Shown here: one piece after another, positions 1 to 64,000 of the stretch
How positions within the stretch are numbered: the stretch's first letter is position 1
How the letters are laid out: each line of letters starts with the position of its first letter
NCBI RefSeq assembly: GCF_003952505.1
Contig: NZ_CP034450.1
Coordinates: forward strand, 1,178,001-1,242,000
Direction: 5' to 3'
DNA from: Mesorhizobium sp. M4B.F.Ca.ET.058.02.1.1
Lineage (GTDB): Bacteria > Pseudomonadota > Alphaproteobacteria > Rhizobiales > Rhizobiaceae
Length of the DNA: 64,000 bases
Position numbers and translations under genes: made by a program
Notes under the pieces: generated by a model
Told to the model about the DNA's origin: nothing
Database searches by the model: none
What the model saw: only the letters and a program-made list of their open reading frames with translations

Positions 1-640
1 CGCCGGGACAGGCCATCAGCAGCGGCGAGTGCGTCGCCATGATCACCTGCGCGGTGCCGGACTGGTCCATCCGCCCGAGCAGCTTGAGCAGTTCGATCTG
101 GCGCGTCGGCGAAAGCGCGCTTTCCGGCTCGTCCAAGATGTAGATGCCTTGCCGACGGCAGCGCTCCTCGAAGAAGCGGATGAAGCCCTCGCCATGCGAC
201 CAGGAGAGGAAATCGGGCGGCGCACCACCAGAGTCCAGCGCCGCCTGATCGAGGTAACGAGCGACGGAGTAGAAGGACTCGGCCCGGAAGAACCAGCCGG
301 CCGTGACCTTCGGCAGCCAGTGGCCGCGCAAGGCGTTGGCCAGTGCGGTCCCGCTCTTGTCGATGGCAGCCGAATGATCGACCGGCCTGTAACCCTTGCC
401 CCCGCCGGCCTCGTCATAGCCGGCCAGCGCGCCGATGGCTTCGAGCAGCGTCGATTTGCCGGTGCCGTTCTCGCCGACGATAATGGTGATCGGCGTGGTG
501 AATTCGAACTCGAACGCGCGGCTGGCGAAGATCGGCAGGTTCCAGGGATATTGTTCCCAGTCCTCGACGCGCACCGGCTCGAGCAGGATGCGCTTGAGGT
601 AGGGCGCCTTCAGCCGCGTCAGTTGCTTGCGAGGCGCCAC
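1..640 (-). CDS. AAA family ATPase (partial, C-terminus outside window)
   Basis: The reading frame starts at a GTG at 640 and runs off the left edge, so at least 213 residues are present. A Walker A motif GENGTGKST lies at about residues 56-64. Further on there is a Walker B-like ILDEPESALSP followed by an H-loop-like ATHSP near the window edge. This is the pattern of stand-alone ABC/SMC-like predicted ATPases. The start is 8 bases after the stop of the upstream VOC gene, so it is probably co-transcribed with it. GTG was chosen because it is the only plausible start after that stop and keeps the N-terminal strand ahead of the P-loop. The cellular role cannot be told from sequence. Confidence 0.8.
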   Translation of the reverse strand, partial: MAPRKQLTRLKAPYLKRILLEPVRVEDWEQYPWNLPIFASRAFEFEFTTPITIIVGENGTGKSTLLEAIGALAGYDEAGGGKGYRPVDHSAAIDKSGTALANALRGHWLPKVTAGWFFRAESFYSVARYLDQAALDSGGAPPDFLSWSHGEGFIRFFEERCRRQGIYILDEPESALSPTRQIELLKLLGRMDQSGTAQVIMATHSPLLMACPG

Positions 641-648
641 GGGCAGCG

Positions 649-1071
649 TCAGCCTGGCAGCGAGATCGAGCCGTCTTCCGCGATCGGAAAGGCCGGATTG
701 TGGGCGACTTCCCAGACATGGCCGTCGGCATCGGCGAAATAGCCATACCAGCCGCCCCAGAAGGCGCGGCCGGCCGGTTTCACGATCCTGCCGCCAGCTT
801 TCTCGGCCATGGCAAGGACTTCATCGACTTCGGCGTCGGAGCGGGTGTTGTAGGCGAGGTAGACGGCCGACGGCGCCTTTGCAAAGCTGATGCCGGAATC
901 CTCCTCGGCGCTCTGGCGCGGGAACAGGCCGAGGATGGCGCCACCCATCTGGAAGAAGGCGACGCCCTCTGTGATCCCTTGATGGCGGGCCAGGCCCATG
1001 CCCTCATAGAAGCGCGTCGCGCGATCGAGATCGTCGGTGGCGATGGTGATGATGGAGATACGCGGTTCCAT
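649..1071 (-). CDS. VOC family protein (glyoxalase/bleomycin-resistance fold)
   Basis: This is a 140-residue single VOC unit with the typical opening RISIITIATDDLDRATRFYE and the closing module YGYFADADGHVWEVAHNP, which carries the second-half metal-ligand region. The family includes glyoxalases, dioxygenases and antibiotic-binding proteins; the substrate is unknown. The start is supported by AGGAAG about 7 bases upstream. The gene lies 25 bases after the enoyl-CoA hydratase-like gene and 8 bases before the ATPase, so the three probably form one transcript. Identification of the fold is firm; no enzymatic function is assigned. Confidence 0.85.
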   Translation of the reverse strand: MEPRISIITIATDDLDRATRFYEGMGLARHQGITEGVAFFQMGGAILGLFPRQSAEEDSGISFAKAPSAVYLAYNTRSDAEVDEVLAMAEKAGGRIVKPAGRAFWGGWYGYFADADGHVWEVAHNPAFPIAEDGSISLPG

Positions 1072-1096
1072 TCGGATCTTCCTGTTTCCGGGCGCC

Positions 1097-1918
1097 CTAC
1101 TCGTCCTTCCATTCCGGCTTGCGCTTGCCGACGAAAGCGCCGATGCCTTCCTCGGCGTCGCGCGCCAACATGTTCTCGACCATCACGCGGCCGGTGTAGG
1201 CATAAGCGTCGGCCAGCGCCATCTCGGCCTGGGCGTAGAACGCCTCCTTGCCGGTCTTGATCACCAAAGATGATTTTGAAGCAATGGTTTGCGCGTATTT
1301 GCTGACAACCTGATTCAGGTATTCGCGCGGCACGATGCGGTTGATGAGGCCGAATTCCCTGGCTGTGGCCGCGTCGATCGTCTCACCGGTCAACAGCATT
1401 TCCATGGCCTGCTTGCGCGAGACATTGCGCGACAGCGCCACCATCGGCGTCGAGCAGAACAGGCCGATGTTGACGCCCGGCGTGCAGAACGTCGCCTCGT
1501 GCGAGGCAATCGCAAGATCGCAGCTCGCGACCAATTGCAGCCCGGCGGCGGTGGCGAGGCCGTCGACCTCGGCGATGACGGGCCTGGGGTGGCGCACGAT
1601 CGCCTGCATCAACTCGGCGCAAGCGGCAAAGGTCTCTTCGAAGAAACCCCGGCCGCGATCGGCATCGCTGCGATGGGCGCTCAGTTCCTTGAGATCGTGG
1701 CCGGCGCAGAACACCTTACCGGACGCCGCGAGGATAATGACGCGGACGGATCTGTCGGATTTCGCGCGATCGAACTCGGCCATCAGCGCCGCCATCACCG
1801 CCAGCGACAAGGCATTGGCCGGCGGGCTGGCGAGCGTCAGGCGAAGAATGCCTTTGTCCAGGCTGGCGACAACAGGCCCCTCGGCGATTGCCGGCTTGAT
1901 GGCAACGACTTCAGCCAT
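1097..1918 (-). CDS. Enoyl-CoA hydratase/isomerase family protein, ECHDC3-like
   Basis: The 273-residue crotonase-fold protein has the oxyanion-hole segment FCAGHDLKEL at about residues 70-79 and the helix segment ATAAGLQLVASCDLA near 125-139. In classical enoyl-CoA hydratases two glutamates act in the GGCELA and PE segments. Here those positions read AAGLQLVAS and TPGVNIG, so both catalytic Glu appear to be absent. This matches the ECHDC3 branch, which is often annotated as a hydratase without proof of activity. The start at 1918 was preferred over an in-frame upstream start because GGAGAGG lies just ahead of it and conserved sequence begins soon after. It is the first gene of a three-gene operon. 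Confidence 0.85.
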   Translation of the reverse strand: MAEVVAIKPAIAEGPVVASLDKGILRLTLASPPANALSLAVMAALMAEFDRAKSDRSVRVIILAASGKVFCAGHDLKELSAHRSDADRGRGFFEETFAACAELMQAIVRHPRPVIAEVDGLATAAGLQLVASCDLAIASHEATFCTPGVNIGLFCSTPMVALSRNVSRKQAMEMLLTGETIDAATAREFGLINRIVPREYLNQVVSKYAQTIASKSSLVIKTGKEAFYAQAEMALADAYAYTGRVMVENMLARDAEEGIGAFVGKRKPEWKDE

Positions 1919-2102
1919 GTTCCAAACCTCTCCGCCCAATCCTTTTCGCCCTGCTGTGGCGAACTTCACAGACCATGGAACAAAAGAACTAGCACGCTGC
2001 CGATTGAAGAAAAGCCGCTAGCCGTGTTTTCTCGGCCGCAACATTTGGTCCAGGCGCCCTCGCCTTGGGTGCCCTGCCCGTCCCGCACATAGGAAATCGC
2101 CG

Positions 2103-2567
2103 ATGCCCGCTCAAAGCAATCTGAAGCCGGTGTTGACCGCGGCTGACGTCAATCGGTTGATGGAAAGCGTCTATCCGCAGGTCAACGACCAGTTTTCCTT
2201 CTATCAGGCGCTGGAGGTGTTTCCCGGCGGCTGCACCGTGCGGCTCAATGCCGATGCGCGGCATCTGCGGCCCGGCGGCACGGTTTCCGGCCCTTCGCTG
2301 TTCACGCTGGCCGATATTGGGGGCTATGTCTGCGTGCTCTCGCATGCCGGGCCGGATGCGCTGTCAGTCACCACCAACCTCAACATCAACTTCGTGCGCA
2401 AGGCCGAGGCCGGTCCGATCGACGGCCATTGCCGCATCCTGAAGCTGGGAAAAAGCCTGATGGTGTTCGACATCGACATCGTCGCCGGGCCGGACGGACA
2501 CACGGTAGCGCATGCCACAGGCACCTATTCGATCCCACCGAAACGTCCGAATGATGTGGTAAAATAA
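2103..2567 (+). CDS. PaaI-family thioesterase (hotdog fold)
   Basis: The 154-residue protein has the hotdog-fold pattern RPGGTVSGPSLFTLADIGGYV, in which the helix carries the acidic residue (D of ADIGG) usual for PaaI/YdiI-type acyl-CoA thioesterases. Strands VTTNLNINFVRKAEAG and ATGTYSIP follow. The predicted reaction is hydrolysis of an acyl- or aryl-CoA; the substrate is unknown. A ribosome site AGGAAA precedes the ATG. The gene is divergent from the enoyl-CoA hydratase-like operon across 184 bases, which may share regulation around CoA-ester metabolism (inference). Confidence 0.85.
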   Translation: MPAQSNLKPVLTAADVNRLMESVYPQVNDQFSFYQALEVFPGGCTVRLNADARHLRPGGTVSGPSLFTLADIGGYVCVLSHAGPDALSVTTNLNINFVRKAEAGPIDGHCRILKLGKSLMVFDIDIVAGPDGHTVAHATGTYSIPPKRPNDVVK

Positions 2568-2629
2568 TACCTTTTGCTCAATTCGTTGTTTTTGCTATGT
2601 TTTCCACACAAACAGAGATTTCGGTCGCC

Positions 2630-2658
2630 TTGACGCGCTGATTGCCCTCGCCTATAAG
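2630..2658 (+). promoter_or_regulatory. Sigma-70-type promoter of rplM-rpsI
   Basis: TTGACG (2630-2635) and TATAAG (2653-2658) are separated by exactly 17 bases, a near-consensus housekeeping promoter. It leaves a leader of roughly 130 bases before rplM. This is a motif match only, with no transcript evidence. Confidence 0.75.
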
Positions 2659-2794
2659 CCCTCGTGAAGCAGCGGCCCGCAACGGCCGCCGTTTTGTTAT
2701 TGGCCACGGGCGAACACCCCAGCCAATCCAAGCAACAAGAAACGCCTTTCCCTGTCGTTCGCGGGTAGGGAGGGTCCAACCGAGAGCAAGAACC

Positions 2795-3259
2795 ATGGCT
2801 ACCTTTTCGCAGAAGCCTGCGGATGTGGTGAAGAAGTGGGTGCTGATCGACGCCGAAGGTCTCGTCGTCGGCCGCCTCGCCACTGTCATCGCCAACCATC
2901 TGCGCGGCAAGCACAAGCCCACCTTCACCCCGCATGTCGACGACGGCGACAACGTCATCGTCATCAATGCCGACAAGGTGGTGTTCACCGGCAAGAAGTA
3001 CACCGACAAGGTCTACTACTGGCACACCGGCCATCCCGGCGGCATCAAGGAGCGCACCGCGCGCCAGCTGCTCGAGGGCCGTTTCCCCGAGCGCGTCGTC
3101 GAGAAGGCCGTCGAGCGCATGATCCCGCGCGGCCCGCTTGGCCGTCGCCAGATGAAGAATCTCCGCGTCTATGCAGGCGCTGAACATCCGCATGTCGCCC
3201 AGCAGCCCGTCACGCTCGACGTGGCCAAGCTGAACTCCAAGAACAAGAGGGCTTCGTAA
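2795..3259 (+). CDS. rplM: 50S ribosomal protein L13
   Basis: The 154-residue protein is a full-length L13. It has the conserved opening [24 protein letters not shown], the [22 protein letters not shown] segment and the [21 protein letters not shown] signature. L13 is an early 23S rRNA-binding protein of the large subunit. The start at [10 protein letters not shown] fits rhizobial L13 length; an upstream in-frame extension has no family resemblance. It overlaps rpsI by one base (TAATG), the standard L13-S9 operon, and is driven by the promoter at 2630-2658. Confidence 0.98.
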
Positions 3260-3735
3260 TGGCTGAGCTTTCCTCGCTCGCAGAACTCGGGACCGCCGCT
3301 GCCGTCGCGCAGCCGGCCGCTCCCGTCCACGTCCAGAAGCTCGACAAGTCGGGCCGCGCCTATGCCACCGGCAAGCGCAAGAACGCCATCGCGCGTGTCT
3401 GGGTGAAGCCGGGCTCCGGCAAGATCGTCGTCAACGACAAGGAATTCGCGAGCTACTTCGCGCGTCCGGTGCTGCAGATGATCCTCAACCAGCCGATCAT
3501 CGCCGCCAACCGGGCTGGCCAGTACGACATCGTCGCCACCGTCATCGGCGGCGGCCTGTCCGGCCAGGCCGGTGCCGTTCGTCACGGCATCTCCAAGGCG
3601 CTGACCTACTACGAGCCGGCGCTGCGCGCCGTGCTCAAGAAGGGCGGCTTCCTGACTCGCGACAGCCGCGTCGTCGAGCGCAAGAAGTACGGCAAGGCGA
3701 AGGCCCGCCGCTCCTTCCAGTTCTCGAAGCGCTAA
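3259..3735 (+). CDS. rpsI: 30S ribosomal protein S9
   Basis: The 158-residue S9 carries the signature [19 protein letters not shown] and the very basic C-terminal tail ending [11 protein letters not shown], which reaches the P-site tRNA in ribosome structures. An N-terminal extension of about 35 residues rich in Ala and Pro precedes the core ([19 protein letters not shown]), as is usual in alphaproteobacteria. It is translationally coupled to rplM by a one-base stop/start overlap. A strong terminator follows 23 bases downstream. Confidence 0.98.
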
Positions 3736-3758
3736 GCGCTCCGGTTTCAAGCTTTCGA

Positions 3759-3788
3759 AAGGCCGCCTTCGGGCGGCCTTTTGTTTTT
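3759..3788 (+). terminator. Rho-independent terminator after rpsI
   Basis: AAGGCCGCC and GGCGGCCTT form a perfect stem around a TTCG tetraloop, followed by TTGTTTTT. It ends the rplM-rpsI transcript and sits between these genes and the convergent LysR gene. Confidence 0.9.
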
Positions 3789-3795
3789 GGGATGC

Positions 3796-4707
3796 TCAGG
3801 GGCCGCGGCCGGCCGGTGTCTTGATGTAGTCGATGAAGGCCCGCAGCGGCGCCGGTACCAGGCGGCGCCCGGGATAATAGAGAAACGGCCCCGGAAAGCT
3901 CTGCCACCACGGCTCCAACACAGGCTCCAGCGCGCCGCTCTCGAAATGCGGGCGCACCCAGTCCTCGAACAGCCAGAGAATGCCGACACCAGCGATCGCC
4001 GCATCGACAGCGAGATCGACGCCTCCACCGATGCTAACGACCAATGGCCCCGTGGGATCGACGCGCACTACCTCGCCGTCGCGCTCGAACTCCCAGGGCG
4101 TCATGACCCCGCTCGGGAAGCGGCCGCGCACACAGGCATGGCCAAGCAGGTCGCGCGGGTGCTGCGGCCGGCCGTGCCGGTCAAGGTAGGACGGCGCAGC
4201 GGAGGTCGTGAAGCGCTGCACGCGGGGCCCGATCGGCACCGCGATCATGTCCTGCTCCAGCCGCTCGTCATAGCGGATTCCGGCGTCGCAGCCGGCCACC
4301 AGCAGATCGATGAAGTTCTCTTCGGCGATCACCTCCAGGCGAATGGCGGGATAGGCCGCGAGAAATCCCGGAACGATTTTGGGCAGCACCAGCCGCGAGG
4401 CGCTTATCGGCACGTTGAGACGCAAGGTTCCGGCGGGCCGGTCGCGAAAGCCGTTCACCACATCGAGCGCTGCTTCTACCTCGCCCAATGCGGGGCCGAG
4501 TCGCGCCAGCAGGCTGGCACCAGCCTCGGTCAAAGCAACGCTGCGCGTGGTGCGGTTGAAGAGCCTGACACCGAGCTGGGTTTCCAGACGGCGGATGGCT
4601 TCGCTGAGCGCGGAGGCGCTGCCCGCCGTCGCGCGGGCTCCTTCGCGAAAACCGCCGGCGCGCGCCACCGCCATAAACGCCTGGAGATCATTGAGATCCG
4701 CCGTCAT
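3796..4707 (-). CDS. LysR family transcriptional regulator
   Basis: The 303-residue protein has an N-terminal winged helix (about residues 3-62, with ALSEAIRRLETQLGVRLFNR as recognition helix and wing). A LysR substrate-binding domain fills the rest, including the RLNVPISASRLVLPKI and EVIAEENFIDLLVAGCDAGIR segments of the AaeR/CrgA-like branch. It is divergent from the pyridoxal reductase-like gene across 94 bases, the usual arrangement in which a LysR protein controls itself and its neighbour. The intergenic region contains GATTAT repeated 4 bases apart and A/T-rich half sites, a plausible but unproven binding site. The inducer is unknown. Confidence 0.93.
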   Translation of the reverse strand: MTADLNDLQAFMAVARAGGFREGARATAGSASALSEAIRRLETQLGVRLFNRTTRSVALTEAGASLLARLGPALGEVEAALDVVNGFRDRPAGTLRLNVPISASRLVLPKIVPGFLAAYPAIRLEVIAEENFIDLLVAGCDAGIRYDERLEQDMIAVPIGPRVQRFTTSAAPSYLDRHGRPQHPRDLLGHACVRGRFPSGVMTPWEFERDGEVVRVDPTGPLVVSIGGGVDLAVDAAIAGVGILWLFEDWVRPHFESGALEPVLEPWWQSFPGPFLYYPGRRLVPAPLRAFIDYIKTPAGRGP

Positions 4708-4801
4708 TGTTCGTCGTCCCGTACAACCTGTCCAGATTATAAGCGATTATCGAAACAGCCGACAGCGCCTATCTGCCTCGTCGACAGCAAGGAGAAACAG
4801 C

Positions 4802-5674
4802 ATGTCCAGCATCGACAAATCCGACACCTTCACACTCGGCGACCGCCTGGTCCGTCGCCTCGGCTACGGCGCCATGCAGCTCGCGGGCAAAGGCGTGTTC
4901 GGCCCGCCGAAAGACCATGACGCGGCCATCGCCGTGCTGCGCGAAGCGGTGGCGCAAGGTGTGAACCATATCGACACCAGCGACTTCTACGGCCCTTACG
5001 TCACCAACAGGCTGATCCGCGAGGCGCTATCGCCTTACCCCGACGACCTCACCATCGTCACCAAGATCGGCGCCCGTCGTGGCGAAGACGGCTCCTGGCT
5101 GCCGGCGTTCACGGCCGATGAGCTCGAGCAGGCCGTGCACGACAACCTTCGCAATCTTGGCCTCGAGGTGATGGACGTCGTCAATCTGCGCATCATGTTC
5201 GGGGTGCATGGTCCGGCGGAAGGCTCCATCGAGGCGCAGGTCACCAAGCTTGCCGAACTGCAGCGCAAAGGCCTGGTGCGCCATATCGGCTTGAGCAACG
5301 TCACCCGCACCCAAATTGCGGAGGGTCGAAAAATCTGCGACATCGCCTGCGTGCAGAACCAGTACAATCTGGCGCATCGCGACGACGACGCGCTGATCGA
5401 CGAACTGGCGCGCGCCGGCATTGCCTATGTGCCGTTCTTCCCGCTCGGCGGCTTCAACCCGCTGCAATCCTCGACCCTGTCGGGGGTGGCGGATCGGCTC
5501 GGCGCTACGCCGATGCAGGTAGCGCTGGCGTGGCTGCTGCAGCGCTCGCCCAATGTGCTTCTGATCCCCGGCACGTCGTCAGTTGCGCATCTGCGGGAAA
5601 ACCTCGCGGCGGCGGAGCTGGAACTGTCGGCGGACGTCCTGCAGGAACTGGATGGCGTGGCGAAAGCGGCGTGA
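4802..5674 (+). CDS. pdxI: Aldo/keto reductase, PdxI-like pyridoxal reductase
   Basis: The 290-residue TIM-barrel NADPH oxidoreductase has the AKR residues Asp and Tyr in HIDTSDFYGP and Lys in TIVTKIGARRGED. The usual catalytic-His position reads VVNLR, as in the PdxI (YdbC) branch. By memory it resembles E. coli PdxI along its whole length, including FTLG at the start, GYGAMQLAG, VFGPP, WLPAF and the C-terminal LLQRSPNVLLIPGTSSVAHLREN. PdxI reduces pyridoxal to pyridoxine in vitamin B6 salvage. AAGGAG lies 7 bases before the ATG. Divergence from a LysR gene suggests regulated expression. An alternative is a general aldehyde reductase. Confidence 0.85.
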   Translation: MSSIDKSDTFTLGDRLVRRLGYGAMQLAGKGVFGPPKDHDAAIAVLREAVAQGVNHIDTSDFYGPYVTNRLIREALSPYPDDLTIVTKIGARRGEDGSWLPAFTADELEQAVHDNLRNLGLEVMDVVNLRIMFGVHGPAEGSIEAQVTKLAELQRKGLVRHIGLSNVTRTQIAEGRKICDIACVQNQYNLAHRDDDALIDELARAGIAYVPFFPLGGFNPLQSSTLSGVADRLGATPMQVALAWLLQRSPNVLLIPGTSSVAHLRENLAAAELELSADVLQELDGVAKAA

Positions 5675-5680
5675 TTGGCT

Positions 5681-5866
5681 AATCTCCCCCCTCGTGGGGG
5701 AGATGGTCGGCAGGCCAGAGGGGGGCGCGAAGGAACACCATCCTCAAAGGCCTGCGATCAACAAACACCTGAAATGCGGCCGCGATTGGACCCAGCTGCT
5801 GGATAGGCTGGCGGGACAGCGCCCCCCTCTGCCCTGCCGGGCATCTCCCCCACAAGGGGGGAGATC
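5681..5866. repeat. Pair of inverted palindromic repeat units
   Basis: The left unit at 5681-5728 contains a CTCCCCC/GGGGGAG hairpin followed by a GGCAGG...AGAGGGGGGCG tail. The right unit at 5819-5866 is nearly its reverse complement. About 90 bases separate them, so the whole could fold into one large hairpin. A related pair is at 56184-56353. Such intergenic units are typical of rhizobial genomes. They fill most of the gap between pdxI and the glycerophosphodiesterase and may act as a bidirectional transcript end (inference). Confidence 0.8.
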
Positions 5867-5886
5867 AGCTGCGTCGGCGCCGGCGC

Positions 5887-6945
5887 CTAATTGATGCTCG
5901 CCGTGTGCGCCGGCTCGGCCGGCCGAGGCTGATCTGCATAAGGCACGCGAAAACCGTTCGCTGCGAGCCATTCTATCGCCGCCTTAGGCTCATCGGTCTG
6001 GATGATGCTGGCGCCGCGCTCGGCCCAGAACCCCCAGGTCTCGCGCGGCAGGCTGGCAGCGACAGCCAACTCGTCGCCGCGGCCGCCGGAGAGGTAGCCG
6101 CCAGGCTTATTGACGATGGCGTAGGTGTCGGCCCAGATGTGCCAGCCGCCGCGCACGGCAGAAGCCCGCATGCGATTGCTGAACAGCGGTCCGCCCGTCT
6201 CGGTCAACGTCTCGCCGCCAGCCCGCCAATTGATCAGTTCGATCGCACCCGGAGAAAAGACCCGGCGGACCTTCTCGGCGAAAGCGGCGTCACGCACGGC
6301 GTCATCGGCGATGATCGGCATGAACTGGAAGCCGCCGCCGATGGCGTCGATCGCCGCCTTGACTGTGTCGATCCGCTGCTGGTTCCAGAGGTTCTCCTTG
6401 ACGATGACCTGATCGGCCATGCCGAGATCGCGGGCAACCGCGATCATGCCGGGCAAGGCCCGAACGTCGAGCTTGTTGTCCAGATTGATCAGGATCCGGT
6501 CCCTGGTCGCCAGGAGCATCTCGCGCAGCGTCGAAACCGGCTCACTGGTGACAGCGCCAGTGCCTTCGAGGACCAGCCGGCATTCCTTCAGCTCGGCGAC
6601 CGTGTAGCCGACCACCTCGCCCTTGCAGTTGGTGGTGCGGTCGAGCCAGCTGTCATGCATGACGACGAACTCGCCGTCCTTCGAGCGGCGGATGTCGACC
6701 TCGACGATCTCGGCGCCGAGCGCGATCGAGGCTTCGACAGCGGCAAGCGAGTTTTCCGGATAGAGCGTCTTGCCGGCCTGCATGCCGCCGGCGCGGTGCG
6801 CCGCCACCATCACATGGTCGCGCCACTGGTTGGCATGCTCGAAGCGGTCGAGGATCTGCCTGGCGCGCGTTTCGCCGGCCAAGGCATGGCCGATCGAGAC
6901 CGCAAGCGCCGCGGAAAGCAGAAGGCCTTGCCAGATGGTACGCAT
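5887..6945 (-). CDS. Exported glycerophosphodiester phosphodiesterase family protein
   Basis: The 352-residue protein starts with a signal peptide (RTIWQGLLLSAALAVSIGHALAG). It then shows GDPD-family active-site segments: AHRAGG, PENSLAAVEASIALGAEIVEVDIRRSKDGE and VMHDSWLDRTTN, which supply the His, Glu, Asp and His ligands. The enzyme would hydrolyse glycerophosphodiesters or related lipids in the periplasm to glycerol phosphate and an alcohol. The chosen start has GGAG upstream and gives a clean signal peptide; an in-frame upstream extension does not. It is monocistronic as far as can be seen, with inverted repeats just downstream. Confidence 0.88.
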   Translation of the reverse strand: MRTIWQGLLLSAALAVSIGHALAGETRARQILDRFEHANQWRDHVMVAAHRAGGMQAGKTLYPENSLAAVEASIALGAEIVEVDIRRSKDGEFVVMHDSWLDRTTNCKGEVVGYTVAELKECRLVLEGTGAVTSEPVSTLREMLLATRDRILINLDNKLDVRALPGMIAVARDLGMADQVIVKENLWNQQRIDTVKAAIDAIGGGFQFMPIIADDAVRDAAFAEKVRRVFSPGAIELINWRAGGETLTETGGPLFSNRMRASAVRGGWHIWADTYAIVNKPGGYLSGGRGDELAVAASLPRETWGFWAERGASIIQTDEPKAAIEWLAANGFRVPYADQPRPAEPAHTASIN

Positions 6946-7040
6946 CAAGAATCGCTCCGTTCCGGATGGAACCCCGGTTAGGCGATGCGCATGACAAGCC
7001 GGTGAACGAAGCCGGCTATGGGCTTGAACGGATTGGCTTC

Positions 7041-8258
7041 TCAGATCCGCTTGGCGAGCCGCCGGAACCAGGCCAGGGCCGGCATTTCGACGAAGCGCCA
7101 GGTGCACCAGGACACGGCGATGGTGGCGACAAGCATCGCAAGGATCGCGGCGAGGCCCACCCCCGGCAGGTCGGCGCCGAAGCCGGTTGCGTGGTCGCCG
7201 CGCAGCACGATGTCGCCGAGCAGGTGGAGCCCGAACTTGCGCTCCACCAGCCCGCCGACATTGATCATGCGCGCCTGCACGAAGATGTGGACCATGTAGA
7301 TGGAATAGGAGAGCGCGCCCAGCATCAGCATCGGCCGGGTGCGCAGGAAGGCGCTGATCCAGCCTCCCTCATGCGCAAAGAGGTAGAGCGCCAGCGCAAA
7401 CACCAAGGGAGCGGCGATGCCGGCATCGTTGTCGCCGGCCAGCGCGACGAAAACACCGATCACCGCGATCATCGCCATCTCGGCCGCCGTCCAGGCGAGC
7501 CGCGCCCTGGCGTCGCCGGCAAGCGCCTGTCGCGCCTCTGCAATGGAATCGTGCTGAAACCATGCCAGGAGCGCGCCGAGCGAGAAGCCGTAGAGGCAGC
7601 GGATGAAGCCAAAGTCGAAGGACACGTCCATATGCCTGTGAGAGAAGGCAAGCAGGAAAAGCGGCGCGGTGACGGCGGCGGCCACAAGCCAGATCCAGCT
7701 GCGCCGGCCCGTCGTGAAGACAATGGCGGCAAACAGCAGATAGGCGAAGAATTCGGCCGAGATGCTCCAGCTCGGGGCGTTCCAGCTCAGATGATCCTCG
7801 ACACCCATGCCTTGCAGCAGGAAGAGATTGGTGGCGAGGCTGTTGAGGTCGAAGCCCCCGGTGAAGGGCTCGGCACCCGTGCCGCGCAACTGCGGCAAAA
7901 TGAGCCGCAGTTCCTCGAAGGCGGAGAAGGCTGCCAGCATCAGCAGATGCAGCGGATAGATGCGGCCGAAGCGGACGGGCACGAAGCGGGCAAGCTCGAC
8001 CGGCTCGCTGAGCCGGCTGCCATAGGAGCTGGCGATGACGAAGCCGGAGAGCACGAAGAAGAAATCCACGAACAGATAGGACCCGCCGACAAAGGCGCTC
8101 TGCGAGATCAGCGAGTCGGTCGGGAAATGGAACAATGCCACGAGCAACGCGCAGATGCCGCGCCAGGAATCCAGCACCAGGAAACGCTCGCCCGCCACGG
8201 TGCCGGTCCGGGTCGCCGCGGGCATGTGCGCGGGGTTGAGAAAGGCGGTCTGCGTCAT
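7041..8258 (-). CDS. Acyltransferase 3 family membrane protein (OafA/YrhL-like)
   Basis: This 405-residue multi-pass inner-membrane protein opens with the acyltransferase-3 motif FLVLDSWRGICALLVALFHF, in which the RG and the His are conserved. FVDFFFVLSGFVIASSYGSRL and the later WSISAEFFAYLLF follow, with about ten hydrophobic segments. The family transfers acetyl or other acyl groups to surface sugars, LPS or exopolysaccharide. The start at MTQTAFLNPAHM was chosen on AGGA spacing and where family similarity begins. It is divergent from speB across 124 bases. The substrate is unknown; the exopolysaccharide cluster 6 kb away is one candidate partner. Confidence 0.88.
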   Translation of the reverse strand: MTQTAFLNPAHMPAATRTGTVAGERFLVLDSWRGICALLVALFHFPTDSLISQSAFVGGSYLFVDFFFVLSGFVIASSYGSRLSEPVELARFVPVRFGRIYPLHLLMLAAFSAFEELRLILPQLRGTGAEPFTGGFDLNSLATNLFLLQGMGVEDHLSWNAPSWSISAEFFAYLLFAAIVFTTGRRSWIWLVAAAVTAPLFLLAFSHRHMDVSFDFGFIRCLYGFSLGALLAWFQHDSIAEARQALAGDARARLAWTAAEMAMIAVIGVFVALAGDNDAGIAAPLVFALALYLFAHEGGWISAFLRTRPMLMLGALSYSIYMVHIFVQARMINVGGLVERKFGLHLLGDIVLRGDHATGFGADLPGVGLAAILAMLVATIAVSWCTWRFVEMPALAWFRRLAKRI

Positions 8259-8382
8259 GATGATACAATCCTGTGTTGTCGTGGCACTCGCCGAACGCCA
8301 TTTCCGTTTCCCCACTCTGTGACTGGCATGTTGCGTGCCGGTTCTGTAGTTGTGGCAGCCCGATGAAAACCGAGGATCCGTA

Positions 8383-9384
8383 ATGGCGAACCAGAACATC
8401 GACCATGCCTTCACCGCCCGCTCCAAGACGGGCGCGTCCCTCGAGCCGACCTATGCCGGCGCGCTGTCTTTCATGCGGCGCAAATACACGAAGGACGTGA
8501 AGGGCGCGGACGCCGTGGTGTGGGGCATTCCCTTCGACGCCGCCGTCACCAACCGGCCGGGCGCACGCTTCGGGCCACAGGCGATCCGCCGCGCCTCGGC
8601 GATCCTCGACAACGACCCGCAGTACCCGTTCTCGCGCGACCTGTTCGAGCACCTCGCCGTCGTCGACTACGGCGACTGCCTGCTCGACAGCGGCAACCAT
8701 CAGAAGACGCCCGGCACGATCGAGCGCGAGGCGGCCAGGATCCTGAAATCAGGCGCCTTCCTGTTGTCGCTCGGCGGCGACCATTTCGTCACCTGGCCGC
8801 TGCTCAAGGCGCATGCCGCCATCCACGGACCGCTGGCGATGGTGCAGTTCGACGCCCATCAGGACACCTGGCCGGACGACGGCAAACGCATCGACCACGG
8901 CTCTTTCGTCGGACGCGCGGTGAAAGAAGGCATCATCGATCCCGACCGTTCGATCCAGATCGGTATCCGCACGCACGCCCCCGATACGTTCGGCATCAAG
9001 ATCCTCTACGGTCATGAGGTCGAGGAGATGCGGGCGTCCGACATCGCCTATGCCATCGTAGACCGCACCGGCGGCAGGAAGACCTACCTCACCTTCGACA
9101 TCGACTGCCTGGACCCGGCCTTCGCGCCGGGCACCGGCACGCCGGTCGCCGGTGGCCCATCCTCGGCGAAGATCCTGTCGACGCTGCGCCAGCTCGGCCA
9201 GGTCGACATTGTCGGCGCCGACGTGGTCGAGGTTGCGCCCGCTTACGATCATGCCGATATAACGGCGATCGCGGGCTCCATGGTGGCGATGCACTATCTG
9301 GGCCTGGTGGCAGAACGAAAAGCCCGGCTCGAGGAGCTGAACAACGGCAATACTGTTGCAGTCAATCATGCTCAGGGCATATAG
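8383..9384 (+). CDS. speB: Agmatinase (ureohydrolase family)
   Basis: The 333-residue ureohydrolase has all manganese-binding segments: GGDH at 131-134, DAHQD at 157-161 and FDIDCLDP at about 238-245, followed by APGTGTPVAGG. Agmatinase splits agmatine into putrescine and urea in polyamine synthesis. Closely related guanidino-hydrolases share these motifs, so the exact substrate is inferred. The start is preceded by GAGG at 7 bases. It stands 30 bases before argC in the same direction, which places two arginine-related genes in one likely transcript. Confidence 0.88.
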   Translation: MANQNIDHAFTARSKTGASLEPTYAGALSFMRRKYTKDVKGADAVVWGIPFDAAVTNRPGARFGPQAIRRASAILDNDPQYPFSRDLFEHLAVVDYGDCLLDSGNHQKTPGTIEREAARILKSGAFLLSLGGDHFVTWPLLKAHAAIHGPLAMVQFDAHQDTWPDDGKRIDHGSFVGRAVKEGIIDPDRSIQIGIRTHAPDTFGIKILYGHEVEEMRASDIAYAIVDRTGGRKTYLTFDIDCLDPAFAPGTGTPVAGGPSSAKILSTLRQLGQVDIVGADVVEVAPAYDHADITAIAGSMVAMHYLGLVAERKARLEELNNGNTVAVNHAQGI

Positions 9385-9414
9385 CACTGAAATCGCAGGG
9401 AATTTTCAAAGGCA

Positions 9415-10347
9415 ATGAAACCAAAAATCTTCATCGACGGCGAACACGGCACGACCGGGCTGCAGATCAGAGCGCTGCTGGCGGAGCGGGGCGACCTTGA
9501 GATCATCTCCATCCCCACCGAGCGCCGCAAGGAAACGGCGGCGAGAGCCGAGTTTCTCAACGCCGCCGACGTCGCGATCCTCTGCCTGCCGGACGCCGCT
9601 GCCAAGGAAAGCGTCTCGTTGATCGAGAACGACACCACCAGGGTGATCGACGCCTCGACAGCGCACCGCGTCGCGGCGGGCTGGGAATATGGCTTTGCCG
9701 AAATGGACAAGGACCAGGCGAGGAAGATCGCAGCAGCGAAGCGCGTCGCCAATCCCGGCTGCTGGCCGCAAGGGCCGATCGCGACGCTCAGGCCGCTGGT
9801 GTCGGCCGGATTGCTGCCCGCCGATTTCCCGATCACGGTCAACGGCATTTCCGGCTATTCCGGCGGCGGCCGGCCGATGATCGAGGACTATGTCGGCAAG
9901 GGCGAGGACGCACCCGAATTCCTGCCCTACGGGCTGACCCTGCAGCACAAGCACGTGCCGGAGCTCAGGACCTACGCCAAGCTTTCGCACGACCCGATCA
10001 TGCAACCGGCGGTCGGCAATTTCGCGCAAGGCATGATCACTGTGGTGCCCCTGCAACTCGGCTCGCTTGACCGCGTGCCGACCGGCGCCGAAATGCACGC
10101 CGCGCTCGCCGATCATTTCGCTTCGATCGAGGGCGGCGTGGTCGAGGTCGCGCCCTACACGCATCTGGAGCGCATCGCCGAGGTCGATCCGGAAATCTAC
10201 AACGGCACCAACAAGATGAAGGTCTATGTGTTCGCCAATGACGAGCGGGCGCAGGCGCTTCTGGTCGCCGTCTATGACAATCTCGGCAAGGGCGCGTCGG
10301 GTGCCGCCGTGCAGAACATGGACCTGATGCTCGGTCTCGCCCCGTAA
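9415..10347 (+). CDS. argC: N-acetyl-gamma-glutamyl-phosphate reductase (short, type 2)
   Basis: The 310-residue protein is the shorter ArgC form. It has an NAD(P)-binding start (KIFIDGEHGTTGLQI), the catalytic Cys116 in NPGCWPQG, and the GISGYSGGG segment. It reduces N-acetylglutamyl phosphate to the semialdehyde, the third step of arginine synthesis. Rhizobial argC commonly sits with rpsI upstream; here speB and a few other genes lie between. It probably shares a transcript with speB. Confidence 0.95.
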   Translation: MKPKIFIDGEHGTTGLQIRALLAERGDLEIISIPTERRKETAARAEFLNAADVAILCLPDAAAKESVSLIENDTTRVIDASTAHRVAAGWEYGFAEMDKDQARKIAAAKRVANPGCWPQGPIATLRPLVSAGLLPADFPITVNGISGYSGGGRPMIEDYVGKGEDAPEFLPYGLTLQHKHVPELRTYAKLSHDPIMQPAVGNFAQGMITVVPLQLGSLDRVPTGAEMHAALADHFASIEGGVVEVAPYTHLERIAEVDPEIYNGTNKMKVYVFANDERAQALLVAVYDNLGKGASGAAVQNMDLMLGLAP

Positions 10348-10559
10348 GCGGGCAGGCGGGAATTCCCGACGGGCGAAGCTGCGGCAGGAGATCCGCCACG
10401 ATGAAGGCGAAGCTCGTGGCCGCTCAGGCCCGCTGACAAAGGCGGTCGGCCATCAGCAGTCGGCCGCTTCTGCCCGTCAGGCCGAATTCGACAGTCAGAC
10501 AGCAAGCAGCTCCACCACCTTCTGGACGTGAAGATACCCACCACCTCAGGCGACGTGGC

Positions 10560-11651
10560 TCAGCTTGCGAGCTTGACCTCATGCGGTAGCGGATAGGCGC
10601 CCTTGGTGCCGCGCCAGTGCGCGGCGGCAAAGCCCAACAGCACGAGCGCGAAACCCTGGTGGGTCAGCGCCATATGCAGCGGCACCTGCATCAGCAGCGT
10701 GCCGATGCCGATCGACGCCTGCACCAGGACGATAAGGAACAGCAGCGTCGCGCGACGCGCATGGGTCGTTCCCGGCAGACGCCGGCGGGTTGCGATCATG
10801 TGCCAGAGCGCCACCGCGAAGACCGTGTAGGCGCCGATGCGGTGGACGAACTGCACCGTCTTCGGGTTCTCGAAGAAATTGCGCCAGGCAGGCTCGAGCA
10901 GGAGCAGATCGCCTGGAACCAGCCTGCCGTCCATCAGCGGCCAGGTGTTGTAGCTCAAGCCGGCGTCGAGCCCGGCGACCAACCCGCCGAGATAGATCTG
11001 CACCAGCGCCAGAAGCACGATGACGCCGGCAAGCCGCTGCGTCGAGCGGTCGGCGGCGAGCTCGGAATGCGGCGCCAGCCCACGCGCGACCACCATCGTG
11101 GCGGTGAAGATCAGCGCCGCCAGCGTCAGATGCGTGGCCAGCCGGTACTGGCTGACCGAGACGCGGTCGACAAGGCCGGACGCGACCATCCACCAGCCGA
11201 TGGCGCCCTGCAGGCCGCCGAGCAGCAGGATGCCGATGAGCTTCGGCCCCAGGCCGCGCTCGATACGGCGCGTCGCCCAGAAGAACAGCAGCGGCAGGGC
11301 AAAGACGACGCCGACGCTGCGCGCCAGAATGCGGTGCACCCACTCCCACCAGAAGATCGACTTGAACGCGTCGATGCTCATCCCTTTGTTGAGCTCGGCA
11401 TATTGCGGGATCTGCTGGTAGCGCTGGAATTCCTCCTGCCACTCGGCATCGTTGAGTGGCGGGATGACACCATGGATCGGCTGCCATTCGGTGATCGACA
11501 GGCCGGATTCGGTAAGCCTGGTGGCGCCGCCGACCAGCACCAGGGCGAACAGCACGAGAAGCACGAAATACAGCCAACCGCGCAGTTGCGCCCGGTTGCG
11601 CAGGTCGCGATCGCGGGCGGCATAGGGTGCGGCAGCAGTGATGGCAGCCAT
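10560..11651 (-). CDS. ctaA: Heme A synthase (CtaA/COX15)
   Basis: The 363-residue eight-helix inner-membrane protein has the CtaA/COX15 signatures [48 protein letters not shown] and [11 protein letters not shown]. Their histidines coordinate the two hemes. It oxidises the C8 methyl of heme O to make heme A for cytochrome aa3 oxidase. The ATG giving [14 protein letters not shown] was chosen over an upstream in-frame TTG, which lacks family similarity. The cytochrome oxidase genes it serves are outside this window. Confidence 0.95.
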
Positions 11652-11803
11652 CGTTGTGTTCCGGCAATTGAGGTCGCGGGATTGGTGGACCAAGGCAGCC
11701 CCGGTGGCAAGACCGGGCAGCGCGGCACGCCGTCGCGCCGCCGATGACGGGTTGCGCGCACCCGCCGATCGGCCTAAGCGGTAGCGGTCAGAGAGATCGC
11801 GAC

Positions 11804-12019
11804 ATGCCCATTCGCCTGAAAAAGCTGATCGGAACCGTGCTGCTGGTGGCGCTGGTCGTCATCTACGCGCTGGTGGCGTCGATCGTGGCGGTTGCCCAAC
11901 TGTCGGAATCGAGCCCGCTGGTGCATCTGCTGTTCTTCCTGTTGAGCGGCCTGCTGTGGGTGCTGCCTGCGATGGGCATCATCAAGTGGCTGATCATCGA
12001 ACCGCGGCCCAAGGGCTGA
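11804..12019 (+). CDS. DUF2842 family small membrane protein
   Basis: The 71-residue protein has two predicted transmembrane helices (about residues 8-29 and 38-60) and a positively charged end. It matches the DUF2842 pattern of small alphaproteobacterial proteins ([19 protein letters not shown] ... [12 protein letters not shown]). It is divergent from ctaA across about 150 bases, a pairing that recurs in rhizobia and hints at a link with respiratory-complex assembly (inference only). Its function is unknown. Confidence 0.8.
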
Positions 12020-12129
12020 AGCGCGGCGTCTGCGAAGGCGCAAACGGGAACGTGATTTCCTTCCCGCTTGACGAACACATATCTCAATGGTTATACGTTT
12101 CGATCAATAGCCCTCAGGTTATCGATCCC

Positions 12130-12453
12130 ATGACGAACGCACACGACCTGCTGTTCAGAACACTTGCCGATCCGACCCGGCGCGCCATCTTCGAACGACT
12201 GTGCCAGAAGGGAGAGCAGACCGTAGGCGCCCTTACGGCCCAGTCCGGGGTTTCGCAGCCGGCCGTGTCGAAGCATCTCGGTGTCCTGCGGCAGGCCGGC
12301 CTGGTGCGCGACCGCCATGAGGGACGGCAGACCCACTACAGCGCGCAGATCGGCGCGTTGTCGCCGCTGATGGACTGGACACGGCAGATGGCAGGCTTTT
12401 GGGAAAGCCGGTTCGACGACCTCGAGGATCTGCTCAAAAGGATAGATCAATGA
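12130..12453 (+). CDS. ArsR family transcriptional regulator
   Basis: The 107-residue winged-helix protein has FRTLADPTRRAIFERL, then QSGVSQPAVSKHLGVLRQAGLVRDRHEGRQTHYSA, the ArsR recognition helix and wing. No metal-binding cysteine pair of the ArsR/SmtB type is seen. It belongs to the branch paired with SRPBCC proteins (SdpR/YczB-like). Its stop overlaps the next start by four bases (ATGA), so the two are translationally coupled. It is the first gene of a six-gene operon and probably represses it. Confidence 0.92.
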   Translation: MTNAHDLLFRTLADPTRRAIFERLCQKGEQTVGALTAQSGVSQPAVSKHLGVLRQAGLVRDRHEGRQTHYSAQIGALSPLMDWTRQMAGFWESRFDDLEDLLKRIDQ

Positions 12454-12860
12454 ACGATGCCGCTACCGAAACACGCTCCATAGTCGTCGAGCGGGAGATA
12501 CCTTATCCGCCGGAAAAGATCTGGCGCGCGCTGACGCAACCGCATCTGATCGAGGAGTGGTTGATGAAGAACAATTTCAGGCCGATCGTGGCCCACCGCT
12601 TCAATCTCAGCGCGGACTGGGGCGGCGTCGATTGCCAGGTCCGGACCGTCGAGCCCAACAGGACGCTGTCCTACAGCTGGGACACCAAGGATCTCGAGAG
12701 CGTGGTCACCTGGACGCTCACCCCCACGGGCACGGGAACCCATTTGCGCATGGAGCAGACGGGCTTCCGGTCCGATCAGGAACCATACTTCCGCGGCGCA
12801 ACCGTCGGCTGGCCGAGGTTCCTTGCAGCCCTGGAGCAGGTGCTGGCGCGGATGGACTGA
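12450..12860 (+). CDS. SRPBCC domain protein (AHSA1-like)
   Basis: The 136-residue protein has the START-like/AHSA1 pattern REIPYPPEKIWRALTQPHLIEEWL near the N-terminus and a C-terminal amphipathic helix. The fold makes a deep hydrophobic pocket for small ligands. ArsR-SRPBCC pairs are very common, and the SRPBCC partner may sense a ligand or be an enzyme; the ligand is unknown here. It overlaps the ArsR gene by four bases and precedes a VOC gene by 63 bases. Confidence 0.9.
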   Translation: MNDAATETRSIVVEREIPYPPEKIWRALTQPHLIEEWLMKNNFRPIVAHRFNLSADWGGVDCQVRTVEPNRTLSYSWDTKDLESVVTWTLTPTGTGTHLRMEQTGFRSDQEPYFRGATVGWPRFLAALEQVLARMD

Positions 12861-12923
12861 GGCCAGCCGGCGCGCTTCGCGGCGCCGTGATCCCCGAACG
12901 CGAGAACCAGAGGAAGAAGCAGA

Positions 12924-13316
12924 ATGAAGATCAAGCTGGCGAAAGTGTATGTGGACGACCAGGAAAGGGCCCTGGCCTTCTACACCGACGTTCTCGGCTT
13001 CACCAAGAAGGCCGATTTCAGCAATGGACCGTTTCGCTGGCTGACGGTGGCCTCGTCCGACGAGCCCGAGGGGACCGAACTGCAGCTGGCGCTGAACGAC
13101 AATCCCGCGGCCAAGTCTTACCAACAGGCGATGTTCAAGCAGGGCCAGCCCGCCGTCATGCTCTTCACGGACGACATCAAGGGCGACCACGAGCGCATCA
13201 AGGAACGTGGCGGCGCCTTCGCCATGGCGCCGACCGAAGTCACCGGCTCGACCATCGCGCAGGTGAACGACAGCTGCGGCAATCTCGTCCAGATTACTCA
13301 ATTGGCCCGCTGGTAG
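12924..13316 (+). CDS. VOC family protein
   Basis: The 130-residue glyoxalase-fold protein starts KIKLAKVYVDDQERALAFYTDVLGF and ends with DSCGNLVQITQL. The usual metal-ligand Glu of the last strand appears replaced by Gln (NLVQI), so metal-dependent catalysis is doubtful and a binding role is possible. AGAGGAAG lies ahead of the ATG. It is the third gene of the ArsR-led operon. Confidence 0.88.
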   Translation: MKIKLAKVYVDDQERALAFYTDVLGFTKKADFSNGPFRWLTVASSDEPEGTELQLALNDNPAAKSYQQAMFKQGQPAVMLFTDDIKGDHERIKERGGAFAMAPTEVTGSTIAQVNDSCGNLVQITQLARW

Positions 13317-13348
13317 GGTTCCCGTTGGCTTTTTCAGAGGAGGTCGCA

Positions 13349-13570
13349 TTGAGCCTTAGCCAATGGATTCGGCAAATTCATCGTTGGCTGTCGATCGCCT
13401 TTACGGTGACCGTCATCGCCAACTTCGTCGCCATGGCATTGGGGGAGCCTCCGGCTTGGGTGGTCTACTCGCCACTCCTGCCGCTCTTCCTGCTGCTGTT
13501 TTCCGGCCTGTACATGTTCGTGCTGCCTTATCTCGCTAGGTCACGCGACGAGCAGCGCGCGGGCGGATAG
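13349..13570 (+). CDS. Small two-helix membrane protein (TTG start)
   Basis: The 73-residue protein was placed at a TTG because a very strong site AGAGGAGG lies 5 bases upstream and no ATG fits. It has two hydrophobic stretches (about residues 14-32 and 40-62) and ends in a charged tail RSRDEQRAGG. Its stop codon touches the ATG of the next gene directly, so it belongs to the same operon. The family is not recognised; a membrane partner for the operon's stress or ligand response is possible but unproven. Confidence 0.75.
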   Translation: MSLSQWIRQIHRWLSIAFTVTVIANFVAMALGEPPAWVVYSPLLPLFLLLFSGLYMFVLPYLARSRDEQRAGG

Positions 13571-14023
13571 ATGGCCAAGGCGCGCCAACGATCGAAGCTC
13601 ACCGCCCAGCGGCCCGGCGCGGAGCCGGTCCTGCTCTCAGGCGGCAACCCGCAGATCGCCAAGGGCTATGGCGACGCCCCGGTGCAGGCCTACATCGCCG
13701 CCATGCCGGGCTGGAAGCGCGATGTCGGCCGCCGCCTCGACGCGCTGATCGAGCGTAGCCTCCCCAGCGTCGAAAAGGCGGTGAAATGGAACTCGCCGCT
13801 CTACGGGGTCGAGGGCCAGGGCTGGTTCCTCGGCATTCATTGCTTCACCAACTACGTCAAGGTGGCCTTCTTCCGCGGAACATCGCTCAGCCCGCTGCCC
13901 CCAGGCGAGTCCAGGACCAAGGAAACGCGCTACCTCGACATCCGCGAGGACGATCCAGTCGACGAAGCCCAGGTCGCCGACTGGGTGAGGCAGGCCAGCC
14001 GGTTGCCGGGCGAAAAGATGTGA
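13571..14023 (+). CDS. DUF1801 domain protein
   Basis: The 150-residue protein has the DUF1801/YdhG-like pattern VQAYIAAMPGWKRDVGRRLDALIERSLP followed by VEKAVKWNSPLYGVEGQGWFLGI and YVKVAFFRG. The fold is related to the frataxin/YjbR-like family and its function is unknown. It begins directly after the stop of the small membrane protein gene and is followed by a second DUF1801 gene, which suggests an old duplication within the operon. Confidence 0.88.
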   Translation: MAKARQRSKLTAQRPGAEPVLLSGGNPQIAKGYGDAPVQAYIAAMPGWKRDVGRRLDALIERSLPSVEKAVKWNSPLYGVEGQGWFLGIHCFTNYVKVAFFRGTSLSPLPPGESRTKETRYLDIREDDPVDEAQVADWVRQASRLPGEKM

Positions 14024-14074
14024 CCAGCCGATGGACACGAGGGGCAAACAACACGAAGGAAGTGACCGCCAGCC

Positions 14075-14473
14075 ATGAAGAATAGCGCATCGCCGGAAAG
14101 CAAGTCTCCTTCGCAGCTGATAGACGCCAGGATCGAGGAGTTAGGCGACTGGAGGGGTCAGATGCTCAGCCGGCTCCGCGCTCTGATCAGGGACGCCGAT
14201 CCCGACGTCGTGGAGGAGTGGAAATGGCGGGGCGTTCCGGTGTGGGAGGACGCCGGCATGATCTGCACGGGCGAGACCTACAAGGCCGTCGTCAAGCTGA
14301 CCTTCGCCAAGGGGGCTGCCCTGGAAGACCCCTCCAGTCTCTTCAACTCCAGCCTGGAGGGCAACACCAGGCGCGCCATCGACTTCCACGAGGGCGATGC
14401 GATAAACGCGGAGGCTCTGAAGGCGCTGGTTCGCGCGGCTGTGAGCCTGAACAAGTCCAAGGCCAGGAAATAA
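14075..14473 (+). CDS. DUF1801 domain protein (second copy)
   Basis: The 132-residue DUF1801 protein has LRALIRDADPDVVEEWKWRGVPVWEDAGMICTGETYK and VKLTFAKGAAL. Similarity to the upstream DUF1801 protein is at the family level, so the two are divergent paralogues. GGAAG lies about 12 bases before the ATG. It is the last gene of the ArsR operon; a large dispersed repeat begins 28 bases downstream and may end the transcript. Confidence 0.88.
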   Translation: MKNSASPESKSPSQLIDARIEELGDWRGQMLSRLRALIRDADPDVVEEWKWRGVPVWEDAGMICTGETYKAVVKLTFAKGAALEDPSSLFNSSLEGNTRRAIDFHEGDAINAEALKALVRAAVSLNKSKARK

Positions 14474-14500
14474 TCCGCGGGATCGACCGGCGGCGGCCAA

Positions 14501-14640
14501 GGTCTGTTGAGATGCAGGTCAGGCCGAGTCGAAAACGGTGATTTCCAAGAACCGGAGCGGAGCGTACTTAAAGTACGTGAGCACCGGAAGCGCAGGAAAG
14601 CGCCGTTTGCAGGCTGGCCTCACCTGAATATCAACAGACC
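14501..14640. repeat. 140-bp inverted-repeat element
   Basis: The element begins GGTCTGTTGA and ends TCAACAGACC. The left arm (14501-14546) and the reverse complement of the right arm match at most positions, and the centre carries the palindrome GTACTTAAAGTAC. It looks like a non-coding dispersed rhizobial intergenic element, or a miniature transposable element without a transposase. Its last base is the last base of the stop codon of the neighbouring deacetylase gene. Confidence 0.8.
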
Positions 14641-15698
14641 TAGATCGTCACCACCATTTTGCCGGCATTGGCGAGCGGCGTCGTAACCCCGGACAGCATC
14701 GTGCGAATATGGGCGACGCTCTGGTAGCGTCCGTTGACGGAGATGCGCGGCAAGGCGTGCAGGAAGCCGGCATGCTCGGCGCGCAACACGCCATGGCGCG
14801 TCGTCACCGCCGAGACATAGCCGGCGTCGGTGGCAAAGCCCACTTCGCGGCGGCCGACGGCGCTGGCATAGCCATAGGGATAGGCGAGATGGCGCGGTTC
14901 CTGGCCGAGCTTTTCCAGCAATATGCGCCGGACATCGCCGATCTCATGCCGGGCATCGGCTTCCGGAAGCCGCTTCAAGTTGAGATGGTTGACGGTGTGG
15001 GCGCCGATCGTCACCAGCCTGTGTCCTGCCATGGCGCGGATCTCGTCCCAGCTCATCAGCGTGCTCGGGCGCCTTGTCTCCAGATCGATGCCGTTAGCGC
15101 GCGCGAATTCGCGCAGCGTCGCGCGCTGGTCCTCCTCGCGCACCTCCGCGGTCAGCCAGCTATGCAGGCGCGCATTGGCTTGGAGTTTTTTCCCCCGCGT
15201 CGAGCAATCGATCGTCACGGAGCCGTCCGGCATCGTCAGCGTCAGCCGATCGCGGGCGTTGACGATATCCTCGATCACGTCCCACCAAAGATCGGAGGCG
15301 CCGTCGATCAGACCGGGCGCGACATAGATGGCGATCGGGGCGCCGTGCTTTTCCAACACCGGCAGCGCCTCAGTCATGTTGTCGCGATAGGCGTCGTCAG
15401 CGGTGATGGTGGCGAACTGACCGCCCTTGCCGCCGTGCTTGATACGTTCGATCGCCTCGTCCAGCGAAACGAAAGCGTAGCCTTCGGCCCTCATGTCGGC
15501 GATGAGGGCGTCGAGGAAGCCGGGCGCGATGTTCAGGTGACGGTTGACGCCGTTCGGCTTCTCCGGCGTCGCGGTGACCCGGTGCAGCATGAGGATGGCG
15601 CCGATGCCGCCGACAAACGGCTTTGCCAGCGGGGCAAGGCCGGTGTAGCGGGCAACGTTCAGCGCCAGTTTCCGGATTGCTTCACCCCCGTCGATCAT
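14640..15698 (-). CDS. Polysaccharide deacetylase family protein (NodB homology)
   Basis: The 352-residue protein carries the NodB-type core: ILMLHRVT at the start, TADDAYRDN at about residues 105-115 (a first motif with TADD in place of TFDD) and TIGAHTVNHLNL for the metal-binding His pair. The family removes N- or O-acetyl groups from polysaccharides. The start with GAAGGA 5 bases upstream was chosen over an ATG 27 bases earlier. It is divergent from the CelD-like acetyltransferase, the start of the exopolysaccharide region, so modification of that polymer is a reasonable role. Its stop overlaps the 140-bp repeat. Confidence 0.87.
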   Translation of the reverse strand: MIDGGEAIRKLALNVARYTGLAPLAKPFVGGIGAILMLHRVTATPEKPNGVNRHLNIAPGFLDALIADMRAEGYAFVSLDEAIERIKHGGKGGQFATITADDAYRDNMTEALPVLEKHGAPIAIYVAPGLIDGASDLWWDVIEDIVNARDRLTLTMPDGSVTIDCSTRGKKLQANARLHSWLTAEVREEDQRATLREFARANGIDLETRRPSTLMSWDEIRAMAGHRLVTIGAHTVNHLNLKRLPEADARHEIGDVRRILLEKLGQEPRHLAYPYGYASAVGRREVGFATDAGYVSAVTTRHGVLRAEHAGFLHALPRISVNGRYQSVAHIRTMLSGVTTPLANAGKMVVTI

Positions 15699-15788
15699 TC
15701 CTTCACCTTTTGCGCCTAGGCTCATCCAGCATGCGACGTGCCCATGCGTACCCCCAGGTTGAGACGAATACGCCTTAAGGATTGAGGT

Positions 15789-17015
15789 ATGGTTGACGCC
15801 ACCGCGTCATTTGACGGCAATCGGCTGGCCGCGCGCGAGACACCGCCACGCACCATGCCGGTCGGTCACGCCGGCCTGTCGGTGACCATCGGCGACGGCG
15901 CGGCACTTGCAACTTACGCGCGATTCTGCGCTTCGGCGCTGTTCGCGCCGGCGCAAAGTGCCGTTTGGGTAAGCAACTGGGCTCGGGCGGTTCAGCCCGA
16001 CATTGTCGTTGCGGCACTCAGCGTCGAAAACGAGCAGGTGCTTTCTCTGGCCCTTGAAGTCGTCAGCCGTGGACCATTCCGCATCGCCCGCTTCATGGGT
16101 GGCCGCCATGCCAACGGCAATTTCGCCGCCGCTGCGCCGGGCCGGCTGCCAAGCGCCGACGCCGCGGCGGTCCGTTCGATGCTGAAGACCATCGCCCGGG
16201 CGCGACCCGACATCGACCTGATCTCGCTGGAGCGGCTGCTGCCCGACCTCGACGGCGTCGGCAATCCGCTCGCCGCCCTGCCCCATTTTCCGAGCCCGAA
16301 TCTGTCGCTCGGCGTCGATCTCGACGGCGGCTTCGACGCGCTGCTGGCGCGCGCCAGCGGCAAGCGCAAGCGCAAGAAGCACCGTTCGCAGACGCGCAAA
16401 TTCGAGGCGGTCGGCGCCTTCCGCCGTATCGAGGCGCGCACGCGCGCGGAGGTGGACAGGCTGCTCGATGCCTTCCTCGACATGAAGGAGGTGCGCTTCC
16501 GCAAGATGGGCATCGCCAATGTGTTCGGCGAGCCGGAGGTCCGCGCCTTCTTCCGCACCCTGTTCACCGAAGCGCTGGCAGAGGGAAAACCGTCGTTTGT
16601 GTTGCATGGCCTGGAAGTCGCCGGCAAGCTGCGCGCCGTCACCGGATCGAGCCTCTCGGGCAAGCGCCTGATCTGCGAGTTCGGCGCGATCGCCGAGGAC
16701 GATCTCGCCTTCACGAGCCCCGGCGATTTCCTGTTCTTCGACAACATCCAGGAAGCCTGCCAGGCCGGATTCGGCGTCTATGACTTCTCGGTCGGCGACG
16801 AACCCTACAAGCGGCTATGGTGCGATATTGAGACCCAGCATTTCGAGGTGCTGGTGCCGCTGACGCTGAAAGGCCGCGCGCTGGCGCTGGCGCTCCGGCA
16901 AGGCGCGCGGACAAAGGCCATCATCAAGAACAGCCCGCTCATCTGGAAGCTGACCAAGATGCTACGCCGCAAGGCCGCCGGACAGGCGGCGCCTGCCGCC
17001 GAGGACGACAACTAA
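15789..17015 (+). CDS. GNAT family N-acetyltransferase, CelD/BioF2-like
   Basis: The 408-residue protein fits the BioF2-like double-GNAT fold (the family of CelD/BcsL of rhizobial cellulose clusters and FemAB-like proteins). Recognisable parts are SNWARAVQP, the basic GKRKRKKHRSQTRKFE loop at about residue 195, KEVRFRKMGIANVF and the late FLFFDNIQEACQAGFGVYDFSVGDEPYKRLWC. It is likely to acylate a sugar or nucleotide sugar during polysaccharide synthesis. The genomic setting, between a deacetylase and a Wzz-like gene, supports this. The substrate is unknown. Confidence 0.82.
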   Translation: MVDATASFDGNRLAARETPPRTMPVGHAGLSVTIGDGAALATYARFCASALFAPAQSAVWVSNWARAVQPDIVVAALSVENEQVLSLALEVVSRGPFRIARFMGGRHANGNFAAAAPGRLPSADAAAVRSMLKTIARARPDIDLISLERLLPDLDGVGNPLAALPHFPSPNLSLGVDLDGGFDALLARASGKRKRKKHRSQTRKFEAVGAFRRIEARTRAEVDRLLDAFLDMKEVRFRKMGIANVFGEPEVRAFFRTLFTEALAEGKPSFVLHGLEVAGKLRAVTGSSLSGKRLICEFGAIAEDDLAFTSPGDFLFFDNIQEACQAGFGVYDFSVGDEPYKRLWCDIETQHFEVLVPLTLKGRALALALRQGARTKAIIKNSPLIWKLTKMLRRKAAGQAAPAAEDDN

Positions 17016-17074
17016 TCACTGACCGCTGAGACCATTCGAACGATGCCCCGGCAAGCGGCCAGAGAATCGCGGTC

Positions 17075-19249
17075 TCACGCCGCCGTGCGGCGTCCTGGCA
17101 CCGGCGTCCCCGGGGCCTCGTGGCCGAGCGGCGTCACCAGCGTGAGCTCGGGGTAGCCGTTCTCGATCAGTTTGACTGCGGCCTGCGTCACCTCGTCGTC
17201 GGCTTCCAGCATCGACAGGAAGACCTCGGTGCCCTCGCCCACCAGCCGGCCGATGCCCTGCGCGTCGGCCGGGCCGCATTCGACCACGACAAGATCATAG
17301 GCGGTGGTCAGCGACTGCATGATGATCGGCAGCCGATCGGCGGCGCGCATGGCGCGGGCCGGATCGGCGGTGCCGACCGGGATGACGTGGCAGTCCGAGT
17401 AGAGGTCGGCGTGGATGACGTCGCTGAACTGCGCCTCCGAGGCGAGCAGGTCGGTGATCCCCGGGAAAAGCCCGCTGTCCAGCATCGGCCGCGAGGCGGC
17501 ACCCGATGCGGTGAGGTCGAGCAGCAGCACGCGCAGGCCGGCGTCCGAGACCTCGCGCGCTACCAGCACGGCGGAAGCGGCTGCCTCGTCGCCTTCCGGC
17601 GACACGAATATGGCGCGCGCCGTGCCAGAAGCGATCAGTTTCTCCGCCGCCTTCTCGATATCAATCTCGCCCAGCGTCGAGGCCTGCTGCCCGGTGTCTC
17701 CATCCGTCGCGTCTGCTGCGGCGACTGCTTCCGGCCCTGCCTCCGGTTCGGTCGAGCGATGCCTGGTCAGCCCGGCATCGACAAGCGCGGGCTCGGCGCG
17801 GGCAACCGGCATCTCCACCTGCTCGATTCGTCCAAATCGCGCACCGGTGGCCGGGCGCATGGCGCGGCCCGAAAACAACTCCCGAAGCAGCGTCGCGACC
17901 GCCATCAGCAGCAGCGAGGCGACAAACGCGGCGCCGACAATCGGCACGATCTTCGGGAAATAGGGCTCCGACGGCACCACGGCGCGCGAGAAGATACGCG
18001 CATCGACCGGCAGGTAGTTGCGATCGCTGCGCGAGGAGGCCTCGCGGTAGCGCGTCATATAGGATTCAAGCAGTTGGCGCTGGGCGTTGGCGTCGCGCTG
18101 CAGCGCGTCGAGCTCGACCTGTTGCTCGCCGGCACGGGCCGATGCGGCCTTCAGCGTGTTGACGTCGCCGAGGAGCTGGTTCTCGCGCGCCTGCGCCGTC
18201 TGCGCCTGCGTCGCCAGACCCTTCATGATCTTTTGCGCCTCGTTACGGATCTGGCCGTCGAGATCGGCAAGCTGTGATTTCAGGGCGCGGATGCGGGGAT
18301 GATTGTCGAGCAAGGTGGTGGAGAGGTCGGCGATGTTGGCCCTGAGCTCGACCTGCCGCTCGCGCAGGCGTTGGATCAGGTCGGAATTCAGAACTTCCGG
18401 AACCGCATCCAGCGAGCCGCCTGACTGCAGCGCCTTGCGCACGCTGTCGGCGGTCGCCTCGGCGGCGGCGCGATTGGCGCGCACCCGCGACAGTTCGGTG
18501 GACAGTTCGGAAAGCTGCTGGGTAGCCAGCACCGCATTGTTGCCGCCCATCAGGAGATCCGACTGCGCGCGGAAGTCGGCGACCTTGGCCTCGGCATCCT
18601 TGACCCGCTTCGACAGGTCGGCGATCTCGGGCGCAAGCCAGTCGGTGGCTGCGGCGTTCGATTCCAGCTTGGCGTTGCCCTGGACGGAAATGTAGGTGTT
18701 GGCGATGGCGTTCGGGATGTCGGCGGCGAGCCTGGGATCCTCCGAGGAGAACTCGATGACGATAACGCGAGATTTTTCAACGCTGTAAACGTTGAGCTTC
18801 TCGCGCATCTTCTTCAGCACGCGCTCTTCCGGCGCGATTTCGTTGGGGTCGCTTTTCAACCCGACGATGACAAGCAGGCGGCTGAGCGCCGACATCTTGG
18901 CCGCCTCGTCGAATTCGGGCAGCTTCGACAGGTTGAGCTTGGCGGCCACCTGCTTGAGGATGTCCGTCGAGGAAATGACCTCGACCTGGCTGGCGACGCC
19001 CTGCTCATCGAGAATCGGTTTTTCGCTGTCGTTGCTCGTGCCGTCAGGCCGGGTGAAGACCGATTCGCGGGTTTCTATCAGCAGTTTCGTCTCGGCCTTG
19101 TATTGCGGCGTGGCAAGCCAGGCGAGCGCGAAAGCCAGACCAGTGACGGCAAGCGCAACGATAAGAATGCGCAACCAGTTCCTCGCCAGGCTGGCGAAGA
19201 GTTGCCTGAGATCGACATCGACGTCTGCGGCCGCGGACTGAACGGACAT
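17075..19249 (-). CDS. Wzz/GumC-type polysaccharide copolymerase with degenerate kinase-like domain
   Basis: The 724-residue inner-membrane protein has a Wzz domain with the first membrane helix at about 27-46. A long periplasmic coiled-coil region follows, then a GNVR-like segment and a second membrane helix (YFPKIVPIVGAAFVASLLLM). The cytoplasmic C-terminal domain resembles BY-kinases. Its Walker A position (residues 550-559) reads PEGDEAAASA and lacks the GKS/T lysine. Walker A-prime reads LLLDLTASG without its second Asp, and there is no tyrosine cluster at the C-terminus. It should set chain length without classical kinase activity. The start has AGGA 5 bases upstream. Confidence 0.88.
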   Translation of the reverse strand: MSVQSAAADVDVDLRQLFASLARNWLRILIVALAVTGLAFALAWLATPQYKAETKLLIETRESVFTRPDGTSNDSEKPILDEQGVASQVEVISSTDILKQVAAKLNLSKLPEFDEAAKMSALSRLLVIVGLKSDPNEIAPEERVLKKMREKLNVYSVEKSRVIVIEFSSEDPRLAADIPNAIANTYISVQGNAKLESNAAATDWLAPEIADLSKRVKDAEAKVADFRAQSDLLMGGNNAVLATQQLSELSTELSRVRANRAAAEATADSVRKALQSGGSLDAVPEVLNSDLIQRLRERQVELRANIADLSTTLLDNHPRIRALKSQLADLDGQIRNEAQKIMKGLATQAQTAQARENQLLGDVNTLKAASARAGEQQVELDALQRDANAQRQLLESYMTRYREASSRSDRNYLPVDARIFSRAVVPSEPYFPKIVPIVGAAFVASLLLMAVATLLRELFSGRAMRPATGARFGRIEQVEMPVARAEPALVDAGLTRHRSTEPEAGPEAVAAADATDGDTGQQASTLGEIDIEKAAEKLIASGTARAIFVSPEGDEAAASAVLVAREVSDAGLRVLLLDLTASGAASRPMLDSGLFPGITDLLASEAQFSDVIHADLYSDCHVIPVGTADPARAMRAADRLPIIMQSLTTAYDLVVVECGPADAQGIGRLVGEGTEVFLSMLEADDEVTQAAVKLIENGYPELTLVTPLGHEAPGTPVPGRRTAA

Positions 19250-19509
19250 GCATCCTGCTCCGAACTTGAGTCTAGGATGGACCGTAAACAACTATGGTAA
19301 CTCAGCCGTTAAGATAAGAGCGGGCGCCATTAGAGACGACTGAAGAACATTCAGCAAAGACAGTAGAATAGCTACGCTTTTTGGCAACCGCCGCCGCCCG
19401 GGACGGCAAACCTTTACCGGCCATTAACCCTAACAGGAGGATAACGGATTCCGTTCCCTGGGGTTTGCCGCAACATCTGGCGGCCAGCGATGAAGGTTCG
19501 TGACCGGTC

Positions 19510-20073
19510 ATGAAAAGCACTGCCTCCCTTTTTCGTGCTCTGCTTGCCGTATCAATGCTCGCCGGCTGCTCAAGCTATCGGCCGACACCAGCGGCCTTCC
19601 ATGAGGTGCTCGACCAACCTTATCGGCTGGGTGCCGGAGATCGCGTCCGGGTCACCGTATTCGAGCAGGATGGCCTGACCAACACCTACAGCGTCGACCA
19701 GTCCGGCTATCTCTCCTTCCCATTGGTCGGCTCCGTGCCGGCACGCGGACACACCGCCCAGCAGCTCGAGAAGGAAATCGCCGACAAGTTGCGGCAAGGC
19801 TATCTGCGCGACCCCGATGTTTCGGTCGAGATCGACCGCTACCGGCCGATCTTCGTGATGGGCGAAGTTGGCGCGGCCGGCCAGTATTCCTATGTGCCGG
19901 GCCTCACCGTGCAAAAAGCCATCGCGATCGCCGGCGGCTTCTCGCCGCGCGCCAACCAGGAGAGCGTCGACATCACCCGCGACATCAACGGCAAGGTGAT
20001 GACCGGGCGGGTGGTCACATCCGATCCGTTGCTGCCCGGCGACACTGTCTACGTGCGCGAACGGCTGTTCTGA
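19510..20073 (+). CDS. Polysaccharide export lipoprotein (short OPX, Wza-like)
   Basis: The 187-residue protein has a lipoprotein signal (LLAVSMLAGC lipobox, Cys at about residue 20) and a Poly_export domain opening YRLGAGDRVRVTVFEQDGLTNTYSVDQSG. An SLBB-like segment PIFVMGEVGAAGQYSYVPGLTVQKAIAIAGG follows. It is about half the length of E. coli Wza and lacks the C-terminal outer-membrane helix, so it cannot form the outer-membrane pore alone. It is divergent from the Wzz-like gene across 260 bases and 8 bases ahead of the glycosyltransferase gene, so it heads the export and assembly operon. Confidence 0.9.
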   Translation: MKSTASLFRALLAVSMLAGCSSYRPTPAAFHEVLDQPYRLGAGDRVRVTVFEQDGLTNTYSVDQSGYLSFPLVGSVPARGHTAQQLEKEIADKLRQGYLRDPDVSVEIDRYRPIFVMGEVGAAGQYSYVPGLTVQKAIAIAGGFSPRANQESVDITRDINGKVMTGRVVTSDPLLPGDTVYVRERLF

Positions 20074-20081
20074 AAACCAAC

Positions 20082-21212
20082 GTGGCGGCGAACCTGCGGA
20101 TCGTCCATTGCTTTCGCTCACCCGTCGGCGGGATTTTCCGCCATGTGCGCGACCTGACCGAGGCGCAGCTCGCCGCCGGTCACTCGGTCGGCATCGTTTG
20201 CGATTCGACCACCGGCGGCGCTTTCGAGGAGCATCTATTCGAGGGTATGAAGGACAGCCTGGCGCTCGGCATCCATCGCACGCCGATGCAGCGCCATGTC
20301 GGGCCGGGCGACCTCGCCTCGGCTTGGCGCACATACAGAATCATCAAGGAATTGCGGCCGGACGTGCTGCACGGGCACGGCGCCAAGGGTGGCGCCTATG
20401 CCCGTCTGTTCGGCTCACTGTTGCGGGTATCAAGGTCTCGCGTAGCCCGCCTTTATTCGCCGCACGGCGGCTCCCTCCATTATGACGAGACGACGGCCAC
20501 CGGGAAGCTGTTCTTCGCGCTCGAGCGATTCATGGCCCGGTTCACCGACTGCCTGCTGTTCGTCTCCGACTATGAAAGGCGCACCTGGCGCAGGAAGGTG
20601 GGCGAACCGCCTATCCCCAACACGCTGGTCTACAATGGTCTGCGCGCCACAGAGTTCGACGTGGTGCCGACCCTGCCCGAAGCGGCGGACCTGCTCTACA
20701 TCGGCATGATGCGCGACCTAAAGGGACCGGACATCTTCATCGACGCGGTGGCGCTGGCCGGCAACAGACTCGGCCGCCAGATTAGCGCGGTGATGGTCGG
20801 CGACGGCGACGACCTGCCGCGCTACCATGCGCAGGTGAAGCGCCTTGGGCTCGACGGCCACGTCCGCTTCCTGCCGCCCATGCCGGCCCGGGATGCCTTC
20901 GCGCTGGCGGAGCTGATTGTCGTGCCCTCGCGCGCCGAGGCCATGCCCTATATCGTGCTGGAGACGCTGGCCGCCGGCAAGCCGATGATCGCCACCGCCG
21001 TCGGCGGCATACCGGAGATATTCGGCGAAGCCTCCCCTGCCCTGATCCGTCCCGATCCGAACCAGCTTGGCGACAGGCTGAGCGACGCGCTCTCCGATCT
21101 CGGCGCCTATCAGCGCCTGATGCCCGGGGCGCCCGACCTCAAGGCACGATTCGGCGCCGACGTCATGGCCGCGGAGATCGAGAAGGCCTATTTTGCCGCG
21201 CTCCGGCGCTAG
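20082..21212 (+). CDS. Glycosyltransferase family 4 (GT-B fold)
   Basis: The 376-residue protein starts at a GTG and opens LRIVHCFRSPVGGIFRHVRDLTEAQLAAGH, a GT4 acceptor-side Rossmann start. The donor-side domain has LYIGMMRDLKGPDIFIDAVAL, VRFLPPMPARDAFALAELIVVPSRAEAMPYIVLETLAAGKPMIATAVGG, the conserved EX7E-like segment. It would add one sugar to the lipid-linked repeat unit on the cytoplasmic side. It lies 8 bases after the OPX gene. No ATG offers an alternative start that keeps the N-terminal strand. Confidence 0.9.
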   Translation: MAANLRIVHCFRSPVGGIFRHVRDLTEAQLAAGHSVGIVCDSTTGGAFEEHLFEGMKDSLALGIHRTPMQRHVGPGDLASAWRTYRIIKELRPDVLHGHGAKGGAYARLFGSLLRVSRSRVARLYSPHGGSLHYDETTATGKLFFALERFMARFTDCLLFVSDYERRTWRRKVGEPPIPNTLVYNGLRATEFDVVPTLPEAADLLYIGMMRDLKGPDIFIDAVALAGNRLGRQISAVMVGDGDDLPRYHAQVKRLGLDGHVRFLPPMPARDAFALAELIVVPSRAEAMPYIVLETLAAGKPMIATAVGGIPEIFGEASPALIRPDPNQLGDRLSDALSDLGAYQRLMPGAPDLKARFGADVMAAEIEKAYFAALRR

Positions 21213-21364
21213 AGCGTGGTCGATTTGCTCTGGGACGTTTTCTCACGCTGACCAGCCCCGTCCGCCTCAACGCAGGGTGGCAACCGGTTCAAAGCCATCT
21301 GTTGTCTCAAGGGTTTCTTAGCTCTCTTTTGCTATTCAGCCGAGCGAAGCCCGCGGACAATCCA

Positions 21365-22900
21365 ATGAACGAGATCGACCCCGCACGCCGCTTTTCAATG
21401 AATGCGGTACGCAAATTCGACGGCCCTGCCGAGAGCGAAGCAGCGAGCGGCCTGAACGATGTGGCGCGTCAGGTTGCCTCGCAGTACCGGCGCGATACGA
21501 TGTCGCCGATCATGGTCAGCGGCGTGCTGCGCATGGTCGAATTCGCGCTGCTGTTCGTGTCGGGCCTCTGCCTCTATTTCTACTATGTCGGCTTCTTCAA
21601 CTATCTCGCCTGGCAGTATCCAGTAACGATCGCCGCCGCCTCGTTCCTGGCGGTGGTGCTGCTCGACGTCACCGATTCCTACCAGATCGCCGCCCTCATG
21701 CGGCCGATCGCCAGTTTTGGCCGGGTGCTTCTGGTCTGGGCCGGGACTTTCGCGCTGATGGCGTTGACGGCCTTCGCCATGAAGATGTCGGAGGACTATT
21801 CGCGCCTCCTGTTCGGCACCTGGTTCGTCGTCGGCTTCGTGCTCATCTTCGGCCTCCGGCTGGTGATGTCCAACCTGATCCGGCGCTGGGCCCGCGATGG
21901 GCGCATGGAGCGGCGCGCCGTCATTGTCGGCGGGGGCAAGTCGGCGGAGATGCTGATCCGCTCTGTCGAGAGGCAGCCCTACAACGACATCCGCATCTGC
22001 GGCATCTTTGACGATCGCGGCGACAAGCGCTCGCCGCCGATCGTCGCCGGCTATCCCAAGCTCGGCACCATTTCCGAGCTGATCGACTTTGCCCGCATCG
22101 CCCGCATCGACATGCTGATCGTGTCGCTGCCGCTGACCGCCGAATCGCGCGTGCTGCAGCTCTTGAAGAAGCTGTGGGTGCTGCCGGTGGACATCCGACT
22201 GTCGGCACATTCAAATGCGCTGCAATTCCGCCCGCGCGCCTATTCCTATATCGGCTCGGTGCCGATGCTCGACATCTTCGACAAGCCGATCAACGACTGG
22301 GACTCGGTCGCCAAGCGCGCCTTTGATATCCTGTTTTCGATCATCGGCATCATCGTCTTCTCGCCGGTGATGCTGGTGACGGCCATCGCCATCAAGCTCG
22401 ACAGCAAGGGGCCAGTGCTGTTCAAGCAGAAGCGGCACGGCTTCAACAATGAAATCATTGAGGTCTACAAGTTCCGCTCGATGTACACCGATCGATCGGA
22501 CCCGACCGCCAAGCAGACGGTGACCAAAAACGATCCGCGCGTCACCCGCGTCGGCCGCTTCATCCGCAAGACCTCGATCGATGAACTGCCGCAATTCTTC
22601 AACTCGCTGTTCGGCTCGCTGTCACTGGTTGGACCGCGCCCGCATGCGATCGCCGCCCAGTCGCACAACCTTCTCTACAATGAGGTGGTCGACGGCTACT
22701 TCGCCCGGCACAAGGTCAAGCCGGGCGTGACCGGCTGGGCGCAGATCAATGGCTGGCGCGGCGAGCTGGACACCAATGAAAAGATCCGCATGCGCACCGA
22801 ATACGATCTCTATTACATCGAGAACTGGTCGCTGCTGTTCGATCTCAGGATCCTGTTCCTGACCCCAGTGCGGCTGCTCAACACGGAAAATGCCTATTGA
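21365..22900 (+). CDS. Undecaprenyl-phosphate glucose phosphotransferase (WcaJ/ExoY type)
   Basis: The 511-residue protein has four N-terminal membrane helices, a Rossmann-like middle (RRAVIVGGGKSAEMLIRSVE) and the Bac_transf catalytic domain. That domain contains KRAFDILFSIIGIIVFSPVML, FKQKRHGFNN, VYKFRSM, DELPQFFNSLFGSLSLVGPRPHA and KPGVTGWAQINGWRGE. It transfers a sugar phosphate, usually glucose-1-phosphate, to undecaprenyl phosphate and starts repeat-unit assembly. The ATG giving MNEIDPARRF was chosen; a second Met 11 codons later is possible. Its stop overlaps the TTG start of the next gene (TTGA), which implies coupled translation. Confidence 0.93.
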   Translation: MNEIDPARRFSMNAVRKFDGPAESEAASGLNDVARQVASQYRRDTMSPIMVSGVLRMVEFALLFVSGLCLYFYYVGFFNYLAWQYPVTIAAASFLAVVLLDVTDSYQIAALMRPIASFGRVLLVWAGTFALMALTAFAMKMSEDYSRLLFGTWFVVGFVLIFGLRLVMSNLIRRWARDGRMERRAVIVGGGKSAEMLIRSVERQPYNDIRICGIFDDRGDKRSPPIVAGYPKLGTISELIDFARIARIDMLIVSLPLTAESRVLQLLKKLWVLPVDIRLSAHSNALQFRPRAYSYIGSVPMLDIFDKPINDWDSVAKRAFDILFSIIGIIVFSPVMLVTAIAIKLDSKGPVLFKQKRHGFNNEIIEVYKFRSMYTDRSDPTAKQTVTKNDPRVTRVGRFIRKTSIDELPQFFNSLFGSLSLVGPRPHAIAAQSHNLLYNEVVDGYFARHKVKPGVTGWAQINGWRGELDTNEKIRMRTEYDLYYIENWSLLFDLRILFLTPVRLLNTENAY

Positions 22901-24158
22901 GCGCGGTCGCCCATGATCTGCCGGCGGCGGCGGTCAATAGGTTGCCGCCTCAGGCGGTCAACGCCAAGCTGATCGCACTGATTGCATCCGGCGCGGTCTT
23001 TTTCGGCCTGCTGCTCTCGGGCTTCGTCATTGACGAGCCGGCGCCCTATGACCTCTACATGGTCGGGCTCATCGCCGTGTGGGGGTTTTCGGCCTGCGCA
23101 TCTCGCGCGCGGTGGTCCCACTTCTGGTGCTGCTGATAGTGATGAATATTGGCGGCATGATCTCGATGACGCAGATGGCGAATCTCGCCAACACGCCGCT
23201 CTACCTCGCCGTCTCGATGTTCCTCGCCTTCACCGCGATCTTCTTTGCCGCGGTCGCGTCGGTGCAGCCCAGCCTCTACCGGCTGATCTTCATCGCCTAT
23301 GTGGTATCGGCGGTGCTGACCGCGCTGCTCGGCATCGCCGGCTATTTCCACGCCTTCCCGGGAGCGGAGGTGTTCACCAAATACGACCGCGCCGCCGGCG
23401 CCTTCCAGGATCCGAACGTGTTCGGACCGTTCCTGGTGCTGCCCGGCGTCTACCTGCTCTATCTGCTCCTGACCGGTCCCGTCGCGCGTATGCCGCTGGT
23501 CGCGGCGCCGCTCCTGATCATCACCGCCGGCATCTTCTTTTCCTTCTCGCGCGGCGCCTGGGGCATGTTCGCGGTTTCGGCGGTGTTGCTGACCGGCGCA
23601 CTCTTCCTGCAGAGCAACAGCGGCAAGTTCCGGCTGCGCGTGGTGATCATGACGATCGCCGCCATCGCGCTGCTTGTCATCGCCATGGTCGTGATCCTGC
23701 AACTGCCGGGCGTGGGCGAGATGTTCTCCAGCCGCGCCCATCTCGAGCAGAGCTACGACACCGCGCGCCTTGGCCGGTTCGCCCGCTACACGATCGGCTT
23801 CCAGATGGCGCTGGAGCATCCGTTCGGCATCGGCCCGCTGGTGTTCGGCACCATCTTTGGCGAGGACACGCACGACATCTGGCTGAAGATGCTGATGGAC
23901 TACGGCTGGCTTGGCTTCATCTGTTTCCTGACGCTGACAGTGTGGACGATCGTGGCCGGCTTCCGCATCCTTCTGCGCGACCGGCCCTGGCAGCCCTATC
24001 TCTTGTGCGCCTATGTCGCCTTCGTCGGTAATATCGGCCTCGGCACCTTCATCGACATCGACCACTGGCGCCATGTCTACCTGCTGCTCGGCCTGATCTG
24101 GGGCGCGATCGCGCTCGAATACCGGCATCAGAAGGAATTGCGGCTGGCGCCCGCATGA
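22897..24158 (+). pseudogene. O-antigen ligase/polymerase family protein, interrupted by a frameshift
   Basis: The first frame starts at a TTG at 22897, overlapping the phosphotransferase stop, and reads a membrane protein up to about 23085. There the run GGGGGTTTTC leaves the frame, and it stops at 23136. The downstream frame, open to 24158, continues the same protein (FGLRISRAVVPLLVLLIV onward, then FQDPNVFGPFLVLP and FSRGAWGMF, typical of the Wzy/WaaL family). One extra T in the four-T run would restore a 420-residue protein with about ten membrane helices. Either one base was lost in the genome or the assembly has a homopolymer error. If truly broken, polymerisation of the cluster's polysaccharide would need another enzyme. 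Confidence 0.8.
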
Positions 24159-24244
24159 CGATCCGCTTGTTGCCCGACCGAGGCGGCTACAGAAATCGCT
24201 GATTTCAGGAGAAGAGACTTTTGGGGGCAAGTCTCTGGTTTGAA

Positions 24245-24321
<77 letters not shown>

Positions 24322-24445
24322 GACCGGCCGCGATCTATCGTGATAACCCCGTGCGGGTCAACCGAATTCCACCACAGGACCCCAATCCTGAAAGCGGAAT
24401 CCGGTTTTTCGGAAACATTGCCGCGGCCGGCTTATCGAACAGCTC

Positions 24446-24715
24446 TCAGGCGATCCGGCTTTCCGGTGGCGCCATCGCCGCCGCGCCAATGACGGCATCT
24501 TCGGGGAGCTGGAGCGCCACAGCGATTCGTCGCAGCTTCGAAGAATCAGTATCCCTGCCACTTTCGATTTCGGCGATCTCTTGAATGGACAGGCCGCAGG
24601 TCAGGGACAGCTCTTCGAGGCTGTATCCCCTGGTTTCGCGGGCGGTTTTGAGGGCGCTATGGCCGGGCGTTGCAATCAAATCAGTCAGAACTTCTCGTCT
24701 TGCAGTGGCAGGCAT
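24446..24715 (-). CDS. Small helix-turn-helix (Xre/Cro-like) protein
   Basis: The 89-residue protein has one HTH_3 domain, with ALKTARETRGYSLEELSLTCGLSIQEIAEIESGRDTDSSKLRRIAVALQLP at about residues 26-76. No effector domain follows. AAGGAG lies 7 bases before the ATG. It stands alone next to tRNA-Pro, at the edge of a stretch with decayed genes, and could be a leftover regulator of lost accessory DNA or an independent repressor. Its targets are unknown. Confidence 0.85.
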   Translation of the reverse strand: MPATARREVLTDLIATPGHSALKTARETRGYSLEELSLTCGLSIQEIAEIESGRDTDSSKLRRIAVALQLPEDAVIGAAAMAPPESRIA

Positions 24716-25351
24716 TGGCAACTCCTTGGGTTTGAAACACACTGATCAAATCATGGGTTGCCTGAGACGAGCGAGACAATGACCGCTCGGCGGCGATTTG
24801 CCAAGCGCCAAAGCGGGCGTCACACCATCGTGAAGCGACGCCGGAACGACTTAACGAAGCGGAAACCGGCCAAATGCGCGGTCCCGTCTTTCGCGAGGTC
24901 CAATCAAGTTCTTTTGAAGAACCGAACATCGAGTTGAGCCTCCGTTCGTTCCGCGGATGTCGCTGGCAAGCCAGACAGGTGCGCCAGCCATTTCAGGAAG
25001 GATCGGGCCAGCCTGTCGTGGCATTCGCGCCGGCCACGCCGGACGACCTCAGGCCCGGCGCTGTCGTCTTCGCCACTGCCCAGTGCGCCGGCGACGGCAT
25101 GCTGACATCCGGCCGCGTCATGGTTGGCAACAACGGCGTTGTGCCGCCGATGTGGGCGATCATCTCTGCAACCGGGGCAAACGCCCAGCCGAAACGGCGC
25201 GGATGTCACTCAGACACAATCCAGAAACAAAATTCTACAATCGGGAAAAATTGCCGAAAGAATCCAGGAGGATAGTCCCGATCGCGGCGCTCGAGCCACC
25301 GATTTGGTCCGGTGCCCTCGGAATGCGGCCCGCGCAAAAGGAAACGATATC
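24716..25351. other. Low-coding interval upstream of the His-rich gene
   Basis: Apart from a gene remnant at 25009-25152, this 636-base stretch shows no convincing gene on either strand. Open frames exist, but they lack ribosome sites and family resemblance. The last 150 bases are locally A-rich and may carry the promoter of the histidine-rich gene; no clear -35/-10 pair was found. Confidence 0.5.
25009..25152 (+). pseudogene. C-terminal remnant of a small exported protein gene
   Basis: The frame reads VVAFAPATPDDLRPGAVVFATAQ and then GRVMVGNNGVVPPM. This resembles the C-terminus of small rhizobial exported proteins in which a proline- and aspartate-rich stretch precedes PGAxVF.xAxK and a final VGxxGxxPPM. 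Here PPM is followed by TGG instead of a stop, and no start or signal peptide can be found upstream. It is read as a decayed fragment; the family assignment rests on memory and is tentative. Confidence 0.35.
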
Positions 25352-25543
25352 ATGAAGAAGTCCCTTCTCTCCGCTCTCGGGCTGGCGGTGGCCCTCGCTG
25401 TCTCGATGCCGATCCTCGGCGCGACCAGCGCCGATGCTGCTCCGGTGCACCACAAGCATCACCGTCATCATCATCACCGCAAGCATCACCACCACCACCA
25501 TCATCATCACCACCACAAGAAGGTCCTGGCGAAGAAGGCCTGA
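25352..25543 (+). CDS. Histidine-rich exported peptide
   Basis: The 63-residue product begins with a Sec signal peptide (KKSLLSALGLAVALAVSMP, cleavage likely after SADAA). The mature part is about 33 residues with 19 histidines in runs of 2, 2, 4 and 11, separated and closed by Lys and Arg. AGGA lies 9 bases upstream. Such peptides can bind Ni, Co, Cu or Zn in the periplasm. No metal transporter is adjacent, so a storage or buffering role is inference. Polyhistidine-like peptides of this kind occur in several rhizobia. Confidence 0.75.
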   Translation: MKKSLLSALGLAVALAVSMPILGATSADAAPVHHKHHRHHHHRKHHHHHHHHHHHKKVLAKKA

Positions 25544-25605
25544 GCAAGCCGGCTTATCCGACAGGAAGGGCGGTTTTTGGTTTTGCCACAGCCGGCCTTC
25601 CTGCC

Positions 25606-26072
25606 GTGATCCGCAGCGCCGCATTGCATGGTTCGGCAAGACGTCGCCTTGTCCTGGCCGCAGCCCGGCTGCTGCTAACGCTTCGCCACCCTGCTCTTGT
25701 CTTCCGCTTCATCCGGAAGCTCGGCTACCTGCCTAATCCCGCCGCGCCGCGCAGCCATCACGAGCTGATGCTCTGGCGAAAAATCGTCGACCGCGATCCG
25801 CTGTTCGTGACGCTGGCCGACAAGCTTGCGGCCAAGGACTATATCCGCCGCATCTGTCTTGAAATGCCCCGGGCCTTTATGCCGGCGAGGTCACCATCTA
25901 TTCCGCAGCCGGCTGCTGCACGTGGACCAATCCGGTTATCATGGCGGCGATCGAGCGAAACTGGCGGCTCGACCGGTCGGACTTTCTTCGCAGACGGCAT
26001 CGCGGAATCGCCGGCCTCTATGCCTGCGCACTCATCGCCCGGTGCTTGCCGAGACGCACTCGCCAGGCCTGA
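25606..26072 (+). pseudogene. Remnant of a TupA-like ATP-grasp (polysaccharide) gene with internal deletion
   Basis: From about 25606 the first frame reads FRFIRKLGYLPNPAAPRSHHE, then DRDPLFVTLADKLAAKDYI. This is the N-terminal pattern of the TupA-like ATP-grasp family found in exopolysaccharide clusters. Near 25860 that frame loses similarity. The frame shifted by one then reads LYAGEVTIYSAAGCCTW and MAAIERNW to a stop at 26070-26072, as expected for the C-terminal end of the same family. The middle of the protein is missing. The conclusion is a dead gene with a large internal deletion and frame change; family assignment is moderately secure. Confidence 0.6.
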
Positions 26073-26217
26073 AAACCGGTCCGACAAGAAATCAAACCGA
26101 GACGTGAACCTTTCCTCTCCGGGGCGCACCAAGCCTGCATGGACGCCAAGAAGGCGCTCCCCAACCCAGAAGGACGCCGGAACGGCGAACCTCGATCAAA
26201 GAGAAGGAAATGCTCAA

Positions 26218-26493
26218 ATGACCAACTTCACCAACTTCAAGCGCATCTCGCTCGCCGCGGCCATAGCCGTCTCGGCCTTCGGCTCGGTTTCCGTCCCGAA
26301 CTCGGCCGTCGCCGGCACGCACCCCACCGGCGACGGCGGCGCGGTCTGTAAGGGCGCAGGCTCGTGTCTGGTGCTGGAGATCGACTGCAAGGGCACCTAC
26401 ACCGACGCCACCGACAAGAACGGCACCGTTTACGGCAAGTGCAGCCAGGTCATGAAGATCGATCCGACGAAGCGGCTCAAGCTCGCGAACTGA
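26218..26493 (+). CDS. Small exported cysteine-containing protein, unknown function
   Basis: The 91-residue protein has a signal peptide (SLAAAIAVSAFGSVSVPNSAVAG) and a mature part of about 59 residues with four cysteines (VCKGAGSC, DCKGTY, KCSQ), likely two disulfides in the periplasm. The ATG at 26218 follows AGAAGGAAA; an out-of-frame ATG lies 8 bases earlier. No family was recognised. A strong hairpin terminator follows 15 bases after the stop, so the gene is a short independent transcript in the accessory stretch. Confidence 0.7.
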   Translation: MTNFTNFKRISLAAAIAVSAFGSVSVPNSAVAGTHPTGDGGAVCKGAGSCLVLEIDCKGTYTDATDKNGTVYGKCSQVMKIDPTKRLKLAN

Positions 26494-26507
26494 TCGCGTG
26501 CCATCAA

Positions 26508-26549
26508 GGAAAATGGCGGCCGTCCGCGCGACGGCCGCCATTTTCCTTC
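26508..26549 (+). terminator. Strong hairpin terminator after the small exported protein
   Basis: GGAAAATGGCGGCCGTC pairs perfectly with GACGGCCGCCATTTTCC (17 bp) around a five-base loop. The A/T-rich base of the stem supplies the T stretch. It can work in both directions and separates the accessory stretch from the MerR gene. Confidence 0.85.
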
Positions 26550-26612
26550 GCCTTGATCATGATGCGGCAGGCACTGTTCGCAGGCCGGCATCAACCTGCA
26601 TGTCAACCCACC

Positions 26613-27155
26613 CTAGCGCACCTGGTCGAGCAGGCGCTTACACTCCAACAGGTCGAACAGCGCCTCCTGCAGCAGCGCGCGGTTGTCGCGCGACAGTTTC
26701 GAGGAGTCCGGCTGGACCGGGCCTTCGTCGTCGCTCTTGCCGAGGCCGAAAAAGCGACGGCTGGGTTTCACCCTGGGCTGGCCGACAAGCATCTCGTCGT
26801 CGGCGCCGCGTGGCTGGGCCGCCGGTGTCAGGGGCACCTGTTCGGCCTGCCGGCGCTGCGCGATCGCCTCGACGGCCGCCATGTCGCCATTGCCGATGGC
26901 AACCAGGAAATGGTTGCCGTTCTCGCGCAACAGCTTCTGCACGCCCTTGATGGTGTAGCCCTGGTCGTAGAGCATATGGCGGATGCCCTTGATCAGCTCG
27001 ACATCCTGCGGCCGGTAGTAGCGGCGGCCGCCGCCACGCTTCATCGGCTTGATCTGGTTGAAACGCGTTTCCCAAAAGCGCAGCACATGCTGCGGCAGAT
27101 CGAGATCTTCCGCGACCTCGCTGATGGTGCGGAAAGCATCGGGGCTCTTGTCCAT
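26613..27155 (-). CDS. MerR family transcriptional regulator
   Basis: The 180-residue protein has an N-terminal MerR helix-turn-helix ([51 protein letters not shown]). A helix [14 protein letters not shown] and a variable, partly charged C-terminal half without metal-binding cysteines follow. It directly follows ihfA, an arrangement conserved in many alphaproteobacteria, and probably ends the yceD-plsX-fabH-ihfA transcript. The effector is unknown. Confidence 0.92.
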
Positions 27156-27286
27156 GGGCGAATCCTCCGCTGGACGGCGATCGGACCGATTGGTCCCGAA
27201 TCGGGCCTTATTTCAGCGGTTTATGAAACAATATTCAAGCCCGGCGTCAAAGCGCGCGGGCGTTATCAACCGGGCATTTGCGGCGG

Positions 27287-27610
27287 CTACTTGCCGCCCT
27301 TGGCCTTGCTGTTCTGGTGCGAGCGCAGGATGCGGCTCTTCAGCACGTTCGACGACTTGAAGGTCATCACCCGGCGCGGCAGGATCGGCACTTCCTCGCC
27401 GGTCTTGGGATTGCGGCCGATGCGCTCGTTCTTGGAGCGGACATGGAAGGTCGCGAAGGACGACAGCTTGACCGTCTCACCACGCACGATGGCCTCGCAA
27501 ATTTCGTCCAGCACCGCTTCGACGAGCTCGGCCGATTCAGTTCTCGACAAGCCAACCTTGCGGTAAACGGCTTCGGCAAGGTCGGCGCGCGTAAGTGTCT
27601 TTCCCCCCAT
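27287..27610 (-). CDS. ihfA: Integration host factor subunit alpha
   Basis: The 107-residue HU/IHF-family protein has [33 protein letters not shown], then [30 protein letters not shown], which carries the DNA-intercalating proline of the beta arm. The C-terminal tail [11 protein letters not shown] is usual for rhizobial IHF-alpha. With IhfB it bends DNA sharply at specific sites and helps sigma-54 promoters such as nitrogen-fixation genes. It lies 102 bases after fabH in the same direction. Confidence 0.95.
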
Positions 27611-27712
27611 GCGACCGTCCCATCAGCTCAAAAACATAAATCGGTACAAGCAACGGCAGAGCCTAAGTAATTGATCCGTCAAGGTCAAGGACCGAACCCT
27701 TCAGTTCGGCAC

Positions 27713-28684
27713 TTACCAGCGGACCAAAACCGCGCCCCAGGTGAAGCCTCCGCCCATCGCCTCGAGCAGCACCAGGTCGCCCTTCTTGATGCGACCATCG
27801 GCGACGGCCACCGAGAGCGCCAGCGGCACGGAAGCAGCCGACGTGTTACCGTGCAAATCGACCGTGACCACCACTTTTTGCTCGGCAATCCCGAGCTTCT
27901 TGGCGGAAGCGTCAATAATCCGTTTATTGGCCTGATGCGGCACGAACCAGTCGAGGTCCTCGGCAGTGATGCCGGCCTGAGAGAATGTCGCCTCGATGAC
28001 GTCGGTGATCATGCCGACGGCATGCTTGAACACCTCGCGGCCTTCCATCCTGAGATGGCCGACGGTCCCGGTGGTCGATGGCCCGCCATCGACGAACAGC
28101 TTGTCCTTGTGGACGCCGTCGGAGCGCAGGCTCGCCGCCAGCACGCCATGGTCGGCGATGCCGCCGGTCCCCTCGCCCGCTTCCAGCACCAGGGCGCCTG
28201 CGCCGTCGCCGAACAGGACACAGGTCGAGCGGTCGCTCCAATCGAGGATGCGCGAGAAAGTCTCCGAGCCGATCACCAGCACGCGCCTGGCCAGGCCACC
28301 GCGTATATAGAGGTCGGCCGTTGCCACCGCGTAGACAAAGCCGGAACACACCGCCTGCATGTCGAAGGCAAAGCCGTGATGCATGCCGAGCCGGTTCTGG
28401 ATCTCGACGGCGGTCGCGGGGAAGGTGTTGTTGGGCGTCGAGGTCGCCAGCACGATCAGGTCGATGTCGGCGGGTGTCAGGCCAGCACTGTCAAGCGCGG
28501 CGCGCGCCGCCGCCTCGCCCAGCGAGGCGGTCGTCTCGTCGTCGGCCGCGACATGGCGCTGGCGAATGCCGGTACGCTGGACGATCCACTCGTCGGAGGT
28601 CTCGACCATGCCTTCGAAATCGGCATTCTTCATGATGCGGCGGGGCAGCGCGGCGCCCGAGCCGCGCACGACTGATCTGATCAA
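27713..28684 (-). CDS. fabH: Beta-ketoacyl-ACP synthase III
   Basis: The 323-residue protein has the FabH catalytic triad: Cys113 in AVCSGFVYA, His in VPHQANKRI (about residue 250) and Asn in GNTSAAS (about residue 280). It also has the [13 protein letters not shown] end. It condenses acetyl-CoA with malonyl-ACP to start fatty acid synthesis. It begins 9 bases after plsX, the standard plsX-fabH pair. Confidence 0.97.
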
Positions 28685-28693
28685 AGCTCTTTC

Positions 28694-29764
28694 CTATTCC
28701 TTTGCGCCGACAACGACGTCGGATTTCCTGTTTGCCTGGGCATGCGGATTGCGCGCATGGAACAGATCGAGATCGGCCTCGATGCGGTCAAGCAGATTAT
28801 TGCGCACCATGTCGTAGCCAAGCTCGATCGCCGCCGCGAAGCCGTCCGAATCGGCGCCACCATGGCTTTTCACCACGATGCCGTTGAGGCCGAGGAAGAC
28901 ACCGCCATTGGAGCGCCCGACATCCATCTTCTCGCGCAGCCGGTCAAAGGCCCCCTTGGCGAAAACATAGCCGATCCTGGCCATCAGCGTGCGGCTCATG
29001 GCGGCGCGCAGGTAGCCGCCGATCTGTCTTGCGGTGCCCTCGGCGGTCTTGAGCGCGATGTTGCCGGCAAAGCCCTCGGTGACGACGACGTCGACCGTGC
29101 CCCTGCCGATGTCGTCGCCCTCGACGAAGCCGCGATAGTTCATCGAGGCCATGTTGGCCTCGCGCAGCATGCGCCCGGCCTCCTTGACCTCTTCCTGGCC
29201 CTTGATCTCCTCGACGCCGACATTGAGCAGACCGACGCTCGGGCGCTCGATGCCGAACACCGAACGCGCCATGCCGGTGCCCAGGATGGCGAAATCAATG
29301 AGTTGGTGCGCATCCGCGCCGATGGTGGCGCCTACGTCCAGCACCACGCTTTCGCCGCGCGTCGTCGGCCAGATCGCCGCGATCGCCGGACGGTCGATGG
29401 TGGCCATAGTGCGCAGGCAGAATTTCGACATCGCCATCAGCGCGCCGGTGTTTCCGGCCGAAATGCAGGCCTGTGCGGTGCCGGACTTCACCGCTTCGAC
29501 CGCCTTCCACATCGACGACTTCCAGCGGCCATGGCGCAGCGCCTGGCTCGGCTTATCGTCCATGCGGACAGCGATCTCGCAATGCACGAATTCGCTCGCC
29601 TCGGCGAGCTTCGGAAACTTGGCAAGCTCGGGGCGCACAGCCTCCTCGCGGCCGTAGATGATGAAGCGGATATCGGGACGGCGAATGGCGACCGTCATGA
29701 GCGCCGGGATGACCACGCCTGGCCCGTGATCGCCGCCCATGGCATCGATGGAAATCCTGATCAC
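28694..29764 (-). CDS. plsX: Phosphate acyltransferase PlsX
   Basis: The 356-residue protein has the PlsX signature from the first residues ([19 protein letters not shown]). It continues with [21 protein letters not shown], the serine/Asn-rich ISAGNTGA core, and [32 protein letters not shown]. It makes acyl phosphate from acyl-ACP for phospholipid synthesis. No rpmF gene lies between it and the yceD-like gene upstream, unlike in many other bacteria. Confidence 0.97.
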
Positions 29765-29889
29765 GCGGTATTCATCTCACGGTTTGCCTGACCGGCGGAG
29801 TTGGTCAGGTTCGGGGGCTCGCGAAGGTTCGGCGAAAATAACGGTTTTGGGCTGCCGCACAACCAGCTTTTCTAATATCGGGTCCGGTT

Positions 29890-30438
29890 TCAGGATTTTC
29901 CAAGCAGGGACCGGAGCTTTTGCTGGAATTCGCTTTCCTCGGTCTCGCCGTCGCCCGAGACCTCCAGCGACGCTCCGGCCTTGCGCGGATACGGATCGAT
30001 CGCCAGGCCAAAAAACTGCTCGGCAAGCGCGCCGACATCGATGGTGTCGCCGGAAAACGTCTCCGGGCTATCGGGTCCGTCGGCGTCGAGCACGATCTCG
30101 CCGCCACCTTCGAAACCCTGCCGCCCGAGCTTGGACTGTTCCGGCAGGAACAGCGCCTCGACCGGCTCGTCAATGTGCGCTGCGACCGGGTCCAGGGTAA
30201 CGATGCAGGCCTGCGTGATGTCGGCCTCGACACGGCCGCTGACCTTGACGCCATTGCGCTTCCACTGCGTCACCAGAAGCTCGGCGCGATACCGCTCGAC
30301 CGAAAGCAGTTCGTGCTCGGTGGCGAGCGCAGTGCGCTGCCGTTCGTCGGCCTCGATCGTCACTGGCAGCCCCTTTTGCGGCAGGCGGGCGACATTGGCG
30401 ACGAAGGATACCGGGCTTTGCGGGTCGACATGTTTCAT
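29890..30438 (-). CDS. YceD/DUF177 family protein
   Basis: The 182-residue protein has the DUF177 features: an internal VSGRVEADITQACIVTLDPVAAHIDEPVEALFLPE with the single conserved Cys, and the acidic EIVLDADGPDSPETFSGDTIDVGALAEQFFGLAIDPYPR. Family members (YceD, plant DUF177A) have been linked to 23S rRNA accumulation. It precedes plsX by 125 bases and follows the bc1 chaperone gene by 10 bases, a conserved alphaproteobacterial order. Confidence 0.9.
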   Translation of the reverse strand: MKHVDPQSPVSFVANVARLPQKGLPVTIEADERQRTALATEHELLSVERYRAELLVTQWKRNGVKVSGRVEADITQACIVTLDPVAAHIDEPVEALFLPEQSKLGRQGFEGGGEIVLDADGPDSPETFSGDTIDVGALAEQFFGLAIDPYPRKAGASLEVSGDGETEESEFQQKLRSLLGKS

Positions 30439-30448
30439 CTTCGCCTCC

Positions 30449-30985
30449 TCAGCCGGCCGCCGGAAACGTCACCGCGCCGGATGCGATCGATTCGGCCGGC
30501 TGGGCCGCAAGATGGCGGGCGGCACCCGCGACATAGGCGGCCAGCAGCGGCGCCTGCGGCCAGTCGGCGGCCTCGGGCAGGATATTGCGGGCAAGGGCGG
30601 CGGCGAGCGCGTCGCGGTCGTCGCGATCCAGCGCATCGTCATAAGCGGCTGTGCGGCCATAGAACATCTTGGCCAGCTTCTTCATGCGCTTCGGCACGCC
30701 GACGTCACTGATGCCCAGTTCCCGCAACGAATGTTCGACATCCAGGAAGAACTCGTCGATCAGCACCTGAGCGACCTCCGTCGCGGCCCCGTTTTCGCCG
30801 CGCAGCCGGTGCTGGAACAGGAACATGTGCAGCGACAGCATCTCGAAACGACCCAGCGGCGTATCCGGTACATTCCAGTCGGAATAAAACACGGTTTGCC
30901 GCGCCGCCGCCACGATTTGTGCGTAAAGCGCCTCGGTGATAGCGCGGTTGGCATGGCGTTCGCGGCCAAAAAGGCGTTGGAACAT
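30449..30985 (-). CDS. Ubiquinol-cytochrome c chaperone family protein (CBP3/UQCC1-like)
   Basis: The 178-residue protein has the family pattern AITEALYAQIVAAARQTVFYSDWNVPDTPLGRFEMLSLHMFLFQHRL and VLIDEFFLDVEHSLRELGISDVGVPKRMKKLAKMFYGRTAAY. In mitochondria CBP3/UQCC1 helps cytochrome b assembly of complex III; a matching role is inferred. The ATG at MFQRLFGRERHAN was preferred because the family starts there. It is divergent from bamE with about 115 bases between and likely starts the operon running to merR. Confidence 0.92.
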   Translation of the reverse strand: MFQRLFGRERHANRAITEALYAQIVAAARQTVFYSDWNVPDTPLGRFEMLSLHMFLFQHRLRGENGAATEVAQVLIDEFFLDVEHSLRELGISDVGVPKRMKKLAKMFYGRTAAYDDALDRDDRDALAAALARNILPEAADWPQAPLLAAYVAGAARHLAAQPAESIASGAVTFPAAG

Positions 30986-31101
30986 TGAGGGTGGTCTCCC
31001 GGGGACCTTTTGTTGAATTGGCCTTGTTGCATCGGCAGGCAAGCTGGTTTACCGGTTTTGCCGCCCAGCGCAAGTTGCGGGGATGTGATGGAGAATTGTT
31101 G

Positions 31102-31620
31102 TTGGGTGCGCTGAAATTCAAGTCGCTTTTTACGCCTGTTTCGGCGGGCGCGGCCTCTCTGCTGGTGGCGGTATCCGCGCTTTCGGCCTGCAATTCGTCC
31201 AAGATGATGGGTGACCTCAACCCCAGCGAGACGCTGACGCAGGGTTACGTCATCGACCAGCAGGCAATCGACTCGGTGCCGGTCGGGTCGAGCCGTGAGC
31301 AGGTTCTGCTGGCGCTTGGTACCCCGTCGACGACGGCGACCTTCGACAACGAGGCCTTCTACTACATCTCGCAGACGCGCAAGCGCTATGTCGCCTTCGA
31401 CAAGCCGCATCTGGTCGACCAGAAAGTGCTGGCGGTCTATTTCGGCGCCGACGGCCGCGTCACCCAGATCGCCAATTACGGGCTGAAGGACGGCAAGATC
31501 TTCGACTTCATCTCGCGCACCACGCCGACCGGCGGCAAGGACCAGAACTTCCTCAGCCAGATCATCAACGGCGCCAGCAAGCTGGCGCCCGGCCTGCCCG
31601 GCGGCGGCAACGGCATGTGA
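31102..31620 (+). CDS. bamE: Outer membrane protein assembly factor BamE
   Basis: The lipoprotein signal SAGAASLLVAVSALSAC ends in a clear lipobox. The SmpA/OmlA domain follows: VPVGSSREQVLLALGTPSTTATFDNEAFYYISQTRKRYVAF, then VLAVYFGADGRVTQIANYGLKDG. BamE is a small subunit of the BAM complex that inserts outer-membrane proteins. The start is uncertain: three consecutive TTG codons follow GGAG, and the third was chosen for spacing, giving 172 residues. The gene is followed by a good terminator. Confidence 0.88.
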   Translation: MGALKFKSLFTPVSAGAASLLVAVSALSACNSSKMMGDLNPSETLTQGYVIDQQAIDSVPVGSSREQVLLALGTPSTTATFDNEAFYYISQTRKRYVAFDKPHLVDQKVLAVYFGADGRVTQIANYGLKDGKIFDFISRTTPTGGKDQNFLSQIINGASKLAPGLPGGGNGM

Positions 31621-31673
31621 TCGACGGCCGGCTCGCTTTTCGCACGCGGGCAACACAGCATCAGGCAGCCAGG

Positions 31674-31704
31674 GACCCGCCGGATCGCTCCGGCGGGTCT
31701 TTGC
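31674..31704 (+). terminator. Rho-independent terminator after bamE
   Basis: GACCCGCCGGA and TCCGGCGGGTC form a perfect 11-bp stem around TCGC, followed by TTTGCTT. It isolates bamE from the DUF4132 operon. Confidence 0.88.
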
Positions 31705-31913
31705 TTGGTACTGACCGGTCGTTGCGGCTCAGGGAGGCCGGCTTTCCTCCAAGAGCAAAAGCAAAGCCACCGAATGTCCCGATGATCCTTTATTGATCAT
31801 GGGGCGGGCGCAACTTCTGCGTTAGCCGTTTATCCACCACAAAACGCAATGGCGCTTGGGTTTCATCTGCCTATAATTTTTGATCCGCAAGATCAGCCGG
31901 ATCGGAGGGTCAG

Positions 31914-32285
31914 ATGAGCCGCATCGTCATGTACGACCAGATCGGCGCCCGCAAACCGGTCCAGAGCTTCGTCCTGGACTGGAAGGACGGCGTGCCGTGC
32001 ACGCTCCGGCAGATCATCGCCGAACGCGTGCTGCTGGAGCATGACAGGTTGCACGCCTCGCGCAACGACGCAGCGATAGAGACGCTGCTCTATGCGCCAA
32101 ACACCGGACCGCTCAAGAAGACGAACCCGGACTTGGCGGTGGCGGCGGCGATCGAGGCCTTCTCGCGCAACGCCTTCATGGTCGTCGTCGGCGGCAAGCA
32201 AATGATTGCGCTGGACGATGTGGCCGTCATTTCAGCGCGCACGGACGTCGTCTTCATAAAGCTTTTGCGGCTCAAGGGGGGTTGA
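31914..32285 (+). CDS. Candidate ubiquitin-like beta-grasp protein with C-terminal Gly-Gly
   Basis: The product has 123 residues with no signal peptide or membrane segment. Residues 15-24 look like a first strand pair (VQSFVLDWKD), and 29-45 like a helix (CTLRQIIAERVLLEHDR). A variable stretch to about 86 follows, then a helix end AIEAFSRNA. Residues 88-123 follow the MoaD/ThiS plan: FMVVVGGKQ (hairpin), IALDDVAVIS, then DVVFIKLLRLKGG, with the stop directly after Gly-Gly. Ubiquitin ends in LRLRGG. The strands are inferred by eye. GGAGG lies 6 bases before the ATG. The gene ends 4 bases before the DUF4132 gene, so they are co-expressed. No E1-, E2- or JAB-like gene is in the window. Confidence 0.7.
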   Translation: MSRIVMYDQIGARKPVQSFVLDWKDGVPCTLRQIIAERVLLEHDRLHASRNDAAIETLLYAPNTGPLKKTNPDLAVAAAIEAFSRNAFMVVVGGKQMIALDDVAVISARTDVVFIKLLRLKGG

Positions 32286-32289
32286 GTGG

Positions 32290-35200
32290 ATGGGCAATGG
32301 AAGGTTGTTTTCGGGTCTCAGGGCAGCGGCCGCTGCATTCGGCAAGGTCGTCGCCGGCGCCCCGCGTGCGAACGAGCCGGCGCCGCTCGCCGACATAAAT
32401 AGGATGGTCGAGCGCCTCCATCGCGCCCATGCCGACCGGGAGCGGAGCGAGGCGGAGACATTGGCGCGGGATATCGAGCTGGCCTCATCCGCCGGCGGCT
32501 CGCGTCCGATGATGGCCGAACTCGTAGCCCTCATCCGTGCCTATGACACCGCGAACTCGGAGCAGGACCGCAAGGATATCGCGAGCCGCCTGCGCGCTTT
32601 GTCAGCGGAACAGCGCGGCGGATTGTTCGATGCCATCGACTTCCTGCGGGCACGCTTCGGCTGGGGTCCTGAGGTGGCCGTCTATGTGCGCAGCCGGGAG
32701 GGCAAGACCCCGCCCAAATTCGCGCGCTTCTGCGAGAGCTTGAGCCGGGATCTCCTGCGCAGCGGCTTCCAGACGAACGCGCCGAGAACCGCCACCGCGC
32801 TTCGGCTGCTCGCGAACGACCAGGCCGGCATGCACCTCAAGGGCACGATCGGCTGGTCGGGCGGATTGCCCAAGCTCGGCATCGTCCGCGAGATCGAGCG
32901 CGCGGTGAAAAACGGACAGGCGCTCGGCGCCGAAGACCGGGCCAACGCCGCCAGGCTCATCGCGCTGGTTTGCGATACGCAGTACTACAAAAACAGGACC
33001 GGACCGGAAAAGACCGATCCACCACTGATCGTTTCGCTGAAGGCGCTTGCCGGGGCCGGCCAGCAGGACAGTTTCTTTGCGCGCATGCGGGCCAATCCGC
33101 CGGCAAAACTTCCCCACCTGCGCTACACGCCGCCGCCGTCCGACAAGGCGGAATTTTGGGACGACGTGCTGACGGAACTGGCGCCGATGTTCGAGGACAT
33201 CCGCGCCTACGCCGGCGACAGGACGGTGCATAACTGGCTGACCGACCGACAGGCGTTCGCCGCCCGTTTCGGCTCCGGCGATGGCAGTGCCGCCTTCAGG
33301 TTCGGCTGGTGGGCGCGCGACACCAAGGGCGAGGAAGGTTTTCACAAGGACTACAACAACCATCTCAGTCGCATGCTGAGCGAGGAAAAACCCGAATGGC
33401 GACAGCTCGCGACCGCCGCGCAAATGGCGATGCTGCGCGCCGTGGGGCCGAGCTTCGATCGGGGTTGGCCGCAGGACTTCACGAGGGCCGGCACGCGGGT
33501 CGAAGCGTTCGAATTCGGCGGCGGGGACCCTGACGGCAGCCTGCTCAACCATCTGGTTGCCGCGGGCGATGGCGCGCCGGGGACGACCTGGCTGAAGGAT
33601 TGCGAACGCAAGATCGCAGCCCTTGGGCACGACGCGGTGGCCGACGGTTTCAGGCAGTGGCTCAAACCGCTCTGCGAACCGGCGCTGCCGGAGATCGAGC
33701 GCGACGTCTATATCGGCCTCGAAGCCTACAGCCTGGTGTTCAGCCCGCAGAATGCATCGGTGTTTCCGACACCGCTGCCGGAACGGGAGTCGGCGGGTTA
33801 CGAGGCGGCGGTGCGGCAGTCCGCGCTGAAGGCGATCTGCGCGATACCGGGCCTGCTGTTCCAGCGTGCGGCCGGGGACTATGTACCCTGGCAATTTGAT
33901 CTTGGCCGACTGCACGGCGAATTGTCGCCCGACAATGTCGCGGTAGCACGCGGCATTGGCTTGGCCCTGTCCCGCCTGCCGGCCGACAAGGCGCTCCCGC
34001 TGCTGGAATCGCTGGCAGGCGCGACGCTGATCAAGACAGGGCATCACGGACGTACCGTGCGTTCGCAAAAGACAGGGGCGGCCTGCGTCTGGTCGCTCGG
34101 CCAGCTGGGCACCGCGGACGCGGCCTATGCGCTTGGGCGCCTTCGCCGCAGGATCGACGACAAAGTGGTGATCAAGTCGATCGACAAGGCGCTGGAAGCG
34201 GCGGGCAGCAAGCTCGGCCTGTCGGGCGACGACATGCAGGAAATCGCCATGGCCGAGTACGGCATCGGCGATGGCGGGCTTCGTGTCGAGGAACTGGGCG
34301 GCGTTCGCGTCGAGTTGCGCGTTGTCTCGTCGGCCAAGGCCGAGTTGCGCAGCATCGACGCCAAGGGTAAGTCGAGCCGCGGCATCGCCAAGGATTTCAA
34401 GGCGGCACCCGGCGGTAGCGAAATGGCGGGCGAGTTGGAAGATGCGGCGAAGGACATCGCGCTGATTCTGCCGGAAGCGCGGCGCCGCATCGAGAGCGCC
34501 TGGCGCGACGGCCGCCACTGGAATTACCAGGGCTGGCAGGACCGGCTGATCGGCAATGGCCTGCTGCGCACGCTTTCCGAGCGCCTGATCTGGCGTTTTG
34601 CGGGTCCCAAGGGCGAGGCGTTCGTCGCCATGCCGCGCGAAGGCGAGCTTGTCGATCATGCCGGCGTTCGCTGCCCGGTTCCAGGACCGGACTGGACGGT
34701 CCACCTTTGGCATCCGCTGGACAGCCCGGCCACGACCGTCGCGGCCTGGCGCGAGAGCCTCGCCAGGCAGACGATCCAGCAGCCCTTCATCCAGGCCTGG
34801 CGGCCGGTCTACGTCGTCACCGACGCCGAGCTTGCCACACGCAGCTACTCCAACCGCTTCGCCGCGCACATATTGGAGCAGGCTCCAGTTATGGCCATCC
34901 TGAAGAAGCGCGGCTGGACGGCGTACAATCGCAGCATGCACGGCAACAATGCCGAGCATGAACGGGTGCGGCTCACCTTGCCGTATCATGGTGTCGCCGC
35001 CGAGTTCTGGGTCGCCGGCATCGGCACGCGCGTGCAGGACATCGAGGCGGCCGAGCGCGGCGCCGCGCTCTACGCCTTCATCGCCACGGATCGGGTGGCC
35101 TTCTTCGCGCTCGACCCCAAGACCGGGCAGCCGGGCGAAATTCCCCTACCCGTCGATGCGGTCCCTCCCCGCGCGTTCTGCGAGGCGATGTACGACATCG

Positions 35201-35658
35201 ACAGCGTGATCGGCCGCACCTCGATCGGCAACGACCGCCACTGGCAGGATCGCGGCAGCAACGCGCGCCACCCGCTGTCTGAGCGGCCTGAATTCCTCGA
35301 CTACCGCGAGCGCTATTCGGCAGGACAGGCCAGCGGCCTGGCAAAGGGCCGACGCGATTTCATCGCCACCATCCTGCCCGGCCTCGCGATTGCCAACCAG
35401 TGCACGGTCACGGACGAGTTCCTGATCGTTGACGGCAAGCGCAAGACCTACAGGATCAACTTCGCATCCGGACACATCAGGATGGCGCCCAACGACCGCT
35501 ATCTCTGCATCGTGCCGTCAAACGAGGCGGCCGGGCCGAGGCCGGCCTATGTGCCGTTCGAGGGCGACGACATCCTGTCAGTCATCCTGTCGAAGGCGAT
35601 GATGCTGGCCAATGACGACAAGATAACCGACGGCTCGATCCTGCGTCAGATCGCTTGA
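32290..35658 (+). CDS. DUF4132 domain protein (large, WGR-less)
   Basis: The 1122-residue cytosolic protein has no signal peptide or membrane segment. The N-terminal half is helical. HEAT-like repeats occur around residues 590-640 (GRTVRSQKTGAACVWSLGQLG). The DUF4132 core starts near residue 740 with HWNYQGWQDRLIGNGLLRTLS and ERLIWRF, followed by VHLWHPLDSP and QPFIQAWRPVY. The end (DILSVILSKAMMLANDDKITD) matches the C-terminal domain often found with DUF4132. The E. coli relative YehI/MolR carries a WGR domain that is not visible here. The gene forms a two-gene operon with the Gly-Gly protein. The molecular role of the family is unknown; in other bacteria DUF4132 genes are reported near MoxR and vWA genes. 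Confidence 0.88.
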   Translation: MGNGRLFSGLRAAAAAFGKVVAGAPRANEPAPLADINRMVERLHRAHADRERSEAETLARDIELASSAGGSRPMMAELVALIRAYDTANSEQDRKDIASRLRALSAEQRGGLFDAIDFLRARFGWGPEVAVYVRSREGKTPPKFARFCESLSRDLLRSGFQTNAPRTATALRLLANDQAGMHLKGTIGWSGGLPKLGIVREIERAVKNGQALGAEDRANAARLIALVCDTQYYKNRTGPEKTDPPLIVSLKALAGAGQQDSFFARMRANPPAKLPHLRYTPPPSDKAEFWDDVLTELAPMFEDIRAYAGDRTVHNWLTDRQAFAARFGSGDGSAAFRFGWWARDTKGEEGFHKDYNNHLSRMLSEEKPEWRQLATAAQMAMLRAVGPSFDRGWPQDFTRAGTRVEAFEFGGGDPDGSLLNHLVAAGDGAPGTTWLKDCERKIAALGHDAVADGFRQWLKPLCEPALPEIERDVYIGLEAYSLVFSPQNASVFPTPLPERESAGYEAAVRQSALKAICAIPGLLFQRAAGDYVPWQFDLGRLHGELSPDNVAVARGIGLALSRLPADKALPLLESLAGATLIKTGHHGRTVRSQKTGAACVWSLGQLGTADAAYALGRLRRRIDDKVVIKSIDKALEAAGSKLGLSGDDMQEIAMAEYGIGDGGLRVEELGGVRVELRVVSSAKAELRSIDAKGKSSRGIAKDFKAAPGGSEMAGELEDAAKDIALILPEARRRIESAWRDGRHWNYQGWQDRLIGNGLLRTLSERLIWRFAGPKGEAFVAMPREGELVDHAGVRCPVPGPDWTVHLWHPLDSPATTVAAWRESLARQTIQQPFIQAWRPVYVVTDAELATRSYSNRFAAHILEQAPVMAILKKRGWTAYNRSMHGNNAEHERVRLTLPYHGVAAEFWVAGIGTRVQDIEAAERGAALYAFIATDRVAFFALDPKTGQPGEIPLPVDAVPPRAFCEAMYDIDSVIGRTSIGNDRHWQDRGSNARHPLSERPEFLDYRERYSAGQASGLAKGRRDFIATILPGLAIANQCTVTDEFLIVDGKRKTYRINFASGHIRMAPNDRYLCIVPSNEAAGPRPAYVPFEGDDILSVILSKAMMLANDDKITDGSILRQIA

Positions 35659-35675
35659 ACCGCGGCGGGAAATGA

Positions 35676-35707
35676 AAAAACCCGCGGGATCACTCCTGCG
35701 GGTTTTT
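35676..35707. terminator. Bidirectional terminator between DUF4132 and hppA
   Basis: AAAAACCCGC and GCGGGTTTTT form the outer stem, extended by one G-T pair and GGA/TCC around TCAC. A and T runs at both sides allow termination of both convergent transcripts. Confidence 0.88.
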
Positions 35708-35725
35708 CGACGAACAGCTTGAGCC

Positions 35726-37867
35726 TCAGCCGTGCGCGAGCACGGCCAAGAGCAGCAGGGCGACGATGTTGGTGATCTTGATCGCCGGGTTGACCGCCGG
35801 GCCGGCGGTGTCCTTGTAGGGATCCCCGACCGTGTCGCCGGTGACGGAGGCCTTGTGCGCCTCGGAGCCCTTCAAGTGCTTGGCGCCGTTCTTGTCGGTG
35901 AAGCCGTCCTCGAATGACTTCTTGGCGTTGTCCCAGGCGCCACCGCCCGAGGTCATCGAGATGGCGACGAACAGGCCGTTGACGATCACGCCGAGCAGCG
36001 AGGCGCCGAGCGCGGCGAAAGCCGAGGCCTTCGAACCCGAGATCAGCAACACGCCGAAATAGACGACCAGCGGCGCCAGCACCGGCAGCAACGAGGGGAT
36101 AATCATCTCCCGGATCGCCGCCTTGGTCAAAAGATCGACGGCGCGGGCGTAGTTCGGCTTCGAGGTGCCGGCCATGATGCCCTTGTCCTCGCGGAACTGC
36201 TTGCGCACCTCCTCGACGATCGAGCCCGCCGCGCGGCCGACGGCCGTCATGGCGATGCCGCCGAACAAATACGGGATCAGGCCGCCGAAGATCAGGCCGG
36301 CGACGACATAGGGATTGGAAAGGTCGAAGGAAACCTCGCCCATGCCCTGGAAGTAAGGGAACTTGTCGCCATTGGCGGCAAAGAACTTCAGGTCGTTCGA
36401 ATAGGCGGCGAACAGCACCAGCGCGCCGAGGCCCGCCGAACCAATGGCGTAGCCTTTGGTCACCGCCTTGGTGGTGTTGCCGACGGCGTCGAGCGCGTCG
36501 GTGGATTGGCGCACTTCCTTGGGCAAGCCGGCCATCTCGGCAATGCCGCCGGCATTGTCGGTGACCGGGCCGAAGGCGTCGAGCGCGACGATCATGCCGG
36601 CGAGGCCGAGCATGGTGGTGACGGCGATCGCCGTGCCGAAGAGGCCGCCGAGCTGGTAGGTCGCGATAATGCCGCCGACGATGACGATAGCCGGCAACGC
36701 CGTCGATTCCAGCGAGACCGCGAGGCCCTGGATGACGTTGGTGCCGTGGCCGGTCACCGACGCCTGGGCGATGGAGTTGACCGGGCGCTTGTTGGTGCCG
36801 GTGTAGTACTCGGTGATCACCACGATGAGCCCGGTCACCAGGAGGCCGATCAGGCCGCAGATGAACAGGTTCTTGCCGGTGATGGCGATGCCGGCGACGG
36901 TGCCGATATCACCCCAGCCGATGGTCAGCGATGTCGCGGCGCCAAGGCCGACGATCGACAGCAGGCCAGTGACGATCAGGCCCTTGTAGAGCGCGCCCAT
37001 GATCGAGCCGTTGGAGCCGAGCTTGACGAAGAATGTGCCGACAATCGAGGTCAGGATGCAGGCGCCGCAGATAGCCAGCGGATAGAGCATGGCGGTGCCG
37101 AGCACCGCGGTGCCGCCGAAGAAGATGGCGGCGAGAACCATGGTGGCGACGACGGTGACGGCATAGGTCTCGAACAAGTCGGCGGCCATGCCGGCGCAGT
37201 CGCCGACATTGTCGCCGACATTGTCGGCGATGGTGGCGGGGTTGCGCGGATCGTCCTCGGGAATGCCGGCTTCGACCTTGCCGACGAGATCGCCGCCAAC
37301 GTCGGCGCCCTTGGTGAAGATGCCGCCGCCGAGACGGGCGAAGATCGAGATCAGCGAGGCGCCGAAGCCGAGCGAAACCAGCGCGTCGATGACGATGCGG
37401 TCATTGGGCTGGAGAGCCATCGGACCGGTCAGGATGAAGTAGTAGATCGAGACACCGAGCAGGGCGAGACCCGCCACCAGCATGCCGGTGATGGCGCCCG
37501 ACTTGAAGGCGATGTCGAGGCCGGCGGCGAGGCTGTTGGAGGCAGCCTGCGCGGTTCGCACATTGGCGCGCACCGAAACATGCATGCCGATAAAGCCGGC
37601 GGCGCCCGAGAGCACCGCGCCGATCAGGAAGCCGATGGCCGAGGTGATCGACAGCAGCCACCAGGCAAGCAGGAGCACGACGGTGCCGACGACGGCGATG
37701 GTGGTGTATTGGCGCGCCAGGTAGGCCTGGGCGCCTTCGCGGATGGCCGCGGAGATTTCCTGCATGCGCTGATTGCCCTGATCGGACGCCAGGACCGAAC
37801 GTGTCGCCCAGATAGCGTAAAGGACTGAAAGCAGGCCGCAGGCGATGACGGCGTAAATGGTGGTCAT
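35726..37867 (-). CDS. hppA: Membrane-bound proton-pumping pyrophosphatase (K+-independent)
   Basis: The 713-residue protein has about sixteen membrane helices. It has the pyrophosphate-binding segment [47 protein letters not shown] and a second acidic cluster near the C-terminus. The segment [19 protein letters not shown] has Lys where potassium-dependent enzymes have Ala, so the enzyme should be K+-independent. It couples pyrophosphate hydrolysis to proton pumping. The start at [11 protein letters not shown] was preferred because it begins the first helix. It is a single-gene transcript; the 297-base gap upstream shows no other gene. Confidence 0.96.
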
Positions 37868-38164
37868 TGCCGAATTTTCCTCGATTGATGGCCCAAAAGA
37901 ACCCCTCCCTGGGCCGTTGGAACGGGGATGCACGCCGCCAGGCGGAATCCACCCCTTGGCTGGGCTGTATGCGAAACAGGGCTGGGAACGTCAAGATATT
38001 GTTCGGTTTTTGCCCGGCTTTCGCCCAAAAGGCGAAGGCGATGGCAAACCTGCCCAGCGCCATACTCCTTTTAGATCGATTGAAATGACGCTGGGTAATA
38101 GACCGGAGCAGATCAGGTCAGGCTCGAACTGACGCGCGACCACACTGTCGGAATGGCTGTCGAG

Positions 38165-39391
38165 TCAGTTGGCTGCACGCAAGCTCGTCACCTTCAACGC
38201 ACCGAGCGCGACGAAGCAGAGCGCGCAGACCGGGAACACCAGCCAGTTCAGCATCGCCCAACCCCAGGCGTTGTAGACCGCGCCGGACATCAGCGACGCG
38301 AAGGCGACCGAGCCGAACAGGACGAAATCGTGGAAGCCCTGCAGCTTGCTCTTTTCCGACGGCCGGTAACTGGCGGCGACCATGGAGGTGGCGCCGATGA
38401 AGCCGAAGTTCCAGCCCAGGCCGAGCAGGATCAGCGCCGTCCAGAACTGCCAGAGTGCCAGCCCCGACAGGGCGACCACGGCGCAGCCGATCAAGAGCAC
38501 GAGGCCGGCGGCGACAATGCGCTCGGCGCCGAAGCGATGGATCAGCGAGCCGGTGAAGAAGCTCGGCCCGAACATCGCCATCACATGCCATGAAATGCCC
38601 AGCGTGGCGTCGTCGGCGGAGAGACCGCAACCAACCATGGCGAGCGGCGCGCCGGTCATGACGAAGCTCATCAGCGCATAGCTTCCGACGGCGCAGAACA
38701 GCGCCGCGACGAAACGCGGCTGGGTGACGATCTCCGACAGCGGCCTGGCGTCGCCGTCATCGATCGCCGCGCCGCCGACCACCTTAGGCGCGATGCGCAG
38801 AAACGATAGGATGACGGCGCCGACGGCCGACAGCACCAGGATAGAGGCGAACGAGCCGGCGAACATCACGGGCGCGAAGGATTCGCGGGTGAAGATCACG
38901 ATCTGCGGCCCGAGAACGGCCGTGACGATGCCGCCGGCCAGCACGAAGGAAATGGCGCGCGCCTTGAACTCCGGCGGCGCGTTGTCTGCTGCGGCAAAAC
39001 GGAACTGTTGTACGAAAGCGCCACCGACACCGATCACCAACAGGCCGAAGGCGAACAGCCAGAAATTCGGGTGGAACAGCGCCAGCGTCGCGACGACCCC
39101 ACCGAGCGCGGTGATGACGGTGCCGGTCATGAACCCGCCGCGCTGGCCGAGCTGGCGGATAATGGCCGCCGCCGGCAGTGCGCCCAGAGCCACACCGATG
39201 TTGAAACCGGTGACTGGCGCCGTCGCCAGCGACTTGTCGGGGCCAAGCAGGTACTGCCCGGCAAGCGCGCCAAGCGAAATGGCTATGGGGGCGGCCGAAC
39301 CGATGATCGCCTGGGCAGATGCCAGCAGCAGCGCCGTGCGGCGCGCCTCCCTTCCGGCTCCGGCGGCCAAGGCCGCAGCGGCGGCGGTCAT
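38165..39391 (-). CDS. MFS transporter at the end of the rib-nusB operon
   Basis: The 408-residue protein has twelve hydrophobic segments with short loops, typical of the major facilitator superfamily, and a central loop near residue 200 ([19 protein letters not shown]). Its start overlaps the nusB stop by four bases, so it is translationally coupled to nusB and ribH. The substrate cannot be read from the sequence. Its fixed place behind riboflavin genes makes a role in flavin or precursor transport possible, but that is inference. Confidence 0.88.
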
Positions 39392-39888
39392 GAAGCATCC
39401 TTGCCGCGCCCCTCGCCGCGCACCCGGCGCGACACGCGATCAAGCACGGCATTGGTGAGCTTGGGTTCGTCTTCCTCGTAGAAGGCCTTGGCGATGTCGA
39501 CATATTCCGAGACGATCACCGCCACCGGCACGTCGTCGCGCTTCATCAATTCATAGACGCCGGCGCGCAGGATGGCGCGCAGTGTCGAATCCAGCCGTGA
39601 CAACGGCCAGTCGTCGGTTAGCGCCTGGCGGATGACCGGATCGATGGTCTTCTGGTTCTCGACAACACCGGTGAGGATGGCGCGGAACCATTGCGCATCG
39701 GCCTCGCGATAGAGCGCGCCGTCGACTTCCTTGCCGAGCCGGAACGCTTCGTACTCGGCCGTGATCTCGATAACGCCACTGCCGGCAACGTCCATCTGGT
39801 AGAGCGCCTGCACGGCGGCGAGCCGGGCGGCGCCGCGCTTGTTGGCGTGGCGGACCGTGGGCTGGCCGGGCGACGCGGGCTCGCTCAC
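39388..39888 (-). CDS. nusB: Transcription antitermination factor NusB
   Basis: The 166-residue protein has an all-helical NusB core: [21 protein letters not shown] at the start, then [52 protein letters not shown]. NusB binds boxA RNA with NusE/S10 in rRNA antitermination. It overlaps ribH by four bases upstream and the MFS gene by four bases downstream. Confidence 0.96.
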
Positions 39889-40379
39889 GATCGGGCTCCC
39901 AGCTGCTGTTTGAGGGCGATCATGGTCAGCGCCGCGCGCGCGGCAAAGCCGCCCTTGTCGCCTTCCGAGCGTCTGGCGCGCGTCCAGGCCTGGGCGTCAT
40001 TCTCGGTCGTCAGGATGCCGTTGCCGATACAGATCGCTTCCTGCACGGAGAGGTCCATCAGCGCGCGGCTCGATTCATTGGCGACAATATCGAAATGGTA
40101 GGTGTCGCCGCGGACGATGGTGCCAAGCGCGACGAAACCGTCATAGGTGGTGCCGCCTTCGGCGGCGCCGTCGAGCGCGAAGGTGATCACTGCCGGGATT
40201 TCCAGCGAGCCCGGAACTGTGACCACGTCATAGGTCGCGCCTGCCTCGTCCAGTGCACTCGTTGCGCCTTCGAGCAGCGCGTCGGCAAGGTCGTCATGGA
40301 AGCGCGCCTCGATGATGAGAAGGTGCGCCTTGTCCTTCGGACGGATGAACGCTTTGCCGTGTTGGGATATGCCAGCCAT
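39885..40379 (-). CDS. ribH: 6,7-dimethyl-8-ribityllumazine synthase
   Basis: The 164-residue protein has the lumazine synthase motifs [33 protein letters not shown] with the catalytic His95, and the active-site stretch [20 protein letters not shown]. It condenses the ribulose-derived butanone phosphate with the ribitylaminouracil. It lies 95 bases after ribE and overlaps nusB by four bases. Confidence 0.96.
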
Positions 40380-40474
40380 AGATGTCTCCGGGGATCGCCG
40401 GTGACTTAGGCCGAAGCGGCAGCATTCGCAAGCTTTGTCCGATGCTCAGGCCCGGTCTAATTTGCGGGGGTGGC

Positions 40475-41092
40475 TCAAAGCCCCTCTTTCGCGGCCTCCG
40501 CCAGGCGCGCCGCGTAGCGGGCCATGGTGTCGATCTCGAGGTTCACGCGGTCGCCGACCTGGCGTTCGCCCCAGGTGGTGACGGTCAGCGAATGGTGGAT
40601 GAGCAGCACGTCGAAGCGCGTGCCCTCGACCTTGTTGACGGTGAGCGAGGTGCCGTCGAGCGCGACCGAACCCTTCGGCGCGATGAATTTCGCGAGCTCG
40701 CGCGGCGCTTCGAGCGTGAAGCGCACGGCGTCGCCCTCGTCCTTGCGCTCGATAATCTCGGCCGTGCCGTCGACATGGCCGGAGACGATGTGGCCGCCGA
40801 GCTCGTCGCCGATCCTCAGCGCCCGTTCCAGATTGATCCTGGTGCCGGATTTCCAGCCCATCGCGGTCGTCAACCTGAGCGCTTCTTCCCAGGCCTCGAC
40901 CTCGAACCAGCACGCGTTGGAGCCGCCTTCCGGCAGCGCCGTCACCGTCAGGCAGACGCCGGCGCAAGAGATCGAGGCGCCGATGGCGATGCCTTCCGGG
41001 TCATAGGCGGTGTCGATGCGCAGTCCGACCCCTTCCCTGAGCGGCTTCACGGCAGCGACGGTGCCGACATCGGTAACAATTCCGGTAAACAT
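40475..41092 (-). CDS. ribE: Riboflavin synthase (alpha subunit)
   Basis: The 205-residue protein has two tandem lumazine-binding domains. It starts MFTGIVTDVGTV and has SCAGVCLTVTALP in the first half and KGSVALDGTSLTVNKVEG in the second. It dismutates two lumazine molecules to riboflavin and its precursor. The ATG was chosen over an in-frame TTG one codon earlier. The 64-base gap to ribD upstream is filled by a palindromic repeat. No FMN riboswitch was recognised ahead of it. Confidence 0.96.
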   Translation of the reverse strand: MFTGIVTDVGTVAAVKPLREGVGLRIDTAYDPEGIAIGASISCAGVCLTVTALPEGGSNACWFEVEAWEEALRLTTAMGWKSGTRINLERALRIGDELGGHIVSGHVDGTAEIIERKDEGDAVRFTLEAPRELAKFIAPKGSVALDGTSLTVNKVEGTRFDVLLIHHSLTVTTWGERQVGDRVNLEIDTMARYAARLAEAAKEGL

Positions 41093-41117
41093 CAAATATC
41101 TCTGTCTTTCAGGTTGA

Positions 41118-41162
41118 CCATGATCTGGTCCAAAAACCGGTTCCCACTTTTTGGGATCATGG
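41118..41162. repeat. 45-bp palindromic intergenic repeat
   Basis: CCATGATC at the left and GATCATGG at the right enclose a partly palindromic centre with GGTCCAAAAACCGG and CCCACTTTTTGGG. This is a common dispersed repeat type in rhizobial genomes. It overlaps the last codons of ribD, so the final residues of RibD are encoded inside the repeat. Confidence 0.85.
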
Positions 41163-42284
41163 TCTTACCCACTCGGCGTAGCTGTCCTCGCCGAAGCGCA
41201 TCTCGCGCAACTTGCGAAACCCTGCCGGGATATGGTCGGCGTCGATGGGCGATGCAATGCCCTCTTCGCCGATCGCGTCCGGCCCGCCGAACAGCACGAT
41301 GCGGTCGACCAGCCCTTCGTCGAGGAAAGCCTTGGCCACCTTCGCGCCGCCTTCGACCAGCACGCTCGCCATGCCGAGCGCGGCCAGATCCTCTAACAAT
41401 TCGGGCAAGGCCACCTCACCGCCATAGGTTTCCGTGCCGATGAAGTGCACGCCTGCGCGTTCGAGCGTGGCGCGCCGCTGCGGATCGGCCTCGAGGCAAG
41501 CGGCGATGTAAAGCGGCACGCGGTCGACGCCTGAGACCAGCTTCGACGCCTCAGGCAGCCTGATCTGGCGATCGAGGATGATGCGCGCCGGCGAGCGGTT
41601 CTCCAGCCCAGGCAGCCGCACGGTCAGCGCCGGGTCGTCCTCCAGCGCGGTGCCGATGCCGATCAGGATGGCGTCGGCTTCGGCGCGCATCAGATAGACT
41701 TCGCGACGCGCGATATCGCCGGTGATCGCGACCTGTCCCTCGCCTTCGATGCCGATCTTGCCGTCGCTGGAAAGCGCAAGCTTCAGGATCACTTCCGGGC
41801 GTTTCTTGAGAGATCGAATCAGGTAACCGGCCATCTGCTCCGAGGCCTCGGCTGCCAGCACCTTCTCCACCGCCTCGATGCCGGCGGCGCGCAGGATGGC
41901 ATAACCCTGGCCGGAAACACGCGGATCGGGATCGCTCGCCGCACCGACGACGCGGGCTATGCCGGCATTGACCAGCGCGTTGGCGCAAGGCGGCGTGCGG
42001 CCGTGATGGGCGCAGGGCTCCAATGTAACGTAGGCCGTAGCACCACGCGCGAGCTCGCCGGCCTCGGCCAGCGCCTCGGTCTCGGCATGCGGCCTGCCGC
42101 CAACCGCGGTGACGCCGGTGCCGAGGATCATCGGCCCGTCGCCATCGTCGCGCACGATGATCGTGCCGACGGATGGGTTGGTCGAGGTGCGGCCGGCGTT
42201 CTTCCGCGACAATCTCAGCGCCGCCGCCATGAAGCGCCTATCGAGAGCCTCCTGCTCGGCTCGACTCACCTGTGGCCCTGCCAT
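41157..42284 (-). CDS. ribD: Bifunctional riboflavin biosynthesis deaminase/reductase
   Basis: The 375-residue protein has an N-terminal zinc deaminase domain with HAETEA (His66, Glu68) and PCAHHGRTPPC (Cys91, Cys100). A C-terminal reductase domain carries LKLALSSDGKIG, LTVRLPGLENRSPARIILDRQIRLP, VEGGAKVAKAFLDEGLVDRIVLF. It performs two consecutive steps of riboflavin synthesis. It starts 2 bases after nrdR. Its stop codon and last two residues lie in a dispersed palindromic repeat, so the natural C-terminus may once have been different. Confidence 0.96.
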   Translation of the reverse strand: MAGPQVSRAEQEALDRRFMAAALRLSRKNAGRTSTNPSVGTIIVRDDGDGPMILGTGVTAVGGRPHAETEALAEAGELARGATAYVTLEPCAHHGRTPPCANALVNAGIARVVGAASDPDPRVSGQGYAILRAAGIEAVEKVLAAEASEQMAGYLIRSLKKRPEVILKLALSSDGKIGIEGEGQVAITGDIARREVYLMRAEADAILIGIGTALEDDPALTVRLPGLENRSPARIILDRQIRLPEASKLVSGVDRVPLYIAACLEADPQRRATLERAGVHFIGTETYGGEVALPELLEDLAALGMASVLVEGGAKVAKAFLDEGLVDRIVLFGGPDAIGEEGIASPIDADHIPAGFRKLREMRFGEDSYAEWVRP

Positions 42285-42286
42285 GC

Positions 42287-42766
42287 TCAGCCGGCGTCCT
42301 CTTCGCCCTTGTCCTCGTCGCCCTTGAGCTCGCCGAGCAGTTCGTGGAAATCCTTGGCCTCGCGGAAATTGCGATAGACGGAGGCGAAGCGGACATAGGC
42401 GACGTCGTCGAGCGACTTCAGCGCCTCCATGACCAGCCGGCCGACCTCGCCCGACGCCACTTCCGTCTCGCCGGAGCTCTCAAGCTGGCGCACGATGCCG
42501 GTCACCGCGCGGTCGATGCGCTCGGGATCGACATTGCGCTTGCGCACCGCGATCTCGACCGAACGCAGGAGCTTGTCGCGGTCGAACGGTACCTTGCGGC
42601 CGGATTTCTTGACCACGACGAGGTCGCGGAGCTGAACGCGCTCGAAGGTGGTGAAACGGCCGCCGCAATCGGGGCAGACGCGCCGCCGGCGGATCGCCGC
42701 GCCATCCTCGGCGGGACGCGAATCCTTCACCTGCGTATCTTCGGACTGGCAGTAGGGACAGCGCAT
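42287..42766 (-). CDS. nrdR: Transcriptional repressor NrdR
   Basis: The 159-residue protein has an N-terminal zinc ribbon (Cys3, Cys6, Cys31, Cys34) followed by an ATP-cone domain ([30 protein letters not shown]). NrdR represses ribonucleotide reductase genes in response to the ATP/dATP ratio. It carries a C-terminal acidic tail ([13 protein letters not shown]). It stands between the GlpM-like gene and ribD, the common alphaproteobacterial glyA-nrdR-rib setting. Confidence 0.97.
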
Positions 42767-42851
42767 GGAGAGCCTTCGGTTGGCGATTCTTGGTGAGCGG
42801 AAGGCTTAGAGCTTTTTGCCGGAATGGCAAATGACGGCCGGCCTTCGTGCC

Positions 42852-43181
42852 TCAGAGATAGCGAGGCGCGAGGAAGATTGCCAGCGCCGCCGCCAGCCAG
42901 ACCGCGATGCCGCCGAGAACGGCCAGCCGATAGTCGACCCGTTCGATGAACAGCCAGCAGGCGCCAAGGAAGGCGAGATAGGCCGGGATCGTCCTGAAAC
43001 CGGCAAGGCAGGCCTCGCGAAAGCCTGTCGAGTTGCCCTTGGCGCCGACGGCGAGCAGCGCGATGACGGCGAAGGTCGGCGCCAGCGGCAGGATGCCGGG
43101 CAGGACGTTGCCGCGCTTCGAGGCCCAGACGATCAGCGCCGTGACGAGGCCGCCGACGACGCCTTTCCAGAGAATGTCCAT
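42852..43181 (-). CDS. GlpM family membrane protein
   Basis: The 109-residue protein has four predicted membrane helices. Its start fits the GlpM pattern (MDILWKGVVGGLVTALIVWASKRGN ... PLAPTFAVIALLA). GlpM was described in Pseudomonas in connection with glycerol metabolism and alginate; its biochemical role is unknown. AAGGAG lies 9 bases before the ATG. It is inserted between glyA and nrdR together with the exported protein upstream, with a 21-base gap. Confidence 0.8.
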   Translation of the reverse strand: MDILWKGVVGGLVTALIVWASKRGNVLPGILPLAPTFAVIALLAVGAKGNSTGFREACLAGFRTIPAYLAFLGACWLFIERVDYRLAVLGGIAVWLAAALAIFLAPRYL

Positions 43182-43202
43182 GGCGCGGCTCCTTGCTGCC
43201 TG

Positions 43203-43832
43203 TCAGGGCGCGACGTCGTTGGTCGCGAAGCCGCAGGATGCGCCAAGGCTGCGGTAGGCCTTGGTGAAACCGTCCATCGATATGCTGGCAACCGGCTTGT
43301 TGGCGAAGACGACATCGATCGCGGCCGCGCGCCGCATGGCGCGCAACAGGGCAAGCGCGACCTCCTTCTTGTTGTCCAGCATCCACTGGTCGCCGATATC
43401 GGCACTGACAGTCGCCTTGACCTTGCCCTTGTCGTCACCGAACACGGCGGGAATGTTCTCGCCGGCCGGCAGGTCCTTGTTCCGCAGCGCGATGACCAGG
43501 CTCGGATAGCCGTCGGGCGGCAGGGCGTCGCCGTTCGAGATGGCGAGCGTCAGCGTGCCGCCGGTGCCGTTCTGGTCGAGGAACGCCGTCGAGGCGGCGC
43601 AGGTCCTGCGCACGTCCTCACCGGTGTTGACTTCATCGATGATGGTGGACCACCTGCCGAAGGTTTCGGTCTTGGGAGATGCAGGCGGGGGAGATGTAGG
43701 CGCAGGCGATGCGGCCGGAGCCGTCTCGGCCTTCGGCGCCGTCGTCGTGGTCTGCGCCTGGGCGGCGCCGGTCAACGGCGAGGCCGCCAGAAGCGCCGCA
43801 AGAGCGCCGAGACAAAGAATTCGCGTCATCAA
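43203..43832 (-). CDS. Exported protein of unknown function with Pro/Ala/Thr-rich linker
   Basis: The 209-residue product has a signal peptide (ILCLGALAALLAASPLTGAAQAQ). A low-complexity stretch of about 30 residues rich in Pro, Ala and Thr follows, then a compact domain of about 150 residues with two cysteines (RRTCAAS and GASCGF) placed to form one disulfide. The domain has alternating strands (TLTLAISNG, SLVIALRNK, KVKATVSADIG). It resembles the general layout of IalB-like periplasmic proteins, but this is not certain. It lies between glyA (79-base gap) and glpM. Confidence 0.7.
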   Translation of the reverse strand: MMTRILCLGALAALLAASPLTGAAQAQTTTTAPKAETAPAASPAPTSPPPASPKTETFGRWSTIIDEVNTGEDVRRTCAASTAFLDQNGTGGTLTLAISNGDALPPDGYPSLVIALRNKDLPAGENIPAVFGDDKGKVKATVSADIGDQWMLDNKKEVALALLRAMRRAAAIDVVFANKPVASISMDGFTKAYRSLGASCGFATNDVAP

Positions 43833-43911
43833 TAAGGCTCCTGTCCGGACGCCGCCCCAGCCGGAGCGGCGCTTCTCGTCGTGGCCAATAAGAATGACGC
43901 GAGGCTTCAGG

Positions 43912-45225
43912 TCAACCGAGATCGGGATAGAGAGGGAAGCGATCGGTGAGCGCCACGACCTTGGCCTTCACCGCCGCCTCGACGGCCGCGTTGCCCTCGT
44001 CGGAATTCGCCACCTTCAGCCCGTCCAGCACCTCGGCGATCAGCTTGCCGATCTCGCGGAACTCGGCTTGGCCGAAGCCGCGCGTCGTGCCGGCAGGCGT
44101 GCCCAGACGTACGCCGGAGGTGACGAAGGGCTTCTCCGGATCGAACGGGATGCCGTTCTTGTTGCAGGTGATGTTGGCGCGGCCGAGTGCCGCCTCGGCG
44201 CGCTTGCCGGTGGCATTCTTGGGGCGCAGATCGACGAGCATCAAATGGTTGTCGGTGCCGCCGGAGACGATGTCGAGACCGGTTTCCTTGAGGCTCGAGG
44301 CCAGCGCCTTGGCGTTGGCGGCGACGCTTTCGGCGTAGTGCTTGAAGCTCGGCTTCAGCGCCTCGCCCAGCGCGACTGCCTTGGCGGCGATGACATGCAT
44401 CAGCGGGCCGCCCTGCAGGCCTGGAAAGACCGCCGAATTCATCTTCTTGGCGATCTCCTCGTCGTTGCACAGGATCATGCCGCCACGCGGGCCGCGCAGC
44501 GACTTGTGGGTGGTCGTCGTCACGACATGGGCGTAGGGCAGCGGCGACGGGTGCACGCCGCCGGCGACCAGGCCGGCGATATGGGCCATGTCGACCATCA
44601 GATAGGCGCCGATCGAATCGGCGATCTCGCGGAAGCGCTTCCAGTCCCAGATACGCGAATAGGCGGTGCCGCCGGCCAGGATCAGCTTGGGCTTGGTCTC
44701 ATGCGCTGTCTTCTCGATCTGATCCATATCGAGCAGGTGGTCGTCCTTGCGCACGCCGTAGGATACGACCTTGAACCACTTGCCGCTCATGTTGACCGGA
44801 GAACCATGGGTCAGGTGGCCGCCGGAATTGAGGTCGAGGCCCATGAAGGTGTCGCCAGGCTGCAGCAGCGCCAGGAACACCGCCTGGTTCATCTGGCTGC
44901 CGGAATTCGGCTGAACGTTGGCGAAGTTGCAGCCGAACAGCTTTTTCGCGCGCTCGATCGCCAGCTCCTCGGCGACGTCGACGAACTGGCAGCCGCCATA
45001 ATAGCGCTTGCCCGGATAGCCCTCGGCATATTTGTTGGTCATGATCGAGCCCTGCGCCTCGAGGACGGCGCGCGAGACGATGTTTTCGGAAGCGATCAGC
45101 TCGATCTCATGGCGCTGGCGGCCGAGCTCGTTGCGGATGGCGCCGAAAATCTCCGGATCGGCGTCGGCCAGCGTGGTCTCGAAGAAGGATTCGAACTTGT
45201 TCGACGCTGCCGCTGCTGTTGCCAT
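43912..45225 (-). CDS. glyA: Serine hydroxymethyltransferase
   Basis: The 437-residue PLP enzyme has [23 protein letters not shown], the PLP-lysine segment [20 protein letters not shown] and the C-terminal [16 protein letters not shown]. It converts serine and tetrahydrofolate to glycine and methylene-tetrahydrofolate. The start at [15 protein letters not shown] has GGAGG about 10 bases upstream; an in-frame extension upstream lacks similarity. It probably heads the operon through nrdR and the rib genes. Confidence 0.97.
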
Positions 45226-45399
45226 GGCCTGAAATCCTCCGGTTCGGGGCAATTTGTTCATGCATATCGTTGCCCCAAAACCGCTGCGCACTTCTGGGCG
45301 ACATGCATTGCCGCGCCATTAACACAGTTGTTTTCGCCTCGCCACGTTTGCGCCGCGAAATTTGCTGGCCGGATTGCGCCAAGGAGGACGGCGTGAGCG

Positions 45400-47040
45400 C
45401 TATTTCCGCTCCCGCCGGCTTTTCAGCAAGGCTTCGGTGAGCGTGATCTCGGCAAGCAGCGCCCGCATCGTATGGTCGTTGATCTCCCGGCTGCGGAACA
45501 TGGCGCGCACGGCGCCTCGCTCGGCCTCGATGCCGGCGTGCCTGAATTCCAGTTCCAGACGCCCGGCCTCGCGGGCTTCGGCGCGCGCCTCTTCGGCCTC
45601 ATCGGAGGCGGCGATGCGGCGGCGGTAGCCGGCGACGATGCTGTCGGCGACCGCGAGCCTGGCCTCGGCGGCCTCGCCCTCGCCTCCCTCGTTGGCGATG
45701 CTCTCGATTCTGGCGATTGCCGCGTTGGCGGCGCCGACGCGCGCCCGGCGTTCCTCGGCGGCGCCCGGATCCTCGCCCGGCTCGACCAGCCCACGCGCGA
45801 TCTTCGGCAAGGCGAGGCTGGCGATCGTGAGCGAACAAATGATGACGCCGGCGGCGAGGAAGATGACGACGTCGCGCGCGGGAAAGGGCGAACCGTCGGC
45901 CATGGCGAGCGGCAGCGACAGGATGCCGGCCAGCGTGATGGCGCCGCGCACGCCGGCGACGGAACCGGCGAGCCGCACGCGCAGCCCGAACGGCTCGGCC
46001 CTATGCTTGCCGAAGCGCGCCGCGACGCGCTGCGCGATGTCGCCGACCCAGATCCACAGGAACCGCAGGCCGATCAGGCAAAGCGTCAGGATCAGCACCG
46101 TGGCCACGGGCTCGATCAGCCAATGCCTGCTGGAAAGCTCCGGCGGCACGTTGCGGACGATGTCCGGAAGCTGCAGGCCAAGCAGGATGAAGAGCGCGCC
46201 GTTGAAGATGAAGGACAGCGTCGTCCACAGCGACATGGCCTGCATGCGCGCCGAGACGCCGAGATAGCGGAAAAGCCCGGAGCCGCCGGTGAGCAGGCCG
46301 GCGGTGACCGCCGCCAGGATGCCGGAGGCCTCGGCGTGCTCAGCGATGAGATAGGCGATGAAGGGCATCAGGATCATCACCAGCACCTGCGCCTCGGAGG
46401 GCACGCCGCCGATGCGGTTGAGCAACTGCAGCGTCTTGGCGGCGACGATCAGCGCCGCCACGCCGGCCAGGATGCCGGCGGCGACCGCATAGAGGAAAGT
46501 CAGGGATGCGGCGGCCAGCGAGAAGCTGCCGGTCAGCGCCGCTGCCACGGCGAAGCGGAACATGACGAGGCCGGACGCGTCGTTGAGCAGCGACTCGCCC
46601 TCCAGAATGTGCATCAGCCGCGCCGGAACCACGTTCCTGTCGACGATGGAGGACACGGCGACCGCATCGGTCGGCGACAGAACGGCGGCGAGCGCGAAGG
46701 CAACAACCAGCGGGATGCTCGGCACCAGCCAGTGCAAGGCATAGCCGAAGCCGACGATGGTGAAGAAGACCAGCCCGACGGCAAGGTCGAGGATCGGCCC
46801 GCGCAGCGCCAGAAGCTCGCGCTTGGGCGCGGCCACGGCATCGCCGAACAGGAGCGGCGGGATGAACACCAGGAGGAACAGCTCCGGGTCGATCTCGACA
46901 TGCAGGCCGCGCGCCGGCCAGGCAAGGGCCGCACCGATGGCGATCTGCAGCACCGGCAGCGGCAGGCGCACCAGCCGAACCAACGCGCCGGAAAGCGCGA
47001 CGAACACGAGCACGACCAGGATGAAGACGGCGACATGCAT
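45400..47040 (-). CDS. Na+/H+ antiporter (CPA1 family)
   Basis: The 546-residue protein has about twelve membrane helices with the CPA1 signatures VFIPPLLFGDAVAAP, LSPTDAVAVSSIV and LEGESLLNDASGLVMFRFAVAAAL (the ND-type ion-binding pair). A charged C-terminal cytoplasmic tail of about 130 residues rich in Glu, Ala and Arg follows. It would exchange sodium or potassium for protons. The ATG giving MHVAVFILVV was chosen at the first helix. It is monocistronic, with the L,D-transpeptidase terminator lying upstream of it. Confidence 0.92.
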   Translation of the reverse strand: MHVAVFILVVLVFVALSGALVRLVRLPLPVLQIAIGAALAWPARGLHVEIDPELFLLVFIPPLLFGDAVAAPKRELLALRGPILDLAVGLVFFTIVGFGYALHWLVPSIPLVVAFALAAVLSPTDAVAVSSIVDRNVVPARLMHILEGESLLNDASGLVMFRFAVAAALTGSFSLAAASLTFLYAVAAGILAGVAALIVAAKTLQLLNRIGGVPSEAQVLVMILMPFIAYLIAEHAEASGILAAVTAGLLTGGSGLFRYLGVSARMQAMSLWTTLSFIFNGALFILLGLQLPDIVRNVPPELSSRHWLIEPVATVLILTLCLIGLRFLWIWVGDIAQRVAARFGKHRAEPFGLRVRLAGSVAGVRGAITLAGILSLPLAMADGSPFPARDVVIFLAAGVIICSLTIASLALPKIARGLVEPGEDPGAAEERRARVGAANAAIARIESIANEGGEGEAAEARLAVADSIVAGYRRRIAASDEAEEARAEAREAGRLELEFRHAGIEAERGAVRAMFRSREINDHTMRALLAEITLTEALLKSRRERK

Positions 47041-47129
47041 GGCGGCGATTCCGAATATGCCCGACCATGCGCAAAGCAGGCCCTGCCGTCCAGTCGCGAC
47101 GAAGACTAGCTGACGGAAGGTGGAAAGCA

Positions 47130-47156
47130 AAAAGGCCGCCCTACAGGCGGCCTTTT
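47130..47156 (-). terminator. Rho-independent terminator of the L,D-transpeptidase gene
   Basis: AAAAGGCCGCC and GGCGGCCTTTT form a perfect stem with a five-base loop. On the minus strand it is followed by a T run. It lies 20 bases after the stop of the L,D-transpeptidase gene. Confidence 0.88.
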
Positions 47157-47175
47157 CTGGAAATATATCAATTGC

Positions 47176-48429
47176 TTATAGCGAAGACGTGATCTGCAGC
47201 GCGTCGTTGCCGTCGAGACCGTAAATGTCGTCGCGGAACTGCACGACGCCTGGTCCCGTCGACCAGGCCGACAGGTAGAGGAAGTGTACCGGCACCGGAT
47301 TGGTCACTTGAACCGGGGTGTTCTCGCCGGTCTTGATCGTCGCCTCGAAATGCTGGCGGTCCCAGCCGGGCGTGTCGCGCAGAATCCAGGTGACGAGGTC
47401 GCGCACGTTCTGGACGCGCACGCAGCCCGAGGAATCGAAGCGCATCAGCTTGCCGAACAGGCTCTGCTGCGGCGTGTCGTGCATATAGACGCCATCCGGG
47501 CTGGGGAAATTGATCTTGACCGAGGCCATGGCGTTGCCGGCGCCCGGATCCTGGCGGAAGCGGTACTTCTCGGCGTCGTCCGTCGACCAGTCGACCGTCA
47601 TTGGATCGACCTCGCTGCCATCCGGCGCGAACAGGCGGATGTGGCTGTCCTTGAGGTAGTTGGGATCCTTGCGCATCAGCGGAATGATATCCTTGCGCAC
47701 GATCGAAACCGGGGCATTCCAGTAGGGATTGACGATGATCTCGTTGATCTTGGAATTCACGATCGGCGTCTGGCGGTCGATCTTGCCGACGATCGCGGTG
47801 TGGCGCAGCACGACGCGGTCGTTCTCGACTGCCTCGATCTGGGCCGCCGGAATGTCGACCAGCACGTAACGGTTGCCCAGCGTGCCTGCCTTTTCGCGCA
47901 GACGCTGCAGGTTGGTCTGCAGCTGGCCAAGCCGGATCTGCGCCGAAACATTCATCGCGGTGTAGGTGTATTTGCCCATGGCGCCGTCGGCCGGCAGGCC
48001 GTGGCGAAGCTGGAAGCGCTTGACGGCGGCGTCGACGTAGGAATCGAACGAGGTCGAGATGCCGGCGCTCTGCGACAGATCGCCCGAGATCATCAGCCGC
48101 TTGCGCAGCGGCACCACATCCGGATCCTCGACGCCGAGCTGCAGCTTCTTGGTCGCGGGCACCTGCTCCCAGCCACCCTGGCCGGCGATGGTCTGGTACT
48201 GCGCCACGGCCTGCTCGGTGAAGGCGACGGTCTGCAGGCTGAAGATCGGCAGCGTCGAGGCCACCTTGCCGCCCTCGCTGGCGCGGGCGTCGAACTGGTC
48301 GTCCCAATTGCCGCGGGCCGAAGATTTCAGGATGTCCCCGATCACGTCCTGCGCGCTGGCGCTGTTGGCAACCATGGCCGCGGCAAGCGCGGAGGCTCCG
48401 GAAAGGAAGAAACGGCGGCTGGTTCTCAT
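47176..48429 (-). CDS. ldtP: L,D-transpeptidase (YkuD family), LdtP-like
   Basis: The 417-residue protein has an exported N-terminus with RTSRRFFLSGASALAAAMVANSASA, close to a twin-arginine signal. A peptidoglycan-binding segment (AAVKRFQLRHGLPADGAMGKYT, about 134-155) follows. The YkuD catalytic domain has His317 in YMHDTP and the nucleophile Cys336 in FDSSGCVRV. It would cross-link peptidoglycan by 3-3 bonds or attach proteins to it. An ldtR-type regulator gene lies 1 kb upstream on the same strand, matching the LdtR-LdtP pair described in Liberibacter and Sinorhizobium. A 34-bp inverted repeat lies upstream. The gene symbol is by analogy. Confidence 0.9.
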   Translation of the reverse strand: MRTSRRFFLSGASALAAAMVANSASAQDVIGDILKSSARGNWDDQFDARASEGGKVASTLPIFSLQTVAFTEQAVAQYQTIAGQGGWEQVPATKKLQLGVEDPDVVPLRKRLMISGDLSQSAGISTSFDSYVDAAVKRFQLRHGLPADGAMGKYTYTAMNVSAQIRLGQLQTNLQRLREKAGTLGNRYVLVDIPAAQIEAVENDRVVLRHTAIVGKIDRQTPIVNSKINEIIVNPYWNAPVSIVRKDIIPLMRKDPNYLKDSHIRLFAPDGSEVDPMTVDWSTDDAEKYRFRQDPGAGNAMASVKINFPSPDGVYMHDTPQQSLFGKLMRFDSSGCVRVQNVRDLVTWILRDTPGWDRQHFEATIKTGENTPVQVTNPVPVHFLYLSAWSTGPGVVQFRDDIYGLDGNDALQITSSL

Positions 48430-48815
48430 GGACGTTCTCTAAGTAATCTGGTCACTGCTGCGTTGATCGTCGGGCGATCCCGCCCGCACTTTATGGTTGG
48501 CAATCTTAACAATTAGCCAACCATAGCCGGTGTCACTTCAGCGTGAAACACGCGGCGTGACGCAACTTCCGGATGAAGGCAAGCCTGCGGCCGCAGCATC
48601 ATCCGCATTCTCGCTTTCACTGCGATTATGGCGGCAACGTGGCCTTGGCCCGCGATTTGCTTCCGGCGAGGCGATGAAAGGAAGGGACCGGTGCTTTTTT
48701 GGCACCCATGGGACAATCCAAGCATCTGACCTGAAGCGGCCCTCGTCCCAATCTCAACAGCAGCGCGCCCGACTACGCCCTGCGTAGCGATGGGCGTTGC
48801 AGGGAGCGTTGCCCT
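48430..48815. other. 386-base intergenic region upstream of the L,D-transpeptidase gene
   Basis: It holds the perfect inverted repeat at 48492-48525 and presumably the transpeptidase promoter. Two short open frames of 70-85 codons on opposite strands have no ribosome site and no family resemblance, so no gene is called. Confidence 0.6.
48492..48525. promoter_or_regulatory. Candidate operator: perfect 10-bp inverted repeat
   Basis: TATGGTTGGC and GCCAACCATA are perfect inverted arms with a 14-base A/T-rich spacer, 63-96 bases upstream of the L,D-transpeptidase start. Position and symmetry fit a regulator-binding site, LdtR being the obvious candidate. No factor has been shown to bind; the stem could also be an RNA hairpin. 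Confidence 0.5.
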
Positions 48816-49214
48816 TCAGGGCGAAGTATCGACCTTCGGAGCCTGAGCTGGCCGCGCCTTCAATTCCGAACATCGCTGCAACACCTCTTGTCGAGGATAA
48901 CGCATGACCTTGTTGTCGTGCAGCTTGAGCAGCAGCTCGCGTCTCGTTTCCGTGGTTTCACCGTCCGAACAGGTCATGTCCAGAACGATCGCATCGAGGC
49001 CCTTGATCTTCTGAACCCTCTCCAGCGAGCAGCCGACTTCCCACATCTCCACCGCCTTGTCGGTGAATGTCACGATCGTATCGTTGTTGTCGCATGGGGC
49101 GCTGCCTTCGGCGGCGAAAGAATCCTTCCACCACTCCTCGGCGGAAGCCGCGGTCGAAATCAACAGAAGCACCGCGGCAACCCAGCAGATCTTTGAACGG
49201 TTTTTCAGGTCCAT
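48816..49214 (-). CDS. Small exported cysteine-containing protein, unknown
   Basis: The 132-residue product has a signal peptide (RSKICWVAAVLLLISTAASA) and a mature part of about 110 residues with four cysteines (APCDNN, VGCSLERV, DMTCSDG, QRCSEL). A strand-rich middle VTFTDKAVEMWEVGCSLERV precedes a basic helix. GGGAG lies 6 bases before the ATG. It sits between ldtP and ldtR on the same strand, so it may belong to the same envelope-stress group. No family was recognised. Confidence 0.75.
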   Translation of the reverse strand: MDLKNRSKICWVAAVLLLISTAASAEEWWKDSFAAEGSAPCDNNDTIVTFTDKAVEMWEVGCSLERVQKIKGLDAIVLDMTCSDGETTETRRELLLKLHDNKVMRYPRQEVLQRCSELKARPAQAPKVDTSP

Positions 49215-49423
49215 GTTCGCTCCCTCGCCAGGAAGCGACATTAGGCAGTGCTGCAGCGAAAGCAAACAGGGCAGACGCCCTGCCGATGGGCGCGGCGCAT
49301 CCGGAAGGTCCCTTTGCATCGCGAAAGGGAAAAGGAACCGGCGCCTTTCGACACCGGTCCCCGACTGTATCCCCTGCCCGCGCTTCTGCGGCAAGGCTTC
49401 TATCCCTCGGCGTGGATGCGCAC

Positions 49424-49939
49424 TTACATCCGGTAGGCGATCGTGTCGTTCCAGAAGCGGTCCAGCCGCTGCAGCGCGCGGTTCATCTGCTTGAACTCGT
49501 CGGTGTTGATGCCGCCGACCTGCTCGATCGAGCCGACATGGCGCTCGTAGAGGCCGGCGACCACCTCAGCCACCTCGTTGCCCTTCGGAGTCAACGAGAC
49601 GCGGACCGAACGACGGTCGATGCGCGAGCGCTGGTGGTTGATGAAGCCGAGGTCGACCAGCTTCTTCAGGTTGTAGGAGACATTCGAGCCGAGATAGTAG
49701 CCACGCGAGCGCAGTTCGCCGGCGGTCAGCTCCGAATTGCCGATGTTGAAGAGCAGCAGCGCCTGGATGGCGTTGATGTCGGAACGGCCGTTGCGGTCGA
49801 ACTCATCCTTGATTACGTCAAGCAGGCGGCGGTGCAGGCGCTCCACCAGCTGCAGCGATTCCATGTAAAGCGAACGGATCGCCTCGCGGCGGTCGTCGGA
49901 TACGGTGGCGGTCTTCGCCGCCGGACGCGAATTGATCAT
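49424..49939 (-). CDS. ldtR: MarR family winged-helix regulator, LdtR-like
   Basis: The 171-residue protein has a MarR core with NAIQALLLFNIGNSELTAGELRSRGYYLGSNVSYNLKKLVDLGFINHQRSRIDRRSVRVSLTPKGNEV. The GELRSRGYYLGSNVSYNLKKL recognition helix is characteristic of the LdtR group. In Liberibacter and Sinorhizobium LdtR controls an L,D-transpeptidase gene and osmotic tolerance, and small ligands release it from DNA. The transpeptidase gene 1 kb downstream fits this. An inverted repeat TCGAAT-N9-ATTCGA lies about 65 bases upstream. Confidence 0.87.
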   Translation of the reverse strand: MINSRPAAKTATVSDDRREAIRSLYMESLQLVERLHRRLLDVIKDEFDRNGRSDINAIQALLLFNIGNSELTAGELRSRGYYLGSNVSYNLKKLVDLGFINHQRSRIDRRSVRVSLTPKGNEVAEVVAGLYERHVGSIEQVGGINTDEFKQMNRALQRLDRFWNDTIAYRM

Positions 49940-50001
49940 TGTCTTTGCCTCTCGTTTGTCGCCCGGTGATTTTTTTGTTTTTCACCTTGATCGCGACACT
50001 A

Positions 50002-50022
50002 TCGAATACTCATAAAATTCGA
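50002..50022. promoter_or_regulatory. Candidate ldtR upstream inverted repeat
   Basis: TCGAAT and ATTCGA flank a nine-base A/T-rich spacer in the ldtR upstream region. MarR proteins often bind such sites near their own promoters. The arms do not match the repeat upstream of the transpeptidase gene, so the same protein may not bind both. Confidence 0.3.
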
Positions 50023-50176
50023 CTTAAACGCCAAGGCTAACAAGAGCTTACCGGTAAGAGGTTTCGAAAGAGGCTTAACGAACGGTCACCCCAGCAAGGA
50101 CAATTAACCTAAAGATTTAGCCACCGGTTTCGGACGGGAATCGGCATGCCGGGATCGGGCCGCGGCGACGGGCGAT

Positions 50177-50599
50177 CTACCGCCGGGCCCGCAGCTTCTG
50201 CAGCCAGATCGCAACCCGGAAGATAATGTAGAGCACCGCCACCGTGGCGTGCGAGGCGATGATCAGCGGCCGATGGCCGAACAGATCGGGAAAGCCGGCA
50301 TACATGACGATCTCGGTCGCCGCGCAGATGAACCAGATCACCGGCCCCCAGGAGGCCAGCATCCACAGGCCCGCGGCGGCGAAGGGAAAGAACACGGCGA
50401 GCATCACCGCCGCCACCTGCCAATGCACCGGCATCAGGTCGAAGCGCCAGAGCGCGCCCGGGTAGAAGCCGATCAGCCGGATCCAGTAGAGGATGCCAAA
50501 CAGCAGGCAGTAGCCGGCGATGACGCGCTGGAACCAGGCGAAAATGATCTCGGTTGTCGAGGGCTGCAGCACGACGCGCCTGGAGGTGACTTCGCTCAC
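50177..50599 (-). CDS. Four-helix membrane protein (DUF6163-like)
   Basis: The 140-residue protein has four hydrophobic segments, including GYCLLFGILYWIRLIGFYPG and VAAVMLAVFFPFAAAGLWMLASWGPVIWFICAATEIVMYAGF. A GTG start overlaps the stop of the 3-hydroxyisobutyryl-CoA hydrolase-like gene by four bases (GTGA), which fixes the start. The family name DUF6163 is from memory and tentative. Its function is unknown. Confidence 0.7.
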   Translation of the reverse strand: MSEVTSRRVVLQPSTTEIIFAWFQRVIAGYCLLFGILYWIRLIGFYPGALWRFDLMPVHWQVAAVMLAVFFPFAAAGLWMLASWGPVIWFICAATEIVMYAGFPDLFGHRPLIIASHATVAVLYIIFRVAIWLQKLRARR

Positions 50600-51639
50600 A
50601 GGTCGAGCTCCCGCTCGCCGAGGGGCGCGAAATAGGCATCGACATCGGCGAAGCTCACCGCGTCGAGACTGGCCGGGCGCCAGCGCGGAGTCGAGCCCTT
50701 GTCGATGATGGCGGCGCGGATGCCTTCGTAGAAGTCGTGACCGGCCAGCATGCGGTTGAGGATGCGGAACTCCATCTTCATGCACGCGTCCATCGACATG
50801 GTCAGCCCGGCGCTGATCTGGCGCCAGGCCACGTGCAGGCTGGTCGGCGAGCGCGTCCTGATCGTCGCGAGCGTCGTTGCGGCAAACTCGTCGGAGGTTG
50901 CGGCCCGATCGAGGCTGGCGATGATATCGGACAAAGACGGTTGCGCGAAATGGCGGGCGATCGCTTCCAGCACCAACCGGTCCGTCTCACGCCTTGCCGG
51001 GACGAAAAAGCTGCGCAGCACCGATTCCGGGTCGCCGGTGGCGCAGAGCCGGTCGAGGAAGCCGGCCTGGTCCTCGGCCTTGATGGTGTGGGTGGCAAGC
51101 CCCGACCACAGCGCGTCGCCGTGGCGAATCCGGGTTCCGGTCAGCGCCAGATACATGCCGAAACTGCCGCCGAGGTCCGGCAGTAGGTGGCTCGCACCGA
51201 CATCGGGGAAGAAGCCGATGCCGACCTCCGGCATGGCGAACTGGGCGTTCTCGGTCAGCACGCGCTGCGAGCCGTGGAAGGAAATGCCGACGCCGCCACC
51301 CATGACGATGCCGTCGATCAGCGCGACATAGGGCTTCCTGAAGGCGTTGATGCGGGCGTTGAGCCGGTATTCGTCGGCAAAGAAGTCGACCGGCGGCCGC
51401 CCGGCACGGCCGGCCTCATAGATGTGCAGGATGTCGCCGCCGGCGGAGAACGCCCTGCCCTCGGCCTTGACGATCACGACATCGACGCCGTCATCGCGCT
51501 CCCAGGCTTCGAGCGCCTTGCCAAGCGCCTTGACCATGGCGTGCGTGACAGCGTTGAGCGCCTGCGGCCGCGTCAGCGTAACGACGCCGGCCCTGCCCAA
51601 CCGCTCGAAGCGAATTTCGTCGCCTCCGCCAAAATCCAT
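50596..51639 (-). CDS. 3-hydroxyisobutyryl-CoA hydrolase-like enoyl-CoA hydratase family protein
   Basis: The 347-residue protein has the crotonase fold with VTLTRPQALNAVTHAMVKAL, FSAGGDILHIYEAG and IDGIVMGGGVGISFHGSQRVLTENAQFAMPEVGIGFFPDVGASHLLPDLGG. The last segment carries the catalytic acidic residues used by HIBCH. Length and the C-terminal helical extension match HIBCH rather than short hydratases. The expected reaction in valine breakdown is hydrolysis of 3-hydroxyisobutyryl-CoA. The ATG with GGAGG about 11 bases upstream was chosen. It is coupled to the downstream membrane protein. Confidence 0.87.
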   Translation of the reverse strand: MDFGGGDEIRFERLGRAGVVTLTRPQALNAVTHAMVKALGKALEAWERDDGVDVVIVKAEGRAFSAGGDILHIYEAGRAGRPPVDFFADEYRLNARINAFRKPYVALIDGIVMGGGVGISFHGSQRVLTENAQFAMPEVGIGFFPDVGASHLLPDLGGSFGMYLALTGTRIRHGDALWSGLATHTIKAEDQAGFLDRLCATGDPESVLRSFFVPARRETDRLVLEAIARHFAQPSLSDIIASLDRAATSDEFAATTLATIRTRSPTSLHVAWRQISAGLTMSMDACMKMEFRILNRMLAGHDFYEGIRAAIIDKGSTPRWRPASLDAVSFADVDAYFAPLGERELDL

Positions 51640-51757
51640 CGTAAGAGAATCCTCCCCCGCGCCTGCGGGATTTGAAGTGCTAAGCGGCGACTGGGCGAAC
51701 GTCAATTGTCGGGCGCGGGCAGAGATGACTGCGCTCGTTCGAATTGCCACAGGCTGC

Positions 51758-52306
51758 CTACCACACGAAGGGGATCAACGCCTTGGTTCGCCTGGCATAA
51801 GCAGGAAATTCATTGGGGAACTGCACCGCAAGGAGCCGGTCTTCGGCGCCGACGCGCCAGAGAAAAAGCGAGCCCAACAGGATAAGCAGGAAGATAAAAC
51901 CGCCGCCCACCACGATCGCTGATCCGATACCTGCGACCATGCCGCCTGTGTACATGGGATGACGCACGTAGCGGTACGGGCCGGAAGTCACAAGTTCATG
52001 GTCCTGCTTGGCCGAGACGGTCTGGCTCCAGTTGCGGCCAAGGCTTTGTCGCGCCCATACCAGGAATGCCATGCCAGCAAGGGTGACGACGACACCAATG
52101 CCGGCTAAAGCCGGGCCCACGGGCGCGAAGTTGACGAATGCGAACGCCCGCAGATGCGGAAGCAGGAAGGCCACTATCACAGCGAACAGCAAGGCGAAGC
52201 TTTGCAGCAAATGCGGCCGTGTATCGCGCTTCACACCCGCCGCTTGAATGGTGAGATAGACGATCAGCAGGATCCAGGCGGCATAGATGAGCCAGATGAA
52301 GATCAT
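51758..52306 (-). CDS. Isoprenylcysteine carboxyl methyltransferase (ICMT/PEMT-like) membrane protein
   Basis: The 182-residue protein has about five membrane helices. The conserved C-terminal methyltransferase signature is GPYRYVRHPMYTGGMVAGIGSAI and FLWRVGAEDRLLAVQFPNEFPAYARRTKALIPFVW (the RHPxY and E...F...Y pattern). Relatives methylate lipids or small hydrophobic molecules with S-adenosylmethionine. AAGGAG lies 6 bases before the ATG, which decides the start over an upstream in-frame Met. The substrate is unknown. It is divergent from the DUF2066 gene. Confidence 0.87.
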   Translation of the reverse strand: MIFIWLIYAAWILLIVYLTIQAAGVKRDTRPHLLQSFALLFAVIVAFLLPHLRAFAFVNFAPVGPALAGIGVVVTLAGMAFLVWARQSLGRNWSQTVSAKQDHELVTSGPYRYVRHPMYTGGMVAGIGSAIVVGGGFIFLLILLGSLFLWRVGAEDRLLAVQFPNEFPAYARRTKALIPFVW

Positions 52307-52449
52307 TGCTCGCTCCTTCGATTGGCCATGCCGGTCCAGCGTGGCGCACGGATGCCCCATGCCGGCGGCCATGCGGCGCAAAGCAACCGACTTGGCCGCT
52401 GTTGGCGCCCGGTGCTAGAAGATGGCCACGTTGAACTGGATGGCAAGAC

Positions 52450-53268
52450 ATGACCGGGCCTTCTCGTCTCATGGCTGCAACGATCTGCCTGATCGCTCTT
52501 TGCCTCATGTCTGGTGCTGCTCTGGCCGCGACGGAAGCGCTCTACCAGTCGCAGACGATCGTCACCGGCACCGGCGAGGTCAACCGGAAGATCGGCTTCA
52601 GGGATTGCCTGGACAAAGTGCTTGTGAGGGTCTCGGGCGATCAGCGGCTGCCGGGCAAACCGGAGATGGCGGCGCTGCGCGACAAGGCAGGCGATTTCGT
52701 CGAATCCTTCCGCTACCACGACCGGCTGGAAGGCATCCCCGTGCATGACGAGCAAGGCACGCATGACCGGCCGCACGACCTCACCTGCCTCTACAAGCCC
52801 GCTGTGATCGACAAGGTGCTGGCCCAGCTTGGCAGCAAGCCTTGGCTCGGCGAGCGACCGACGGTCGCGGTTTTCCTGATGGCCGAGCAAGGCACGCGGC
52901 ATTTCGCGCTGAGCGCCGATGACGAGCGCGGCGAGGCGATGCGCGAATCCTTCATCAACGCCACGGGGCCGCTGCTGATGCGCATCGCCTTCCCGCCGGG
53001 GTCGATGATTTCCGGGATGGACGAGAAGGCGCTGCACACCACCGACATGGCCACGCTCGACGAGCTGGCGAGGAAGGCCGGCGCCGACCAGGCGCTCGCC
53101 GGCAGCATCGTATGGAGCGACAAGGACCTGGGCTGGATCGCCGACTGGCGGCTGGCCGATGGCGGCAAGACCTATCGCTGGCAGGTGCGCGGCGTCAGCT
53201 TCGACGAGGCGTTCCGTGTCGCCATGCGGGGCGCGGCGCAAGTGCTGTCGGGCAATGGGCAGCCCTGA
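52450..53268 (+). CDS. DUF2066 family exported protein
   Basis: The 272-residue protein has a signal peptide (MAATICLIALCLMSGAALAA) followed by the DUF2066 core. This starts at SQTIVTGTGEVNRKIGFRDCLDKVLVRVSGDQRL and ends with YRWQVRGVSFDEAFRVAMRGAAQVLSG. The family is periplasmic and its function is not established. It is 117 bases upstream of hemB in the same direction; a truncated copy of the intergenic repeat lies between. Confidence 0.85.
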   Translation: MTGPSRLMAATICLIALCLMSGAALAATEALYQSQTIVTGTGEVNRKIGFRDCLDKVLVRVSGDQRLPGKPEMAALRDKAGDFVESFRYHDRLEGIPVHDEQGTHDRPHDLTCLYKPAVIDKVLAQLGSKPWLGERPTVAVFLMAEQGTRHFALSADDERGEAMRESFINATGPLLMRIAFPPGSMISGMDEKALHTTDMATLDELARKAGADQALAGSIVWSDKDLGWIADWRLADGGKTYRWQVRGVSFDEAFRVAMRGAAQVLSGNGQP

Positions 53269-53278
53269 GAGGTCGGCG

Positions 53279-53315
53279 CTGCCCCCTTCTCCCCGTCAAC
53301 GGGGACAAGGAAGGC
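53279..53315. repeat. Truncated copy of the CTCCCCGT...ACGGGGAG repeat
   Basis: CTTCTCCCCGTCAACGGGGACAAGG resembles one hairpin half of the units at 56184-56353, without the tail. It lies between the DUF2066 gene and hemB. Confidence 0.6.
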
Positions 53316-53385
53316 TGGCACAATCGTGTCGCATTGGTCTGTCGGGAGACCGCGTGTTAAAACCGGTCAAACGAGAGTTGACGCG

Positions 53386-54417
<1,032 letters not shown>

Positions 54418-54423
54418 CCGACA

Positions 54424-55401
54424 TTGCTGCGGGGGCTGGGCAAGCATCTCAAATCATTGTTCGTTGCCACCCCACGCGGCGATACTACTACGCCGGGCTA
54501 TCACGCCTACGTCACGCTCCATGACTGGATTGTGCCGAGTTCCAAGCTGTCCAGTGCTATCGGGCCGCTTTCGGGAAAGCATCAATCCGCGCTCGACACC
54601 GCATGGGCCGAACTGGAGAACGGCCTGGCGGGCTGGAGGACGAAACATCTCATTCAGGCGGCTGATCTCGCCGCGGAAATCCGCAACGGCCCGTCGGCGC
54701 CCGACCTCGCCAATACCGTTGTTTCCATTCTCGTCGATCACTCCGGATCGATGCGCGGCCAAAAAATGCTCTACGCCGCCGCTTCCGTCGACATTGCACA
54801 GGAGTTCCTGAGGACGCTAGGCATCAAGGTCGAGCTCCTGGGCTTCACCACGCGCGCCTGGCGCGGTGGGTACTCACGGCAGACCTGGGATGCAGATGGC
54901 CGGCCCAAAAATCCGGGCAGGCTGAACGACCTGCTTCATATCGTTTATCGGGAGGCCGACGATATGCGTCAGGGCAGTATCGGTCATGCTCTCAAGGTGA
55001 TGTTGCGGCCGGACCTGCTCAAGGAAAATATCGACGGCGAGGCCATCGAATGGGCAGCCGACCGGCTGCGGAAACGTCCCGAGCGCCGGAAAATACTGCT
55101 CGTCGTGTCGGACGGGGCGCCGGTCGACGATTCCACGCTTCACGCAAATGGCCCTCGCTATCTCCAAGACCATCTCTTTCAAGTGGCGGTGCAACTGGAG
55201 ACAGCCGGAGACGTTGAGTTGCTGGCGGTTGGTTTTGGTTCCTATGTCGACAACTCCTATCGAGTGTCAACGAATTGCGAGGCACCCGATGAGCTCGGCA
55301 GAACCATGTTGATGGCATTGCAGCGCCAGCTTGTCGCCGGTGGAACGATGTCTGCCGGTGACACGGCGGACGAGGTTGGTAGTTCGCCGTCGCCGAACTG
55401 A
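54424..55401 (+). CDS. Orphan CobT-like von Willebrand factor A protein
   Basis: The 325-residue protein starts at a TTG, 6 bases after hemB. Its N-terminal part has the CobT-type YHAYVTLHDWIVP segment. The vWA domain carries a full MIDAS start (Asp105, Ser107, Ser109 in VDHSGSMRG). CobT signatures follow: VELLGFTTRAWRGG, NPGRLNDLLHIVYREAD, LLKENIDGEAIEWAADRL, KILLVVSDGAPVDDSTL. CobT works with the AAA+ protein CobS to drive CobN, the cobaltochelatase. The long acidic CobT middle is missing, and no CobS or CobN gene is in the window. It may serve another MoxR-type ATPase. Confidence 0.82.
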   Translation: MLRGLGKHLKSLFVATPRGDTTTPGYHAYVTLHDWIVPSSKLSSAIGPLSGKHQSALDTAWAELENGLAGWRTKHLIQAADLAAEIRNGPSAPDLANTVVSILVDHSGSMRGQKMLYAAASVDIAQEFLRTLGIKVELLGFTTRAWRGGYSRQTWDADGRPKNPGRLNDLLHIVYREADDMRQGSIGHALKVMLRPDLLKENIDGEAIEWAADRLRKRPERRKILLVVSDGAPVDDSTLHANGPRYLQDHLFQVAVQLETAGDVELLAVGFGSYVDNSYRVSTNCEAPDELGRTMLMALQRQLVAGGTMSAGDTADEVGSSPSPN

Positions 55402-55528
55402 TCATTCTCCTGAACTTGCCGGGGCGCGATCCGCATCCATCCGCGCACCAGATACCGCTTGCAATACGCAATCAGTTAGACTAACCACTAACTGCTTGCA
55501 AAATACAACTGGTTATGAAGGAGGTAGC

Positions 55529-56175
55529 ATGTCCAAGCTTCGCGTCAGTGCATTCACCCTGTCGCTTGACGGCTTCGGCGCCGGTCCGGATCAGGATCTC
55601 GCCAACCCGCTCGGTATCGGCGGCGAGAACCTGCACAAATGGATGATCGGCACCCGCTTTTTTCGCAAGATTGTGATGGGCAAGGACGGCGGTACCACCG
55701 GCACGGACGACGCGTTCGCCACGCGCAGCTTCGAGAATGTCGGCGCCTGGATCCTCGGCCGCAACATGTTCGGCCCGATCCGCGGCGAATGGCCGGACGA
55801 GACCTGGAAGGGCTGGTGGGGCGACAACCCCCCTATCACGTGCCGACCTTCGTGCTGACGCATCACAAGCGGGCGCCGATCGCCATGGAAGGCGGCACGA
55901 CCTTTTACTTCGTCACCGACGGCATCCACTCGGCGCTGGAGCAAGCCAGGGAGGCGGCTGGCGGCAAGGATGTGCGGGTCGGCGGCGGCGTTTCGACCAT
56001 CCGACAATATCTGCACGAGAAGCTCATAGACGAGATGCACCTAGCGGTATCGCCGGTGCTGCTCGGCAAGGGCGAGCATCTTTTCGCCGGCCTGGACATG
56101 CCCGGCCTTGGCTATCGCTGCACCGAGCAGGTGGCAACGCCCCTCGCCACGCATGTGGTGATTGAGCGGGCGTGA
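55529..56175 (+). pseudogene. Dihydrofolate reductase family protein (RibD C-like), frameshifted
   Basis: From the ATG at 55529 (GGAGG 6 bases upstream) the first frame reads LRVSAFTLSLDGFGAGPDQD, then WILGRNMFGPIRGEW, the YyaP/RibD-C type fold. At the six-C run 55828-55833 the frame turns to ITCRPSC and stops. The frame shifted by one carries the rest (YHVPTFVLTHHKRAPIAMEGGTTFYFV, then LIDEMHLAVSPVLLGKGEHLF) to 56175. One extra C would restore a 215-residue protein. Either a recent mutation or a sequencing error is possible. The role in this family is a reductase or bleomycin-type resistance-like function; the substrate is unknown. Confidence 0.82.
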
Positions 56176-56183
56176 TTACAGCT

Positions 56184-56353
56184 CTTTCTCCCCGTTCACG
56201 GGGAGAAATGCCCGGCAGGGCAATGAGGGGCCGCGCTGCCGGTTGAAGATTGGCGACAAGCCGCTGACGGCGAACTAAGGCTCAATTGCTGACGTCGGCG
56301 CCGCCCCTCATCCGCCCTTCGGGCACCTTCTCCCCGTAAACGGGGAGAAGGAA
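56184..56353. repeat. Pair of inverted CTCCCCGT/ACGGGGAG repeat units
   Basis: The left unit, about 56184-56236, has TTTCTCCCCGTTCACGGGGAG and the tail CCCGGCAGGGCAATGAGGGG. The right unit, about 56299-56353, is similar in inverted order (CCCCTCATCCGCCC ... TCTCCCCGTAAACGGGGAG). They fill the gap between the DHFR-like gene and ppk2 and are related to the pair at 5681-5866. Confidence 0.8.
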
Positions 56354-56362
56354 AAAAGATGC

Positions 56363-57283
56363 TCAATACTTCTCCGGCACGTAAAGCTCGCGCGGCAGCA
56401 CCTGGCGCTCGTATTCGGGATTGAAGACGCGCTCGGGCAGCGTGATCTCCTCGTGCGGAACCTCCTCATAGGGAAACTGCTGCAGCAGATGGTCGATGCA
56501 GTTCAGCCGGGCGCGCTTCTTGTCGTTGCCCTCGACGATGAACCAGGGCGCCTCGGGGATGTTGGTACGGGCGAAGGTCTCTTCCTTGGCCTTGGTATAC
56601 TGCTCCCACCGCACGCGCGACTGCAGGTCCATCGGCGACAGCTTCCACTGCTTCATCGGGTCGTGGATGCGCATCAGGAAGCGCATCTGCTGCTCCTCGT
56701 CGGTGATCGAGAACCAGTATTTGACCAGCGTTATGCCGGAGCGCACCAGCATGCGTTCGAATTCCGGCACGTCGTGGAAGAATTCCTCCACCTGGTCCGG
56801 CCCGGCAAAGCCCATCACCCGCTCGACGCCGGAGCGGTTGTACCAGGAGCGGTCGAACAGCACGATCTCGCCGCCGGCAGGCAGATGCGGCACGTAGCGC
56901 TGGAAATACCACTGCGACTTCTCGCGCTCGGTCGGCGCCGGCAGCGCCACGACGCGGCAGATGCGCGGATTGAGCCGCTGGGTGATGCGCTTGATGACGC
57001 CGCCCTTGCCGGCCGAGTCGCGGCCTTCGAAGATCACGACGACCTTCTTCTTGTGGTAGGCCACCCAGGACTGCAGCTTGATCAGCTCGGATTGCAGCCG
57101 CAGCAGGTCACGGAAATATTGCTGCCGCTCGATCGAAGGCGGATGCGAATCCTTGTAGATCTTGGCGATCTCCAGCGACAGCGCCGGCTCCGATAGCTCC
57201 AGTTCGTAGTCCTCGTCGAGCGTGTCGGCGAGTTCGGCTTCCAGCCAGTCCCTGGCTCCGGAATTCGATTTCAGTTCGTTCAT
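56363..57283 (-). CDS. ppk2: Polyphosphate kinase 2 (class I type)
   Basis: The 306-residue protein has Walker A EGRDSAGKGG at about residues 86-95, the lid segment RITQRLNPRICRVVALPAPTEREK and Walker B-like GEIVLFDRSWYNRSGVERVMGF. A single kinase domain of this length matches the class I PPK2 of Sinorhizobium. It moves phosphate between polyphosphate and nucleoside diphosphates, mainly making ATP or GTP. The ATG with GGAG 8 bases upstream was chosen over an in-frame start 63 bases earlier. It is divergent from the aldo/keto reductase gene across about 240 bases in which no other gene is seen. Confidence 0.95.
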   Translation of the reverse strand: MNELKSNSGARDWLEAELADTLDEDYELELSEPALSLEIAKIYKDSHPPSIERQQYFRDLLRLQSELIKLQSWVAYHKKKVVVIFEGRDSAGKGGVIKRITQRLNPRICRVVALPAPTEREKSQWYFQRYVPHLPAGGEIVLFDRSWYNRSGVERVMGFAGPDQVEEFFHDVPEFERMLVRSGITLVKYWFSITDEEQQMRFLMRIHDPMKQWKLSPMDLQSRVRWEQYTKAKEETFARTNIPEAPWFIVEGNDKKRARLNCIDHLLQQFPYEEVPHEEITLPERVFNPEYERQVLPRELYVPEKY

Positions 57284-57526
57284 CGTGCTGCTCCGCGTGC
57301 CAGCCTGCCATGTGTGGTGGGATGACACCCTGCTGCCGCGCGCCATCCTGAGCCGACTTCAATAAAGGCCGGCAATGACGGTTTTATTGCAATACCGTCG
57401 CTTGAGATTTGAACGACCGCTCGCCGCGACAGGGCGACAAACCGGTGAACTTGTCCTACAAATATGCGTTCTCATTCGGGCAGCCCGCTCGTGGCGCCTC
57501 TCCCAATGCAATCGCGAGGATCTCAA

Positions 57527-58570
57527 ATGGAATACCGCACACTCGGCCGTTCCGGGCTGAAGGTTTCGACGTTGACGCTCGGCACCATGACCTTCGGCGG
57601 CGCCGGCGCCTTCGCGGCGGTCGGCAAGACCGACCTCAATGAAGCGAGCCGGATGATCGATCTCTGCATCGATGCCGGCATCAACCTCATCGACACCGCC
57701 AATGTCTATTCGAACGGGATTTCGGAAGAGATCATCGGCGAGGCTCTGGGCGGCAAGCGCAAGGACGACGTGCTGATCGCCTCCAAGGCGCGCATGCGCA
57801 TCGGCAAGGGTCCCAACGACGAGGGCCTGTCGCGCCATCACCTGATCCGCGAGTGCGAGAAGAGCCTGAAGCGGCTGAAGACCGATGTCATCGACATCTA
57901 CTTCCTGCACGAATGGGATGGCGTGACGCCGCTGGAGGAGACGATTGCCGCGCTCGACACGCTGGTGAGCCAAGGCAAGATCCGCTATGTCGGCTGCTCG
58001 AACTATTCCGGCTGGCAGGTGATGAAGGCGCTCGCCATCAGCGACAGCAGCCACCAGCCGCGTTTCGTCACCCAGCAGATCCACTACACGCTCGAGGCCC
58101 GCGAGGCCGAATACGAGCTCTTGCCTATCGCGGTCGACCAGGGGCTCGGCGTGCTGGTGTGGAGCCCGCTCGCCGGCGGATTGCTCAGCGGCAAGTACGA
58201 CCGCAACAGCCCAACCGCCCGCCAGCTCGGCGGCTGGTCGGAGCCGCCGATCCGCGACCAAGACCGGCTGTGGCAGATCGTCGACGTGCTCGTCGACATC
58301 GGCAAGGCCAGGGGCGTATCGGGCGCGCAGGTGGCGCTCGCCTGGCTGCTCGGCCGGCCGGCCGTCTCGTCGCTGGTGATCGGCGCCCGCAGCGAGGCGC
58401 AGCTCAAGGACAACATCGCCGCCGCCAGCCTGACTCTGTCCTTCGACGAGCGTGCGCGGCTCGACGCCGTCAGCCGGCCGCCGGTCCTCTACCCCTATTG
58501 GCACCAGCAGCTGACGGCCAAGGGCCGCTTCGGACCGGCCGACCTGGTGCTCGACCGCAGCGATATCTGA
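57527..58570 (+). CDS. Aldo/keto reductase (YajO/IolS-like)
   Basis: The 347-residue TIM-barrel enzyme has the AKR tetrad: Asp and Tyr in LIDTANVYSNG, Lys in VLIASKARM and His in IYFLHEWDG. WSPLAGGLLSGKY and VVSSLVIGARSEAQLKDN mark the NADPH site. Unlike the protein at 4802-5674, the catalytic His is present, so it is a normal reductase of carbonyl compounds; the substrate is unknown. GAGGA lies 7 bases before the ATG. It is convergent with the GT90 gene. Confidence 0.92.
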   Translation: MEYRTLGRSGLKVSTLTLGTMTFGGAGAFAAVGKTDLNEASRMIDLCIDAGINLIDTANVYSNGISEEIIGEALGGKRKDDVLIASKARMRIGKGPNDEGLSRHHLIRECEKSLKRLKTDVIDIYFLHEWDGVTPLEETIAALDTLVSQGKIRYVGCSNYSGWQVMKALAISDSSHQPRFVTQQIHYTLEAREAEYELLPIAVDQGLGVLVWSPLAGGLLSGKYDRNSPTARQLGGWSEPPIRDQDRLWQIVDVLVDIGKARGVSGAQVALAWLLGRPAVSSLVIGARSEAQLKDNIAAASLTLSFDERARLDAVSRPPVLYPYWHQQLTAKGRFGPADLVLDRSDI

Positions 58571-58584
58571 GGGGCCGCAACGGG

Positions 58585-59556
58585 TCAGCCGGCGATGAAG
58601 CGCCAGACTTCGGGATCCGGTTTGACCTGGCCGCTCAGCACGAAATATTTGTAGAGGACGAGCAGCGAGATCGCCTGTTCGTCCCGCTCGTTGCGGAATT
58701 TTCGGCAATAGGCGTTGGCGGCGGCGACGATGCGTTCGGCCTCGGCCGGGTGCCTTTCGAAATGACGCACCTTGTCGGCGAGATCGGAGAAGTCAGGCGC
58801 CAGCTGCACATAGTGGACACCGGCCCTGACCTCGCTTTCGGTGAACCAGGTCTCGTAAGTCGGTGGCGGCATCAGGCAGAGCGAGTTCGAGCTCATGATC
58901 CATTTGAGGTTGGTCGCGACATCGTTGCCTTCGAGCGAGACAATGTAGCGGTAGCGCCGCTGCTCATCGATGGTGAGATAGGGTTTTTGGTATTCGGCCT
59001 TCGCGTCCTTTTTCGGCGTCCCGACATCGCAGATCGGCAAGTGGCGCACCGCATCGAGGAACCGCGTGCGGATCGGGTTGTTGAGATCGCCGCGCCAAAC
59101 CACCAACGGACGCTTGTCGGCGAAGGGCTGCCGGTCGGCGGGCATCTGGAAGTGGCGGAACTTGTCCAGCTTCATCAGCACCGCATTGCCGTTGCCGTCC
59201 ATGATCGGCCGGTCCTTGACGATCGCCGGCATCTTGGGAACGTCGATGACATCGCCAAATTCGAGGTCGATGAGCAGCACCGGATCAAAATAGCGGGCAA
59301 ATTCCTTGAGGTCGTAATAATACATGCTCGGCGAGAACGGCAGCCGGCTGACCGGCACCGCTGCCGGGCTCGGCACAAAGGGCTGCTGCAGCCTGTTATA
59401 GAAGTTCACCCGCTCGCGGACCGAGCCGTCCGACCGCCGTGCCTGCTCAAGCCATCCCCTCAGCCGGTGGCGGAACAGCGCCTGCGGAGCGAGGTCGCGC
59501 GCGAAGTTGCGCGCGTAGTAAAACACCTTGGCTGCGGTTCGGAGAGGCGTGGCCAT
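58585..59556 (-). CDS. Glycosyl transferase family 90 (CAP10-like, LPS-modifying)
   Basis: The 323-residue protein carries the GT90/CAP10 features RPLVVWRGDLNNPIRTRFLDAVRHL, YRYIVSLEGNDVATNLKWIMSSNSLCLMPPPTYETWFTE and LAPDFSDLADKVRHFERHPAEAERIVAAANAYCRKF. No signal peptide is evident. Bacterial relatives modify lipopolysaccharide core sugars. It may alter the outer surface of this organism; donor and acceptor sugars are unknown. About 170 bases upstream, up to the GntR gene end, contain nothing recognisable. Confidence 0.88.
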   Translation of the reverse strand: MATPLRTAAKVFYYARNFARDLAPQALFRHRLRGWLEQARRSDGSVRERVNFYNRLQQPFVPSPAAVPVSRLPFSPSMYYYDLKEFARYFDPVLLIDLEFGDVIDVPKMPAIVKDRPIMDGNGNAVLMKLDKFRHFQMPADRQPFADKRPLVVWRGDLNNPIRTRFLDAVRHLPICDVGTPKKDAKAEYQKPYLTIDEQRRYRYIVSLEGNDVATNLKWIMSSNSLCLMPPPTYETWFTESEVRAGVHYVQLAPDFSDLADKVRHFERHPAEAERIVAAANAYCRKFRNERDEQAISLLVLYKYFVLSGQVKPDPEVWRFIAG

Positions 59557-59725
59557 CGTTGGTCACCTGGACTGGGGGCAAAATGCTCTTAGCATCAGTC
59601 CGTCGAACTTTCACACTGCAAACTGCACGGCACCGCCGGCCGGCCGAGAGCCGGCTGGGTTGGCGGGCGCAATGCCGCGCAAGCCATTGTGCGGGTGACG
59701 GTTCAGTCCAGGGCGATGGTCGCGA

Positions 59726-60391
59726 TCACGCGGCGACGACGGCGAAGCCCCGGGCCCGCAGGCCGCGCCGGTCGTCGCGCAGCGACGTCACCAGCCGGTT
59801 GCGGCTGCCGACGATATGGGCTGAAAGCAATCGCGCCGCCGCTTCCGCATCGCCCACCCGCACAGCCGCCAGTACGGCATGATGCTCCGCCCATGCGCGG
59901 CCGAGTGCCGCCTCGTCGCGTACCTCCAGCCAGCGCGCGCGGGAGAGCCTGGTCATCGCATCGCGCACCGCCCGAAACAAGAATTCGTTGCCGGAGAGCC
60001 TGGCCAGCTCGATGTGGAAATCCATGCCGATGCGGCGCCATTCCTCGCGCGGAGTGCCTGCATCGCAGGACTCCAGCATCGCCTCGATGGCGTCGACGGC
60101 GCTTCTGTCCTCCAGCAGGCAGGTCAGCCTGACGGCGGCCACCTCGACCGCCTCGCGATAGACGGCGATTTGTTCGAGTTCGGCCAGATTGATGGGCGAG
60201 ACCGTCCAGCCGCGCCCGTCGCGGCAGATCAGCCCTTCGGTTTCCAGCCGCAGCAGCGCGGCCCTGACCGGCGTGCGCGAGGCGGCGAAGCGGCTCTCGA
60301 TCCAGCGCTCGGTCAGGCGCTCGCCGGGCCCGATCTCAAGACCGAGGATCATCTCGCGAAGCTGCCGTTCGACGCTCTGCATCTGCGACAT
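59726..60391 (-). CDS. GntR family regulator (FadR-like, FCD domain)
   Basis: The 221-residue protein has an N-terminal winged helix (VERQLREMILGLEIGPGERLTERWIESRFAASRTPVRAALLRLETEGLI, about 6-54) and a C-terminal all-helical FCD domain. The latter has metal-binding His-type segments such as FHIELARLSGNEFLFRAV and WAEHHAVLAAVRVGDAEAAARLLSAHI. It is divergent from an MFS efflux gene across 115 bases with a clear operator. The start at MSQMQSVERQ was chosen at the family N-terminus. The effector is unknown. Confidence 0.92.
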   Translation of the reverse strand: MSQMQSVERQLREMILGLEIGPGERLTERWIESRFAASRTPVRAALLRLETEGLICRDGRGWTVSPINLAELEQIAVYREAVEVAAVRLTCLLEDRSAVDAIEAMLESCDAGTPREEWRRIGMDFHIELARLSGNEFLFRAVRDAMTRLSRARWLEVRDEAALGRAWAEHHAVLAAVRVGDAEAAARLLSAHIVGSRNRLVTSLRDDRRGLRARGFAVVAA

Positions 60392-60442
60392 GGCGGTTCC
60401 GTTCGTATGGCCGCATTGACAGCGGCAGGGTTGAGGTCCATG

Positions 60443-60478
60443 ACGGATACCAGCTTGGTATCCCAAATTGGTATCCGT
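60443..60478. promoter_or_regulatory. GntR-type operator between the regulator and MFS gene
   Basis: Outer arms ACGGATACC and GGTATCCGT are perfect inverted repeats. Inside, GGATACC and GGTATCC form a second palindrome around AGCTT. Three copies of the GGTATCC half site in 36 bases suggest two operator sites for the divergently encoded GntR regulator. Confidence 0.75.
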
Positions 60479-60506
60479 AACAACCCCACCATGGCACGGG
60501 CATGAG

Positions 60507-61760
60507 ATGAGCAAGAACGGCAGCGAACAGGGCGGCTACAACGTCCACTGGCGGCGCAATCTCGCCGTCTGCTTCGCGGGCTCGTTCAGCACGCTCATCG
60601 CCATGACCTTGCTGCTGCCCTTCCTGCCGCTCTATGTCGAGCAGTTGGGCGCCGAGGGCCATGCCGCGATCGTGCAATGGTCGGGCATCGCCTACGGTGC
60701 CACCTTCTTCGCGGCCGCCCTTGTGGCGCCGCTGTGGGGACGGCTGGGCGACCGCTACGGCCGCAAGCTGATGCTGGTGCGTGCCAGTTTCGGCATGGCG
60801 ATCTGCATGTCGCTGACCGGCATGGTCGAAACCGTCTGGCAACTGGTTCTGCTGCGCCTGCTGATCGGCTTTGCCGGCGGCTATTCGTCGGGCTCGACCA
60901 TCCTGGTCGCCATGCAGACACCGAAGGAGCGTTCCGGCTGGGCGCTGGGCGTGCTCTCGGCCGGCATCACGGCGGGTGGCCTGGTCGGGCCGCTGCTGGG
61001 TGGCGCATTGCCGCCGGTGATCGGCATCCGCGCCACCTTCCTGCTGTCGGGCGGCGTCATCTTCCTCGCCTTCCTGGCGACGACCTTCCTGATCAAGGAG
61101 ACCCCTCGCCCGGCGGCGGCCAAAACTGGAGCTGCGTCAAAGCCGAAAAGCGGCTGGTCGCAGATCCCCGACAAGCGCCCGGTCGTCGCCATGCTGGCGA
61201 CCGGCATGCTGCTCGCCTTCGCTACCATGTCGATCGAGCCGATCATCACTGTCTATGTGCAGCAGCTGATCGAGGACGAGAGCCGGGTGACCTTGGTCGC
61301 CGGGGTGGTCATGTCGGCGGCGGCGCTCGGCGCCATCCTGTCGGCCTCGTGGCTGGGCAAGCTCGCCGACCGCATCGGCCACTGGAACGTGGTGATCGCC
61401 GCGCTTGCCATCTCGGCCCTGCTGTTGATCCCACAGGCCTTCGTCACAGAGGGCTGGCAGTTGATCGGTCTGCGCTTCCTGATGGGTCTGGCGCTGGGCG
61501 GGCTCCTGCCCTGCATCACCAGCGTCATCCGCCACAACGTGCCGGACGGCGTCGGCGGCAATGTGCTGGGCCTGTCAATCTCGGCGCAATATGTCGGCCA
61601 GGTGGCCGGGCCACTGCTCGGCGGCTTTGCCGGAGGCCATTTCGGCATGCGCTCGGTATTCCTGGGAACATCGCTGCTGATGGCCGGCGGCGCGGCCTAC
61701 AACTGGATTGTCCAGTCGCGGCGCACGCGCAACATACTGGCGCAAGCCGGCAGTTCCTGA
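60507..61760 (+). CDS. MFS multidrug efflux transporter (MdtG-like)
   Basis: The 417-residue protein has twelve membrane helices. MFS signatures include GRLGDRYGRKLMLVRASFGMAI after the second helix and LAGGxxxG-type sequence LSAGITAGGLVGPLLGG in the antiporter motif C position. The layout resembles MdtG/EmrD drug exporters. An in-frame start upstream would place the operator inside the gene, so MSKNGSEQGG was chosen. The adjacent GntR gene probably controls it. The substrate is unknown. Confidence 0.9.
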   Translation: MSKNGSEQGGYNVHWRRNLAVCFAGSFSTLIAMTLLLPFLPLYVEQLGAEGHAAIVQWSGIAYGATFFAAALVAPLWGRLGDRYGRKLMLVRASFGMAICMSLTGMVETVWQLVLLRLLIGFAGGYSSGSTILVAMQTPKERSGWALGVLSAGITAGGLVGPLLGGALPPVIGIRATFLLSGGVIFLAFLATTFLIKETPRPAAAKTGAASKPKSGWSQIPDKRPVVAMLATGMLLAFATMSIEPIITVYVQQLIEDESRVTLVAGVVMSAAALGAILSASWLGKLADRIGHWNVVIAALAISALLLIPQAFVTEGWQLIGLRFLMGLALGGLLPCITSVIRHNVPDGVGGNVLGLSISAQYVGQVAGPLLGGFAGGHFGMRSVFLGTSLLMAGGAAYNWIVQSRRTRNILAQAGSS

Positions 61761-61791
61761 CACGTTCGCCTTTTGCGGATAAACCCACCCG

Positions 61792-62172
61792 ATGAACGGC
61801 AAGCTGAAGGACTGGGCGCGCACGATCAAGCAAGACGTGCACGCGATCTATCTCGCGGCCGGTGATGCCCGTACGCCTTGGTATGCGAAGGTGCTGGCGC
61901 TATGTGTCGCCGGCTATGCCCTGTCTCCAATAGACTTGATTCCCGACTTCATCCCGGTGCTGGGATATCTCGATGACGCAATCATTGTGCCGCTCGGCAT
62001 CCTGGCCGTGCTGAAGATGATTCCACCGGAGGTCATGGCAGAACATCGAGCCGCTGCCGCGCTTGCGGGAGAGCGCCCGGTGAGTCGGGTAGCCGCAGTC
62101 GTCATCGCTTCCGTCTGGGGCGCATCTGCCACACTGGCGGCCTGGCTCGGCTATCGCTACTTCATCGGCTGA
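61792..62172 (+). CDS. YkvA/DUF1232 family membrane protein
   Basis: The 126-residue protein has the DUF1232 motif at about residues 30-66 (PWYAKVLALCVAGYALSPIDLIPDFIPVLGYLDD), which contains YALSPIDLIPDFIPVLG. A C-terminal membrane helix follows. The family is of unknown function, sometimes linked to stress. It follows the MFS gene after 31 bases and may share its transcript. Confidence 0.9.
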   Translation: MNGKLKDWARTIKQDVHAIYLAAGDARTPWYAKVLALCVAGYALSPIDLIPDFIPVLGYLDDAIIVPLGILAVLKMIPPEVMAEHRAAAALAGERPVSRVAAVVIASVWGASATLAAWLGYRYFIG

Positions 62173-62230
62173 GTTCGCGACACCATCCGCGCTTTCACTA
62201 CATCGGTCGTATGGCAGGAGGCACCCCCAT

Positions 62231-62605
62231 ATGGGCACAACTGAACAAGCAGCTAGCGGAGGCAGCCGCATCTTCGTTCTTGCCGGCGGCCTCTGCGGCG
62301 CGGCGGGCGTGGCGCTGTCGGCCGCGGCCGCGCATCTGGGCGGCGGCTTCGTCGGCACGGCGGCGTCTTTCCTGCTCATGCACGCGCCGGTCTTCCTCGC
62401 CGTCGGGCTGATCGGCGCCGACCGCGCCCTGCGAATCGCAAGCCTGGTCCTGCTTTTCGGGCTGGTGCTTTTCTGCGGCGATCTTCTCGCCCGCGACTTC
62501 CTGGGTTCGCGGCTGTTTCCGATGTCGGCGCCGATCGGCGGCACCCTCCTGATTGCAGGCTGGCTGGCGATCGCCGGTTCGGCCCTCGTCCTGCGTCGCG
62601 CCTGA
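62231..62605 (+). CDS. DUF423-like small membrane protein
   Basis: The 124-residue protein has four hydrophobic segments and the DUF423 pattern of glycine-rich first helix (FVLAGGLCGAAGVALSAAAAHL) and LLFGLVLFCGDLLARDFLG ... FPMSAPIGGTLLIAGWLAIAGSAL. Its function is unknown. GGAGG lies upstream of the ATG. It is convergent with the micro-protein gene, with 9 bases between stops. Confidence 0.85.
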   Translation: MGTTEQAASGGSRIFVLAGGLCGAAGVALSAAAAHLGGGFVGTAASFLLMHAPVFLAVGLIGADRALRIASLVLLFGLVLFCGDLLARDFLGSRLFPMSAPIGGTLLIAGWLAIAGSALVLRRA

Positions 62606-62614
62606 GACCGGCGC

Positions 62615-62764
62615 TCAGTCCTGCCGGCGCTCGCGCCTTGCCAGCCATTCGCGACTGCGCACGGCCGGCCCTGTGAGGCGCCGCCGCTCCGGCCGCTCGG
62701 ACGCCGGAGAGATGCCCCAATAGTTGCGATAGATATCCTCGAACAGATGGTTCATCGGATGCAT
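62615..62764 (-). CDS. Micro-protein A, paralogue of the neighbouring micro-protein
   Basis: The 49-residue product begins MHPMNHLFEDIYRNYWGISP and ends in a strongly basic stretch (RPERRR and RREWLARRERRQD-like sequence). AGAGGA lies about 10 bases before the ATG. It shares the N-terminal MHPxNxLFEDxYRNxWGI with the micro-protein at 62823-62966, which confirms that both frames are real. An operator-like palindrome lies 18 bases upstream of its start. There is no signal peptide or membrane helix, and no known family was recognised. Confidence 0.7.
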   Translation of the reverse strand: MHPMNHLFEDIYRNYWGISPASERPERRRLTGPAVRSREWLARRERRQD

Positions 62765-62781
62765 AGCTTTGTTCCTCTGAA

Positions 62782-62795
62782 TTGAATCGATCCAA
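62782..62795. promoter_or_regulatory. LacI-type palindrome, copy 1
   Basis: TTGAATCGATCCAA, nearly symmetric around a central CG as is typical of LacI-family operators. It lies 18-31 bases upstream of the micro-protein A start. Confidence 0.6.
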
Positions 62796-62822
62796 TCGAT
62801 CGACGTGAAAAAGACCGACCGC

Positions 62823-62966
62823 TCAGCCGCGCTTGCGATCCACGATAAAGCGCGGCTCGCGCCTCCATGGACTTGCCTTGCCGCGGCGCTTCTCGCTGAG
62901 CGCAGCCGAGGCAATGCCCCAATCGTTGCGGTAGACGTCCTCAAACAGAAAGTTGACCGGATGCAT
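62823..62966 (-). CDS. Micro-protein B, paralogue of micro-protein A
   Basis: The 47-residue product begins MHPVNFLFEDVYRNDWGIAS and ends basic (REPRFIVDRKRG). GGAGGG lies 4 bases before the ATG. The first 18 residues match micro-protein A at most positions, while the tails diverge. This fits a tandem duplication under protein-level selection. An operator-like palindrome lies 45 bases upstream of its start. It is too short for standard gene finders. Its function is unknown. Confidence 0.7.
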   Translation of the reverse strand: MHPVNFLFEDVYRNDWGIASAALSEKRRGKASPWRREPRFIVDRKRG

Positions 62967-63010
62967 CGCACCCTCCTTCCAAACTCGCTCCAATCGGCCG
63001 AATTGCCAAC

Positions 63011-63024
63011 TTGGATCGATTCAA
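63011..63024. promoter_or_regulatory. LacI-type palindrome, copy 2
   Basis: TTGGATCGATTCAA, the exact reverse complement of copies 1 and 3. It lies in the divergent region between micro-protein B and the LacI gene, 45-58 bases upstream of the micro-protein B start. Confidence 0.65.
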
Positions 63025-63058
63025 ACATAGGCCATCCGACCTGGGAGTCAAGCGGAAT

Positions 63059-63072
63059 TTGAATCGATCCAA
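63059..63072. promoter_or_regulatory. LacI-type palindrome, copy 3
   Basis: TTGAATCGATCCAA, 72-85 bases upstream of the LacI gene start and centred 48 bases from copy 2. The spacing is compatible with cooperative binding or looping. Confidence 0.65.
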
Positions 63073-63143
63073 GAAAAATGATATTGGACCGGAGATCGAT
63101 CCCCGTCCATGTAGTGCGGCGTGGGAGGTCCGGGAGAACAGAC

Positions 63144-64000
63144 ATGGCATCACTCATCGAAGGCCAGGCACGCCCCATCCGGCTGGCCGATATCGCCAAG
63201 GCGGCCGGCGTCTCGCATGGCACGGCCTCCAACGTCTTCAGCCGCCCGGAGATCGTGCGCGCGGAAGTGCGCGAGCGGGTCAAGGCGGTGGCCGAGGCGA
63301 TGGGCTATGCCGGACCCGACCCCAAAGGCCGGCTGCTGCGCGCCGGCAAGGTCAATGCGATCGGCGTCGCATCGACCGAGCCCCTCTCCTATTTCTTCGA
63401 CGACCCTTTCGCGCGCGTGATGATGGCCGGTATCTCCGAGGCATGCGACGCCACAGGTGCCGGCATTGCGTTGGTATCGGCTCAAAATGACGAAAAACTC
63501 GCCTGGAACATCCAGAGTGCCCTGGTCGACGGCTTCATCCTGTTCTGCATCGAGGGAGGCCCTCGCCTCGTCGAGCTGACGCGCGAACGCAGGCTCCCCT
63601 TCGTCGCGCTCGCAGTCGGCTTCGATGACGACACCATCTCGATGATCGGTATCGACAACGTCGCCGGCGCAAGGCTGGCCGCGCGTCATCTCAGCGAACT
63701 TGGGCACCGCCGCTTCGCCGTTCTGTCGCTGCCTTTCGTTGACGGCAGCACCGGTCTTGTGACGCCCGGGCGGCTCGGGACGGCGCTCTACACCGCAACG
63801 CGCGACCGACTTGCCGGCTATTTCGAGGAGCTTTCCCGCTTCGGCATCGACACCACCAAGGTGCCGGTCTACGAGACCGAAAACGAGGCCGCCTCCACCA
63901 GGGCCGGCCTCGAAGCCATCTTCGCCAGCGGCGAGCCGCCCACAGCGATCCTGGCGATGTCCGACCGCATGGCCATGGTCGCGGTCGACTGGCTGACCGG
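63144..64000 (+). CDS. LacI family transcriptional regulator (partial, C-terminus outside window)
   Basis: At least 285 residues are visible. The N-terminal HTH (IRLADIAKAAGVSHGTASNVFSRPEIVRAEVRERVKAVAEAMGY, about 12-55) is followed by a periplasmic-binding-protein-like sensor domain (NAIGVASTEPLSYFFDDPFARVMMAGISEACDATGAG and IDNVAGARLAARHLSELGHRRFAVLSLP). GGGAG lies 9 bases upstream. The effector is probably a sugar or nucleoside. The three palindromes ahead of it suggest autoregulation and control of the two micro-proteins. Sugar-transport or catabolic genes may follow beyond the window. Confidence 0.93.
   Translation, partial: MASLIEGQARPIRLADIAKAAGVSHGTASNVFSRPEIVRAEVRERVKAVAEAMGYAGPDPKGRLLRAGKVNAIGVASTEPLSYFFDDPFARVMMAGISEACDATGAGIALVSAQNDEKLAWNIQSALVDGFILFCIEGGPRLVELTRERRLPFVALAVGFDDDTISMIGIDNVAGARLAARHLSELGHRRFAVLSLPFVDGSTGLVTPGRLGTALYTATRDRLAGYFEELSRFGIDTTKVPVYETENEAASTRAGLEAIFASGEPPTAILAMSDRMAMVAVDWLT

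What the first reader, a model, noticed from the sequence alone, without database searches (positions are those of the whole stretch)
31914..35658. Two-gene operon: ubiquitin/MoaD-like Gly-Gly protein plus a giant DUF4132 protein
Seen: the 123-residue protein ends exactly at LRLKGG, close to ubiquitin's LRLRGG. Residues 88-123 follow the MoaD/ThiS order of strand, turn, Leu-Asp segment, strand and Gly-Gly. The 1122-residue DUF4132 gene starts 4 bases later. Known: beta-grasp proteins with exposed C-terminal Gly-Gly are activated by E1-like enzymes for sulfur transfer or conjugation, and bacterial conjugation-like operons exist in defence. Inference: the small protein may be a modifier or sulfur carrier, and DUF4132 a partner, ligase-like factor or target. 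No E1, E2 or JAB gene is nearby, so cellular E1-like proteins (MoeB/ThiF) would have to serve it, or the tail may act non-covalently.
Basis: partly seen in the sequence, partly recalled or inferred. Interest (0 to 1): 0.9.

Follow-up and report, generated by a model that had tools for sequence, protein, structure and literature searches.

The report
Ubiquitin-like tail paired with partner cysteine
A small, probably ubiquitin-like bacterial protein ending in two glycines is encoded beside a giant partner, and where that ending is changed or missing the partner has often lost one conserved cysteine too, which hints at an unrecognised tail-to-cysteine chemistry in a stress-linked gene pair.

Summary
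In detail: a 123-aa gene (31914-32285) ending LRLKGG, then, 4 bases on, a 1122-aa gene (32290-35658) with Pfam DUF4132 and, at its C-terminus, DUF7737. The pair is rare (4 of 146 genus genomes) but spans four phyla. Of 20 small-protein homologues read, 18 end exactly in GG and two in GRLW. Ten tested DUF4132 proteins from loci without the small gene lack DUF7737. New: a DUF7737 cysteine (Cys1073, YLCIVP) is kept in 17 of 17 partners of GG proteins, lost in 3 of 3 rows of the GRLW genomes and in 2 of 5 rows with no linked partner. Of 33 conserved columns, only Cys1073 and Ala846 differ in all three GRLW rows. The Deinococcus copy is drA0165-drA0166, a DNA-damage (DdrO) target; DR_A0165 was threaded onto MoaD/Urm1/SAMP folds in print. 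Best reading: a Gly-Gly ubiquitin-like protein, activated by a housekeeping E1, whose tail meets Cys1073. My own fold prediction failed (pLDDT 40); the fold rests on published threading and a weak profile match. Conjugation, sulfur transfer and plain docking remain open.

The parts
31914..32285 (+). small protein, 123 aa, ends LRLKGG; no match in Pfam, NCBIfam (E 10) or PADLOC (E 0.01)
32277..32282 (+). codons of the terminal Gly122-Gly123
   Evidence: sequence; 18 of 20 homologues end exactly here
32290..35658 (+). giant partner, 1122 aa, DUF4132 + DUF7737
34426..34917 (+). DUF4132 domain (PF13569), residues 713-876
34825..34827 (+). Ala846, one of two residues that change in all GRLW rows
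35344..35652 (+). DUF7737 domain (PF24879), residues 1019-1121
35506..35508 (+). Cys1073 of the YLCIVP motif, candidate site that meets the GG tail

Best explanation
The two genes form one working unit. The small protein is a ubiquitin-like Gly-Gly protein (inferred from the tail, the published threading of its Deinococcus homologue and a weak profile match). Its C-terminal carboxylate is activated by a housekeeping MoeB/ThiF-type E1 (inferred). The activated tail is received by Cys1073 of DUF7737 in the giant partner, as a thioester or acyl-sulfide; Ala846 of DUF4132 may help form the tail pocket (inferred from co-variation). The partner then most likely hands the small protein to targets (E2/E3-like), under stress: in Deinococcus the operon is a DNA-damage (DdrO/IrrE) target. 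In a side branch the tail has become GRLW and the cysteine is gone, probably leaving a non-covalent complex. Shown: gene pairing, tail conservation, tail-cysteine co-variation. Inferred: fold, activation, thioester, targets.
For: Pairing: 19 of 20 small-protein genes sit beside a DUF4132-DUF7737 gene while other neighbours vary. Tail: 18 of 20 end exactly GG; in 16 aligned rows only V39, A79, L120 and G122 are invariant, with L100, L117, G123 nearly so. Specificity: 10 DUF4132 C-termini (of 14 such genes in 8 genomes) have no DUF7737 match at E 0.1, and tblastn finds no small-protein homologue in the stretches fetched around them. Co-variation: Cys1073 in 17 of 17 GG-paired rows; absent in 3 of 3 rows of the two GRLW genomes and in 2 of 5 rows without a linked partner. 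Of 33 columns conserved in at least 16 of 17 GG rows, only A846 and C1073 differ in all three GRLW rows. E1: a PF00899 match of at least 243 bits in all 9 GG genomes tested; G1181 (GRLW) tops out at 127 bits and has no PF02597 match. Regulation and fold in print: PMC8533742 and PMC9650054, passages; the printed RDRM is in place.
Against: Three Cys1073 rows lack a linked GG gene: Nonomuraea L023 (that genome has a GG gene at another locus, L063) and two tandem genes of G1412, where none was found in the genome (contig edge, about 310 contigs). The GRLW rows are one clade, so one event; the other two losses (Acetobacter, searched only on one plasmid; G1246, a partial, below-cut-off match) sit on long, unsure branches. 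The five-row comparison was set up after I had seen the cysteine column; the three-row GRLW one is defined by the tail. Ala846 is also often Ala in DUF7737-less proteins. In PMC9650054, 157 proteins co-purified with N- and with C-terminally tagged DR_A0165 alike: those contacts need no free GG end. The cysteine may be structural. The AlphaFold model failed, and the profile match to ThiS/MoaD vanishes without the tail (13.5 versus best shuffle 15.3). E1 presence is near universal, so it tests little. I know of no reported adduct or thiocarboxylate.
Confidence: 0.47

Rival explanations
1. Non-covalent complex: the small protein is a ubiquitin-like subunit whose tail inserts into a pocket of the giant partner, without activation. 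Cys1073 and Ala846 line the pocket and co-vary with the tail for packing reasons.
For: Explains pairing, tail conservation and co-variation without a dedicated E1; the GRLW genomes keep both proteins without GG or Cys; Ala846 is Glu, Asp, Asp in the three GRLW rows and could pair with the Arg of GRLW (inference); C-terminally tagged DR_A0165 still co-purified with the same 157 proteins (PMC9650054 passage).
Against: An exact Gly-Gly end in 18 of 20 is the mark of activated tails (general knowledge); a cysteine is what is kept with it.
Confidence: 0.3
2. Sulfur carrier unit: the small protein is a MoaD/ThiS-like thiocarboxylate carrier and the partner is the acceptor enzyme of an unknown sulfur-containing product, without conjugation to proteins.
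For: Two-gene carrier-plus-acceptor layout resembles MoaD-MoaE and ThiS-ThiG (recalled); published threading of DR_A0165 found MoaD, Urm1 and SAMP folds; MolR (a DUF4132 protein by my recall) was linked to molybdate (Lee 1990, seen only as a cited reference).
Against: No cofactor or sulfur gene recurs in the annotated neighbourhoods seen (one, L025, has thi and mod genes nearby); PMC8533742 reports that moeA and moeB did not respond to DdrO depletion; Pfam shows no MoaE or ThiG domain in the partners scanned.
Confidence: 0.2
3. Operon linkage only: no common chemistry, the GG end a by-product of how the last strand ends.
For: Patchy distribution (4 of 146 in the genus; 11 of 592 genomes in two DUF7737 searches).
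Against: Four phyla, constant order, co-variation of tail and cysteine.
Confidence: 0.03

Closest known systems
DR_A0165 / SEP068184 and DRA0166 of Deinococcus radiodurans (PMC9650054, PMC8533742; passages read)
   Same: Homologue of this pair: same order, GG end, DUF4132-DUF7737 partner; the RDRM printed for drA0165 lies at L025 1669-1688, upstream of the GG gene.
   Different: PMC9650054 calls the small protein Deinococcus-only and finds no RDRM; the passages seen mention a conserved C-terminal region but neither Gly-Gly chemistry nor the partner's cysteine. The partner has an extra DUF5724.
ThiS/MoaD/Urm1/SAMP/TtuB Gly-Gly beta-grasp proteins
   Same: Small, exact C-terminal Gly-Gly.
   Different: No match to PF02597; longer, with a variable middle; weak profile similarity only.
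MoaD-MoaE molybdopterin synthase
   Same: Carrier plus partner pair (recalled).
   Different: Partner shows no MoaE domain and is far larger.
Bacterial ubiquitin-like operons with E1, E2, JAB (PMC1779556, passages; Bil/Bub recalled)
   Same: A Gly-Gly ubiquitin-like protein in a patchily distributed operon.
   Different: No E1, E2 or JAB annotated beside the pair in the five annotated records.
DUF4132 proteins without DUF7737 (E. coli is a DUF4132 control hit and not a DUF7737 hit)
   Same: Share DUF4132.
   Different: Ten tested lack DUF7737, and their stretches hold no small GG gene.

Membership tests
Gly-Gly ubiquitin-like / sulfur-carrier proteins | exposed C-terminal Gly-Gly | tested here: met
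   18 of 20 homologues end exactly GG, 2 end GRLW
Gly-Gly ubiquitin-like / sulfur-carrier proteins | beta-grasp fold | tested here: inconclusive
   AlphaFold pLDDT 40.3 with strands 2-6, 17-21 and helices 31-49, 52-58, 72-85, rest without structure; published I-TASSER threading of DR_A0165 onto MoaD/Urm1/SAMP
ThiS/MoaD family (PF02597) | sequence match to the family | tested here: not met
   PF02597 not among the families matched by any of 10 members; hhalign 17.3 versus best of 150 shuffles 16.8, lost without the tail
Gly-Gly ubiquitin-like / sulfur-carrier proteins | an E1-like adenylating enzyme in the cell | tested here: met
   PF00899 in 10 of 10 genomes; at least 243 bits in the 9 with GG, 127 in G1181; also in 12 of 14 control genomes, so weak
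Gly-Gly ubiquitin-like / sulfur-carrier proteins | thiocarboxylate or isopeptide adduct | not testable with these tools
   needs mass spectrometry
E2/E3-like thioester enzymes | conserved cysteine that meets the modifier tail | tested here: inconclusive
   Cys1073 in 17 of 17 GG-paired rows, 0 of 3 GRLW rows, 3 of 5 rows without linked partner; no contact or thioester tested
E1-E2-JAB bacterial ubiquitination operons | E1, E2 or JAB gene in the operon | tested here: not met
   none among annotated neighbours in 5 records (that gene table is incomplete); neighbours elsewhere were not scanned by profile, except five in the window
DUF4132 (PF13569) and DUF7737 (PF24879) | profile over curated cut-off | tested here: met
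   125 and 111 bits, cut-off 27

The most novel reading that the evidence does not exclude
DUF4132-DUF7737 proteins are a new class of ubiquitin-like transferase: Cys1073 carries the small protein as a thioester and hands it to targets in a DNA-damage or oxidative-stress response, with a housekeeping E1 and no E2; a sister branch swapped GG/Cys for a GRLW/acidic non-covalent pair.
Probability: 0.26. Interest if true: 0.93.

Novelty: new variant of a known kind. Interest (0 to 1): 0.76.

Why it matters
It joins an orphan stress protein of Deinococcus, a giant uncharacterised family and a Gly-Gly tail into one testable unit found in four phyla, and names one cysteine to mutate. If the tail is loaded on that cysteine, bacteria have a minimal ubiquitin-like pathway whose partner enzyme shows no Pfam domain of known E2 or E3 enzymes.

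Tried and rejected
Profile searches of the small protein: Pfam, NCBIfam, PHROGs, PADLOC and PDB sequences gave nothing convincing (the best were single members at E 0.01 to 1). Viral contigs: no relative in three scans; phage records: none with the Nonomuraea protein, the only query tried there. LexA-type boxes: four recalled exact patterns, none within 300 bases upstream of 15 loci, so a DNA-damage link is shown for Deinococcus only. Fusobacterium hit H51: no open frame at the match, chance. G581 profile hit (E 0.0095) has a stop inside and was dropped. hhalign against MoaD, ThiS and a third subset separately scored within the shuffles. Rows dropped: G297 is not in the cysteine table because my text search did not find its C-terminal piece; its big gene is interrupted. 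The two DUF7737 genes of G1181 are paired in my table with one unlinked small gene. A third DUF4132 place in the Nonomuraea record was not looked at. Fold search was not run: the model was too poor. The second structure job was not used.
Full report
Observation. The window (a 6.46 Mb genome in one contig; the same-genus G297 holds a contig of the same length as a Mesorhizobium record with the 98% twin) holds a 123-aa gene at 31914-32285 that ends LRLKGG and, after 4 bases, a 1122-aa gene at 32290-35658. Pfam gives DUF4132 at residues 713-876 and DUF7737 at 1019-1121 of the big protein, nothing for the small one. Window neighbours include YceD, ubiquinol-cytochrome c chaperone, BamE, H+-pyrophosphatase and an MFS protein.

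How common. The small protein matches 1 of 297 family genomes (the window's own), 4 of 146 genus genomes (own included), and with a 5-row profile 4 of 385 class genomes, one of which (G581) I dropped as spurious. The big protein matches 5 of 146 genus genomes, the fifth (G155) being a 38-residue remnant. So the pair is accessory, but not confined: it occurs in Novosphingobium, unnamed Pseudomonadota, four Deinococcus, Nonomuraea and, with another tail, Bacteroides finegoldii.

The tail. Twenty homologues were read: window, G297, G367, G312, N. humi, G716, G606, G827, G987, four Deinococcus, Nonomuraea (L063), G1189, G1204, G1557, G1413, B. finegoldii and G1181. Eighteen end exactly in Gly-Gly; B. 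finegoldii and G1181 end in GRLW. In 16 aligned rows (15 GG rows and B. finegoldii) only V39, A79, L120 and G122 are invariant, with L100, L117 and G123 next. Background: 1 of 134 other called genes of 80 aa or more in 11 loci ends in GG (the calls in L023 are unreliable).

The co-occurring domain is DUF7737. In 398 phylum genomes, 11 had DUF4132. Three of them (own, G827, G987) have the small gene. From the other eight, 10 of 14 DUF4132 genes were tested: none has a DUF7737 match, and tblastn finds no small-protein homologue in the stretches fetched. Two searches with DUF7737 itself found 5 of 295 and 6 of 297 genomes. Of these 11, seven have a GG gene beside it (G827, G1189, G1204, G1557, G1413, G000, G987); G1181 has two DUF7737 genes and an unlinked GRLW small gene; G1412 has two tandem genes at a contig edge and no small gene found; G1246 (below cut-off) and G155 (remnant) have none. 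DUF7737 was confirmed by profile in these and in six proteins; in the remaining rows it rests on alignment.

Tail and cysteine. I aligned 25 DUF7737 rows. All 17 rows with a GG partner keep a cysteine in the motif YLCIVP (Cys1073 in the window). Eight rows have no linked GG gene. Five of these lost the cysteine: B. finegoldii (Ala) and G1181a and b (Ser, Pro), whose small proteins end in GRLW; Acetobacter (Phe; no small gene on that plasmid); G1246 (Val; none found). Three keep it: Nonomuraea L023 (a GG gene exists at L063 of the same record) and G1412a/b. Of 33 columns conserved in at least 16 of the 17 GG rows, only Cys1073 and Ala846 differ in all three GRLW rows, and the same two in all five Cys-less rows (the five-row set was chosen after seeing the cysteine column, the GRLW set is defined by the tail). 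Ala846 is often Ala also in DUF7737-less proteins. A tree of the DUF4132 part puts B. finegoldii and both G1181 genes in one clade (96/98) in the group that holds Deinococcus and G1189; Acetobacter and G1246 lie elsewhere on long branches whose place is unsure. So the GRLW switch is one event, and there may be two more losses. This is the main new evidence; few events and three exceptions are its weak points.

Fold. My AlphaFold run, limited to the window protein and its 98% twin, failed: pLDDT 40.3; it shows strands 2-6 and 17-21 and helices 31-49, 52-58 and 72-85, nothing after residue 85. Profile comparison with 23 ThiS/MoaD-family proteins of the same genomes aligned GG to GG with a score just above shuffles (18.3 versus 14.7 of 60; 17.3 versus 16.8 of 150), lost without the tail (13.5 versus 15.3), and absent against MoaD or ThiS subsets alone. 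In print, I-TASSER threading of DR_A0165 gave 5MPO, 3PO0, 1WGK, 1VJK and others, which the authors tie to the molybdopterin synthase complex and SAMP1 (PMC9650054, passages). So the beta-grasp fold is likely, not shown here.

The Deinococcus copy. The RDRM printed for drA0165 in PMC8533742 is found exactly at L025 1669-1688, upstream of the GG gene at 1751, which identifies the L025 pair as drA0165-drA0166. Matches to the printed consensus lie upstream in three more Deinococcus (1, 1 and 2 mismatches). PMC8533742 (passages) lists drA0165, 'putatively in operon with drA0166', among DdrO targets, calls the operon strongly upregulated on DdrO depletion, and reports that DRA0166-V5 rises after mitomycin C in wild type but not in an irrE mutant. 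PMC9650054 (passages) reports that loss of DR_A0165 raises H2O2 survival, that the protein binds Trx1 (neighbour DR_A0164), that 157 proteins co-purified with both N- and C-tagged forms, and that it occurs only in Deinococcus without an RDRM; the last two statements disagree. None of four exact LexA-type patterns was found upstream of 15 loci.

Mechanism. Shown: pairing, tail conservation, tail-cysteine co-variation. Inferred: the tail is activated by a housekeeping E1 (PF00899 in 10 of 10 genomes, strong in the 9 with GG, weaker in GRLW-bearing G1181, which also lacks ThiS/MoaD; one genome only) and meets Cys1073. Whether the product is a conjugate or a sulfur transfer, or whether the tail only docks, is open. 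I put tail-to-cysteine chemistry at 0.47, docking at 0.30, plain sulfur carriage at 0.20.

Literature search. 'DUF4132' gave 3 papers; 'DUF7737', 'DUF5724', 'yehI', 'yehL' gave 625 papers, and none of the 15 listed held either DUF name; 'DRA0165/0166' gave 28, two relevant among the 15 listed. I saw no text that describes this pair as a Gly-Gly system; the library is partial and no paper was read whole. PMC1779556 (passages) describes other bacterial ubiquitin-like operons with E1, E2 and JAB; passages of PMC1949818, PMC7824862 and PMC4245954 added nothing on this pair.

Noticed in passing
L002 6377-8551 (G297): In the nearest relative the small gene is 98% identical and intact while the big gene is interrupted (724-aa frame, further pieces downstream).
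   Followed up: partly
G155:C14:47001-47114 (L021): A short remnant of the DUF7737 end in another genome of the genus, with no small-protein match in that genome: sign of loss.
   Followed up: partly
window 24000-46000 and L019: By eye, G367 carries the pair near some of the same neighbour genes as the window but at another spot, as if inserted twice.
   Followed up: no
L047, L048, L054: DUF4132 genes without DUF7737 occur as two or three neighbouring copies.
   Followed up: no
L026 60-2116 and 6837-9011: A Burkholderia plasmid has moaA, moaE and moaD about 5 kb from a DUF4132 gene.
   Followed up: no
L106 1501-1941, L062 4572-4991: GRLW is shared by a Pseudomonadota (G1181) and a Bacteroides homologue, and Ala846 is Asp or Glu in their partners: a possible Arg-acid pair.
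   Followed up: partly
L025 1669-1688: The RDRM that PMC9650054 says is absent upstream of DR_A0165 is present, as PMC8533742 reports.
   Followed up: yes
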